Positions 1-46,361 of a stretch of DNA of 46,361 bases are shown in pieces. Each line of letters opens with the position of its first letter. Within the stretch, counting starts at the first letter, position 1. The position numbers were made by a program, and so were the translations under genes. The stretch is from Anaerostipes hominis (ex Lee et al. 2021) (lineage in GTDB: Bacteria; Bacillota; Clostridia; Lachnospirales; Lachnospiraceae): the NCBI RefSeq assembly GCF_002270485.1, contig NZ_NQOG01000022.1, forward strand, positions 1 to 46,361, written 5' to 3'. The notes under the pieces are model-generated. The model had not been told where the DNA came from. It saw nothing but the letters and a program-made list of their open reading frames with translations, and ran no database searches.

Positions 1-49
<49 letters not shown>

Positions 50-229
50 TCTTGGATCTAAAAAGCGCTAGCTTTTTTATCCTTGTTTTACTGTGTCCTT
101 TTATAAAGAACGTTCGTGTATCTTTTTTAAAGATACTGAAAATCTCTTAGAATTTTCAAGGTTGTCTTATTGTTCAATTATCAAAGATCTGCTGTCGTTT
201 TTTGTCGTTCCTCTTGCGACAGCTATATT
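50..229 (-). other. rRNA operon leader region
   Basis: This is the transcribed leader between the rrn promoter and the 16S 5' end on the minus strand. It contains a CTTTGATAATTGAACAATAA stretch, similar to the short conserved pieces found in Firmicute rRNA leaders. I see no convincing protein-coding gene in it. Confidence 0.55.
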
Positions 230-258
230 AGAATATCATATTTATTTCTCTGTGTCAA
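230..258 (-). promoter_or_regulatory. rRNA operon promoter
   Basis: On the minus strand there is a perfect -35 box TTGACA (253-258), a 17-base spacer, and a -10 box TATTCT (230-235). They lie about 180 bases before the 16S start. This is a strong housekeeping-type promoter placed correctly to drive the rRNA operon. Confidence 0.8.
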
Positions 259-305
259 CAACTTTTTTCATTTTTTATAAGTTCTTTTTAAGAATTTATA
301 AAAAC

Positions 306-392
306 GGAGAAGGAGGGATTTGAACCCTCGCACCGCGCAAACGGTCTACACCCTTAGCAGGGGCGCCTCTTCAGCCACTTGAGTACTTCTCC
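306..392 (-). tRNA. tRNA-Ser (anticodon GCU)
   Basis: The minus strand folds as an 87-base class II tRNA. The acceptor stem is GGAGAAG with its complement at the 3' end, the anticodon loop CTGCTAA gives anticodon GCU, there is a long variable arm, and the T-loop is GGTTCAAATCC. The long variable arm and the anticodon identify it as serine tRNA reading AGC/AGU. CCA is not encoded. It lies directly upstream of the rRNA promoter in the same direction. Confidence 0.95.
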
Positions 393-446
393 AAAAGCGC
401 CTAAACAATTACGTTATGATACTGCGTCTTCATGTGACGCTTGAAT

Positions 447-475
447 ATATTATCAAACTCACAACTCTTTGTCAA
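447..475 (-). promoter_or_regulatory. promoter of tRNA-Ser
   Basis: On the minus strand there is a TTGACA -35 box (470-475), a 17-base spacer and a TAATAT -10 box (447-452), about 55 bases before the tRNA. The remaining bases between here and xylB (476-610) are AT-rich and I see no gene in them. Confidence 0.75.
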
Positions 476-610
476 TAGATTTTATGAAATAATTTAATAA
501 AAATTGGAATATAATTCTTTTCTACTATATATAGTAGTATCAGCATGTATTTTTCACAACTTCCAGATTTCCTGAATATGAGTTTTTATATTTCTAAGCT
601 CTTGTAAACT

Positions 611-652
611 GCTTTTCTCCACTGCTGAAAAGAACAAACAGCGGAGAAAAGT
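611..652 (-). terminator. hairpin at end of the xylulokinase operon
   Basis: An inverted repeat (612-624 with 639-651, arms CTTTTCTCCACTG and CAGCGGAGAAAAG, one mismatch) lies about 28 bases after the xylB stop. There is no strong T-run on the minus side, so it may be a weak or RNA-stabilising terminator. Confidence 0.55.
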
Positions 653-679
653 CTTATTTGCTGTACTGCTTTAAATGAT

Positions 680-2146
680 TTAGAGCATTGGGTAGAGGAA
701 TTTCAGACTCGGATAAATCTGCCTGAAAATCTTATATCGTTCTTCATACTTATTGACCAGCTCTGAATCGGGTTTTACTGTATCCACGACTTTCACCAGT
801 TTCTTCGCTGCCTCTTCCACGGAACTATACTCACCGCATCCAACTGCTGCAAGAATTGCTCCTCCATATCCAGGACCTTCTTCACTTTCTATAATATTAA
901 TTTCAAGATTCAGGACATTAGCCATGATTTTTCTCCAGAGCAGACTCTTTGCCCCTCCTCCGCAGATAGTTGTTTTCTTGATATCAATTCCCAGAGATTT
1001 TGCTATTCCCAGTGAGTCTTTCATTGCAAAAGCAACACCTTCCAGCACTGCCAGTGTCATATCCGATCTCTTTGTGTCCATAGACATGCCGATGAATGCC
1101 CCTCTGGCATCCGGATCATTATATGGGGAGCGTTCTCCCATCAAATATGGCAGGAAAAACACATGATTTTCTCCAAGCACCTGAAGAGACTCCTGCTCTT
1201 TTCCATACTCTTTTGTTCCAATGATATCTTCCATCCACCACTTATTGCAGGATGCAGCACTCAGCATACAGCCCATCAAATGAAAATGTCCGTCCGCATG
1301 GGCAAAAGAGTGAAGTGCATTATTTTTATCCACTCTGAAATTTTTGCTTGATATAAAAATAGTCCCTGATGTTCCCAGAGAAATATTGCATTTGCCGTCT
1401 CCCACGGTTCCTGTTCCGATGGCTGCTGCCGCATTGTCCCCTGCACCTGCTATAATTTTTACAGCTTCAGAAAGTCCCAATTCTTTTGCAGCTTCAGGCG
1501 TCACTGTGCCCACTGCTTCATAACTTTCATAAATATCTGCCATCTGTTCTCTCTTTATACCGCAGATATTCAACATTTCTTCCGACCAGCGTTTATGTTC
1601 CACATCAAACAGAAGCATTCCTGATGCATCTGAAACATCAGTACAAAATACACCTGACAGACGGTAGGCAAGATAATCCTTCGGCAGCATAATTTTATGA
1701 ATCTTGCTGAAATTCTCAGGCTCGTGTTTCTGCATCCATAAAATCTTAGGCGCGGTAAAACCTGCAAAAGCAATATTGGCAGTATACTGAGACAGTTTTT
1801 CTGTGCCCACCACTTCATTTAGAAACTTACATTCTTCTGATGTCCTGCCGTCATTCCACAGAATTGCGGGACGGATGACATTATCGTCTTTGTCCAGAAC
1901 GACCAGTCCATGCATCTGGCCTCCGAAGCTGATCCCCTTGATCTGATCTTTATCCACATCTCGGACCAATTCACGGATTCCATCCACAGCAGCATTCCAC
2001 CAGTCCACAGGATTCTGTTCCGACCACCCTGGTTTTGGGAATGAAATGGGATACTCTTTGGAAATAATCTTACAAATCTCACCCTGCCCGCTCATTAATA
2101 ATAGCTTCAGTGCAGAAGTCCCCAGGTCAAGTCCTATGTAATACAT
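680..2146 (-). CDS. xylB: xylulokinase-type FGGY carbohydrate kinase
   Basis: The protein has 488 aa, the usual length of D-xylulokinase, an enzyme that phosphorylates D-xylulose to D-xylulose 5-phosphate in the cytoplasm. The N-terminal GLDLGTSALKLL is the FGGY phosphate-binding motif (Asp7). QMHG at 77-80 is typical of XylB, and AGAGDNAAAAIG holds the expected catalytic base (Asp237). A C-terminal GGGAKS motif completes the FGGY fold. The start has a good AAAGGAG site 7 bases upstream. It is the last gene of a minus-strand run and lies 20 bases after a fucose/arabinose isomerase-like gene, which suggests that isomerase makes the ketose this kinase uses. Other ketopentose substrates are possible, since FGGY kinases vary. 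Confidence 0.88.
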   Translation of the reverse strand: MYYIGLDLGTSALKLLLMSGQGEICKIISKEYPISFPKPGWSEQNPVDWWNAAVDGIRELVRDVDKDQIKGISFGGQMHGLVVLDKDDNVIRPAILWNDGRTSEECKFLNEVVGTEKLSQYTANIAFAGFTAPKILWMQKHEPENFSKIHKIMLPKDYLAYRLSGVFCTDVSDASGMLLFDVEHKRWSEEMLNICGIKREQMADIYESYEAVGTVTPEAAKELGLSEAVKIIAGAGDNAAAAIGTGTVGDGKCNISLGTSGTIFISSKNFRVDKNNALHSFAHADGHFHLMGCMLSAASCNKWWMEDIIGTKEYGKEQESLQVLGENHVFFLPYLMGERSPYNDPDARGAFIGMSMDTKRSDMTLAVLEGVAFAMKDSLGIAKSLGIDIKKTTICGGGAKSLLWRKIMANVLNLEINIIESEEGPGYGGAILAAVGCGEYSSVEEAAKKLVKVVDTVKPDSELVNKYEERYKIFRQIYPSLKFLYPML

Positions 2147-2166
2147 CTTCCAACTCCTTTCCTCTA

Positions 2167-3642
2167 TTATGCAAATGGATTCTCGGAAGGATACAACATT
2201 CCCTTCGGCCGGTTAAAATCGAGTTCCGTCTGTTCCACCCCCAGATACCTAAATACCTCAAACAGAAGCTTTCCAAAATGTCCAAAAGCAACTGCTCCGT
2301 GATGCGGGAAATTCTTTTCTATAAGTACGTGACGGTAAAATCTTCCCATTTCCGGTATGGCAAAAACACCTATCCCTCCAAATGATCTTGTCCTCACCGG
2401 GAGTACTTCTCCCTGTGCGATATATGCTCTTAATTTTGAATCTGATGTACTCTGAAGCCGGTAAAATGTAATGTCTCCCGGTATGATATCACCTTCCAGC
2501 GTTCCCTGTGTAGATTCCTCGGGCAGCGTTCTCGTCATGATCAGCTGATTTTTCATTTCGCAGGAAGAGAGCTTTTCTGAAGCCGTATTTCCGCAGTGAA
2601 ATCCCATGAACACATCTCTGCGGCTGTATTCATAACTATCCCTGATTTCTGACTCATACATATCATCAGGTACTGTATTGTTAATATCCAGAAGAGTCAC
2701 AATATCCTGGCTGACTGCCATTCCGATAAATTCGCTCAGAGCTCCGTAAATGTCCACCTCACAGGACACCGGGATTCCCTTTGCCGTCAGCCTGCTGTTG
2801 ACATAGCATGGAACAAAGCCGAACTGAGTCTGAAAAGCAGGCCAGCACTTCCCTGCAATGGCCACATATTTCCTGGAACCCCTATGCTTATCGATCCAAT
2901 CCAGGAGGGTCAACTCATACTGTGCAAGTTTAGGCAGTATCTGAGGTTTTTTATTTCCCTCTCCCAGCTCCTTCTCCATGTCCTTTACCACATCCGGAAT
3001 CCTCTCATCACCCTCATGTGCCTTAAAAGACTCAAACAAATCCAGTTCAGAATTTTCTTCAATCTCGGCTCCCAGATTATAAAGCTGTTTGATCGGTGCG
3101 TTGCAGGCAAGGAAATCCTGTGGTCTCGGACCGAAAGAAATAATCTTTAAGTTACGCACGCCGATCACTGCCCTTGCCACCGGTACAAAGTCATGAATCA
3201 TGTCTGCCACTTCCTCGGCAGTCCCCACCGGATATTCCGGAATATAAGCCTTTACATTTCTAAGCTTTAAATTATAGCTGGCATTGAGCATACCACAGTA
3301 AGCATCACCCCGGTCATCGGTCAGCTTATTCTGTGTCTCTTCGGCTGCCGCCGCAAACATCACCGGCCCGTCGAATTCTTTAGCCAGTAATGTCTCAGCC
3401 GTCTCAGGTCCGAAATTTCCCAGGTAAACAACCAATGCGTTGCATCCTGCTTTTTTAAGCTCTTCAAGGGCTTTCTTCATGTCCAATTCATTTTCAATAC
3501 AAGTCTCACATTCAAAGATTTCCCCGTATTTCTCCCGATAGGCTTTTGCAGCAAGTTTTCTCCTGTTCTCGGACAGTGACATAGGGAAACAATCCCTGCT
3601 GACCGCTGCAATTCCTAAAACTACTTCTGGTATATTTTCCAT
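2167..3642 (-). CDS. L-fucose/L-arabinose isomerase family protein, copy 1
   Basis: The protein has 491 aa. It belongs by pattern to the L-fucose isomerase-related family (COG2407), which interconverts aldoses and ketoses with a divalent metal. It is about 100 aa shorter than E. coli FucI. Likely metal ligands are Glu295 in CEVDIYG, Asp319 in LLDINN and a His in the C-terminal HHGAVAFGHFG. The start has AGGAGGG 7 bases upstream. A close paralog lies at 4920-6404; by eye about three quarters of positions match, including the shared ending KGMLYP-ENPF. The gene sits between aldose 1-epimerase and xylulokinase, so a pentose or 6-deoxyhexose isomerase feeding XylB is the best inference. The actual substrate (xylose, D-arabinose, L-fucose or another) cannot be read from the sequence. 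Confidence 0.8.
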   Translation of the reverse strand: MENIPEVVLGIAAVSRDCFPMSLSENRRKLAAKAYREKYGEIFECETCIENELDMKKALEELKKAGCNALVVYLGNFGPETAETLLAKEFDGPVMFAAAAEETQNKLTDDRGDAYCGMLNASYNLKLRNVKAYIPEYPVGTAEEVADMIHDFVPVARAVIGVRNLKIISFGPRPQDFLACNAPIKQLYNLGAEIEENSELDLFESFKAHEGDERIPDVVKDMEKELGEGNKKPQILPKLAQYELTLLDWIDKHRGSRKYVAIAGKCWPAFQTQFGFVPCYVNSRLTAKGIPVSCEVDIYGALSEFIGMAVSQDIVTLLDINNTVPDDMYESEIRDSYEYSRRDVFMGFHCGNTASEKLSSCEMKNQLIMTRTLPEESTQGTLEGDIIPGDITFYRLQSTSDSKLRAYIAQGEVLPVRTRSFGGIGVFAIPEMGRFYRHVLIEKNFPHHGAVAFGHFGKLLFEVFRYLGVEQTELDFNRPKGMLYPSENPFA

Positions 3643-3730
3643 AAACGTCCCTCCTGGTCAATGGATTTAAGTAATTATGATATCTCTTTTATTTTACCAC
3701 TGTTATACCTAAAGAGCCACAAAAACAAAC

Positions 3731-4780
3731 CTATCGAATACCGAATGAATAAGTCGTCCGGTGACGGAAAATCTCTCCCTTTCTGAGAATGGGCTGAGGA
3801 AAATGAGAATAAGTAAGGCCTGAAGGAAAAAAGTGAGCTTCCAGGCAAAAACCATCACGTTTATGGTACACCGTCCCGTTCTTGCCCAAAGGCTCTCCAT
3901 GGATATGATTTCCGCTGTACAGCTGCATTCCGGGAAGGGTTGTCTCCACAATAAGACTTATCCCCGTTGTGCTGCACCATGCCCTGGCTGCTTCCCCATA
4001 GCTTTCCTTTTCTTTTGCAAGTACAAAGTTATGGTCATATCCGCAGCCGTATTCCAGCTGTTGATTTTCTTTGTTTATATCTTTCCCTATTTGTTTTTCT
4101 TCTCTGAAATCAAACGGGGTGCCCTCCACACTCATAATTTCCCCGGTGGGAACAGAATCCGCTGCTCCCGGAGTATAGAAATCGCTGTTGACTTTCAAAA
4201 AATGGTTTTGGATGTTACCCGCATCATGACCCGCAAGATTAAAATAAGCGTGATTGGTCAGATTAATGATTGTATCCTGATCGCAGACGGCGGTATAATC
4301 AATATGCAGTGTATGGTATTTTGTAAATGAATAAATAACACTGACTTGTAAACTGCCGGGATACCCCTCCTCCATGTGGGGAGTGAAAAGGGAAAAGATA
4401 ATCTTGTTATCCCGGCTCTCTCCTTTCCATAACTTCTTCTGAAAGCCCGAATTGCCTCCGTGCAGGTGATTGCATCCTTCGTTCGCACACAGCCTGTATT
4501 CTTTTTCGTTCAAAGTGAAAGATGCCCCTTTGATCCTGTTTGCATGTCTTCCAATAACCGATCCCATAAACATATCCTGCTGTTCATAATCCTTGACATT
4601 CTCATATCCCAAAACAACATCTGTCATCTTTCCGTCTTTGTCAGGAACCACACAGGATACGATACTGGCTCCGTAGTCGGTGGCGGAAAATGAACTTCCG
4701 TCTTTAAATGCAATTGTGTATAAATTTGCTTCCTCTCCCGCAGAAGTTGTGCCAAATGGCTGTATTCCTATTTTCTTCAT
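3731..4780 (-). CDS. galM: aldose 1-epimerase (mutarotase)
   Basis: The protein has 349 aa, the normal length for GalM, which interconverts alpha and beta anomers of aldoses. Visible family motifs are NRIKGASF, HLHGG, NLTNHAYFNLAG (catalytic His region), YDHNFVL, and FCLEAHFFP near the C-terminus carrying the expected catalytic Glu. I chose the ATG at 4780 because AAAGGA lies just upstream; a longer form beginning at a TTG (4816) lacks a comparable site. The gene lies between the two paralogous isomerases and probably supplies them with the right anomer of the imported sugar. Confidence 0.88.
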   Translation of the reverse strand: MKKIGIQPFGTTSAGEEANLYTIAFKDGSSFSATDYGASIVSCVVPDKDGKMTDVVLGYENVKDYEQQDMFMGSVIGRHANRIKGASFTLNEKEYRLCANEGCNHLHGGNSGFQKKLWKGESRDNKIIFSLFTPHMEEGYPGSLQVSVIYSFTKYHTLHIDYTAVCDQDTIINLTNHAYFNLAGHDAGNIQNHFLKVNSDFYTPGAADSVPTGEIMSVEGTPFDFREEKQIGKDINKENQQLEYGCGYDHNFVLAKEKESYGEAARAWCSTTGISLIVETTLPGMQLYSGNHIHGEPLGKNGTVYHKRDGFCLEAHFFPSGLTYSHFPQPILRKGEIFRHRTTYSFGIR

Positions 4781-4811
4781 AGTATATTCCTTTTCTGTGA
4801 AAAACAAATAT

Positions 4812-4886
4812 GACAAAGCCGTAAAACAAAATGTTCTGCGGCTTTATCCAAGTGCTGTTGGAAACAGACCTGGTTAGAGTCTGTCT
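4812..4886 (-). promoter_or_regulatory. two hairpins in the isomerase-galM spacer
   Basis: Two stem-loops lie in the 139-base gap: arms AAAGCCG (4815-4821) with CGGCTTT (4839-4845), and ACAGAC (4864-4869) with GTCTGT (4879-4884). Neither is followed by a clear T-run on the minus strand, so they may act in RNA processing or stability rather than as a full terminator. Confidence 0.4.
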
Positions 4887-4919
4887 CCGTCTAAGAAGGA
4901 GTAAAAAGTTACTTTTACT

Positions 4920-6404
4920 TTATGAAAAAGGATTTTCCGTCGGATATAACATACCCTTCGGCTGGTTGAATCCTATTTCACCGACATCCACACCGATGTA
5001 CTTGAACACTTCATATAATGTTTTTCCAAAGTGTCCGAAAGCGACTGCCCCGTGATGCGGGTAGTTCTTCTCAATCAGTACATGGCGGTAAAATCTTCCC
5101 ATCTCTGGGATGGCAAACACTCCGATGGATCCAAAGGATTTTGTTGCTACCGGAAGAACTTCTCCCTGTGCCACATAGGCCCTTAATTTTGTGTCTGCCG
5201 TGCTCTGTAAACGGAAGAATGTAATATCTCCCGGTGTGATATCTCCTTCCAGGGTTCCCTGAGTCACTTCCTCCGGCAGTGTCCTTGCCATGATCTTCTG
5301 ATATTTCATCTCGCAGAAGGACAGCTTGCTCTTTGCAGTGTTCCCACAGTGGAATCCCATGAAGGTATCTTTCTGTGTATAGTCAAATGTTCCTTTGATA
5401 TCTTCTTCATACATATCGGCAGGAACAGAATTGTTAATGTCAAGAAGCGTTACCGCGTCTTCACTTACCGCAGTTCCGATAAACTCACTTAGCGCTCCGT
5501 AGATATCCACCTCACATGACACAGGGATTCCCTGGGCAGTAAGACGGCTGTTTACGTAGCATGGAACAAAACCGAATTGGGTCTGGAATGCCGGCCAGCA
5601 TTTGCCCGCGATGGCAACATATTTCCTGTAGCCTCTGTGCTCTTCCACCCAGTCTTTCAATGTCAGTTCATACTGGGCAAGCTTTGCCAGAATTTCAGGC
5701 TTCTTATTTCCCTGACCCAGTTCTTCTTCCATTTCTTTTATTATAGAAGGAATCCGTTCATCATCTTTATGATTGTTGAACGCCTCGAACAGATCCAGCT
5801 CTGAGTTTTCTTCAATTTCGATGCCCAGATCATATAATGGCTTGATCGGTGCATTGCAGGCCAGGAAGTTCAGTGGTCTTGGACCGAAAGAAATAATCTT
5901 AAGCTCACTCAGTGCTTTTACCGCTCTCGCGATCGGTACAAATTCATGGATCATATCCGCACATTCCTGCGCAGTTCCAACCGGATATTCCGGGATGTAT
6001 GCCTTAATATTCCGAAGCTTTAAGTTATAACTTGCATTCAGCATTCCGCAGTAGGCATCTCCCCGTCCGTCCAGCAGATTGTTTCCGCTTTCCTCAGCCG
6101 CCGCAACGAACATTTTTGGTCCGTCGAAATGTTTGGCGAGAAGTGTCTCTGAGATCTCCGGTCCGAAGTTTCCGAGATATACTGCCAGCGCGTTGCACCC
6201 TGCCTTTTTGATATCCTCCAGTGCCTGCACCATATGGATCTCGCTCTCTACGATGCAGACCGGACATTCATAGATGTCTTCTTCCCCATATTTTTCTTTA
6301 TAAGCTTTCACTAAAGCTTCTCTCCTGGAAACGGAAAGGCTTTCCGGGAAGCAGTCACGGCTGACTGCTACGATCCCGATTTTTACTTTCGGCATGTTAT
6401 TCAT
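4920..6404 (-). CDS. L-fucose/L-arabinose isomerase family protein, copy 2
   Basis: The protein has 494 aa and is a close paralog of the gene at 2167-3642, with the same family motifs: CEVDIYGALSEF, LLDINN and HHGAVAFGHFGK with the presumed metal-binding Glu, Asp and His. An AGGAGGT site precedes the ATG. It follows the second ABC permease by 14 bases, so it is the first enzyme gene after the transporter and is probably co-transcribed with it. Both copies appear full length, so both may be active. They could have different substrates, form a hetero-oligomer, or be a recent redundant duplication. Confidence 0.8.
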   Translation of the reverse strand: MNNMPKVKIGIVAVSRDCFPESLSVSRREALVKAYKEKYGEEDIYECPVCIVESEIHMVQALEDIKKAGCNALAVYLGNFGPEISETLLAKHFDGPKMFVAAAEESGNNLLDGRGDAYCGMLNASYNLKLRNIKAYIPEYPVGTAQECADMIHEFVPIARAVKALSELKIISFGPRPLNFLACNAPIKPLYDLGIEIEENSELDLFEAFNNHKDDERIPSIIKEMEEELGQGNKKPEILAKLAQYELTLKDWVEEHRGYRKYVAIAGKCWPAFQTQFGFVPCYVNSRLTAQGIPVSCEVDIYGALSEFIGTAVSEDAVTLLDINNSVPADMYEEDIKGTFDYTQKDTFMGFHCGNTAKSKLSFCEMKYQKIMARTLPEEVTQGTLEGDITPGDITFFRLQSTADTKLRAYVAQGEVLPVATKSFGSIGVFAIPEMGRFYRHVLIEKNYPHHGAVAFGHFGKTLYEVFKYIGVDVGEIGFNQPKGMLYPTENPFS

Positions 6405-6418
6405 TTTCCTACCTCCTG

Positions 6419-7456
6419 CTAATCTTCACTTTGGGCCAGCCGTTTTTCACGGATGGATTTAAATACGCTCTGTAAGATGACGAAGAAGCAAAGCAGGGCT
6501 GCAATGGCAATCCTCGTCCACCAGGATGACAATGTACCCTGGAATGTGATGATCGTTTCAATGATACCTTTGATCAGAGATCCGAAAAGTGAACCGATAA
6601 CAGTTCCTACACCTCCGGTCAGCAGTGTTCCTCCGATGACAGCTGCCGCAATGGCATCCATCTCGAATCCGCGGGCCTGCTCTACAAATCCTCCGCAGGA
6701 GTTTAAGCAGAAAGCAAAACCGGCCAGGGATGCTAAAAATCCGTTTAATACATAAACCTTTAATTTTGTTGTTCTCGGATTCAGTCCCATGAGCAGTGCA
6801 GACTGTTCATTTCCACCCACGGCAAATACTGCACGTCCGAACTTTGTAAACTTCAATAGTGCAAATGCAATTGCCACAACCAGGAGTGCGATAACAACGC
6901 TCAGGTAAATATATGGGTGCATTGCGATTCCTCTGTTGTTATAGTAAGTGATAAAGCTTAAGTAAATTTTATTATTTGCAAGGTTTAAGAACGTCTCATT
7001 TTTAATACTGATCATGTCAGAACTGATCACGGCGGTCAAACCTCTGGCAAAGAACATACCTCCCAGTGTTACGATGAAAGGCTGAATTTTTAAATATGCT
7101 ACCAGGAATCCCTGTACCAGACCGAATATAATTCCAAATGCCAGCACTAAGACGATTGCCAGCCCTGCGCTCATATGTTTGATCTCCATCATCCATGCAA
7201 GCATCATACATACAACGCCGATGACAGAACCTATGGAAATATCAATCCCTCCAGTGATAAGGACAAAGGTCATGCCGACTGCTGCAATGATCAGCCCTGC
7301 GTTGCTGATAAACAGGTTTAAAAATACCTGAGGACTTGTGAAGTTACGGTCACCATAGGCGATGGCTCCTGCGATATACAAGATGAAGAACAGCACGATG
7401 GTGACAAACAGCAGGAAACCATTCCCGCGCAGTTTGCTCTTGATTTTCTCTATCAT
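6419..7456 (-). CDS. sugar ABC transporter permease (CUT2/ribose type), second
   Basis: The 345 aa membrane protein belongs to the RbsC/YjfF branch of ABC permeases. It has many hydrophobic helices, starting with LLFVTIVLFFILYIAGAIAY. The conserved GMTFVLITGGIDISIGSVIG, and GGTLLTGGVGTVIGSLFG near the C-terminus, are typical of ribose-type permeases. It overlaps the upstream permease gene by 4 bases, suggesting translational coupling and a heterodimeric channel. The pair resembles YtfT/YjfF of the E. coli galactofuranose importer and related furanose importers, but the sugar here is not proven. Confidence 0.88.
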   Translation of the reverse strand: MIEKIKSKLRGNGFLLFVTIVLFFILYIAGAIAYGDRNFTSPQVFLNLFISNAGLIIAAVGMTFVLITGGIDISIGSVIGVVCMMLAWMMEIKHMSAGLAIVLVLAFGIIFGLVQGFLVAYLKIQPFIVTLGGMFFARGLTAVISSDMISIKNETFLNLANNKIYLSFITYYNNRGIAMHPYIYLSVVIALLVVAIAFALLKFTKFGRAVFAVGGNEQSALLMGLNPRTTKLKVYVLNGFLASLAGFAFCLNSCGGFVEQARGFEMDAIAAAVIGGTLLTGGVGTVIGSLFGSLIKGIIETIITFQGTLSSWWTRIAIAALLCFFVILQSVFKSIREKRLAQSED

Positions 7457-8496
7457 GATGCCACCTTCTCTCCAGCAGCTTTCGCCGCTCTTTTTGCTTT
7501 GTATCGATTCATAAATTTCTTGAATTCCGGAGACTGCAGTGTCACAATAATGATAACTACGATCGCCTTATAAAGCGGAAGCTGATCTCCGGTTACTTTC
7601 AGTGCATAGAGTGTCGTTGACAATGCCTGGATCGTGATCGCTCCGATGACACTTCCTCCAAGAGAAAACTTTCCTCCTGCCAGTGAGTTTCCTCCAAGGG
7701 CTACTGCAAGGATTGCATCCAATTCCATCAGATTACCTACGTTATTGGCATCAATGGATGAGATTCTTGATGTAGCGATCATACCTGCGATTCCTGCACA
7801 GAGTCCGCAGGCTGCATATGTCAGCCAGATGATCCTGTTGGAATTCAGTCCGAACAGACGGCTGGCTTTCGGGTTAATACCGACACTTTCAACATATAAT
7901 TTTGTCGCTGTTCTGTTTAAGAATAAACTTACAAGCACTACCACAATAATTGCTACAAGAATCGGGGTCGGCACCGGAATATGCGGAAGAAATCCTCCTA
8001 AATATTTAAAGTTCGGCACTTTGATGTATAAAATATTTCCTCCGGTGATCAGCTGTGCCATACCGCGCCCGGCAGTAAACAGTATCAGTGTGGCCACCAT
8101 GGGCTGTATTTTCATTTTTGCTACCAGGAATCCATTCCACATTCCGCATACGATTGAGACAAGAAGTCCGGCCAGGATTGCAAGAATCCACGGCATATTA
8201 TATGTATTTCCTGTTCCCAGAAGATATACAGATACACCTCCTGCCAAAGCCATTGTAGCACCGACGGAAATATCGGTTCCTGCACTGGATGCCACACAGA
8301 GAGTCATCCCGACTGCCAAAATGATCAGCTCACTGGATCTGTTGAATATGTCTACCAGATATCCGTATAACACACCGTTGTTCACTGAAATCTTAAAGAA
8401 TGACGGTGATTTAATAAAGTTAAACAGCAGTACGAGAAACAGACATACAAGAGGCCAAAACAGGCGGCAGGTTGTCAATTTTTTCAACTTATCCAT
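7453..8496 (-). CDS. sugar ABC transporter permease (CUT2/ribose type), first
   Basis: The 347 aa polytopic membrane protein belongs to the RbsC/YtfT branch. Motifs include GMTLCVASSAGTDISVGATM and ALGGNSLAGGKFSLGGSVIG. A basic C-terminal tail (KFMNRYKAKRAAKAAGEK) probably faces the cytoplasm. Its ATG overlaps the stop of the ATPase gene by one base, and its end overlaps the next permease by 4 bases, so all three are one translational unit. It should form the membrane channel together with the second permease. Confidence 0.88.
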   Translation of the reverse strand: MDKLKKLTTCRLFWPLVCLFLVLLFNFIKSPSFFKISVNNGVLYGYLVDIFNRSSELIILAVGMTLCVASSAGTDISVGATMALAGGVSVYLLGTGNTYNMPWILAILAGLLVSIVCGMWNGFLVAKMKIQPMVATLILFTAGRGMAQLITGGNILYIKVPNFKYLGGFLPHIPVPTPILVAIIVVVLVSLFLNRTATKLYVESVGINPKASRLFGLNSNRIIWLTYAACGLCAGIAGMIATSRISSIDANNVGNLMELDAILAVALGGNSLAGGKFSLGGSVIGAITIQALSTTLYALKVTGDQLPLYKAIVVIIIVTLQSPEFKKFMNRYKAKRAAKAAGEKVAS

Positions 8497-10013
8497 TACT
8501 TGTCACCTCCTGCGATTGCTTTCATAACATTCTCCTGTGATAATTCACTTTCTTCCAGCTCTCCGACCTTTTTTCCGTCTCTCAGGATACCCATGTGATT
8601 TACGGTACGGAGCATTTCCTCAACTTCAGAGGAAATGAACATGACAGACATTCCTTCTCCAGCCAGTTTTACAACAAGCTTCTGAATTTCTGTCTTTGTA
8701 CCGACATCAATACCTCTTGTAGGCTCATCCAGAATCAGGAAATCCGGGTCGGTCATCAGCCATCTTCCAAGAATGACTTTCTGCTGGTTTCCTCCGCTCA
8801 AAGTCTTGATCGGCACCTCTCTGTTGGCCGTCTTGACCTGGAGCATTTCAATATATTTATCTGTTAATTCTTCCTGTTCTTTCTTGCTCATCAGCTTAAA
8901 CATTCCACGTTTTGCCTGCAGCGCAATGATCATGTTCTCTCGTACGGACAAGTCGGCGATGATACCTTCGGCCTTTCTGTCTTCCGGACAATATGCCATT
9001 CCTTTCTGCATTGCTTCGATCGGAGCCTTTACGTGAAGTTTCTCTCCATTCACATAGAGTTCTCCGCCTTCCGGTTTATCTGCTCCATAAATAACTCTTG
9101 CCAGTTCAGATCGTCCTGACCCTAATAGTCCTGATAATCCAATGACTTCTCCCTTATGTATAGTCAGATCAAATGGCTTGATAGATCCTTTATGATATAA
9201 CCCTTTAGCCTCGATCACAGCTTCATTGTTTCTCCTGGAACCATTTCCGGCTTTATTCTTAATATCAGCCAGATCATCAAACTCTTTGCCCATCATGGTC
9301 GCAACCAATTTGACTCTCGGAAGTTCTTCAGTCTTGTATTCCCCTACAAAATGTCCGTTTCGCAAAACAGTGATCCTGTCACATACTGCATAAACCTGTT
9401 CAAGAAAATGAGTAACAAACACGATCGCTGTTCCTCGTTTCTTCAGCATGTTCATAACTTCGAATAATTTTTCTACTTCTCCTTCATCCAGGCTGGAAGT
9501 AGGTTCATCCAGAATCAAGACTTTTGCCTGTGTATCTACAGCCCTTGCAATGGCAACCATCTGCTGGATTGCAACAGAATAGTTTTCCAGAAGCTCTGTG
9601 GCGTCAATTTCTAATTTTAAGTTGTCAAGGATTTTCTGTGCTTCCCTGTTGATCGTCTTCCAGTCGATATGTCCCATTTTCATAGGTTCTCGTCCGATAA
9701 AAATATTTTCCGCAACCGTAAGATTCGGACAGAGGTTTACTTCCTGGTAAACTGTGCTGATTCCATTCATGCCCGCTTCCTGCGGAGATCCGTTTACGAT
9801 GCTCTTTCCATCCATAATGATTTCGCCGGTTTCAAATTCTTCCACACCAGTCAGGACTTTGATCAGAGTTGATTTTCCTGCACCGTTTTCTCCCATCAAT
9901 GCATGAATCTCACCTTCCCGTAAAGTCAACTGCGCATCGGATAATGCTTTTACACCGGGGAAACTCTTACTGATATTTTTCATGGAAAGAACTGTCTTTT
10001 TTTCATCACTCAT
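8496..10013 (-). CDS. sugar ABC transporter ATP-binding protein, two ABC domains
   Basis: The protein has 505 aa, the standard size of RbsA/MglA/YtfR-type ATPases. The first domain has Walker A GENGAGKST (41-49) and Walker B LILDEPTSSLD. The second has the degenerate P-loop GLLGSGRSE usual in this family, the signature LSGGNQQKVILGRWL, and ILDEPTRGIDVGTK. I chose the ATG at 10013 because AAAGGTGG precedes it; a TTG at 10061 would add 16 residues unlike the family. It energises the two downstream permeases. A stem-loop separates it from the upstream binding-protein gene. Confidence 0.92.
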   Translation of the reverse strand: MSDEKKTVLSMKNISKSFPGVKALSDAQLTLREGEIHALMGENGAGKSTLIKVLTGVEEFETGEIIMDGKSIVNGSPQEAGMNGISTVYQEVNLCPNLTVAENIFIGREPMKMGHIDWKTINREAQKILDNLKLEIDATELLENYSVAIQQMVAIARAVDTQAKVLILDEPTSSLDEGEVEKLFEVMNMLKKRGTAIVFVTHFLEQVYAVCDRITVLRNGHFVGEYKTEELPRVKLVATMMGKEFDDLADIKNKAGNGSRRNNEAVIEAKGLYHKGSIKPFDLTIHKGEVIGLSGLLGSGRSELARVIYGADKPEGGELYVNGEKLHVKAPIEAMQKGMAYCPEDRKAEGIIADLSVRENMIIALQAKRGMFKLMSKKEQEELTDKYIEMLQVKTANREVPIKTLSGGNQQKVILGRWLMTDPDFLILDEPTRGIDVGTKTEIQKLVVKLAGEGMSVMFISSEVEEMLRTVNHMGILRDGKKVGELEESELSQENVMKAIAGGDK

Positions 10014-10070
10014 GACAATTCCACCTTTCTTTTCACTGTTATTAGGTCTGCCCCTGGGCAATCTAAGTAT

Positions 10071-10125
10071 AAAAATTACAGGTTAGGCCAGAAATCGGCT
10101 TTCTGGTCCAGAGCCTGCAATTTTT
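10071..10125 (-). terminator. intra-operon stem-loop between binding protein and ATPase
   Basis: On the minus strand an imperfect long hairpin has outer arms AAAATTGCAGG/CCTGTAATTTT and inner arms CCAGAAA/TTTCTGG, ending in a short T-run. It lies in the 131-base gap between the binding-protein and ATPase genes. Such partial terminators or 3' stabilisers commonly let the binding protein be made in excess over the membrane complex. Confidence 0.7.
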
Positions 10126-10144
10126 ATGTACATCCAGCTGATTT

Positions 10145-11143
10145 TTAGTACTGGCGTTCGTTGATAAACTTGTCTACGTTATCTTTTGTAAATACCTGTT
10201 CTTCTACATACTGAACCTTCTCTACTTTCTCACCGTTCATGAGCTTCTTAGCAAGGTCTGCTACGCGAGGTCCATGCAGCGGATTACATTCAAACTCAGC
10301 ATTGATCTGTCCGTTCTGTACTTCTTTTAATGCTGCTTTTACAGCGTCGAAGGAAATGATTGTGACATCTTTTCCAGGTTTTTTACCTGCTGCCTTTAAT
10401 GCATCAATCGCACCAAATGCCATGTTGTCATTCTGAGCCACTACGACATCAATGTTTTTGTACTGTTTCAGGAAGGATTCCATTACTTCCTGTCCTTTAG
10501 CCTGTGTAAACTCGCCTGTCTGAGAAGCTATGATCTTAAAGTCCTTAGCGTCTTTAATGCCTTCTTTAAATCCTTTTGTACGTCCGATCTCAGCGGAAGA
10601 ACCGATTGTTCCCTGTAAAACTGCGATGTTGGCAGCTTTCTTACCCTTTTTTTCCATGTCTTTGATCAGCCATTTTCCTGCTTCCACTCCTTCTTTCTTG
10701 AAGTCGGAACCTACCCAGCAGGAAACCAGTGAATCATCAGATGTCTTGATCTGTCTGTCAACAGTGATTACCGGGATGCCTGCTTCCTTTGCTTCTTTCA
10801 GAACAGTTTCCCATCCGGTCTCTGTTACCGGCGCGATCGCGATGACATCCACACCCTGTGAAATAAACTCGCGGACAGCCTTTGTCTGGTTCTCCTGTTT
10901 CTGCTGAGCATCAGCAAAAGATAATTTGAAACCATTTCCCGCAGACAGTGCTTCCTTCATGGACTTTGTGTTGGCAACACGCCAGTCACTCTCCGCACCT
11001 ACCTGTGAAAATCCGATCGTGATCTCCTTGTTATCTTTCTTAGCGGCATCCTTTTTTCCACCTCCGCCGCAGGCTGTCAACATGGTGCCCATCATTGCTG
11101 CACAAAGAGCAATACTAAGAACTTTCTTAAATCCTTTTCTCAT
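10145..11143 (-). CDS. sugar ABC transporter substrate-binding lipoprotein
   Basis: The 332 aa lipoprotein has a signal peptide (MRKGFKKVLS, then a hydrophobic stretch) and a lipobox LTAC with the lipidated Cys25, followed by a Gly/Lys linker. The mature part is a periplasmic-binding-protein type I fold of the ribose/galactofuranose class: ITIGFSQVGAESDWR at the start, GVDVIAIAPVTETGWETVL, GIPVITVDRQI and VVAQNDNMAFGAIDALK. I chose the ATG at 11143 because AAGGAGGAG lies upstream of it. The ESDWR N-terminal pattern is like YtfQ, which binds furanose sugars, so a furanose form of a hexose or pentose is a reasonable guess. It is the first gene of the importer operon. Confidence 0.9.
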   Translation of the reverse strand: MRKGFKKVLSIALCAAMMGTMLTACGGGGKKDAAKKDNKEITIGFSQVGAESDWRVANTKSMKEALSAGNGFKLSFADAQQKQENQTKAVREFISQGVDVIAIAPVTETGWETVLKEAKEAGIPVITVDRQIKTSDDSLVSCWVGSDFKKEGVEAGKWLIKDMEKKGKKAANIAVLQGTIGSSAEIGRTKGFKEGIKDAKDFKIIASQTGEFTQAKGQEVMESFLKQYKNIDVVVAQNDNMAFGAIDALKAAGKKPGKDVTIISFDAVKAALKEVQNGQINAEFECNPLHGPRVADLAKKLMNGEKVEKVQYVEEQVFTKDNVDKFINERQY

Positions 11144-11198
11144 GACTTTCTCCTCCTTAAATTTTCTGAACTTCATGCGGTTCTTACTTACAATATAC

Positions 11199-11226
11199 AT
11201 TTTACTTGTATCTGCACTTGTTTCAA
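11199..11226 (-). promoter_or_regulatory. promoter with ACTTGT repeats before the importer operon
   Basis: On the minus strand there is a TTGAAA -35 box (11221-11226), a 16-base spacer and a TAAAAT -10 box (11199-11204). The spacer is covered by two direct repeats (ACTTGT on the plus strand at 11204-11209 and 11216-11221, 12 bases apart). Direct repeats overlapping a promoter suit an AraC-family activator such as the nearby YesN-like regulator, or AraR. The rest of the gap up to 11377 is very AT-rich and holds no gene I can see. Confidence 0.55.
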
Positions 11227-11377
11227 TGCAATATCTTTTGAGTTAAGTACACTTTTTTATTTTTTTTCAATATGAGGTTAAAAAAGTTTTTTTTCTTTTG
11301 AAATGAGTTCATTTTTTTACTTAAACATGGTTCATAGCCCTTAAGGTGAACATACAACATAGCACACAAGAAACAAA

Positions 11378-11425
11378 AAGTCAGAATGAACCATTTTTAT
11401 TTCAGATTCATTCTGACTTTCTTAA
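11378..11425 (-). terminator. terminator after the histidine kinase gene
   Basis: On the minus strand there is a perfect stem AAAGTCAGAATGAA with TTCATTCTGACTTT, then TTGTTTC, immediately after the kinase stop at 11428. It is a convincing intrinsic terminator separating the two-component genes from the importer operon. Confidence 0.85.
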
Positions 11426-11427
11426 AA

Positions 11428-12867
11428 TCAGGTCTCTCTTGGCAGAACAGCAATCACTCTTGTACCTGCAGATTCTTCACTTTCTACGATTAGTCCATAC
11501 TCTTCTCCAAACTGCAGCTTCAGCCTCTGGTTTACACTGGACATTCCAAATCCGGTTACTCTGCGATCCCGGCTTCCGCCCATCATCTCTTGATTGATTC
11601 TCGCCACATGATCTGCATCCATGCCCGGACCGTCATCTTCCACCGACAGATAAATATTATCCTCATCATAGACTCCATTGATCTCAATCTTTCCTTTTTC
11701 TCTCCGCCGCTTAATGCCGTGATACAGTGCATTTTCCACAAGAGGCTGAAGGGTCATTTTAATAATGTTGCTGCCTAAGATTTCTTCTGGCACGTCAATT
11801 GAAAAATCGAGTATATCCTGATAGCGGACACTCTGGATCTTAAGATAGCTTTCTACATGCAGAAGTTCATCCTTTAGAGAAATCAGGCCTTCACCCTTAC
11901 TTAAACATTCCCTGAAAAATGTGGACAGATCCTGTACCATCTGAACCACCTGTTCATTCTGTCCGTCTGCCGCAAACCAGATGATCGTATCAAGAGTATT
12001 ATACAAAAAATGGGGGTTAATCTGGGACTGGAGAAGTTCCAGCTCTGTTTTCCTCAGATTCATCTGCTCCTTAGTCACATCCTCCACAAGCTGTTCAATC
12101 CTTCTCACCATCTGATTAAAGTTTTTGCTCAGAATCCTGACTTCTTCTGTCTCACTGTTTAAGGCTCTTACTGTAAAATCCCCTTTTCCGACAAGCTTTG
12201 TCTTATTGCACAGATCCACGATCGGCTCCGAGATACTTTTGGCGATCCGATTTGTGAATATCCAGATAAAAACGATAAGAAATGCGGAAATAGCCGCAGA
12301 AACAGCGACTGCAGTCATAATATTTTTTCTCAGACCGCTCCTCAGTTGTTTTAAGTTGCCTGTCTCAAAATAAATATACTCGCTAATCTTCTTTTCAATG
12401 ATTTCAGTAAAGATATTCACATCATCCCTTAAAATACGGTCATTGACCTTATAGTCTTTCATAATATCAGATGTCTGTATTTTCTGAATATACGTTTCCA
12501 AGCTGGCCAAAAGGCGGTTGATCTGATCCAGACGGTCTCTGCTCTCCTGTTTTAAAGCAGTCTTTCTGAGCTGTTCCAGTGTCATCCTGGCCTTAAAGCT
12601 TTCCACATAAGGGTTCATTTCCTCAAAGGTATCTGCTCCTATTACTACCCTGTACATCTTGTTATCAATGTCTTCCCTGAACTGAAAATTAAATTCACTT
12701 GCCTGACTGATATTCTGTACACTTGTGTCATACTGTTCATTGAAACTGACCATCATGACAAGAAGAGCCAGCACCATTCCAAAGAATGGCACCAGCACAC
12801 ATAAACGAATCCAGTTTAATTTTTTCTCCAGAGAGGATACTGAAAGCTTTATACTAAATCTTTTCAT
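11428..12867 (-). CDS. sensor histidine kinase, YesM/LytS-like
   Basis: The 479 aa membrane sensor has TM1 at about 20-42, an extracellular sensing segment at 43-180, TM2 at 181-204, and a HAMP linker at about 205-258. The kinase core begins with SQINPHFLYNTLDTI (phospho-accepting His286), followed by PLVENALYHGIK (N box), VEDDGPGMD and GFGMSSVNQRL (ATP site). This is the His_kinase family typical of YesM, which pairs with AraC-type regulators and often senses sugars. Its ATG overlaps the regulator's TGA by one base (TGATG), so the two are translationally coupled. It very likely controls the importer operon just downstream. Confidence 0.9.
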   Translation of the reverse strand: MKRFSIKLSVSSLEKKLNWIRLCVLVPFFGMVLALLVMMVSFNEQYDTSVQNISQASEFNFQFREDIDNKMYRVVIGADTFEEMNPYVESFKARMTLEQLRKTALKQESRDRLDQINRLLASLETYIQKIQTSDIMKDYKVNDRILRDDVNIFTEIIEKKISEYIYFETGNLKQLRSGLRKNIMTAVAVSAAISAFLIVFIWIFTNRIAKSISEPIVDLCNKTKLVGKGDFTVRALNSETEEVRILSKNFNQMVRRIEQLVEDVTKEQMNLRKTELELLQSQINPHFLYNTLDTIIWFAADGQNEQVVQMVQDLSTFFRECLSKGEGLISLKDELLHVESYLKIQSVRYQDILDFSIDVPEEILGSNIIKMTLQPLVENALYHGIKRRREKGKIEINGVYDEDNIYLSVEDDGPGMDADHVARINQEMMGGSRDRRVTGFGMSSVNQRLKLQFGEEYGLIVESEESAGTRVIAVLPRET

Positions 12868-14492
12868 CAGATTCCTTTCATGCGGTACTCTTTCGAAGTA
12901 CATTTCTGAGTCTTTTTAAACAGAAAACTAAAATAATGGGGATCTTTATAACCAATTCTGTAACCAATCTCCGAGCTTTTCAAACTTGTGCATTTGAGAA
13001 GTGTCTTCGCTTCCTCCATACGCACCATGGTAAGATATTCTACAAAGGTACTTCCAACCTCCTGACGAAAAACCGTGCTGAAATGGCTCGGGCTCAGCCC
13101 CACAATAGAAGCAACAACATTCAGCGAAATGTCATCATCACTGAAGTGCTTCCTGATGTAATCCGTAGCATCCTCGATCATCGGCTGATACTTTTTAACA
13201 ACACTCTCGCTCCGCAGTTCTATGGCCATTCTTATTAATCTCTTTACATAAGCTTTTGTCTTATCCAGAGTATCCACATCGGTAAACTTATAGTTCTCTC
13301 CGAACATCTGATCAGCCACTTTCTTCTTTGCACCATGGATTTGTTCCAAAAATTCATTGATAATAAAACAAATATCAAGAATAATATACTGTCGGAATAA
13401 AAAAGACTCCATGTTCTTCTCTCCAAAAGCTTTGAAATAGTCCTCAACAAATTCGTCTACATCTTCTCCTGTTCCATTTTTCAAAAATTTGACCAGGACT
13501 GCTTTGTCTGTTTTTTCCATATTAATCTCCCGAAAATCAATATTTACGGAGATGTCCTCTATTTCTTCTCTTTTATCAAGCTGGCTGTAATATAAGACTC
13601 TGTTTTTGCCCATCTCATACTGCTTTGCGAAAGCCACACTTGCCGTGTCATAGCTGCGGGAAATCTCATGCACTCTGTGGACTGTCTCTCCGACTCCGAT
13701 AAAATATCCAAGATCCTCAAAGCGGGAAGCAATTTCAACCACTTTTTTTACAAATCTCTCTCTAATCTTATCAATATCTTCGTCACTCTGTACCTTCAAA
13801 AGAAAGATGTATCCTTCTGTCGCTCTCTGGAACATAACAACATGTTCCTGACTGTCTGTATGTGAAAGCAGCCTGTTTGCTTCCTCTGCCTTCCGTTTTC
13901 TCTCTTCATCGTCCGAATGATTAAAATAGTACTTTAAAAGTATTACCGTATAAGCAGATGCCATCACAGAAATACCCAGTTCATTTCCCATTCTGATCAG
14001 CTTTGATACCGGCATCTTGCTGCGCACAAGTTCTCCGAAAAAACGGTATCGTTTGATCTGTATATTTTTCTGACTCTCCTGCTCAAGCCGTGTCATATTG
14101 TCTGTCAGTATCTTTTTCTTTTCAATCTGATTTTTCACTTTGTCAAGTGCGGCAATGAGCTGTTCTCCTGTGACAGGCTTCATCAAATATTCTTCCACCC
14201 CGATGGAGATTGCCTCTTTTGCAAAAGAAAAATCATCATAGCCGGTCAGAAAAATAACAGACAGATCCGGCATCTCTGTTTTTAAAATCTTTCCAAGTTC
14301 CACACCGTCCATGAAAGGCATTTTAATGTCTGTAATCAATATGTCCGGTTTCAGTTCTTTAATGAGCGGAAGCGCCATCTCTCCGTCGCCTGCTTCTCCA
14401 ACCAGCTCATATCCATGCTTTTCCCACTCCACATTGTTCTTTATACTTTCCCGTATAATTACTTCATCTTCCACTAAAAAAACCTTTATCAT
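12867..14492 (-). CDS. response regulator, YesN-like, AraC-type DNA-binding
   Basis: The protein has 541 aa. An N-terminal receiver domain has the acidic pair Glu8/Asp9, the phospho-acceptor Asp55 in ILITDIKMP, and Lys in EYLMKPV. A long middle region of about 300 aa follows, then a C-terminal AraC-type double helix-turn-helix (SLNVVASIVGLSPSHFSTVFRQ and SSEIGYRIGYKDPHYFSFLFKK). I chose the ATG at 14492 because AGGAGAGG lies 9 bases upstream; an in-frame ATG at 14501 sits against that site. It follows araD by 75 bases and is coupled to the kinase. It probably activates the ABC importer genes in response to an extracellular sugar. Confidence 0.9.
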   Translation of the reverse strand: MIKVFLVEDEVIIRESIKNNVEWEKHGYELVGEAGDGEMALPLIKELKPDILITDIKMPFMDGVELGKILKTEMPDLSVIFLTGYDDFSFAKEAISIGVEEYLMKPVTGEQLIAALDKVKNQIEKKKILTDNMTRLEQESQKNIQIKRYRFFGELVRSKMPVSKLIRMGNELGISVMASAYTVILLKYYFNHSDDEERKRKAEEANRLLSHTDSQEHVVMFQRATEGYIFLLKVQSDEDIDKIRERFVKKVVEIASRFEDLGYFIGVGETVHRVHEISRSYDTASVAFAKQYEMGKNRVLYYSQLDKREEIEDISVNIDFREINMEKTDKAVLVKFLKNGTGEDVDEFVEDYFKAFGEKNMESFLFRQYIILDICFIINEFLEQIHGAKKKVADQMFGENYKFTDVDTLDKTKAYVKRLIRMAIELRSESVVKKYQPMIEDATDYIRKHFSDDDISLNVVASIVGLSPSHFSTVFRQEVGSTFVEYLTMVRMEEAKTLLKCTSLKSSEIGYRIGYKDPHYFSFLFKKTQKCTSKEYRMKGI

Positions 14493-14567
14493 ATGCCGCA
14501 TCCTCTCCTGCTGTAAAGCTCCAGGTACAACTATTATTTCCACCGATCAGATCCCAGATTCCGATCT

Positions 14568-15254
14568 CTATTGACCATAATAAGCGTTTTCCCCATGTTT
14601 GCGGAAAAAATGCTTATCCTGAATAACCCGAGGTGCAGGGCTGATCCCGTCTTTTAAATGCTCCGCCCGATACGCCATCTTAGCCACTTCCTCCAGTACA
14701 ACTGCGTTATGAACTGCTTCACCGGCATCTTTACCCCATGTAAAAGGTCCATGATTTGTACAGAGTACTCCAGGTACATAGATGGGGTTTTTATCCTTAA
14801 ATGTCTCTATGATGACCAACCCGGTGTTTTTCTCATAATCCTTTTCTATTTCTGCCTTTGTCAGTCCTCTGGCACAAGGAATATCCCCATAAAAGTAATC
14901 TGCATGAGTTGTTCCGTAACATGGAATACTTCTTCCTGCCTGTGCCCATGAAGTGGCCCACGGGGAATGGGTATGTACCACTCCGCCGAGATCTTTAAAT
15001 GCCTTATATAGTTCCAGATGAGTCGGTGTATCAGAAGAAGGATTCATCTCTCCCTCGACCTTATTGCCGGAGAGATCCATCACAACCATATCTTCCGGTG
15101 ACAGCTTTTCATACTCCACTCCGCTCGGTTTGATGACAAACAAACCTCTTTCCCTGTCAATCCCGCTGACATTGCCCCATGTGTAGGTGACAAGCCCCTT
15201 CTGTGGGAGCTCCATATTTGCCTCATAAACTTGTTTTTTTAACTCTTCTAACAT
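14568..15254 (-). CDS. araD: L-ribulose-5-phosphate 4-epimerase
   Basis: The protein has 228 aa, the normal length. It converts L-ribulose 5-phosphate to D-xylulose 5-phosphate, the last step of L-arabinose use. It belongs to the class II aldolase/epimerase fold: TWGNVSGID and [11 protein letters not shown] bind phosphate, the [14 protein letters not shown] histidines and the later NHGPFTWG His are the zinc ligands, and [12 protein letters not shown] matches AraD. It lies 17 bases after the ribulokinase gene. Confidence 0.94.
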
Positions 15255-15271
15255 ATTATTTTACCCCACTT

Positions 15272-16882
15272 TTACATTTGTTTCAATGCATTCACTGCCG
15301 CACGTTCAATTGGAAGTCCCTCTGTATATCTTTTTATAAATGTATCAAAGCCTTTTACGTCTTTTTCATCCGGTTCCATACTGATTCCTTCGTCTTCTGC
15401 AAATACTTCTTGAATCAGATAATCATCCAGTGTTTCCCCTTCTGTTTTATTTTTCATATAAGATGCCAACAGGGCAATTCCCCAGGCTCCGCCTTCTCCC
15501 GCGGTTTCCATAACAGAAACCGGTGCGTTGACTGCCGCAGCCATAATCTTCTGACCGACACCTTTTGTCTTAAATAACCCTCCATGGCCAAGCAGCTTTT
15601 CCACCTGTACATTTTCCTGCTTCATCAGAATATCCAGGCCGGTCTTTAACGCACCGAGGGCCGTAAACAGGTGAACACGCATGAAGTTTGCCAGATTAAA
15701 TTTGCTGTCCGGCTGTCTCACGAACAGAGGACGTCCTTCCTCAAATCCGGTGATATGCTCCCCGGAAAAATAGTTATATGCCAGAAGTCCTCCGCAGTCC
15801 GCATCCCCTTCCAGGGCTTTACTATATAACTTACCAAAGAGCTTGTTCATATCTGTGTTTTCAATACCGAAGCTTTCAGCAAATTCTTTAAACAGATTCA
15901 CCCATGCATTCAGATCCGAAGTACAGTTGTTGCAGTGGACCATGGCCACCAGATTTCCGGTCGGCGTAGTTACAAGGTCAATCTCAGGATAAACCTTGGA
16001 AAGCTCTTTCTCCAACACGATCATGGCAAACACACTCGTTCCGGCAGAAACATTTCCAGTCTTCACGGCCACACTGTTGGTCGCAGCCATGCCGGTTCCC
16101 GCATCTCCTTCCGGAGGGCACATCGGAACTCCCGCCTTAAGTTTTCCGCTCGGGTCCAGGAGTTGCGCACCTTCTTCCGTCAATACTCCGGCATTTTCTC
16201 CTGCCACAAGGACTTCCGGAAGAATCTCTTTTAATTTCCACGGATATCCTTTGTCCGCAACAAGTTCATCAAATTTGGAAATCATTGTTTCATTGTAATT
16301 TTTCGTTTCGATGTCAATCGGGAACATACCGGAAGCTTCTCCTACTCCCAGAACCTTGCTTCCGCAAAGTTTCCAGTGCACATAGCCCGCCAGAGTCGTA
16401 AGATATGTAATCTCTTTCACATGCTCTTCCCCATTGAGAACCGCCTGATAAAGATGCGCGATACTCCATCTCTGAGGAATATGATAGTTAAATTCCTCTG
16501 TAAGTTTTTCTGATGCTTCCTCTGTCATGGTATTTCTCCACGTTCTGAATGGCACAAGAAGTTCTCCGTCTTTGTCAAACGCCATATAACCGTGCATCAT
16601 AGCACTGAACCCAATGGCTCCAATGGTTTCCAATTCAATTCCATACTTGCTCTTCACATCCTCGGCCATCTTCCGGTAGCTGTCTTTAAGCCCGGTCCAG
16701 ATATCATCCAGACTATAAGTCCAGATATTGTTCTCCAGCCGGTTTTCCCAGTCATGACTTCCGGATGCAATCGGAGCATTGTCCTCCCCTACGAGGATCG
16801 CCTTGATCCTTGTGGAACCAAATTCAATCCCAAGCGCTGTTTTCCCGTTTTCAATTGCACTTTTTACACTGTTCATTTCCAT
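15272..16882 (-). CDS. araB: ribulokinase-type FGGY kinase
   Basis: The protein has 536 aa and phosphorylates L-ribulose. FGGY features are [14 protein letters not shown] at the N-terminus, [13 protein letters not shown] in the place where XylB has QMHG, the catalytic-region [16 protein letters not shown], and [15 protein letters not shown] near the C-terminus. It lies between araA and araD with 39- and 17-base gaps, so it belongs to the ara operon. The sequence is closer to the Firmicute ribulokinase-like kinases than to E. coli AraB, but the context makes L-ribulose the clear substrate. Confidence 0.88.
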
Positions 16883-16921
16883 TTGATCTCCTCCTGCTGT
16901 GGACCCAAGGCCCTCAGAATT

Positions 16922-18415
16922 CTATCTGAAGGCTGCTTCGTTCCATCTTAATTCATTTTTAAAGTTACGGATATTGGTATTGGCATCTATATAAACAGCC
17001 TCAATTCCCATAGCATCTGCCCAATCTCCCATCTGCTGTGCGGTCAGATCATATGAGAACGCTGTGTGATGGGCTCCGCCTGCCAGAATCCACGCCTCGG
17101 CGCCTACCGGAAGATTCGGTTTCGGAGTCCAGAACGCAGTGGCAACCGGAAGCTTCGGCATCGGCTGTTCCGTCTTTTTGCAGTCAACCTCATTAATGAT
17201 CAGGCGGAACCTGTGTCCGAGATCAACTAAAGATGTGGCAACTGCCGGCCCTTCTTTTGCCGTAAAGACAAGTCTTGCGGGGTCTTCCCTGTCTCCCATG
17301 GAGAGAGGATTTACTTTGATGCTTATCGGTCCCTCCGCAATCGTCGGACATACTTCCAGCATATGAGCCTGAAGAATTCCCTCTTTTCCAGGCACAAAGT
17401 TATAGGTGTAATCTTCCATGAAAGAGGTTCCCTTTGCGTCTTTCTTTCCTGCCGTCATAATCTTCATCAGACGCACCATAGCAGCCGTCTTCCAGTCTCC
17501 TTCCGCTCCGAAACCGTATCCTTTCTCCATCAGTCTCTGAATCGCAAGACCCGGAAGCTGTTTTAAAGAGCCGAGATCCCCAAAATGAGTCACAATGGCC
17601 TGATAATCTTTTTCCGTCAGGAATTTCTCGAATCCGAGTTCGATCTGAGCCTGAACGGCGGCATGTTTTTTAAATTCTCCGGCATCTCTTCCCTCCAGAA
17701 GAATTTCGTATTTGTCGTAATATTCTTCTACCAGCGCATCCGTATCACCTTTAGAGACAGCCTCAACATAATCTGCGATTTCATTGACTGGATATGCGTC
17801 GATCTCCCATCCGAATTTGATCTGGGCTTCTACTTTATCTCCCTCTGTGACCGCTACATTCCTCATGTTGTCTGCCACACGCGCCACACGTATATGGCTG
17901 CTCTCCATGATTCCGACAGCAGTTCTCATCCAGGAAGCAATTTCTCTCTTTACTCTCTCATCGTCCCAGAATCCTACGACAACTTTCCGCTCAATTCCCA
18001 TGCGTGAAACAATATGTCCATACTCTCTGTCGCCATGTGCTGACTGATTCTCGTTCATAAAATCCATATCAATTGTCTGATACGGAATCTCCTGATTAAA
18101 CTGCGTATGTAAATGAAGCAGCGGCTTTCTGTATTCCTGCAGCCCCAAAATCCATGATTTTGCAGGAGAAAACGTATGCATCCATGTGATGACTCCGGCA
18201 CAGTTCTCATCTGAGTTTGCTTCATTAAAAGTTCTTCTTATGGATGCATTATCAATCAGAGTAGGCTTCCACACAATTTCATAGGGAAGGATACCTGACT
18301 TATTCAGTGCTTCCACGATTATTTTTGAGTGTTGTGCTACATGAAAAAGACATTCTTCTCCATATAAATCCTGTGATCCTGTTGCAAACCAAAATTGATA
18401 TTTTTTTGTGTTCAT
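16922..18415 (-). CDS. araA: L-arabinose isomerase
   Basis: The protein has 497 aa, full length, and converts L-arabinose to L-ribulose. Family features: FWFATGSQDLYGEE at the start, WMHTFSPAKSWILGL, FGDLGSLKQLPGLAIQRLME, GAEGDWKTAA, and the metal site in MEDYTYNF, QAHMLEVCPT and AGGAHHTAFSY. Its start overlaps the end of the upstream regulator by 4 bases, so araR and araA are translationally coupled. It is unrelated in detail to the two shorter fucose-isomerase-like genes in the same island. Confidence 0.96.
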   Translation of the reverse strand: MNTKKYQFWFATGSQDLYGEECLFHVAQHSKIIVEALNKSGILPYEIVWKPTLIDNASIRRTFNEANSDENCAGVITWMHTFSPAKSWILGLQEYRKPLLHLHTQFNQEIPYQTIDMDFMNENQSAHGDREYGHIVSRMGIERKVVVGFWDDERVKREIASWMRTAVGIMESSHIRVARVADNMRNVAVTEGDKVEAQIKFGWEIDAYPVNEIADYVEAVSKGDTDALVEEYYDKYEILLEGRDAGEFKKHAAVQAQIELGFEKFLTEKDYQAIVTHFGDLGSLKQLPGLAIQRLMEKGYGFGAEGDWKTAAMVRLMKIMTAGKKDAKGTSFMEDYTYNFVPGKEGILQAHMLEVCPTIAEGPISIKVNPLSMGDREDPARLVFTAKEGPAVATSLVDLGHRFRLIINEVDCKKTEQPMPKLPVATAFWTPKPNLPVGAEAWILAGGAHHTAFSYDLTAQQMGDWADAMGIEAVYIDANTNIRNFKNELRWNEAAFR

Positions 18416-19527
18416 CTTTTTTCCTCCATCCTGCGTCTGTCTTTACACGAGTTCCTGACGATGAGTTCAGGCTCGATCACTCTTGTTACTTTTGATTTTT
18501 CATTTGGTATTCCCTGAATCTGTTCCAGCAGAAGCTGTCCGGCCATCTCCCCGAGCTTTTTCTGCGGATGGGCAATTGTGGTCAGTTTAATGACTCCCAG
18601 CCTTGCCAAAGCCGAATTATCATATCCAGTGACAGATATATCATCCGGTATGCTGATCCCCAAAGCCTCCAGCTCGTAAATAATCTCCAGCGCGATCTGG
18701 TCGTTATAACAGACTACCGCGTCCATCGGGAATCCCTCTTTTGTCATTCTGTGAATTTCTCCCCTGGGCTTTGATGCCCTGTCTTCTGTGTGGAACCATA
18801 TGACCGCATCAGGATTATACGGGATACCCGCCTCATTCAGAGCCATGACATAGCCCCTGTGGCGTTCTTTTCCCTGATAATCGTCCGCCTTAAAAATTCC
18901 TGCGATAAATCTGTGCCCTGTTTCAATCAAATGTTTTGTCAGAAGATATCCTCCCTTACAGTCATCCATTACGATATAAGGTTTATCTGTCATCTCAGAG
19001 TAAACACCCTGAATAAAAACATAGGGAATCTCATATTGATCCAGCGTCTGATAAAGATTCGGATGTTTACAAAACAGTTCACTCTTACTCGGTTCTATGA
19101 TTAGACCGTCAACATCTTTCGTCAGAATATCCTCCAGACATTTTGTCTCATTGACACGGCTGTTTCCTGTTGTCTTAAACATCAGACTGTAACCGTTTTC
19201 CGTGAGAACCTGGTTAATCCCGTTTAGCACCTGCGGAAAAATATAATCTGATATATAAGTTGTGATAACGGCAATATTTCTGGACTGCTTTTTATGGATT
19301 GCCCGCTCCGTACAAAAAGTGCCCTTTCCGTGATATGCAACGATATACCCTTCGTCTTCCAGAATTGAGAGTGCTTTTCTCACTGTATGCCGGCTGATAG
19401 ACAGCTCCCGCGCCAGCTGATTTTCTGAAGGCATTTTGTCTCCGGGCTTGTAAATTCCGGATAAAATATCATTTTTCAGATCTTCTTTCAGCTTAAAATA
19501 TTTCATTGAACCCGCTTTATTAGCCAT
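18412..19527 (-). CDS. araR: arabinose operon repressor, GntR HTH plus LacI-type effector domain
   Basis: The 371 aa protein has an N-terminal GntR winged helix (LKEDLKNDILSGIYKPGDKM and LARELSISRHTVRKALSILE, about 10-75) joined to a LacI/GalR-type sugar-binding domain (NIAVITTYISDYIFPQVLNGI, VDGLIIEPSKS, PDDISVTGYDNSALARL). This is the AraR architecture, in which L-arabinose releases the repressor. GGGAGG precedes the ATG. It is the first gene of the ara operon, and a candidate operator lies 31 bases upstream, so it probably represses itself and araABD. Confidence 0.92.
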   Translation of the reverse strand: MANKAGSMKYFKLKEDLKNDILSGIYKPGDKMPSENQLARELSISRHTVRKALSILEDEGYIVAYHGKGTFCTERAIHKKQSRNIAVITTYISDYIFPQVLNGINQVLTENGYSLMFKTTGNSRVNETKCLEDILTKDVDGLIIEPSKSELFCKHPNLYQTLDQYEIPYVFIQGVYSEMTDKPYIVMDDCKGGYLLTKHLIETGHRFIAGIFKADDYQGKERHRGYVMALNEAGIPYNPDAVIWFHTEDRASKPRGEIHRMTKEGFPMDAVVCYNDQIALEIIYELEALGISIPDDISVTGYDNSALARLGVIKLTTIAHPQKKLGEMAGQLLLEQIQGIPNEKSKVTRVIEPELIVRNSCKDRRRMEEKR

Positions 19528-19557
19528 ATGTTTCCTCCCTGCAAAATTTATTTTAAA

Positions 19558-19581
19558 ACTTGTACGGTGGTACGCACAAGT
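19558..19581. promoter_or_regulatory. candidate AraR operator
   Basis: An imperfect 24-base palindrome has outer arms ACTTGT and ACAAGT and inner TACG/TACG pieces. It resembles the AraR operator pattern known from Bacillus and lies in the araR upstream region. The same ACTTGT half-site recurs before the importer operon and before the phosphoketolase remnant. Confidence 0.6.
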
Positions 19582-19700
19582 TGTTTATATTGCATGATAT
19601 TTTGTTAATGCGTCATATATTTTAGCTAAATTTACAAATTATATTACATAAAATCCTTCTTTTTGTTTTCCATTTTTGTATAAGATTGCGCCAATGTTTA

Positions 19701-19709
19701 TGCTATAAT
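19701..19709 (+). promoter_or_regulatory. extended -10 promoter of the PTS IIB gene
   Basis: TGCTATAAT gives a consensus TATAAT (19704-19709) with an extended -10 TG. I see no good -35 box. It lies about 43 bases before the IIB start. Confidence 0.5.
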
Positions 19710-19751
19710 AGAATTCTAAGAAGGAGTAACATAAGAATGGAGGAGACATTT

Positions 19752-20102
19752 ATGAAACTACTTTGTATCACAAAATGCCCGACCGGAATGGTCCAAACCT
19801 ATGTTGCTGCTGAACAGCTTGAATCGGCTGCTGAAGCCCTTGGTTATGAAATCAGGACAGAGACACACGGCGCACAGGGAATCGGTGGAGAATTTACTCC
19901 GGAGCAGATTGATGAGGCTGATTATGTAATCATCGCATCCAACACAGAAGTTGAAAAGACGACAAGGTTTGGGAACAAAAAGCTTCTTGTTGTTCCCCTG
20001 GAGGATGCCACAAATAACGCTGAGTCTGTGCTCGGACGTGTACTCGAGGAATCTGAAACATATGAACAATCAAAGAAACAGTTTCCCAAAATCCTGAAAT
20101 AA
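19752..20102 (+). CDS. orphan PTS fructose-type EIIB domain protein
   Basis: The 116 aa cytoplasmic protein resembles single-domain fructose-family PTS IIB proteins, which carry phosphate from IIA to the sugar on IIC. The phospho-Cys is Cys9 in ITKCPTGMVQTYVAAEQL. Most relatives read CPTGIAHT here, so the usual His is Gln15. NAEDV-like spacing is kept, with VIIASNTEVEKTTRF in the middle. GGAGGAG lies 6 bases before the chosen ATG; an in-frame ATG at 19737 is the alternative. No IIA or IIC gene is in the window, and the gene has its own promoter and terminator. It may be a leftover of a lost PTS operon, or it may serve a IIC encoded elsewhere or a regulatory role. Confidence 0.8.
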   Translation: MKLLCITKCPTGMVQTYVAAEQLESAAEALGYEIRTETHGAQGIGGEFTPEQIDEADYVIIASNTEVEKTTRFGNKKLLVVPLEDATNNAESVLGRVLEESETYEQSKKQFPKILK

Positions 20103-20141
20103 TCAAAAGGGGATTTCCTCAGTTGCTCAATTATTGAACAA

Positions 20142-20186
20142 AGACAGTCTCAATGAGTCTATACTGATTGAGGCTGCCTTTTTCTA
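20142..20186 (+). terminator. terminator after the PTS IIB gene
   Basis: Stem CAGTCTCAAT with ATTGAGGCTG (one G-U pair) is followed by CCTTTTTC on the plus strand. It is a clear intrinsic terminator and ends next to the convergent DUF4867 pseudogene. Confidence 0.85.
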
Positions 20187-20773
20187 TCATCGGAAATTCT
20201 GTGTTTTCTGATATACAGCTATTGTATCTCCTTTTAATCCGCAAAAGGCACCTTCCACGCCTGCTTCTCTATTTGCAAACAGTGTTCGGTCTTTTCTGTC
20301 TCCTGTCTGAATTTCCAAAGGTTCATTCGTGTGCCTAACATTCACTGAAATCACTTTGAATCCATAGCTGTTGATATTACACGGAGTACAATGAAGTACT
20401 TCCGGATTGATCTTTAACGCAGTTCCCTTAGGAATAAAGAAGCCTTCCATATATTTTGTGTTATACACCTGATTAAACTCCATATTTTTCTTTTCTCCAA
20501 AAAACATGACACAATCGGAAGCCGTTATAAACAGCTGACAGGTTTTATGGTACTCCACCATATTGATTTTATGGTTATGTCCCAGACACCATCCCACTTG
20601 TATTTCCTTTCCGTTAAATAACTTTTCCTGCACTCAAGTTCTCTTGCAGATTCTGTCTGTTTGATGCCTTTATCAACTTGTACGCCTTTCATTAACTCCA
20701 CAACACCGGTGAAATCAAACTGGTTTACTACTTCACCATACCTGCTGAATTTTTCATCAAATACATAGTTCAT
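20187..20773 (-). pseudogene. DUF4867-like cupin-type protein, frameshifted
   Basis: Two overlapping minus-strand reading frames together match the intact protein at 26673-27281. The N-terminal part (MNYVFDEKFSRYGEVVNQFDF) comes from 20773 and the C-terminal part (VGWCLGHNHKINMVEYHK to GAFCGLKGDTIAVY) ends at 20187. The frame breaks near 20630, where the second frame has a stop just before its GTG. Compared with the intact copy about six residues are also missing at the break, so a small deletion of about 19-20 bases fits. The histidine-rich GHNH and EYHK motifs suggest a cupin fold. The family's function is unknown. Confidence 0.8.
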
Positions 20774-21109
20774 TTTTTACAACTCCTAATTTATCCCTTG
20801 TGTTTCCTGTTACTTTGTATTCTACAAGGTTCATGAATTTTTTCGACCTAATATCCTATGAACTTGTTTAAAATTTTTACGAATTTCATGTATATGTTTT
20901 CCATAAGTTGTTTAATTTTAGATTATAGTTTGTTTGTTTTTGAAAAAACACAAGACAAACCTGCGACAAGTAGACAACCTGGATAGCTTCATCAACCTAT
21001 CGCTTTAAAGACTTTATACAAATTACATAAAACTCTTACAATTATTATATGTATTTTTTACAAATTAAACGTTTAACATAAAATTATTATACCACGAAAG
21101 GATGTTAAA
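20774..21109. other. AT-rich divergent intergenic region
   Basis: These 336 bases lie between the minus-strand DUF4867 pseudogene and the plus-strand broken operon. I see no gene. The region is strongly AT-rich and should hold divergent promoters. It ends with a perfect palindrome described separately and an ATTATTATACC stretch that could contain a -10 box for the plus-strand operon. Confidence 0.6.
21065..21076. promoter_or_regulatory. candidate LacI-family operator
   Basis: TTAAACGTTTAA is a perfect 12-base palindrome with a central CG, the typical form of a LacI/GalR-family operator. It overlaps the presumed promoter about 35 bases before the broken operon. The intact LacI-family gene at 23265 follows that operon and is the natural candidate to bind here. 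Confidence 0.6.
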
Positions 21110-22205
21110 ATGATACATAATAATACCTTCAAAGCAGATTTTTCAGACAAAGGGCAGCTCATCCGTCTGGAATTCAACAAAAATGCTTCATGCATGAACT
21201 GGGTAGTGGATCCCTCTTATCTATCTGAGGCAGGATATAAGGAAGCGGATAAACTTTTTGGTTCTTTTGATCTGTCCATAGGTGATCAGACTTACCAGAC
21301 TCAGGATGTCTCCCCGTCTATTAATCTTTCTTCCCATAATAAAGCTGTGATCTCCTATGATTTTGACCGTTTCAAACTTAACTTTATCTATGACCTTAGT
21401 TCTGACCCTAACACTTTTGATTTCCATATCCCCCTTCTAAATAAAGAACAGGAACCTCTCGTAATCCGGGATTTCGGTGTTTGGACATCCTTTGCCTACA
21501 TCATGTTCCGGGATAAGGATATCCTTAAAAACATCCGGCAGTCAGCCGCTTTCCGTCTGTCTCTCCCGACTATACGAAGATTGCCCTCCACAGGAGAAAC
21601 AATCAGGGTCCCCATCTCGGAGTTTATCAGACGGCCGGAGAAACCTTTTCCGTAGGTACTTACTGTGCCTATGAAAATCTTTTCTTTGAAAATGTTTCCC
21701 CTTCTTTGGACGGGATTTTGTTTCACAAATTAATCCTGGCAGGAGGTTATGCCGAAGATGAGGGACCTTTAAAAGATTGGATTTACAAAAGAGAGCCGAC
21801 TGAACTTCCAGCCGGTTCAGAAAAAACCTGGACATACCGCATGGCTCCTTATAATACAGAAAAACAATTTTATGAAAAGGGGTATTCTTTCGGACATCCT
21901 ATTATTCATTACTCACCGATGACCTTATGCGGAGATTCTTTTATGATGAACGTAAAACTCCCTGAAAACCGCAGCATCAGCAGGGCCGACATGACTTTTG
22001 AAAAAGACCATGCGACCACGACCATGTGTCAGCTGAACAAGTGGGGAAGCTGCATCTACATACAGCGTAGCCGGGCCTCATATCAACCGCCCGGACCTTT
22101 CCAGAAACCGGTTCGGACAGTCCACTTTTGCCAAAGACGGAGGTATTTTTGCCCGACTCTTTACCGACAGCACCAGTACCCCTGACTGGGATATGGGAGA
22201 AGAAA
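21110..22205 (+). pseudogene. large carbohydrate-related protein remnant (DUF5695-like), frameshifted and internally deleted
   Basis: The frame is open from the ATG at 21110 (GAAAGGATG upstream) through FGVWTSFAYIMFRDKDILKN, then shifts near 21547. The shifted frame continues as VSPDYTKIALHRRNNQGPHL and ETFSVGTYCAYENLFFENV and on to TTMCQLNKW near 22044. There the frame changes again, to EAASTYSVAGPHINRPDLSR and FAKDGGIFARLF. The last block looks like the far C-terminal part of a large protein, so several hundred residues appear to be missing between the two blocks. The remnant then runs in frame into a sugar-symporter fragment. The family name is a low-confidence recognition. Confidence 0.6.
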
Positions 22206-23071
22206 TAAATACGGAAAAAATTACGACACCGAACCTGACCGGCTCCGCAAAGATTGCCTGGGCAGTCATCACCTATATCACCGCAGGAGTGCTGTACTCC
22301 GGCATTTCAACGCCGATTACTTCTATCCTGCCCAACTTAAGCAGTGATGCAGACGAGAGAATCGTGCTGAACTCCTACCGTATGACAGGCGGAAATGTAG
22401 GATACTTTCTGGCCGTTACCTTCATTCTCCCAATGGTCGGTATTCTCGGAAGAGGAAACGACCGTGCGGGCTTCACCCGTGCCGTTGCCATCTTTGCCGT
22501 CATCGGAGTCATTTTGTTTTTGTTTGCATTTACCTGTCTGAGAGAGGAAAACGCCCAGGCGGAGAAATCTATTTCCATCAAAAAAAGTATCGGCGCAATC
22601 AAGGGAAACTGGCCGTGGGTCATCATCGTTGGAGCCAACCTTTTTTACTGGCTTGCCAACACGGTTCGTACATCCTCCCTTGTCTATTATTTTCAGTATA
22701 ATCTGGACCGAAAAGATTTGGTTCCCGTGATCAACGGTCTTTCCCTGATCCAGGTATTGGGCGTGGTTTTGATTCCTTTTATTACGAAAAAATTCAACAA
22801 ATGTACTACCATGATCTTTGGCCTGGCTCTGACCAGTACCGGACATGTGATCATGGGCATTGCAGGCCCTGCGATTCCTCTGCTGGTAGCCGGATGGCTC
22901 ATCGCCTGTGTCGGCACCGGTATCGCGGCTTCCTCCCTGATGGCAATTAAGTTCAACTTCATCTGGCTTCCGATTCTTATGTTTTTGGGCGGAGCAGTCG
23001 TCATGTTTTTCTACCACAGACATGAGGCCAATGAAATGACCATCAAAATGGAACTTGCCCAAAGAAGATAA
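22206..23071 (+). pseudogene. GPH-family sugar:cation symporter remnant, copy 1
   Basis: The reading frame resembles glycoside-pentoside-hexuronide symporters of the major facilitator type. It starts at about the third membrane helix (PNLTGSAKIAWAVITYITAG), so the N-terminal 80-100 residues are missing. It continues through the central loop and helices (NSYRMTGGNVGYF, FQYNLDRKDLVPVINGLSL). Near the end, GTGIAASSLMA is joined directly to IKFNFIWLPILMFL, so the usual cytoplasmic segment with the DTVEYGEW-type motif and the helix after it is gone, in frame. The upstream frame is continuous with the broken carbohydrate gene, so the exact junction (about 22205) is estimated. It is unlikely to transport. 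Confidence 0.75.
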
Positions 23072-23080
23072 TCCACGTAT

Positions 23081-23110
23081 AATGGGACTGTACAAGCAGT
23101 CCCATTTTTT
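23081..23110 (+). terminator. terminator after the GPH remnant
   Basis: Stem AATGGGACTG with CAGTCCCATT, loop TACAAG, then TTTTT. It is a strong intrinsic terminator, kept although the genes before it are broken. Confidence 0.88.
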
Positions 23111-23232
23111 ATTCCATAGGAAGTTCGTCCTATGGAATAAAAAAGCCCTGCGGGCAGGATGCACAGCTTCGCGCGCGGAACAAAAGCTGTGCATAGAAAA
23201 AACTGATTTGCGAGGTGTGTAAAGCACACTTT
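23111..23232. repeat. palindrome-rich structured non-coding element
   Basis: A chain of inverted repeats with little spacing: ATTCCATAGGA/TCCTATGGAAT (23111-23121, 23128-23138), GCCC/GGGC around 23145-23155, ATGCACAGCTT/AAGCTGTGCAT (23159-23169, 23184-23194), and GTGTG/CACAC (23215-23219, 23225-23229). It is more GC-rich than its surroundings and fits neither the terminator before it nor the LacI gene after it. It could be a miniature mobile or REP-like repeat, or a structured RNA. Confidence 0.5.
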
Positions 23233-23264
23233 TGTTCTATCTTCCATGAAAAGGATCCTATGAT

Positions 23265-24293
23265 ATGACTACTATCCGTGAAATCGCAGCTGCCTGCAAT
23301 GTCTCCACCGCAACCGTCTCAAACATTCTGAATGGAAAGGCCAAAGCCAGCAAAGAGACCATTGAACTTGTGAGAAAGACAGCCCAGCGGCTGAACTATA
23401 CACCGAATTATATTGCAAAAAATTTAAAATTAAAGACCTCCAACACGATTGGGGTAATCGCAGAGGATATGACTGTATTTAACTCCCCTGATATCATTGA
23501 CGGTATTACAGAATACTGTGAAGAGCACAAATATCAGATCCTTTTAACAAACTTACGGCTGTTCCAGAAATTCGGAGATTTTTATTACACAAAAAACAAT
23601 CTTGGGCAGCTCATAAATTATGAAATTAACGAGCTGAGATCCAGACAGGCCAGAGCCATCATCTATGTAGCTCCCCATGTACGTGACATTAAAACCGTGT
23701 CTTCCGGCCTGAATCTGCCGATTGTCATGGCCTACTGTACCAGCCCCGACCCGGGGGTCCCTTCTGTGCTGGCAGACGATGAGGACGGTTTCTACCGTAT
23801 CACTAAATCAGTCCTAAAAAAAGGGTTCCGACATCCCGGACTGATTGCCGGAAAACCGGGAAGCTACCACACTGCGGAACGCCTGAAAGGCTTCCGGCGT
23901 GCTCTTCTGGAATTTCATTTCCCCTTTTCCGAAAAGTTTGTTTATTACGGCGAATGGAACCGCCGGACAGGCTGTGAGGGAGCTGCTGCCTTGATGGGGA
24001 AATCTGTGGATTCTATCTTATGTATGAGTGATATCATCGCGGGAGGAGTTTATGACTGGTGCCATGATCAGAACATCACACCCGGTAAGGACATTCCTGT
24101 CACCGGATTCGACAACCGGGAACTCTCCGCTTATTTATATCCTCCTTTAACGACTGTAAATCTTCCTTTGAAGCAAATAGGAAGAAAATCCTGTGAAGTC
24201 GCCGACCACATGATAGCGGATGGAGAAAATCATCGTTTGGAAAAGCAGTACCTAAAGATAAAGTGTAAGGTCGTTAACAGAACATCATTATAA
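23265..24293 (+). CDS. LacI-family transcriptional regulator
   Basis: The 342 aa protein appears intact. An N-terminal LacI helix-turn-helix (TTIREIAAACNVSTATVSNIL, then NGKAKASKETIELVRKTAQ and LNYTPNYIAKNLK) is followed by a sugar-binding domain (NTIGVIAEDMTVFNSPDIIDGI, SILCMSDIIAGGVYDW, DIPVTGFDNRELSAYLYPPLTT). AAAGGA precedes the ATG. The gene follows the ruined carbohydrate gene/GPH operon and precedes its own terminator. It most likely controlled that operon through the palindrome at 21065. With the targets broken it may be an orphan, or it may control genes elsewhere. Confidence 0.9.
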   Translation: MTTIREIAAACNVSTATVSNILNGKAKASKETIELVRKTAQRLNYTPNYIAKNLKLKTSNTIGVIAEDMTVFNSPDIIDGITEYCEEHKYQILLTNLRLFQKFGDFYYTKNNLGQLINYEINELRSRQARAIIYVAPHVRDIKTVSSGLNLPIVMAYCTSPDPGVPSVLADDEDGFYRITKSVLKKGFRHPGLIAGKPGSYHTAERLKGFRRALLEFHFPFSEKFVYYGEWNRRTGCEGAAALMGKSVDSILCMSDIIAGGVYDWCHDQNITPGKDIPVTGFDNRELSAYLYPPLTTVNLPLKQIGRKSCEVADHMIADGENHRLEKQYLKIKCKVVNRTSL

Positions 24294-24298
24294 TATAA

Positions 24299-24339
24299 AA
24301 AGAAGCCATGCAGATGATGTGCAGTGGCTTCTTTTTATG
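24299..24339 (+). terminator. terminator after the LacI regulator
   Basis: Stem AAGAAGCCATGCA with TGCAGTGGCTTCTT (one bulge/mismatch), loop GATGATG, followed by TTT. It ends six bases after the lacI stop region. Confidence 0.85.
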
Positions 24340-24447
24340 AAATAATTAATTTTTTTCCTCAACTAAAAAGTACTTAGAGAAAGAATTAAGTTGATTGTAT
24401 TTAGTTTAACCTAGTCCGTATAAAACTTCGTTATTGTAAAATTATAG

Positions 24448-25068
24448 GTGATATTGAAATTTTTGTCCATTCATGATAAAATAAAGGAGAACACAAAAAA
24501 TGATTATGCTTTTACACAAGTAATGAAAAACCCTAAGATACTAAAAGGATTTCCTGGCAGTATTCTTGGCTTTAATCAATTTCCAGATACTGACTATTTT
24601 TATTCCTCCTTTCATATGCGGGAGGATAACAGACAGTCTTTGTACAGTGACCAATGGGAAATCCATGTAATTGAATTAAAAAAGCTGAACAAATCTGAAG
24701 TAAAAGATAATCATAAAACCCTATATAAGTGGGCATGCCTTATCAGTGCAGACAGAGAGGAGGAACGTATGATAATTGAGAAAGATCCCTATATCGAGGA
24801 AGCCGTCAAGGAACTGGAAAAACTAGAACGTGATCCGAATCGCATGGATGAATATCTCTTCCGTCAGAAAAATCTATCCGATTACGCTACACAGATGAAG
24901 TTCAGCAAAGAGCTGGGAAAAACTGAAGGAAGGGCTGAAGGTGAGTATATGTTTGCATCTCTGATGCAGAGATTATTTCTGGATGGAAGAATTGAAGATG
25001 CCCGGCTTGCTGTCGGAGATGAGAATATGAGAATAAAACTTTATAAGGAATATCATTTAATAAAATAA
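24448..25068 (+). pseudogene. Rpn/PD-(D/E)XK transposase remnant lacking the catalytic core
   Basis: The open frame codes for 206 aa. The start NTKNDYAFTQVMKNPKILKGF and the later QWEIHVIELKKLNK, YKWACLISADREEE and acidic C-terminal half match the Rpn recombination-promoting nuclease/putative transposase family. Relatives are about 300 aa, and the nuclease core between GSILGFNQF and FHMREDNR (roughly 80-100 residues) is absent, in frame. The start is uncertain: the GTG at 24448 has no good ribosome site, while an AAAGGAG lies inside the frame at about 24483. It is probably inactive. Confidence 0.7.
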
Positions 25069-25077
25069 TATACATAT

Positions 25078-25122
25078 AAAAAGGTAAGACAACTACAGAA
25101 ATATTAGTGTCTTACCTTTTTA
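25078..25122. terminator. terminator between converging remnants
   Basis: Stem AAAAAGGTAAGAC with GTCTTACCTTTTT and a loop of about 20 bases. It has T-runs on both strands, so it can end transcription from the Rpn remnant (plus) and from the second GPH remnant (minus). Confidence 0.85.
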
Positions 25123-25128
25123 TCTATT

Positions 25129-25725
25129 TTAAGCTTTCTTTTCTCTCCTGGCTTTCAAATCCTTCTGTACAGTCGGATAAATTTTATCAATTCCCAGGAA
25201 CAGGTACCAGATGACGAGTACCGCCACAGTGATAATCAGAGGCATATACAGAAACAGCGACTTGATCGCAAAGATTGCGGAAGCACTCTGAACTGCTGCA
25301 GTCCCATCGTAGCTTCCTGCTGCCAGAATCCATCCCAATGCCGCATGTCCGATTCCCTGGAAAACCAGCCCTGCATAGAGAAACGGAAGTGAAGTCGGCA
25401 TCAGAATTTCCAGTATTAATCCGGCTCCGTAAAAGGTAAATCCTGCAATCAAAGCCTTGATCTTACCAAACTTCTTTGTAAATACAGGGATTAAGAGTAT
25501 CGTCAATATAGTAGGTATGTAGTTAAACAGAGTCATTGTACTGTTCAGATATTCATTTCCAAGGACATACTTTGCATAATAGATTCTTGATCCGGATGTC
25601 AGTCCCAGAGACACATAAATAACTGCAAATGCCAGAGTAATTAAAATAAAATATTTATTTCTGCATAATACTTTGATCGTCTTTAACGGATAAGATTTCT
25701 GTTTTGTGTCTTTTCTCCGTTTTCA
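25129..25725 (-). pseudogene. GPH-family sugar:cation symporter remnant, copy 2
   Basis: The frame is open from a TGA at 25725. It begins in the central loop ([20 protein letters not shown]) and continues through later helices to the C-terminal tail YPTVQKDLKARREKK, so the first half of a roughly 460 aa symporter is missing. GIGHAA is joined directly to LGWILAAGSYDG, which removes the cytoplasmic segment and one or two helices usually found between two Gly-Ile-Gly motifs; the frame is kept. The 5' end is joined out of frame to the phosphoketolase remnant. It has no proper start codon or ribosome site. Confidence 0.78.
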
Positions 25726-26414
25726 TCAAACAGTTCTTCCGGACGATAGCTTAATAACCATTCTTTCAGCTGATCCATATGTTCCGGCTGTTCCATCGTC
25801 ATCGGCATCGGATCGCTGCCCTCTACGAAGTATGGCTTCCATCCGCATCCCTCGAAGAATTTTTCCAGTTCTTCATGAGAAATTCTTGAGAAGACTGTCG
25901 GGTTGCTGATCTTATATCCGTTTAAGTGAAGGATCGGAAGTACGGCTCCGAAAGAATGTGCCAGTGAATAACCGAGTTCTCCTCCTTCATGGATAGATCC
26001 CGGTGTCTCTGGTGCAACGTGGCTTGAAATTCCTCCCGGGAAAGAAAACTGTTTGAACAGTTTTTTCATTCCTTCGATATCACGGCTGACATTTGGGTAA
26101 ACTTCGCTGTAAGTTCCTTCTAAGTAAGCATTGGCAACCATAAAGTTTCCGCCGTGACCAGGTCCTGAGCTATAAATCATGTCCAGGTCATACTCTTTAA
26201 TCAAACGGTTTAAGTGGGTATAGATAAAGTTCTGTCCCGGCACGGTTCCCCAGTGTCCTACGATTTTTTTCTTAATCTGTTCTTCCGTCAATGGTTCACG
26301 AAGCAGAGGATTATCCAATAAATACAGCTGTCCGGCAGACAAGTAGTTTGCAGCACGCCAATACGCATCCATCTTCTGAAGCAATTCATCGGATATATTC
26401 TGATTGTCTTGCAT
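25683..26414 (-). pseudogene. xfp: xylulose-5-phosphate/fructose-6-phosphate phosphoketolase remnant
   Basis: The first about 220 codons are a clear phosphoketolase N-terminus: [58 protein letters not shown] and [19 protein letters not shown]. The enzyme splits xylulose 5-phosphate into acetyl phosphate and glyceraldehyde 3-phosphate and is normally about 790 aa. After FVEGSDPM the frame jumps to [16 protein letters not shown] and [11 protein letters not shown], skipping roughly 100 residues in frame. It then ends after a few foreign codons, where it is joined to the GPH remnant. The total is 243 aa. The start has AAAGGAG, so a stable fragment could still be made, but it cannot be an active enzyme. 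Confidence 0.88.
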
Positions 26415-26542
26415 GATTTCTCCTTTCGATTTTAAGAGCTCTAAAAATAAACAACAAGTGTTAAAAAGGGAATTTGTTAATAATTTCAAAGAACGTCCGA
26501 GCATGACGTTTTTGTTTATTATTTAACGAAGAAAACAATAAT

Positions 26543-26568
26543 ACTTGTTGCTTGTGTGCGCAACTTGT
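26543..26568 (-). promoter_or_regulatory. ACTTGT repeats before the phosphoketolase remnant
   Basis: ACTTGT occurs at 26543-26548 and 26563-26568 on the plus strand, with a further CTTGT at 26551 between them. Read on the minus strand, a weak promoter (TTGCGC, 17 bases, TATTGT) overlaps these. The half-site is the same as at the araR operator and the importer promoter, so the lost phosphoketolase probably belonged to the same pentose regulon. Confidence 0.45.
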
Positions 26569-26620
26569 TTCTCTTAAAATCCAGATAAATCGTCAAATTC
26601 TAAAAAAACATAAAAGAATC

Positions 26621-26651
26621 AAAAAAAACAGCACCAAATTAAATTTGATGC
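26621..26651 (-). terminator. terminator after the intact DUF4867 gene
   Basis: On the minus strand, stem GCATCAAA with TTTGGTGC (one G-U pair) and loop TTTAA are followed by TGTTTTTTTT. It lies 21 bases after the stop. Confidence 0.85.
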
Positions 26652-26672
26652 CGTTACTGGTCCTGACTTCTA

Positions 26673-27281
26673 TTATACTGCTTCTGTATCACCCTTGAGC
26701 CCGTAAAACGCCCCTTCAATATCGGAATCTTTATGAGCAATCAGCCACTTGTTCCTTGCAAACAGAATCTTATCCTTTTCCGTCCTTACTTTCATACAAA
26801 ATGGTTCACTTGTATGTTTTGGTGCAATACAGATAAGCTTAAACCCATATCCGTTTACATTGCATGGAGCACAGTGAAGTACGCCGCAGTTTAACTCCAC
26901 GGCTGTGCCCTTCGGGACAAAAAACGCTTCCATTCTGGATGTATGATACTCGTGGGTTGGTTCGATATCCTGGCTCAGACCCAAGTACATAACACAGTCT
27001 GTCGCTGCAATATGTATGACTTTCGATTTGTGATACTCTACTCCATGGATTCTGTGATTATGTCCGCTCATATAACCAATCTGTACCGGAAGCTCATGAA
27101 ACAGTTCGCACTGAATCTTATGACACACCGGCATTTTCTCCATCTCTTCGACGGACAGCTGTTCTTCCAGATATTTTGAAGCCGTTATACGGTCCATATA
27201 CTGTTTCAGCTGGCTAAAATCAAAATCTTCTATTATTCTCCCATATTTTTTAAATTCGGGGTCAAAAATATACCTTAACAT
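26673..27281 (-). CDS. DUF4867 family protein, cupin-like
   Basis: The 202 aa intact protein has the block VQIGYMSGHNHRIHGVEYHK, then TDCVMYLG, EAFFVPKGTAVELN, VLHCAPCNVNGYGFK and KHTSEPF. Its spaced His/Glu residues suggest a cupin-type barrel that could bind a metal and a sugar. DUF4867 genes tend to sit near sugar-metabolism genes, but I know of no assigned reaction. It follows the fumarase beta gene by 76 bases with AAGGAG before the ATG and may be co-transcribed. A frameshifted paralog lies at 20187-20773 in the decay zone. Confidence 0.8.
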   Translation of the reverse strand: MLRYIFDPEFKKYGRIIEDFDFSQLKQYMDRITASKYLEEQLSVEEMEKMPVCHKIQCELFHELPVQIGYMSGHNHRIHGVEYHKSKVIHIAATDCVMYLGLSQDIEPTHEYHTSRMEAFFVPKGTAVELNCGVLHCAPCNVNGYGFKLICIAPKHTSEPFCMKVRTEKDKILFARNKWLIAHKDSDIEGAFYGLKGDTEAV

Positions 27282-27357
27282 ATTATCTGCTCCTTCTTGT
27301 CTTTCATTTTTTAAGTATTTGTGAAGTACAAGTATAGTGTTGACAATATTTTAAAGA

Positions 27358-27918
27358 TTATTCCAAAAATTTTGCTTTATAATCTTCAACTGCCGTTTCA
27401 TACAAATTATTCCCAAGGCTGTCGATCACAACGATTACCGGAAGATTCTCAACTTCAAGCTTCCGAATTGCCTCTGTTCCCAAGTCTTCATATGCAACAA
27501 CTTCAGATTTTTTAATGCACTTTGACAAAAGTGCTCCTGCGCCCCCTACTGCTGCAAAATAGACTGCGCCATTTTCTTTCATGGACTCGATCACATCCAT
27601 AGACCTCTTGCCTTTTCCTATCATACCCTTTAGTCCAAGAGAAAGCATACACGGGGTATATTTATCCATGCGGCTGCTGGTCGTAGGTCCTGCCGAACCG
27701 ATCACCTGGCCTTCCCTTGCCGGTGTGGGTCCGAGATAATAGACAATCTGATTTTTTAAGTCTACCGGCATCTCCTTTTTCTCCTCTGCCGTTTCATACA
27801 GTCTTTTATGAGCCGCATCTCTTGCAGTATAAATCGTCCCAGTCAAATAAACATAATCTCCTGCCCGCAGATTTTTCAGTTCACCGGCTCCGGCAGGCAC
27901 TGTTACATATTTATTCAT
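27358..27918 (-). CDS. fumarate hydratase, class I, beta subunit
   Basis: The 186 aa protein is the C-terminal-type subunit of two-subunit iron-sulphur fumarase or L(+)-tartrate dehydratase. Motifs: GDYVYLTGTIYTARDAAHKR, YYLGPTPAREGQVIGSAGPT, SSRMDKYTP and YFAAVGGAGALLSK. It adds water reversibly to fumarate to give malate. It follows the alpha gene by 12 bases. Tartrate dehydratase is the alternative reading, since the two families cannot be told apart by eye. Confidence 0.88.
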   Translation of the reverse strand: MNKYVTVPAGAGELKNLRAGDYVYLTGTIYTARDAAHKRLYETAEEKKEMPVDLKNQIVYYLGPTPAREGQVIGSAGPTTSSRMDKYTPCMLSLGLKGMIGKGKRSMDVIESMKENGAVYFAAVGGAGALLSKCIKKSEVVAYEDLGTEAIRKLEVENLPVIVVIDSLGNNLYETAVEDYKAKFLE

Positions 27919-27930
27919 CTCTCTAACTCC

Positions 27931-28773
27931 TTATAAAACCCGATGTACATGGCGGTTGACATGACAGCATATATTTACGGCAAGAGGCATTCCTGCTATA
28001 TGTGTCGGATAAGTCTCAATATTTACTCCGAGGGCAGTGGTGCTGCCTCCGAGTCCGCCCGGCCCGATTCCGAGCTGATTGATCTCCTGTAAGAGTTCTT
28101 CTTCCAAGGTACGAATATGTTCTTTTTCAGATCTCTGATCAAGGTTTCTGGTCAGAGCTTTTTTTGCCAGAAAAGCTGCTTTTTCAAAGCTTCCCCCAAG
28201 ACCGACTCCGACGACCATCGGCGGACACGCATTTGGTCCTGCATCCTTCACGGCTTCCAAAACAGATTTCCTGACACCTTCCGCTCCGTCTGCCGGTTTC
28301 AGCATAAATACCCGGCTCATATTTTCGCTTCCAAATCCCTTGGGAGCCACTAAAATTTCAAGTTTATCCCCGGAAACGATGTCGATATGCACAATCGCCG
28401 GTGTATTATCTTTCGTATTTTCCCTGATCAGAGGATCTTTTACGACAGATTTTCTCAGATATCCGTCTTTATATCCCTGTCTGACACCCTCATTGACCGC
28501 ATCGTGGAGATCCATACCTTCAATGTGCAGATCCTGGCCGATATTCAAAAATACAACAGCCATCCCCGTATCCTGACAGATCGGGATCTGTTCTTCTTCG
28601 GCAATTTTCATATTTTCATTGAGCTGGCAGAGGATCTGCTTTCCCAGCGGAGTCTTTTCTGCCTCTTTTGCACTTTTCAGCCTGCACTTCATGTCTTTCG
28701 ACAAGGTCAGGTTGGCTTCAATACACATGTCCCTGATACTACGGATAATCTTATCTGTATGGATCGTTCTCAT
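27931..28773 (-). CDS. fumarate hydratase, class I, alpha subunit
   Basis: The 280 aa protein carries the 4Fe-4S cluster of class I fumarase. The three expected cysteines are in IPICQDTGMAV, PNACPPMVVGVG and VNICCHVNRH. GGSTTALGVNIETYPTHIAG is also conserved. The length and the adjacent beta gene fit the two-subunit anaerobe enzyme. It lies directly after the gyrA end on the same strand, with a hairpin in between. Confidence 0.9.
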   Translation of the reverse strand: MRTIHTDKIIRSIRDMCIEANLTLSKDMKCRLKSAKEAEKTPLGKQILCQLNENMKIAEEEQIPICQDTGMAVVFLNIGQDLHIEGMDLHDAVNEGVRQGYKDGYLRKSVVKDPLIRENTKDNTPAIVHIDIVSGDKLEILVAPKGFGSENMSRVFMLKPADGAEGVRKSVLEAVKDAGPNACPPMVVGVGLGGSFEKAAFLAKKALTRNLDQRSEKEHIRTLEEELLQEINQLGIGPGGLGGSTTALGVNIETYPTHIAGMPLAVNICCHVNRHVHRVL

Positions 28774-28819
28774 ATTTCCTCCAAAAAATTATTCTCATCC
28801 ACTCTTTATCTGTGATACG

Positions 28820-28862
28820 CGAAGTCAGAACACAGACTCCTGACGCCATGTTCTGACTTTTG
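28820..28862 (-). terminator. hairpin after gyrA
   Basis: An inverted repeat AAGTCAGAACA/TGTTCTGACTT with a 16-base loop begins about five bases after the gyrA stop on the minus strand. The T-run is on the plus-strand side, so its strength for gyrA is uncertain. Confidence 0.55.
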
Positions 28863-28866
28863 ATCT

Positions 28867-31353
28867 TTATTCTGTTTTTTCTTCTGAAATTTCGCTTTCT
28901 TCTTCCACTTCTTCATCCCGTACTTTTGCCAGGCTTGCTACAATCACATTGTCGTCTACATTCATGAGTTTGACTCCCGATGTATTCCGTCCAAGCATAG
29001 AGATTCCCTCTACTCCCATCCGGATCACGACACCTTCCGTAGTGATCATCATAACTTCATTTTCTTCATCCACAGCCTTCACTCCGACCACATCTCCTGT
29101 TTTCTCTGTGATCTTGTAGCAGCGGATACCCTTTCCGCCTCTATGCTGAGAAGTAAATTCGGTCATGGCAGTCCGTTTGCCCATTCCATTTTCAGATACA
29201 AACAGCAATGCCTCTCCCTGGGAATTCAGCTGCATGCCGATGACTTCATCGTCTCCGTCTAAGTTGATTCCCCTGACACCCATCGCCGTACGTCCGATAG
29301 ATCTGACATCTGTCTCATGGAACCTGATACACTGTCCGTTCTTTGTCACAAGAAATACATCCTGGTCATTGTCCGTAAACTTCACTTCGATCAATTCATC
29401 ATTTTCTTTCAGCGTAATCGCCAAAAGTCCTGTCTTTCTTATATTTGCATACTCCATGATCGGTGATTTTTTCACGATTCCGCTCTTAGTAGCCATAAAC
29501 AGATAATGATCCTCTTTATACTCATTGATCGGAATCACCGCCGTTATCTTCTCCTCCGGCTGCAGCTGAATCAGATTCACAATCGCCGTTCCTCTGGCCG
29601 TCCGGCTGCTCTCCGGTATCTCATAGGCTTTCAGCCGGTACACCCTTCCCATATTTGTAAAGAACATAATATAGTGATGGGACGTTGTCATAAACAATTC
29701 CTCGATATAGTCCTCATCAATGGTCTGCATTCCCTTAATACCTTTTCCGCCTCTGTTCTGGCTCTTGAAGGTATCTACTGTCATACGCTTGATATATCCA
29801 AGTTTTGTCATAGTAATGATCGTATTTTCCCTTGGAATCAGATCCTCCATGGAAATATCATCTACATCAAATCCAATAGAGGTTCTTCTCTCATCCCCAT
29901 ATTTATCACGGATCAAAACCAGCTCATCTTTGATCACTCCCAAAAGTAGTTTCTCATCTGCCAGAATTGCCTTTAATTCTGTGATTTTTGCCATGAGCTC
30001 ATTATATTCTTTTTCAAGCTTGGCGCGCTCCAAACCGTTCAAAGCCCGCAGTCTCATATCCACGATTGCCTGTGCCTGTGCGTCGGTCAGGGCAAAACGC
30101 TCCATGAGCTGTGTCTTCGCCTCTGTGATATTGGCAGCTGCCCGAATGATCTTGATGACTTCGTCAATATTGTCCTGAGCAATGAGCAGACCTTCTAAAA
30201 TATGTGCCCGTTCTTCCGCCTTATTCAGCTCATATTTTGTCCTTCTGGTCACAACGTCCTTCTGATGTTCCAGATAATAATTTAGCATATCAAACAGATT
30301 CAGGATCTTAGGTTCATTGTTTACCAACGAAAGCATGATAACTCCAAAAGTATCCTGCATCTGGGTATGTTTAAACAGACGGTTAAGGACGACATTCGCA
30401 TTGGCATCCCTGCGCAGCTCAATACAGATTCTCATACCGGTACGGTCAGATTCATCCCGTATTTCTGTAATACCGTCTACTTTTTTATCTTTTACAAGCT
30501 CTGCAATCTTCTGAATGAGTCTCGCTTTATTGACCATGTACGGAAGCTCGGTAACCACAATTCTTTGTTTTCCGTTGGCCATCGGCTCGATATCCGTAAC
30601 GGCACGGACTTTAATCTTTCCGCGTCCCGTCCGGTATGCCTGGCTGATGCCCGCTTTTCCTAAAATCGTCGCTCCAGTCGGAAAATCCGGTCCTTTTACG
30701 ATATTTAATAACTCTTCTATATCTGTAACCTGGTTTCTCTCCACCTGATCATCGATGATTTTTACAACCGCATTGATCACCTCTGTGAGATTATGAGGCG
30801 GAATGTTTGTTGCCATTCCGACCGCAATTCCCTGTGTACCGTTGACTAAAAGATTCGGAAACCTTGACGGCAGCACCTGGGGCTCTTTTTCCGTCTCATC
30901 GAAGTTCGGAATAAAGTTGACCGTATCTTTTCCGATATCGGCCAGAAGTTCCATGGAAATCTTGCTGAGCCTTGCCTCCGTATAACGCATGGCAGCGGCG
31001 CCGTCTCCGTCTACAGAACCAAAGTTTCCGTGGCCGTCTACCAGAGGATACCGGGTAGACCACTCCTGAGCCATATTGACCAATGCCCCGTAGATAGAAC
31101 TGTCACCGTGAGGATGATATTTACCCATGGCATCCCCGACGATACGTGCACACTTACGGTGCGGTTTATCCGGTCCGTTGTTCAGTTCGATCATCGCATA
31201 AAGGATTCTCCTCTGAACCGGCTTCAGCCCGTCCCTTACATCAGGAAGGGCCCTTGCAGCAATAACGCTCATGGCATAATCAATGTAGGAATTCTCCATT
31301 GTCTGCTTCAGATCAACGTCATGAACTTTATCAAAAATTGTATTCTGGTCCAT
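28867..31353 (-). CDS. gyrA: DNA gyrase subunit A
   Basis: The 828 aa protein is the DNA-cleaving subunit of gyrase, which supercoils the chromosome. The N-terminal [20 protein letters not shown] and [11 protein letters not shown] contain the quinolone-resistance region and the catalytic Tyr. The C-terminal domain has the GyrA box ([11 protein letters not shown]), which marks gyrase rather than topoisomerase IV. It ends with an acidic tail. It follows gyrB by 15 bases. Confidence 0.97.
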
Positions 31354-31368
31354 ATATTATATTCCTTC

Positions 31369-33300
<1,932 letters not shown>

Positions 33301-34386
33301 CTAATTTTCTCTGACAATTTTACCTGATTTGACCTGAAACATTTTGTCAATCTGCAGATGACTGTTAATAAATTCTTCCAGTCCCGTGCATGTGATCAAA
33401 GTCTGAATGTCTTTAATACTGTCCAAAAGATAATTCTTCCGGCTGCTGTCCAGTTCTGACAGCACATCATCCAAGAGCAGAATCGGTGTCTCTCCGGTCT
33501 GCCTTTTTACTAACTCAATCTGAGCAAGTTTCAATGAAAGGGCCGCTGTCCTCTGCTGCCCCTGTGACCCAAATCTGCGGATATCAATTCCGTTTACCAG
33601 AAATTCAATATCATCGCGGTGAGGTCCTGCCCCTGTGGAAGCATATTTTAAATCAATCTCTCTCTTTCTCTGTAAAACGGTCAGAAATTCATCATAGTTT
33701 ACACTATAATCATATTTCAAAACAATTTTTTCTTTTTTTCCCGTCAGATTCTTGTGGATCTCCCTGATGATCTCGTTGAGATCCTCTATAAATTTCCGGC
33801 GGTATCGGATAACCTCCGATCCATATTTGACAAGCTGGAGATCCCAACTGTCTAATGTATCCAAAAGTTCACGCTGGTAAACCAGCTGCTTTAACAGGTT
33901 ATTCCTTTGTGCCATTACCTTGTTATAGCTGGAAAGCTGATGAAGATACATTTTTTCAAGCTGTGAAAGCTCGATATCTAAAAACTTTCTCCGCTCAGAA
34001 GGCCCGTTTTTTATAATACTCAGATCTTCCGGCGAAAAAAATATGACAGGGACAAAGCCAAGAAGATCACTGGATCTCTTGATGGGTATCTGGTCAATAG
34101 CCGCACCCTTTGTCCTGCTCTTTTTCAGATGCATGTCAATCTGGTGTCCGATGTCCTGTTTCATCAGATGAATCCTTATATGGGATTCATTTTCTCCGAA
34201 ACGGATAATCTCCTTATCCTTGCTTCCGCGGTGGGACTTGGTCGTTGCCCCCAGATAAACTGCCTCAAGGATATTCGTCTTTCCCTGTGCATTATCACCG
34301 TACAAAATATTGGTGCCGCTGGAGAACTCAATGATCAGACGGTCATAATTCCGATAGTTTTTTAACTCTAAAGACTGAATATACAT
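33301..34386 (-). CDS. recF: DNA replication and repair protein RecF
   Basis: The 361 aa SMC-like ATPase loads RecA at gaps. Walker A is GDNAQGKTNILEAVYLG, the RecF signature includes GPHRDDIEF, and Walker B is ILLLDDVLSELDSSRK. It starts 11 bases after the small S4 gene and belongs to the dnaA-dnaN-S4-recF-gyrBA cluster. Confidence 0.96.
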   Translation of the reverse strand: MYIQSLELKNYRNYDRLIIEFSSGTNILYGDNAQGKTNILEAVYLGATTKSHRGSKDKEIIRFGENESHIRIHLMKQDIGHQIDMHLKKSRTKGAAIDQIPIKRSSDLLGFVPVIFFSPEDLSIIKNGPSERRKFLDIELSQLEKMYLHQLSSYNKVMAQRNNLLKQLVYQRELLDTLDSWDLQLVKYGSEVIRYRRKFIEDLNEIIREIHKNLTGKKEKIVLKYDYSVNYDEFLTVLQRKREIDLKYASTGAGPHRDDIEFLVNGIDIRRFGSQGQQRTAALSLKLAQIELVKRQTGETPILLLDDVLSELDSSRKNYLLDSIKDIQTLITCTGLEEFINSHLQIDKMFQVKSGKIVREN

Positions 34387-34397
34387 AAGTCACCCGA

Positions 34398-34607
34398 CTA
34401 TTTCACGATTTCTACAGCCTGTCCGTCAAATTCGATGACTTCTCCGCCGTACAGTTTTTTTCCCCTTCTCGTGTCAATCTCTCCGTTGACACTGACCAGT
34501 CCGTCCTGAATGACGATCTTTGCCTCCACCCCGGAACTTACAAGACCGGCAGCCTTTAATGCCTGGCCGAGTTTTATATACTCTTCATTCAATTTAATCT
34601 GCTCCAT
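34398..34607 (-). CDS. small S4-domain RNA-binding protein (YaaA/RlbA-like)
   Basis: The 69 aa protein is a single S4 fold: IKLGQALKAAGLVSSGVEAK, then GLVSVNGEIDTRRGKKLYGGEVIEF. This small gene is found between dnaN and recF in many Firmicutes and is thought to act in ribosome assembly or RNA binding. I chose the ATG at 34607, after AAAGGAAATCTTG. Confidence 0.9.
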   Translation of the reverse strand: MEQIKLNEEYIKLGQALKAAGLVSSGVEAKIVIQDGLVSVNGEIDTRRGKKLYGGEVIEFDGQAVEIVK

Positions 34608-34620
34608 CAAGATTTCCTTT

Positions 34621-35724
34621 CTAGTGATTGAAATTTACCGGTAGTATTAAGTAAATATAGGATTCGGAATCATCCTTGATAAAGCAAGGCGCTTTCGGAT
34701 TAACAAGGTAAATATTGATTTCCTCGTCGTCAATGACACGCAGTACATCCATCAAAAATTTCGGATTAAATCCGATCAGAATATCCCTTCCCTCTTTCTG
34801 AATCAGTATATTTTCCTCCATAGATCCAAAGAAAGATGAAATACTCAGTTCCAGGGAATTATCCGTAATATTGATAACAATAGGTTTCTTGTCAGATTCT
34901 CTGATCAAAAGACTGGCACGGTCAATACAGTCCAAAAATTCCTTTTTGTTAATCGTGATTTTAGTCTCATAATCACTGGACAGCATCTGACTTATCTTAT
35001 AGTATTCCCCTTCCAAAAGTCTTGAGACAACTCTGGTCTGATCAAATTCAAATAAGATATGCTTATTCGTTACATAAATTATAACATCTTTTTCTGCATC
35101 ACCTGAAATAATTTTTGTAATTTCCTGAAGTGTCTTTCCTGGAACGACAACTTTAAAGGAATCATAACTCTCTTTTAATTCAATATTTCGGATGGAAATC
35201 CTGTGTCCATCTAATGATACAACATTTAATTTTTTGTCTTCAACCTCAAACAGCTCTCCTGTCATAAGTTTATTATTTTCATTATCAGATATGGAAAATA
35301 TTGTTTGTCTGATTACTTCTTTTAGAGTAAACTGTGACAAAGTGATGCTTCTTTCTTTTTCAATCTCCGGAAGATAAGGAAATTCTGATCCTTCCTGTCC
35401 CACAATATGAAAACATGCTTTTTCACAAGTGATAGTTGCTTTGTAATCAGAATCGGTTTCGATTGTAACATCATTATCCGGCAGTTTTCTGACGATCTCA
35501 AAAAATAACTTGGCATCCAGAGCGATTTTTCCCTGTTCTAAAATGTTTCCTTTGATGTTTGTCTCAATGCCCAGTTCCATGTCATTAGCAGTCAAAGTAA
35601 TCGTACCGGCACTTGCCTCCATGAGAATGCATTCAAGAATAGGAAGTGTTGTCTTATTGGAAACGGCTTTGGATACGATGCTGACACCGGAAACCAGGTC
35701 GCTTTTATTACAAACGATTTTCAT
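34621..35724 (-). CDS. dnaN: DNA polymerase III beta subunit (sliding clamp)
   Basis: The 367 aa clamp starts MKIVCNKSDLVSGVSIVSKA and includes LPILECILMEA, DGHRISIRN and the C-terminal YLILPVNF, all typical. GAAAGGAG lies upstream of the chosen ATG; a start 27 bases earlier would add residues that are not conserved. The leader contains a DnaA-box-like TGTGTATAA just before the start codon. Confidence 0.96.
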   Translation of the reverse strand: MKIVCNKSDLVSGVSIVSKAVSNKTTLPILECILMEASAGTITLTANDMELGIETNIKGNILEQGKIALDAKLFFEIVRKLPDNDVTIETDSDYKATITCEKACFHIVGQEGSEFPYLPEIEKERSITLSQFTLKEVIRQTIFSISDNENNKLMTGELFEVEDKKLNVVSLDGHRISIRNIELKESYDSFKVVVPGKTLQEITKIISGDAEKDVIIYVTNKHILFEFDQTRVVSRLLEGEYYKISQMLSSDYETKITINKKEFLDCIDRASLLIRESDKKPIVINITDNSLELSISSFFGSMEENILIQKEGRDILIGFNPKFLMDVLRVIDDEEINIYLVNPKAPCFIKDDSESYIYLILPVNFNH

Positions 35725-35735
35725 ATTGTGTATAA

Positions 35736-35978
35736 CTCCTTTCAGGTTCAAAAATACTTAAATATATATTAAAAATCCGCAGTATAAGCCGTAGGGGCTG
35801 TGGATTTGTGAATAACCCTGAAAAACGGCTTAATTTAAGGCTGAATCAGGGTTAATAACTTGTTAAAAAGCCACGGATAAAGCTTTCATAACTTGAAGGT
35901 TATCAACAAGCCTGAAATTAAGGTTTTCATTATCAACACAAAAGGCACAGGTTATCCACAAGATTCTGTGTATAAGCC
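35736..35978. other. dnaA-dnaN spacer with DnaA boxes (part of oriC)
   Basis: The non-coding spacer holds a cluster of DnaA-box-like 9-mers: TGTGAATAA (35807), TTATCAACA (35900 and 35930), a perfect TTATCCACA (35952) and TGTGTATAA (35967). An AT-rich stretch at about 35750-35776, on the dnaN side, could be the unwinding element. The arrangement resembles the bipartite origin of Bacillus subtilis. Confidence 0.75.
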
Positions 35979-37322
35979 TTATGATGGGTTCATTTTTTTT
36001 ATAATAACGTCAAGGGTCGTGGATAAAGAAGAATCTCTCTGTAAATCCTTCTCAATCTTCTCTGAACCATGAATGACCGTAGAGTGGTCTCTTTTTCCGA
36101 GGTATTCACCGATCTTTACAAAAGATGTATCCGTAAGCTTCTTGCACAGGTACATACAGATCTGCCTTGGATATGCGATGTCATGGCTTCGTTTTTTTGA
36201 TATAATATCAGCCGGCTGGATGTTAAAATGTTCAGCCACCGTAGTGATGATCAGATCTGGTGTAATTTTTACAACAGTATCGTTGTCCACAAGGTCTTTC
36301 AGGGCAATTTTAGCCAAATCAAGATCAATCGGCCTCTTTTCGAGTTTGGAATATACCCTGATCTTGTTCAGTGCTCCTTCCAGTTCTCGGATATTTGATT
36401 TAATGTTTGAAGCTATGTAGTCAAAAATAGCATCGTCGATATAAATGTGGTCCAGCTCGGCTCGTTTTCTTAAGATCGCAATTCTTGTCTCATAATCAGG
36501 GGGCTGGATATCTGCCGTAAGACCGCATCCAAAACGGGTTCTCAAACGTTCTTCCAAAGTCTCGATTTCTTTCGGAGGCTTATCGGAAGATATGATAATC
36601 TGGCTTTTGGAGTTGTAAAGGGCATTAAATGTATGGAAAAATTCCTGCTGAGTGCTGTCCTTACCTATTATAAACTGAATATCATCAATCAGCAGAACGT
36701 CGATGGTCCTGTATTTGTTTCTGAGTTCTTCCTGTTTGTTATGATGAATCGCATTGATGACTTCGTTGGTGAAATCTTCACTGGTCACGTAAAGGACCTT
36801 GAGCTTGCTGTTATTTTCCATAATGTAATGGGCGATAGAGTGCATCAGATGGGTTTTTCCCAATCCGGCGCCGCCGTATAAAAAAAGCGGATTATAAGCT
36901 TCCGCCGGAGCTTCTGCCACGGCAATGCAGGCGGCATGAGCCATTTGATTGTTTGTTCCGACGACGAAACTGTCGAACGTATATCTTGGATTTAAATTAT
37001 TAGAATCCTGAAGCTGGGTATCCGTGCGGGATGCAGGAGCCTTTTTCTTCTTAGCTTCTTCCAGAACAAAAGAAATTTCGTATTTTTTACCTGTTATATC
37101 CTGAATGGCCAGAGAAATATAAAAGTCATACATCTTACTCTCAATAAAATGTATGCCTCTGGCATCAAAATTACTGTTCAATGACAAAACAATCTGATCG
37201 TCGTTCACTTCTTTAATATTGAGGGGTTTAATCCAGGCGTTGATGGCAGCACTTGAAATATCGTGTTCCTGTTCAAGTTTTAACAAAACGTCATCCCAGA
37301 TCGCTTCGATTTTTTTCTTCAT
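35979..37322 (-). CDS. dnaA: chromosomal replication initiator protein DnaA
   Basis: The 447 aa initiator has an N-terminal helicase-interaction domain, then a AAA+ domain with YTFDSFVVGTNNQMAHAA, Walker A GGAGLGKTHL and Walker B LLIDDIQF. The C-terminal DNA-binding helix-turn-helix includes SKKRSHDIAYPRQICMYL and the signature GKRDHSTVIHG. It is flanked on both sides by DnaA boxes, so the origin is here. Confidence 0.97.
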   Translation of the reverse strand: MKKKIEAIWDDVLLKLEQEHDISSAAINAWIKPLNIKEVNDDQIVLSLNSNFDARGIHFIESKMYDFYISLAIQDITGKKYEISFVLEEAKKKKAPASRTDTQLQDSNNLNPRYTFDSFVVGTNNQMAHAACIAVAEAPAEAYNPLFLYGGAGLGKTHLMHSIAHYIMENNSKLKVLYVTSEDFTNEVINAIHHNKQEELRNKYRTIDVLLIDDIQFIIGKDSTQQEFFHTFNALYNSKSQIIISSDKPPKEIETLEERLRTRFGCGLTADIQPPDYETRIAILRKRAELDHIYIDDAIFDYIASNIKSNIRELEGALNKIRVYSKLEKRPIDLDLAKIALKDLVDNDTVVKITPDLIITTVAEHFNIQPADIISKKRSHDIAYPRQICMYLCKKLTDTSFVKIGEYLGKRDHSTVIHGSEKIEKDLQRDSSLSTTLDVIIKKMNPS

Positions 37323-37644
37323 TGATTTTTACGGACCTCTTTCTAAATAAGTTTAAAAAAATATACTATTACTAGTGTATAACAAAAGAATTTTTTTTTC
37401 AATGTTTCTTTCATATAATAAGTACAATCATAATACAATATATGTTGCCTGTGAAAAACTGTGGATAAATTTATTCACAAAATAAACACTAGGAAATATC
37501 AGGGGTTTCGACACATATAAACATATGATAAACAAATATTTCACATAGTTTTCCACAAGTTATCCACAAATTGTGTATAACTTTTTAGAGTCCTACAATA
37601 TCTATGGATGGAATAACTTTATCGCAAAAAAACATAGAATTCTC
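37323..37644. other. region upstream of dnaA with DnaA boxes (part of oriC)
   Basis: No gene is visible. DnaA-box-like sites: TGTGGATAA (37460, perfect on the minus strand), TTATTCACA (37471), TTTTCCACA (37549), a perfect TTATCCACA (37560) and TGTGTATAA (37572). The part at 37355-37445 is very AT-rich and includes a run of nine T. The dnaA promoter must lie here, but I could not pick it with confidence. Confidence 0.78.
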
Positions 37645-37674
37645 TTGACTTATGCAGGTGACTTTGACTATAAT
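37645..37674 (+). promoter_or_regulatory. promoter of the rpmH operon
   Basis: TTGACT (37645-37650), an 18-base spacer and TATAAT (37669-37674) lie about 78 bases before rpmH. This is a good housekeeping promoter for the rpmH-rnpA group. Confidence 0.75.
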
Positions 37675-37751
37675 AGGAGTGATGTTTTTTAGACAATATA
37701 TGGTTTCATATATAAAATTACTATTTTTTGATTAAGGAGGTGTTTCTAGAC

Positions 37752-37886
37752 ATGAAAATGACATTTCAGCCAAAGAAAAGACAGAGATCTAAAGTTCATG
37801 GTTTCAGAAAGAGAATGAGCACTGCTAACGGAAGAAAAGTTATTAAGAGCAGAAGAGCAAAAGGAAGAAATAGATTGTCAGCATAG
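37752..37886 (+). CDS. rpmH: 50S ribosomal protein L34
   Basis: The 44 aa basic protein begins [20 protein letters not shown] and ends KGRNRLSA, the textbook L34 sequence. AAGGAGGTG precedes it. It is the first gene on the plus-strand side of the origin, in the conserved place before rnpA. Confidence 0.98.
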
Positions 37887-37938
37887 GTCGCAGTGATGTG
37901 ACCTTTTCTTTTCTCTAAATAATAGGGAAGGAAAAGAT

Positions 37939-38286
37939 ATGAAGCATTATCATTCGTTAAGAACAACTAAGGAATTTCAGCAGGTATATAAAACCGGTAA
38001 ATCAAAAGCAAACAAATATTTAGTTTTATACTGCAGGGAAAATCAGCTTAATTATAATCGTTTTGGAATCTCTGTCAGCAAGAAGGTTGGAAACAGTGTA
38101 GTGAGACACCGGGTGACCAGGCTCCTGAGAGAGAGTTACCGGCTTCGTCAGTCAGAGTTTAAGCAGGGATTTGATCTTGTGGTCATTGCCAGAAATACGG
38201 TTAAGGATGAAGGATTTCACACGGTGGAAAGTGCTTTGCTCCATCTGATGAGTCTTCATCGTTTAAAAAGAGATGAAAAACATTGA
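37939..38286 (+). CDS. rnpA: ribonuclease P protein component
   Basis: The 115 aa basic protein assists the RNase P RNA in tRNA 5' maturation. The start [20 protein letters not shown] and the RNR-type block [20 protein letters not shown] are typical, although the RNR motif is altered (VRHRVTR). AAGGAAAAG precedes the ATG. Its end overlaps the TTG start of the next gene. Confidence 0.95.
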
Positions 38287-38525
38287 AAAAGATTTTGATT
38301 TATTTGATACAGTTTTATAGAGCACATTTGTCTAAATTAAAAGGAAAAGGAACTTGCATTTATACTCCGACCTGTTCAGAGTATGCAGTTCAAGCACTGG
38401 AAAAACACGGCGCACTGAAGGGAAGCCTTCTGGCTGTGTTTAGAATCTTGAGATGTAACCCTTTTGCAAAGGGAGGATATGATCCTGTTCCGGAAGTGAG
38501 AAAGGTGAAAGGTAAAAAGAAATGA
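38283..38525 (+). CDS. yidD: membrane protein insertion efficiency factor YidD
   Basis: The 80 aa protein has the family core [20 protein letters not shown], then [27 protein letters not shown]. The start is a TTG that overlaps the rnpA stop by 4 bases, implying translational coupling. The protein is thought to help YidC-dependent insertion. Confidence 0.94.
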
Positions 38526-39517
38526 TGTATTTGGCTCAAGCAGCCCAGGCAGGCAGCGGAGGATTATTGTCTCCGATCGTCTGGGTTTTCGGCGAGATCA
38601 TGAAGTGGATTTACAATGGATTATCAGCTGTTGGTATTGAGAATCTTGGATTGTGTATTATTTTGTTTACATTGATTTCGAAATTGATTATTTTTCCGCT
38701 GACAATTAAGCAGCAGAGAAGTATGAAGATCAACCAGGTGGCACAGCCCGAAATGATGAAGATCCAGAAGAAATACCGGGGTAAGAGAGATCAGGCATCT
38801 ATGATGAAACAGCAGGAAGAGATGCAGAAAGTCTATGATAAATATGGGACAAGCCCTACTGGCGGATGTGCGACTACGCTGATACAGTTTCCGATCATCA
38901 TGGCTCTGTATTATGTAGTACGAAATCTGGAAAGTTATATTCCTGATATTCCTAAGAGTGCATATGAATTTATTCTTGGAATCAATATCCAGAATACACC
39001 GGGATTTAAATTGAGCATTTATCTTATTATCCCGATTTTGTCCGCTTTATTCCAATATTTAAGTGCGCGTACATCTATGGCAGACATGGATTCAGATAAT
39101 CCGGCGGCAGGTATGTCAAAGAATATGATGCTGATGATGCCTATTATGTCTTTATTCATGTGTATCACTCTTCCGGTGGGAATCGGTATTTACTGGACTG
39201 CCAGTGCAGTGTTCCAGTGGGTACAGCAGATTCTGATCAACAATTACTATAATCATACAAATATGCAGAAGATCATTGAGAAGAGCAGAGAGAAAGCAGC
39301 CAAGAAGAAAGCCAAGAAAAAAGGTCCTTCTATGTATGAAAAAATGATGGGAGCTGCAAGCGGCAGCACTCCGTCAGAATCATCCCAGGATAATACGATC
39401 AGCAGTATTGCCAAAAAGAAAGTCACAAAAAACGTAGAGTATAACACAGAATCCCAGGGAGGAATTGCATCTAAGGCAAACATCGTGAAGAACCGGATGG
39501 ATAAAGGGGGAAAATAA
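38522..39517 (+). CDS. yidC: membrane protein insertase YidC/Oxa1
   Basis: The 331 aa protein has the Oxa1-type core: helices around [33 protein letters not shown], and [19 protein letters not shown], with a charged loop [20 protein letters not shown]. There is no lipobox, and the C-terminal tail is long, basic and Ser-rich. ATGATG overlaps the yidD stop. It inserts membrane proteins into the cytoplasmic membrane. Confidence 0.95.
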
Positions 39518-39518
39518 A

Positions 39519-40301
39519 ATGGCAGTAAAGCGTTTTACTGGCAAAACGGAATCTGATGCGGTTATGAATGCGGCCATGGAGCTGGGAATTCCGAGCACAG
39601 AAATTCAGTATGCAGTGATTGATAAAGGAAGCAACGGATTTTTAGGACTCTTTAAAAAACCGGTGATCATTGAATTGACGGAAAAAGAAAAACCGGCTGA
39701 GCCTGTAAAGGAAGATAAATCTGAGAAAACAGCGGAAGCGCCGGCTGCTCCAGAAAAGAAACAGAAACAGGAAAAAACCCAGGAACAGAAGAAGACTGCC
39801 TGTGAAAACCCTAAAGAAAAGGTATATAAACGTCCGGATAATATTGATCAGATCATAAACGACACAGAAGCATATCTGGATGAAGTGTTAAAGGCGATGG
39901 GACTTGTTCCTAAACTGAATCTTTATTATAATACCACCGGAAATGTGCTGAAGATTAATGTTACCGGAGAAAAGATGGGTGCTCTGATCGGAAAGCACGG
40001 ACAGACTCTGGATGCACTCCAATATCTCACAAGCCTGTTTGTGAATAAAGAAAGCGAGGCTTTTATTAAAGTAAAGCTTGATACGGAGAATTACAGGGAG
40101 CGCAGACAGGAAACTTTAGAAAAGCTTGCACTCAGCATTGCAAATAAAGTTAAGAAGACAAAAAAACCGGTTCATCTGGAGCCTATGAATCCGAATGAAC
40201 GCCGTATTATCCATTCTGCACTTCAGAGAGATCCTAAGATCGTGACAAAAAGTCAGGGTAAAGATCCTTACCGCAGAGTGGTTGTCATGCTGAAAAAATA
40301 A
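39519..40301 (+). CDS. jag: Jag/KhpB-type RNA-binding protein (Jag_N-KH-R3H)
   Basis: The 260 aa protein has an N-terminal Jag_N motif (KRFTGKTESDAVMNAAMELG, then GSNGFLGLFKKP), a low-complexity Lys/Glu linker at about 60-110, a KH-II domain with GEKMGALIGKHGQTLDALQY, and a C-terminal R3H domain (MNPNERRIIHSALQ, DPYRRVVVML). It binds RNA and affects cell envelope and sporulation genes in relatives. It is followed at once by a terminator. Confidence 0.94.
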   Translation: MAVKRFTGKTESDAVMNAAMELGIPSTEIQYAVIDKGSNGFLGLFKKPVIIELTEKEKPAEPVKEDKSEKTAEAPAAPEKKQKQEKTQEQKKTACENPKEKVYKRPDNIDQIINDTEAYLDEVLKAMGLVPKLNLYYNTTGNVLKINVTGEKMGALIGKHGQTLDALQYLTSLFVNKESEAFIKVKLDTENYRERRQETLEKLALSIANKVKKTKKPVHLEPMNPNERRIIHSALQRDPKIVTKSQGKDPYRRVVVMLKK

Positions 40302-40308
40302 TGAATTT

Positions 40309-40336
40309 GGGTTGCCTTTTGCGGCAGCCCTTTTTT
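40309..40336 (+). terminator. terminator between jag and mnmE
   Basis: GGGTTGCC with GGCAGCCC (one G-U pair), loop TTTTGC, followed by six T. It lies only 20 bases before mnmE, so mnmE may depend on partial read-through or on its own promoter. Confidence 0.9.
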
Positions 40337-40356
40337 GCCTTGCGGAGGACATTGAA

Positions 40357-41730
40357 ATGGGAACAGATACAATTGCAGCGATCGCTACACCGCTGTCCAA
40401 CAGCGGAATCGGGATTATAAGGATCAGCGGGCCGGAAGCCATAGATATTGCTTCTAAAGTATTCCGCCCGAAAAGAGAAAAAGATATAAAACAGGCAGCC
40501 ACTTATACGGCTCATTACGGACATGCAGTGAAGGACGGAAAGGATATCGATGAATGTATTCTTTTGATTATGAAAGGCCCTCATTCCTATACTGCCGAAG
40601 ATGTGGCGGAGATTAACTGTCACGGTGGAGTTGTTATAATGAAAAAAATACTGTCCTGTATTATTGAGGCCGGGGCGAGGCCGGCAGAACCGGGTGAATT
40701 TACGAAACGGGCATTTTTAAACGGACGAATCGATCTTTCCAGAGCAGAGGCTGTGATGGATCTGATTCACTCTAAAAATGAGTTTGCCATGGAAACATCT
40801 TTAAAGCAGTTAAAGGGAAGCCTTTCTGATAAAATCCGTTCTCTGAGAAAAGAGATTGTTCACAGTGTGGCGTTCATTGAATCCGCTTTAGATGACCCTG
40901 AGCATTACTCTGTGGATGGATTCTCTGAACAGCTGAAAATACAGGTAGAACATGCGAGAGATGATATTCAGAAGTATATTGATTCTTCCGACAACGGACG
41001 TATATTGAAAGAAGGCATTCACACGGCAATTGTCGGAAAACCCAATGCCGGGAAGTCTTCAATATTAAATGTTTTGCTGGGTGAAGAAAGAGCCATTGTT
41101 ACAGATATCGCAGGGACTACAAGGGATACTCTGGAAGAGTCTATCCAGATTAACGGAATTCCGCTGAATGTCATCGATACGGCGGGAATACGGTATACAG
41201 AAGACGTTGTTGAGAAGATCGGTGTGGATAAAGCGAGAGATTCGGTGATAAAAGCGGATCTCGTCCTCTATGTTGTGGATACTTCGGTTCCCCTGACAAA
41301 AGAAGACGAAGACATTATGAAGCTTCTTACGGGAAAGCAGGTCATTGTGCTGTTAAATAAATCAGATCTGGAAACAAAAGTTTCTGAAAGTGAATTTCTT
41401 CAGAGAGGATTTCAAAATATCGTTCCGGTATCGGCAAAAAGTCTTTATGGTCTTGAAGATCTTTATGAGAGGATCAATGATCTTTTCTTTGACGGAAGGG
41501 TATCGTTTAATGACGAAGTATATATTACAAATATGAGACATAAGAAAGCGTTGTCAAATGCAAAGGACAGCCTTGACCTGGTTCTTAAAAGCATAGAGGA
41601 CCGGATGCCGGAGGATTTCTTTTCGATTGATCTTATGAATGCTTATGAGGAGCTTGGATATATTATTGGGGAGTCTGTAGGTGAGGATCTGGTAAATGAA
41701 ATATTTGCAGAATTTTGTATGGGTAAATAG
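40357..41730 (+). CDS. mnmE: tRNA modification GTPase MnmE
   Basis: The 457 aa protein, with MnmG, makes the cmnm5 modification of wobble uridine in tRNA. It has the N-terminal folate-binding part ([20 protein letters not shown] and [12 protein letters not shown]), a G domain with [27 protein letters not shown] and NKSD, and a C-terminal Cys motif (FCMGK). GGAGGAC precedes the chosen ATG at 40357; an upstream in-frame start would run over the terminator. Confidence 0.96.
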
Positions 41731-41732
41731 AG

Positions 41733-43616
41733 ATGAAAAATTTAGAAGAATTTTATGATATTGTAGTAGTGGGTGCAGGTCATGCAGGCTGTGAGGCGGC
41801 ATTGGCCTCTGCGCGCCTCGGATTTAAAACAATCTGTTTTACGGTGAGCATGGACAGCATAGCTATGATGCCGTGTAATCCAAACATAGGAGGAAGTTCT
41901 AAGGGACATTTGGTAAAAGAAATAGATGCTCTTGGCGGCGAAATGGGCATTAATATAGATAAGACTTATATTCAGTCCAAAATGCTGAACCGCTCTAAGG
42001 GTCCTGCCGTTCATTCCCTCAGGGCACAGGCGGACAAAAAGATGTATTCGATGGCTATGGCACAGACTATGGGAAATACAAAAAATCTGACTGTCAGACA
42101 GGGAGAAGTGACACAAGTTCTCACACAGGACGGTAAAGTTACGGGCGTGAAGACTTACTCGGGTGCTGTTTATCATGCGAAAGCAGTGATCCTCACAACA
42201 GGTACTTATCTAAAAGCAAGGTGTATTTATGGAGATGTGAGCAATGAGACAGGACCTAACGGTCTTCAGGCCGCCAATTATCTGACGAAGTCTCTGAAGA
42301 AACTTGGAATCGAAATGCGCCGGTTTAAGACTGGAACTCCGGCCAGAATCGATAAAAACAGTATTAATTTTGATAAGATGGAAGAACAGTTCGGAGATGA
42401 AAAAATTATTCCGTTCAGTTTTACAAATACAAGAGAAGATATAGAGAGAGATCAGATCTCCTGCTGGCTTACTTATACAAACGAGGAGACACATGAGATC
42501 ATCCGTGAAAATATCGGACGTTCCCCATTATTTTCAGGCGCCATTGAGGGTACGGGTCCCCGGTATTGTCCTTCTATTGAAGATAAGATTGTAAAATTCC
42601 CGGATAAGAACAGGCATCAGGTATTTATCGAACCTGAGGGTGAATATACGAATGAGATGTATGTGGGAGGAATGTCCAGTTCTCTGCCTGAAGACGTCCA
42701 GTATGCCATGTATCGCAGTGTAACGGGGCTTGAGAATGTTAAAATCATCAGAAATGCATATGCTATCGAGTATGACTGTATTAATGCCACGCAGCTGAAG
42801 CCGTCGCTGGAATTTAAGGAAATCGGGGGGCTGTTTTCGGCAGGACAGTTCAACGGAAGCTCTGGATATGAAGAGGCAGCAGCCCAGGGACTGATCGCAG
42901 GGATTAATGCTGTAAGAATGCTAAAGGAAAAGGAACCGCTGGTCCTTGACCGTTCTCAGGCTTATATCGGCGTTCTGATTGATGACCTTGTGACAAAAGA
43001 GACGAGCGAACCGTACCGGATGATGACTTCCAGGGCAGAATACAGGCTTTTACTGAGACAGGATAATGCGGATCTCCGCCTTTCAAAGATAGGATATGAA
43101 GTGGGACTTATCGGTGAGGAGAGATATCAAAAGCTGATGGAGAAAGAAGCGCTGATAGAAAAAGAAATCAAACGGCTTAACCGTGTAAATGTCGGGGCTT
43201 CAAGAGAAGTTCAGAATCTGCTTACGGGATGTCAGAGTACGGAATTAAAGTCTTCTGCCACTATGGCGGAACTGATCAGGAGACCGGAGCTCACTTATGA
43301 CATGCTGGCACCCATTGATCCGAACAGGCCGGAATATCCTGAGGATGTGAGAGAACAGGTCAATATTAATATTAAATATGAAGGTTATATTAAACGCCAG
43401 CTTTCTCAGGTGAAACAGTTTAAGCGTTTAGAGAAAAAGAAAATTCCCGAGGGAATCAGGTATGAAGAAATAGGAAACTTAAGGATTGAAGCGGTACAGA
43501 AGCTGTCTAAGATTCGTCCTGCATCTATTGGACAGGCATCCAGGATTTCCGGGGTATCCCCTGCAGATATTTCGGTACTTCTTATCTTTTTGGAACAGCT
43601 CGGTCAAAGGGCTTAG
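41733..43616 (+). CDS. mnmG: tRNA uridine-5-carboxymethylaminomethyl modification enzyme MnmG
   Basis: The 627 aa FAD enzyme is the partner of MnmE. FAD-binding [19 protein letters not shown], then [29 protein letters not shown], and [19 protein letters not shown] are diagnostic. It starts two bases after the mnmE stop. Confidence 0.97.
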
Positions 43617-43624
43617 GAGTGTAT

Positions 43625-44335
43625 ATGATTAGTTTAAGAGAAAAAGCAGAAGAGTTAGGCATTACATTGACAGACAGGCAGCTGGCTCAATTTGAAACAT
43701 ATTATGAACTGCTGACAGAGAAAAATAAGGTTATGAATCTCACCGCGATTACAGACAGAGAGGATGTTATACTGAAGCATTTTGTGGACAGTGTGGCATT
43801 GGTGAAGGCAGAGTGTGGATTCTCTTCACAAAAAGTCCTGGATGTGGGGACGGGAGCAGGGTTTCCAGGAATCCCTTTAAAGATTGCATTTCCCGAATTA
43901 AAGATTGTACTTTTGGATTCCTTGAATAAGAGAGTTAAATTTCTGGAGGGAGTGATCGATGCGCTGGAACTTCGTGATATCAGGGCAATTCATGGAAGAG
44001 CAGAGGATTTCGCCAGGAAAAAGGAATACCGTGAGCAGTTTGACCTGGTTGTATCCAGGGCAGTTGCTAATTTGAGCACGCTTTCGGAGTATTGTCTTCC
44101 ATATGTGAAGGTATCCGGAATGTTCCTTCCTTATAAATCCGGCAGGATCGAAGAAGAGATGAGAGAAGGAAAGAATGCAGTACATCTCTTGGGAGGAAAA
44201 ATCGAGGATGTTGTGTCATTTGTACTTCCGGGTACAGATATGGAGAGGACTATTCTTAAAATAAAAAAACAAAAGGCAGCCCCAAAGCGCTATCCGCGCA
44301 AAGCAGGGCTGCCGTCAAAAGAGCCTATCCGTTAA
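43625..44335 (+). CDS. rsmG: 16S rRNA (guanine-N7) methyltransferase RsmG
   Basis: The 236 aa S-adenosylmethionine enzyme methylates a guanine in 16S rRNA (G527 in E. coli numbering). VLDVGTGAGFPGIPLKIAFP is the cofactor-binding motif, and the C-terminus KRYPRKAGLPSKEPI is conserved in the family. I chose the ATG at 43625 with AGGAG five bases upstream; a GTG at 43619 overlaps that site. Its last four bases overlap the convergent hydrolase gene, and its end doubles as a terminator for that gene. Confidence 0.95.
   Translation: MISLREKAEELGITLTDRQLAQFETYYELLTEKNKVMNLTAITDREDVILKHFVDSVALVKAECGFSSQKVLDVGTGAGFPGIPLKIAFPELKIVLLDSLNKRVKFLEGVIDALELRDIRAIHGRAEDFARKKEYREQFDLVVSRAVANLSTLSEYCLPYVKVSGMFLPYKSGRIEEEMREGKNAVHLLGGKIEDVVSFVLPGTDMERTILKIKKQKAAPKRYPRKAGLPSKEPIR
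44258..44313 (-). terminator. minus-strand terminator inside rsmG
   Basis: On the minus strand a perfect 8-base stem GGCAGCCC/GGGCTGCC is followed by TTTTGTTTTTTT, starting 19 bases after the hydrolase stop. It lies entirely within the last codons of rsmG, where the A-run encodes a Lys-rich stretch (IKKQKAAPK). Confidence 0.85.
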
Positions 44336-45282
44336 AAAAAGATCTTGCAGGCTTTCAGGACTTCATCCGTATTTTCCAGATGGGGCAAGAGTTTTGAGCC
44401 TTTTATAAAATGATATTCTATAGAAGGGTTCAACACCTGGTACTGTTCAATGGTGTTCTCGGCTTCCGGGGCATGGTCTCCCATGAGAAAGTAGATACTG
44501 TGGTTTAAGTTTTTTATGGATGGGATTAGATTACAGTTCAGGTAGTCCGAAATGAGGCTTGCATATAAATATTTTGTATCTGATCCACATTTGTGAGCGG
44601 ATTCATGACAGATATCCACATATTTCTGCTTAATGTCCTTAGGTCTGTGGAAATATTCCCGGGCAAGTTTTTTCTGGATCATGGGCCTGCTGTGCAGGAT
44701 ATTGTAAGTGAGTGTGCCGATGATCGGCAGTTCAATAAAATACTTGAGTACTTTCTTGCGATTCCCGGGATAACGCCCCGCCTTCGTCATATTTTCAGGA
44801 TTGATCATCATGAGGCGGCTGAAGTTCCTCGGTTCTGTGTAGCATGCCAGGAAACTCAGGGATGATGAATTGCCGCTGGCGATAATATCGGTCTTCGTGC
44901 CAATTATATTTTTGATAAAATCGTTGATGAGCTGAACATAAAGGTAGCTTGTATAAGTGATCCGGGGCTTGTCGGAACGGCCGCATCCAAGGAGGTCCAA
45001 GGTATAGACGGTATGTGATTTGGAGAGTTCTTCCTTTATTTTATGAAATTCCAGTTCAGAACTGCAGTTGTTCAGGTCATGAATGAGGAGAATCGGAGAA
45101 CCGGTTCCATGTTTTGTATAGTATATATTGCCAAATCTCCAGGAGTAAGTATTGCCGTATTTGGAGAACAAAGCGTCTCTCATGGAGGATAATGAGAAGA
45201 CAAGTTTATTTATCAGATATACACATATTGTTGATACAGTTGTAATGGTGGCCAGATTTCGCAGTTTTTTGTAGAAACGCAT
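44332..45282 (-). CDS. membrane-anchored alpha/beta hydrolase
   Basis: The 316 aa protein has a basic start (MRFYKKLRN) and a membrane segment at about 8-32, then an alpha/beta hydrolase fold. Visible parts are GSPILLIHDLNNCSSE (oxyanion region), TLDLLGCGRSDKP, the nucleophile region DIIASGNSSSLSF, acid MGDHAPE, and His in LLPHLEN. The elbow reads GNSSS rather than the usual G-x-S-x-G. I chose the ATG at 45282 (AAAGGAG upstream). The substrate is unknown; small esters or lipids are possible. It is transcribed against replication. Confidence 0.75.
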   Translation of the reverse strand: MRFYKKLRNLATITTVSTICVYLINKLVFSLSSMRDALFSKYGNTYSWRFGNIYYTKHGTGSPILLIHDLNNCSSELEFHKIKEELSKSHTVYTLDLLGCGRSDKPRITYTSYLYVQLINDFIKNIIGTKTDIIASGNSSSLSFLACYTEPRNFSRLMMINPENMTKAGRYPGNRKKVLKYFIELPIIGTLTYNILHSRPMIQKKLAREYFHRPKDIKQKYVDICHESAHKCGSDTKYLYASLISDYLNCNLIPSIKNLNHSIYFLMGDHAPEAENTIEQYQVLNPSIEYHFIKGSKLLPHLENTDEVLKACKIFF

Positions 45283-45399
45283 ACAGAGTCTCCTTTCTAA
45301 TTTATTACTATTATTATATGACAAACAATGATTTGATACAATAATACTTTGCATTCCTTAAAAATTCGTTTATCATAGAGAGAAGAGGTGGTGAGATAT

Positions 45400-46161
45400 T
45401 TGGATGAGAAGAAGATTGATAAGGATCAGCTGATGTCAGATCTGGCTGCCTATTTATCCGAAGAATATATGGAGTGTGTGGCTGAGAAAGAAAAATTTAT
45501 AGAAGAAAAATATAAGCTGGAAGAAGAAAAAGAGCGGCTGATCCGGTGTGTGATGCTGGAAAAAGAAAAGAGACAGATCCGGTCTGTATTTTCTCCTTTG
45601 TCCTTAGATGAAAACCGCATGGAAGAAGTGAAGGAGCCGGATACAAGAGAAGTGGAACATGCATTAGATACACTATCCAGAAATATACGAAAAATCCAAA
45701 AAAAGTGTGACAGGCTGAAATCTTATTTAAAAGGACTGGAAGAAACTTATTTTGTGGTTTCCGGCCTGGAGGAGTTGGATAAGAGTCAGGAGGAAATTCT
45801 GTTTCTTCCTGCATTTTATGAACTTATGAACCATTTCAGAGAGGTTCATCCCGAGATTATAGTCAGCTGTGAAAGAATAGAAAAAGATTCACCGGTTATT
45901 TTTACATTTTCATTTTTGACAGGATTTCATCAGATGATGAAATTTTCTGTTCAAAAAATAGGAATCCGGTCTTTAAACATAGATACCTTTATCGAACAGG
46001 ACAGAATTATGCTGCAGTTTGTCATGAAACCCAAGAAACAGGTGTCTATACAAAAATTTAAAAAAAACAGAAATATATTGGAAGACATGTTGACAAGAGA
46101 ATTTGCAATTACCAGATGGCAGGAGAATTCAGTGGTATTGCAGGCAATTATAGAAGTATAA
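45400..46161 (+). CDS. unrecognised coiled-coil protein
   Basis: I do not recognise this 253 aa protein. The first 60 residues (from EYMECVAEKEKFIEEKYKL) and about 85-120 are Glu/Lys-rich and predicted coiled coil. The C-terminal half (FLPAFYELMNHFREVHPEII to NSVVLQAIIEV) looks globular with alternating strands and helices, and there is no signal peptide or membrane helix. The start is a TTG at 45400 after AGGTGGTG; GTG codons at 45388 and 45391 are alternatives. It follows a divergent hydrolase gene. Confidence 0.6.
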   Translation: MDEKKIDKDQLMSDLAAYLSEEYMECVAEKEKFIEEKYKLEEEKERLIRCVMLEKEKRQIRSVFSPLSLDENRMEEVKEPDTREVEHALDTLSRNIRKIQKKCDRLKSYLKGLEETYFVVSGLEELDKSQEEILFLPAFYELMNHFREVHPEIIVSCERIEKDSPVIFTFSFLTGFHQMMKFSVQKIGIRSLNIDTFIEQDRIMLQFVMKPKKQVSIQKFKKNRNILEDMLTREFAITRWQENSVVLQAIIEV

Positions 46162-46179
46162 GTGAGGAGAAGATTGAAA

Positions 46180-46209
46180 ATGAGAAGTAGAGGGTATCCA
46201 TTTATTTAA
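46180..46209 (+). CDS. possible nine-residue peptide
   Basis: After a GAGGAG site, ATG opens a nine-codon frame (MRSRGYPFI) with a stop, 18 bases after the previous gene. It may be a real small peptide, a leader, or chance. Confidence 0.25.
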   Translation: MRSRGYPFI

Positions 46210-46223
46210 TCGCATAACAAATA

Positions 46224-46241
46224 AGCCATCTTCCGGTGGCT
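46224..46241. terminator. hairpin between the coiled-coil gene and the edge gene
   Basis: AGCCATC with GGTGGCT (one G-U pair) and loop TTCC. It lies between converging genes and could end both, but T-runs are weak on both sides. Confidence 0.5.
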
Positions 46242-46272
46242 ACTTTAAAAAGTGAATATTGAAAAGTTAAGG

Positions 46273-46361
46273 TTATGCAGTTGCTGACTTGATCTTATAA
46301 CCTTGATTCCTTGCTATGATGATGGCCTGTTCTACCGTGATTTCACGGTCAACAGGGGGCA
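46273..46361 (-). CDS. C-terminal end of an unidentified protein (partial)
   Basis: The minus strand is open from the right edge to a TAA at 46273 and encodes about 28 residues ending PVDREITVEQAIIIARNQGY, then KIKSATA. This is too short to identify. The gene begins beyond the window. Confidence 0.4.
   Translation of the reverse strand, partial: PPVDREITVEQAIIIARNQGYKIKSATA

Follow-up and report, generated by a model that had tools for sequence, protein, structure and literature searches.

What process takes the middle out of one neighbouring gene after another and leaves the flanks joined in frame? The question is raised by positions 20187 to 26414 of the window, the whole 46,361-nucleotide stretch of Anaerostipes hominis DNA analyzed here, in which the following features were delimited.

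20214..20773, minus strand: DUF4867 remnant, a second copy (each piece matches Pfam PF16161, the match of the N-terminal piece lying under the curated cut-off)
21110..22207, plus strand: remnant of a ~790-aa gene, the "carbohydrate gene" of an earlier note on this DNA (tblastn to L063, L070 and L086; frame-aware alignment)
22208..22222, plus strand: in-frame fusion point of the ~790-aa gene to GPH1 (both flanks in frame +2)
22223..23071, plus strand: GPH1 symporter remnant (Pfam MFS_2; 57% identity over 242 aa to L061, Paenibacillus sp. OK003)
23265..24293, plus strand: LacI-family regulator, full length (Pfam LacI and Peripla_BP_3; full-length homologues)
24463..25068, plus strand: Rpn (PDDEXK_2) nuclease remnant (298-aa counterpart at L037:10937-11833)
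25132..25704, minus strand: GPH2 symporter remnant (76-80% identity to L119 on both sides of the gap, by alignment)
25705..25718, minus strand: XFP-GPH2 fusion point, out of frame (frame -1 to -3)
25689..26414, minus strand: XFP (phosphoketolase) remnant (Pfam XFP_N; L040-L043 homologues; frame-aware alignment to L042 and L043)

Homologues of full length with an open reading frame exist elsewhere for all five genes, and the junctions map cleanly onto them. Carrying out this mapping, which the earlier note had proposed, we found six internal deletions of at least 100 bp: two in XFP and one each in GPH1, GPH2, Rpn and the ~790-aa gene. Both XFP deletions are in frame (40 aa at 25950/25949 and 66 aa at 25806/25805), and the C-terminal ~440 aa are absent, residues after ~343-348 of ~791 being gone (the L040-L043 homologues have 791-799 aa). 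At that point XFP is joined across the gene boundary, from frame -1 to -3, to GPH2 residue ~248; GPH2 itself lacks its N-terminal ~247 aa and carries an in-frame deletion of 40-46 aa at 25345/25344. The ~790-aa gene, whose intact L063 homologue matched no Pfam family, has lost ~348 aa in frame from its middle at 22008/22009 as well as its C-terminus, and changes frame near 21548 and near 22038. Residue ~714 of its homologue is joined in frame to residue ~107-113 of the GPH1 homologue, so that the Met codon at 22193, where the GPH1 reading frame seems to start, belongs to the gene upstream. GPH1 lacks its N-terminal ~110 aa and a further ~56-63 aa, in frame, at 22927/22928. Rpn shows an 11-aa in-frame gap at 24489/24490 and an 87-aa in-frame deletion at 24558/24559 that removes the larger share of the nuclease core while sparing the C-terminal part, so that the PDDEXK_2 profile is matched over 113-225 of 229 positions in the window versus 2-225 in L037. 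In the DUF4867 copy, frame-aware alignment to L037, L038 and window positions 26673-27281 placed a net 22-bp out-of-frame deletion near 20633/20624 and a 7-aa in-frame gap at 20277/20276.

The observation that had drawn attention to this zone is thus partly confirmed. Four genes with missing inner segments and flanks in frame (XFP, GPH1, GPH2 and Rpn) are borne out by homologue alignment, as is the large gap in the carbohydrate gene. The regulator was rightly called intact, since LacI aligns at full length with its best relatives in other genera (residues 1-341, 2-340, 1-340 and 1-341; 41-46% identity). The description captured the in-frame inner deletions and missed the frameshifts, the 22-bp DUF4867 deletion, the two cross-gene fusions (one of them out of frame), the lost GPH N-termini and the lost XFP C-terminus. 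The XFP, GPH2, GPH1 and Rpn remnants contain neither an internal stop nor a small frameshift. A DNA search of 10 same-genus genomes matched XFP in G007 and left GPH1, GPH2 and the ~790-aa gene unmatched; Rpn is the only focal gene with a same-place counterpart, in G008. A plasmid search in "near" mode with positions 20000-26800 returned no match, and L009 and L127 gave no Rfam match at gathering score.

Eight of nine focal intragenic deletions of at least 20 bp, and all six of at least 100 bp, are in frame, the latter having a probability of 0.0014 under an expectation of one third. Set against the genome's own rate, the excess is marginal: one-sided Fisher tests, made post hoc, gave 0.019 against 21/44 and 0.034 against 19/36, and a post hoc calculation by hand against the 17/32 found elsewhere in the genome gave about 0.037.

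These reference rates come from a comparison of 708,660 bp of this genome with one same-genus genome, in which 66 deletions were counted in this genome versus 14 in the opposite direction; 44 were intragenic, in 24 genes, versus none in the sister. The locus is therefore not special within its genome, and the idea that such decay is peculiar to it finds no support in the comparison. Across C1:1-320000, the missing segment was matched in G009 for 17 of 20 intragenic deletions (2 of the 17 non-collinear). When proteins were scanned over 320 kb here and 400 kb in each of two relatives, this genome showed 24 internal deletions with G008 references and 11 with G009 references, versus 0 in either relative. 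The 24 deleted genes bear other marks of decay: their pooled codon-position-3 share is 0.615 versus 0.759 in 468 intact genes, and they carry 2.03 small frameshift indels per kb versus 0.43. Elsewhere in the genome 21 of the 44 deletions are in frame (more than one third, binomial 0.033), as are 17 of the 32 that reach at least 100 bp, and the longest consecutive in-frame run is 6. The rate is uneven (8/20 in the first 320 kb of C1, hence 13/24 in the remainder), and the protein scan of the first 320 kb gave 8/24, no more than one third. Clustering of in-frame status by gene was rejected in this control set, all deletions being in frame in 2 of the 9 genes with at least two (permutation 0.29).

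Short homology at these junctions exceeds that of simulated breaks. At the 36 clean junctions among the 44 elsewhere in the genome, microhomology averages 2.14 bp versus 0.76 bp in simulation, and 22% have at least 4 bp versus 2.5% simulated. Eight of the 11 junctions with at least 3 bp of homology are in frame, compared with 11 of the 25 with 0-2 bp; since those 25 make up most of the 36, repeats are not the cause of all deletions. At the locus, repeats with 6-11 matching bases lie at four of the six large junctions, these being the four examined at DNA level, as judged by eye, with no null, in proxy sequences 58-89% identical in protein that are not the true ancestral DNA. On the same footing, CCGTATT is common to both ends of the first XFP deletion and 11 of 12 bases match at the second (both in L041), 6 of 9 match at the ends of the GPH2 deletion (L119), and AGTAT(C/T)CTT stands at both Rpn deletion ends in L037 with 8 of 9 bases matching. 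The second XFP deletion retained an extra CCGATG and is thus no simple repeat collapse. The earlier proposal of repeat-linked deletions acting repeatedly finds support in the repeats seen at these junctions and in the microhomology excess elsewhere, though not as a one-locus peculiarity.

The codon phase of such repeats bears directly on the in-frame joins. In 18 full-length homologues, 1484 of 2487 pairs of exact repeats of at least 7 bp lying 60-1500 bp apart are in phase, as are 51 of 72 of at least 10 bp; the ORFs of at least 330 aa in the window and L037 gave 1359 of 2502. Across the coding DNA examined, direct repeats of at least 7 bp thus share codon phase in 54-71% of cases, and repeat-mediated decay therefore predicts much of the in-frame excess. 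The bias is not universal, repeats of at least 8 bp in Rpn being in phase in 6 of 14 cases with no clear bias. The product of the gene-specific phases for six in-frame deletions out of six is about 0.04, again post hoc. Selection, which the earlier note had offered as one of two possibilities beside neutrality, is consequently not required for the in-frame excess, although a weak surplus, noted post hoc, is left over. A puzzling pattern thereby becomes a measurable expectation, and internal deletions that keep the frame should be taken as a sign of selection only after correction for repeat phase. A search of open-licence literature by title and the start of the abstract, a weak negative, turned up no paper on how repeats in decaying bacterial genes are phased relative to codons.

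Taken together, these data make it probable, to a degree that we regard as substantial, that the locus is a sugar gene cluster in decay, in the course of being erased by numerous independent internal deletions that fall largely between short direct repeats; the earlier interpretation is to that extent partly supported. The deletions would arise by replication slippage or by microhomology-mediated end joining between such repeats, the locus would be one of many in a lineage undergoing gene loss, and in-frame joins would be common owing to the tendency of short coding repeats to share a codon phase. The process seen elsewhere in the genome presumably also made the focal junctions, leaving remnants that probably have no function.

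An assembly artefact, in which the absent segments were collapsed or passed over, could be suspected in a draft of 85 contigs. Junction repeats, however, fall far below the word lengths used in assembly, and fusions and small frameshifts lie in the same stretch. Relaxed codon-position constraint and additional small frameshifts in the deleted genes elsewhere make collapse an improbable general cause, and for the locus we give it almost no credence. It is also very improbable that some remnants act as functional short proteins, the best candidate being the C-terminal part of Rpn, which might behave like RpnS after core loss. According to PMC10327210, RpnS is a separately translated small protein of Rpn genes within an RpnL-RpnS toxin-antitoxin; the gene at 24463-25068 resembles these recombination-promoting nucleases in matching PDDEXK_2 and retaining its C-terminal part, and differs from the toxin-antitoxin systems described there in that most of its nuclease core is deleted. 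Its C-terminal 168 codons, the sole focal remnant so compared, have a dN/dS of 0.09 against L037, a sign of constraint, but this low pairwise value also fits recent truncation, and truncated transporters or a ~348-residue phosphoketolase N-terminus would seem to have no plausible activity.

Selection may instead have kept in-frame joins, if out-of-frame remnants gave harmful peptides or polarity on downstream genes. The six in-frame deletions, the genome-wide 21/44 and the four remnants that remain open reading frames would fit, and PMC2916853 makes the case that selection clears away young pseudogenes. We nevertheless consider it unlikely, as repeat phase by itself predicts 54-71% in frame, neighbouring genes in the same stretch have frameshifts and an out-of-frame fusion, and 15 of the 32 large deletions elsewhere are out of frame.

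More surprising than the in-frame joins is a pattern seen across the lineage, in which decay abounds in large internal deletions while the substitution rate is not raised. A general mutator was rejected by a relative-rate test on 135 orthologue triples (48,655 codons), with 2881 versus 3235 substitutions at codon position 3. A deletion-specific mutator, under which short-homology deletions of ~60-1500 bp would be far commoner than in relatives, rather than merely more dead genes, is compatible with repeat-mediated decay of the cluster and a tentative possibility, with the odds against it; dead genes would then lose their interiors through successive deletions, often in frame, instead of through frameshifts and stops. 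The protein-scan excess over both relatives and the similar numbers of small frameshifts (6 vs 4, G009 references) favor it, but genes that look broken in one genome only are more numerous here (11 vs 3 of 218), which by itself allows more deletions. Ku occurs in G000 and G009, adjoined in both by a ligase-like gene (the ligase named by reading), and was not found in G008; end joining by Ku and ligase was rejected as a sufficient cause, G009 having no internal deletions in its sampled region. RecT recombinase had no match in any of the three genomes, and among the genes examined (Ku and RecT) no causal gene for the excess was identified. A bacterium with 44 large internal deletions versus 0 in a same-genus relative offers a usable natural setting in which to study what governs deletion rates in bacteria.

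Decay of bacterial pseudogenes under deletional bias was reportedly described by Mira et al. in 2001. The locus resembles such decay as presented by Kuo and Ochman 2010 (PMC2916853), in which unselected genes are inactivated and deleted; PMC3914690 is a further paper on pseudogenes. Kuo and Ochman place indels under 10 bp and premature stops among the commonest lesions, whereas the 24 deleted genes here carry 44 large internal deletions and, by a count of indels, 26 small frameshifting ones. Repeats are likewise tied to deletions in Haloquadratum walsbyi, where, according to PMC3119063, many deletions are flanked by direct repeats of 4-20 bp. That work concerns an archaeon compared within its species, whereas the deletions described here are clustered in dead genes of one bacterial lineage and their codon phase was measured.

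The window corresponds to C15:1–46361 in the Anaerostipes hominis genome (G000; 3,325,148 bp in 85 contigs). The ~23 kb of it that hold the gene remnants are bounded on the left by two genes, 680–2146 and an isomerase-like gene at 2167–3642, and on the right by a conserved block (dnaA-like to gyrA-like, fumarate-hydratase-like genes and a DUF4867 gene, 26673–27281). The names dnaA, gyrA, fumarate hydratase, isomerase and kinase were assigned by reading translations, without a search. At the equivalent place in the relative G009, 324 bp separate the DUF4867 gene from the isomerase-like gene, and G008, the main comparison genome from the same genus, carries an Rpn gene within ~1.2 kb. Part of this island retains long open frames (e.g., 16922–18415 and 18412–19527; ORFs were read in the window only), and 20214–26414 is crowded with remnants. 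A second, paralogous copy of the isomerase-like gene (4920–6404; 494 aa against 491 aa) also falls within the island; the pair 2167–3642 and 4920–6404 show 97% and 77% identity, respectively, to one G008 gene.

Junctions were mapped by frame-aware alignment to homologues.

Deletions and frame changes at the focal locus, from frame-aware alignment
Phosphoketolase (XFP): two deletions, 40 aa and 66 aa, both in frame
GPH symporter 2 (GPH2): 46-aa deletion, in frame
Rpn (PDDEXK_2 nuclease gene): 87-aa deletion, in frame; smaller gap of 11 aa, in frame
GPH symporter 1 (GPH1): 63-aa deletion, in frame
~790-aa gene: 348-aa deletion, in frame; frame changes near 21548 and 22038
DUF4867 second copy: smaller gaps, 7 aa in frame and net 22 bp out of frame
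Cross-gene junction, XFP to GPH2: out of frame
Cross-gene junction, ~790-aa gene to GPH1: in frame

The earlier note had described neighbouring genes with in-frame internal deletions, and all six intragenic deletions of at least 100 bp are indeed in frame (6/6); that description was nevertheless incomplete, as frame changes, a net 22-bp deletion and cross-gene fusions also occur. The 348-aa gap is single against the homologue at L070; against those at L063 and L086 it breaks up into several in-frame gaps that add up to a similar length. Further frame changes placed in this poorly conserved gene differ among the three homologues and were excluded from the counts.

Homologues were drawn from relatives and from named genomes retrieved with GPH1 (53 loci). 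One of these, L063 (Enterococcus sp. CSURQ0835), encodes a 788-aa phosphoketolase, the ~790-aa gene and a 458-aa GPH symporter all together, which makes the remnants in the window look like parts of a gene neighbourhood found in other genomes. Close relatives of the pieces are rare in the family. At E 1e-50 or better, GPH1 had a match in just one of 299 genomes, G000 itself; G000 was likewise the sole hit among 98 for the N-terminal piece of the ~790-aa gene. For GPH2 the cut-off was E 1e-20, which three of 250 genomes reached (G000 and two others). Members of the ~790-aa family lie near GPH symporters at L063:6190–8559, L070:23–2398 and L086:7255–9654 (Enterococcus, Levilactobacillus and Paenibacillus records); a Pfam search with the L063 member gave no match. 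The phosphoketolase ORF of G007, a further congener, spans just 427 aa (L044:2831–4114) versus 791–799 aa in four other homologues, and is possibly another broken copy. The Rpn remnant (24463–25068) lacks most of the nuclease core, while its C-terminal 168 codons are 88.7% identical to the G008 counterpart (L037:10937–11833), with a dN/dS of 0.09; the gene may have been truncated recently, or its C-terminal portion may remain in use. Because two neighbouring genes have less than half its dS (0.23 and 0.29 against 0.62), Rpn is either evolving faster or related to the G008 gene by something other than simple vertical descent.

The earlier note had also regarded the locus as unusual, a reading that fails against the rest of the same genome. 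We compared contigs C1 and C23 with G008 (708,660 bp; 527,571 alignment columns within the collinear chain), counting gaps of ≥25 bp in one genome and ≤3 bp in the other, and found 66 deletions in G000 versus 14 in G008. Deletions of ≤3 kb confined to a single ORF numbered 44, in 24 genes, in G000 and 0 in G008; the focal locus is thus one case among many. For the 20 intragenic deletions in C1:1–320000, the missing segment was matched in the G009 stretch in 17 (2 non-collinear) and in none of the other 3. A protein-level scan covered C1:1–320000 together with 400 kb from each of G008 and G009. In G000 it yielded 24 internal deletions against G008 references (240/318 ORFs placed) and 11 against G009 references (228/322 placed); with either reference it yielded none in the 400 kb of G008 or of G009. 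Of the 24, three derive from one 920-aa reference whose own remnant sits outside the 320 kb, so the place they hit is probably a paralogue; a comparable 912-aa reference accounts for two of the 11. The deletion excess is derived in the G000 lineage. Intact counterparts of 20 of the 24 deleted genes (one slightly shortened), of which 1 lacked a Pfam match, include transporters, a xanthine-dehydrogenase-type enzyme, a PRD regulator, an antiporter, a transaldolase and others. Not all 24 need be dead, since one 90-bp deletion in a 406-aa ORF, with a 58-bp overlap, leaves almost the entire gene aligned.

These deletions are very unlikely to be a product of assembly. Codon position 3 held a 0.615 share of differences in the 24 deleted genes, compared with 0.759 for 468 intact genes. 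The two sets carried 2.03 and 0.43 small frameshift indels per kb, respectively, and some of the 0.43 probably reflects noise in the alignment. This comparison leaves out another 24 genes that aligned in part and carry no such deletion (0.605; 5.70 per kb). The substitution rate in the G000 lineage is not raised (unique position 3 differences, 2881 versus 3235 in G008), which rules out a general mutator. At positions 1 and 2 together the counts were 842 versus 788, and the slightly higher G000 share fits slightly weaker selection. Among 218 G009 references placed in both genomes, 11 appear broken in G000 alone, 3 in G008 alone and 15 in the two genomes alike (stops are apparent). Across all placed references (225 in G000, 241 in G008), small frameshifts numbered 6 versus 4 and large deletions 12 versus 0, small numbers hinting that the excess lies in large deletions, not inactivation in general.

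The proposed short-repeat mechanism gained support from the control junctions. At 36 clean intragenic junctions (the other 8 of the 44 matched locally at less than 80% and were set aside), exact microhomology averaged 2.14 bp versus 0.76 bp in 4000 simulated, length-matched deletions placed at random; 22% versus 2.5% had ≥4 bp and 11% versus 0.2% had ≥6 bp. True homology is probably underestimated, because G008 differs by ~9% in DNA. Slippage or microhomology-mediated joining fits this excess, and plain end joining has room too, with 0–2 bp at 25 of 36 junctions. Ku was found in G000 and G009, adjoined in both by a ligase-like gene (named by reading), and was not found by the search in G008; Ku alone does not account for the lineage difference, since G009 shows no internal deletions in the 400 kb scanned. 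In G000, Ku sits at L226:9107–10812 (contig C65) beside the ligase-like gene, which reads as ATP-dependent, and close to what reads as an IS66-like transposase.

Focal-junction repeats were read by eye in the most favourable homologue DNA standing for the undeleted ancestor, without a null of their own. Both ends share CCGTATT at XFP deletion 1 and 11/12 bases at XFP deletion 2, which retained an additional CCGATG (both L041); they share 6/9 bases at GPH2 (L119) and 8/9 at Rpn (L037). As to longer repeats, window 23105–23240, an imperfect palindrome followed by ~100 bp, is an interspersed element, to judge from sequence recurrence: parts recur at 75–95% identity in other G000 contigs and several relatives, and it occurs near full length twice in G008 (91–94%). 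Two other short families (~85–140 bp; L127:5720–5862 and 11022–11163) have many copies in G008 and G009; an Rfam search of L127 gave no match at gathering score.

Exact direct repeats 60–1500 bp apart are often in codon phase. In 18 full-length homologues of five genes, 1484/2487 (≥7 bp), 481/748 (≥8), 170/249 (≥9) and 51/72 (≥10) were in phase, a bias coming mostly from the XFP genes (the single Rpn gene shows little of it, 6/14 at ≥8 bp); ORFs of ≥330 aa in the window and L037 gave 1359/2502, 434/730, 116/208 and 41/73. With gene-specific rates, the probability of 6/6 in frame is ~0.04, versus 0.0014 at one third. Control junctions agree in direction, in small numbers: 8/11 with ≥3 bp of exact homology were in frame (3–5 bp, 6/7; ≥6 bp, 2/4), versus 11/25 with 0–2 bp. 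Overall, 21/44 control deletions were in frame (17/32 at ≥100 bp, 4/12 below), unevenly (8/20 in C1:1–320000, 13/24 in the rest; 8/24 in the protein scan of C1:1–320000), and the control itself holds a run of six successive in-frame intragenic deletions. One-sided Fisher tests of the focal 6/6 gave 0.019 (versus 21/44) and 0.034 (versus 19/36 clean junctions), values that overstate the case because the locus was picked for looking in frame. Of the two options raised earlier, neutral decay or selection for in-frame joins, the latter is not needed, and the data hint at it only weakly. The interesting part is the lineage-wide deletion pattern rather than the focal locus.
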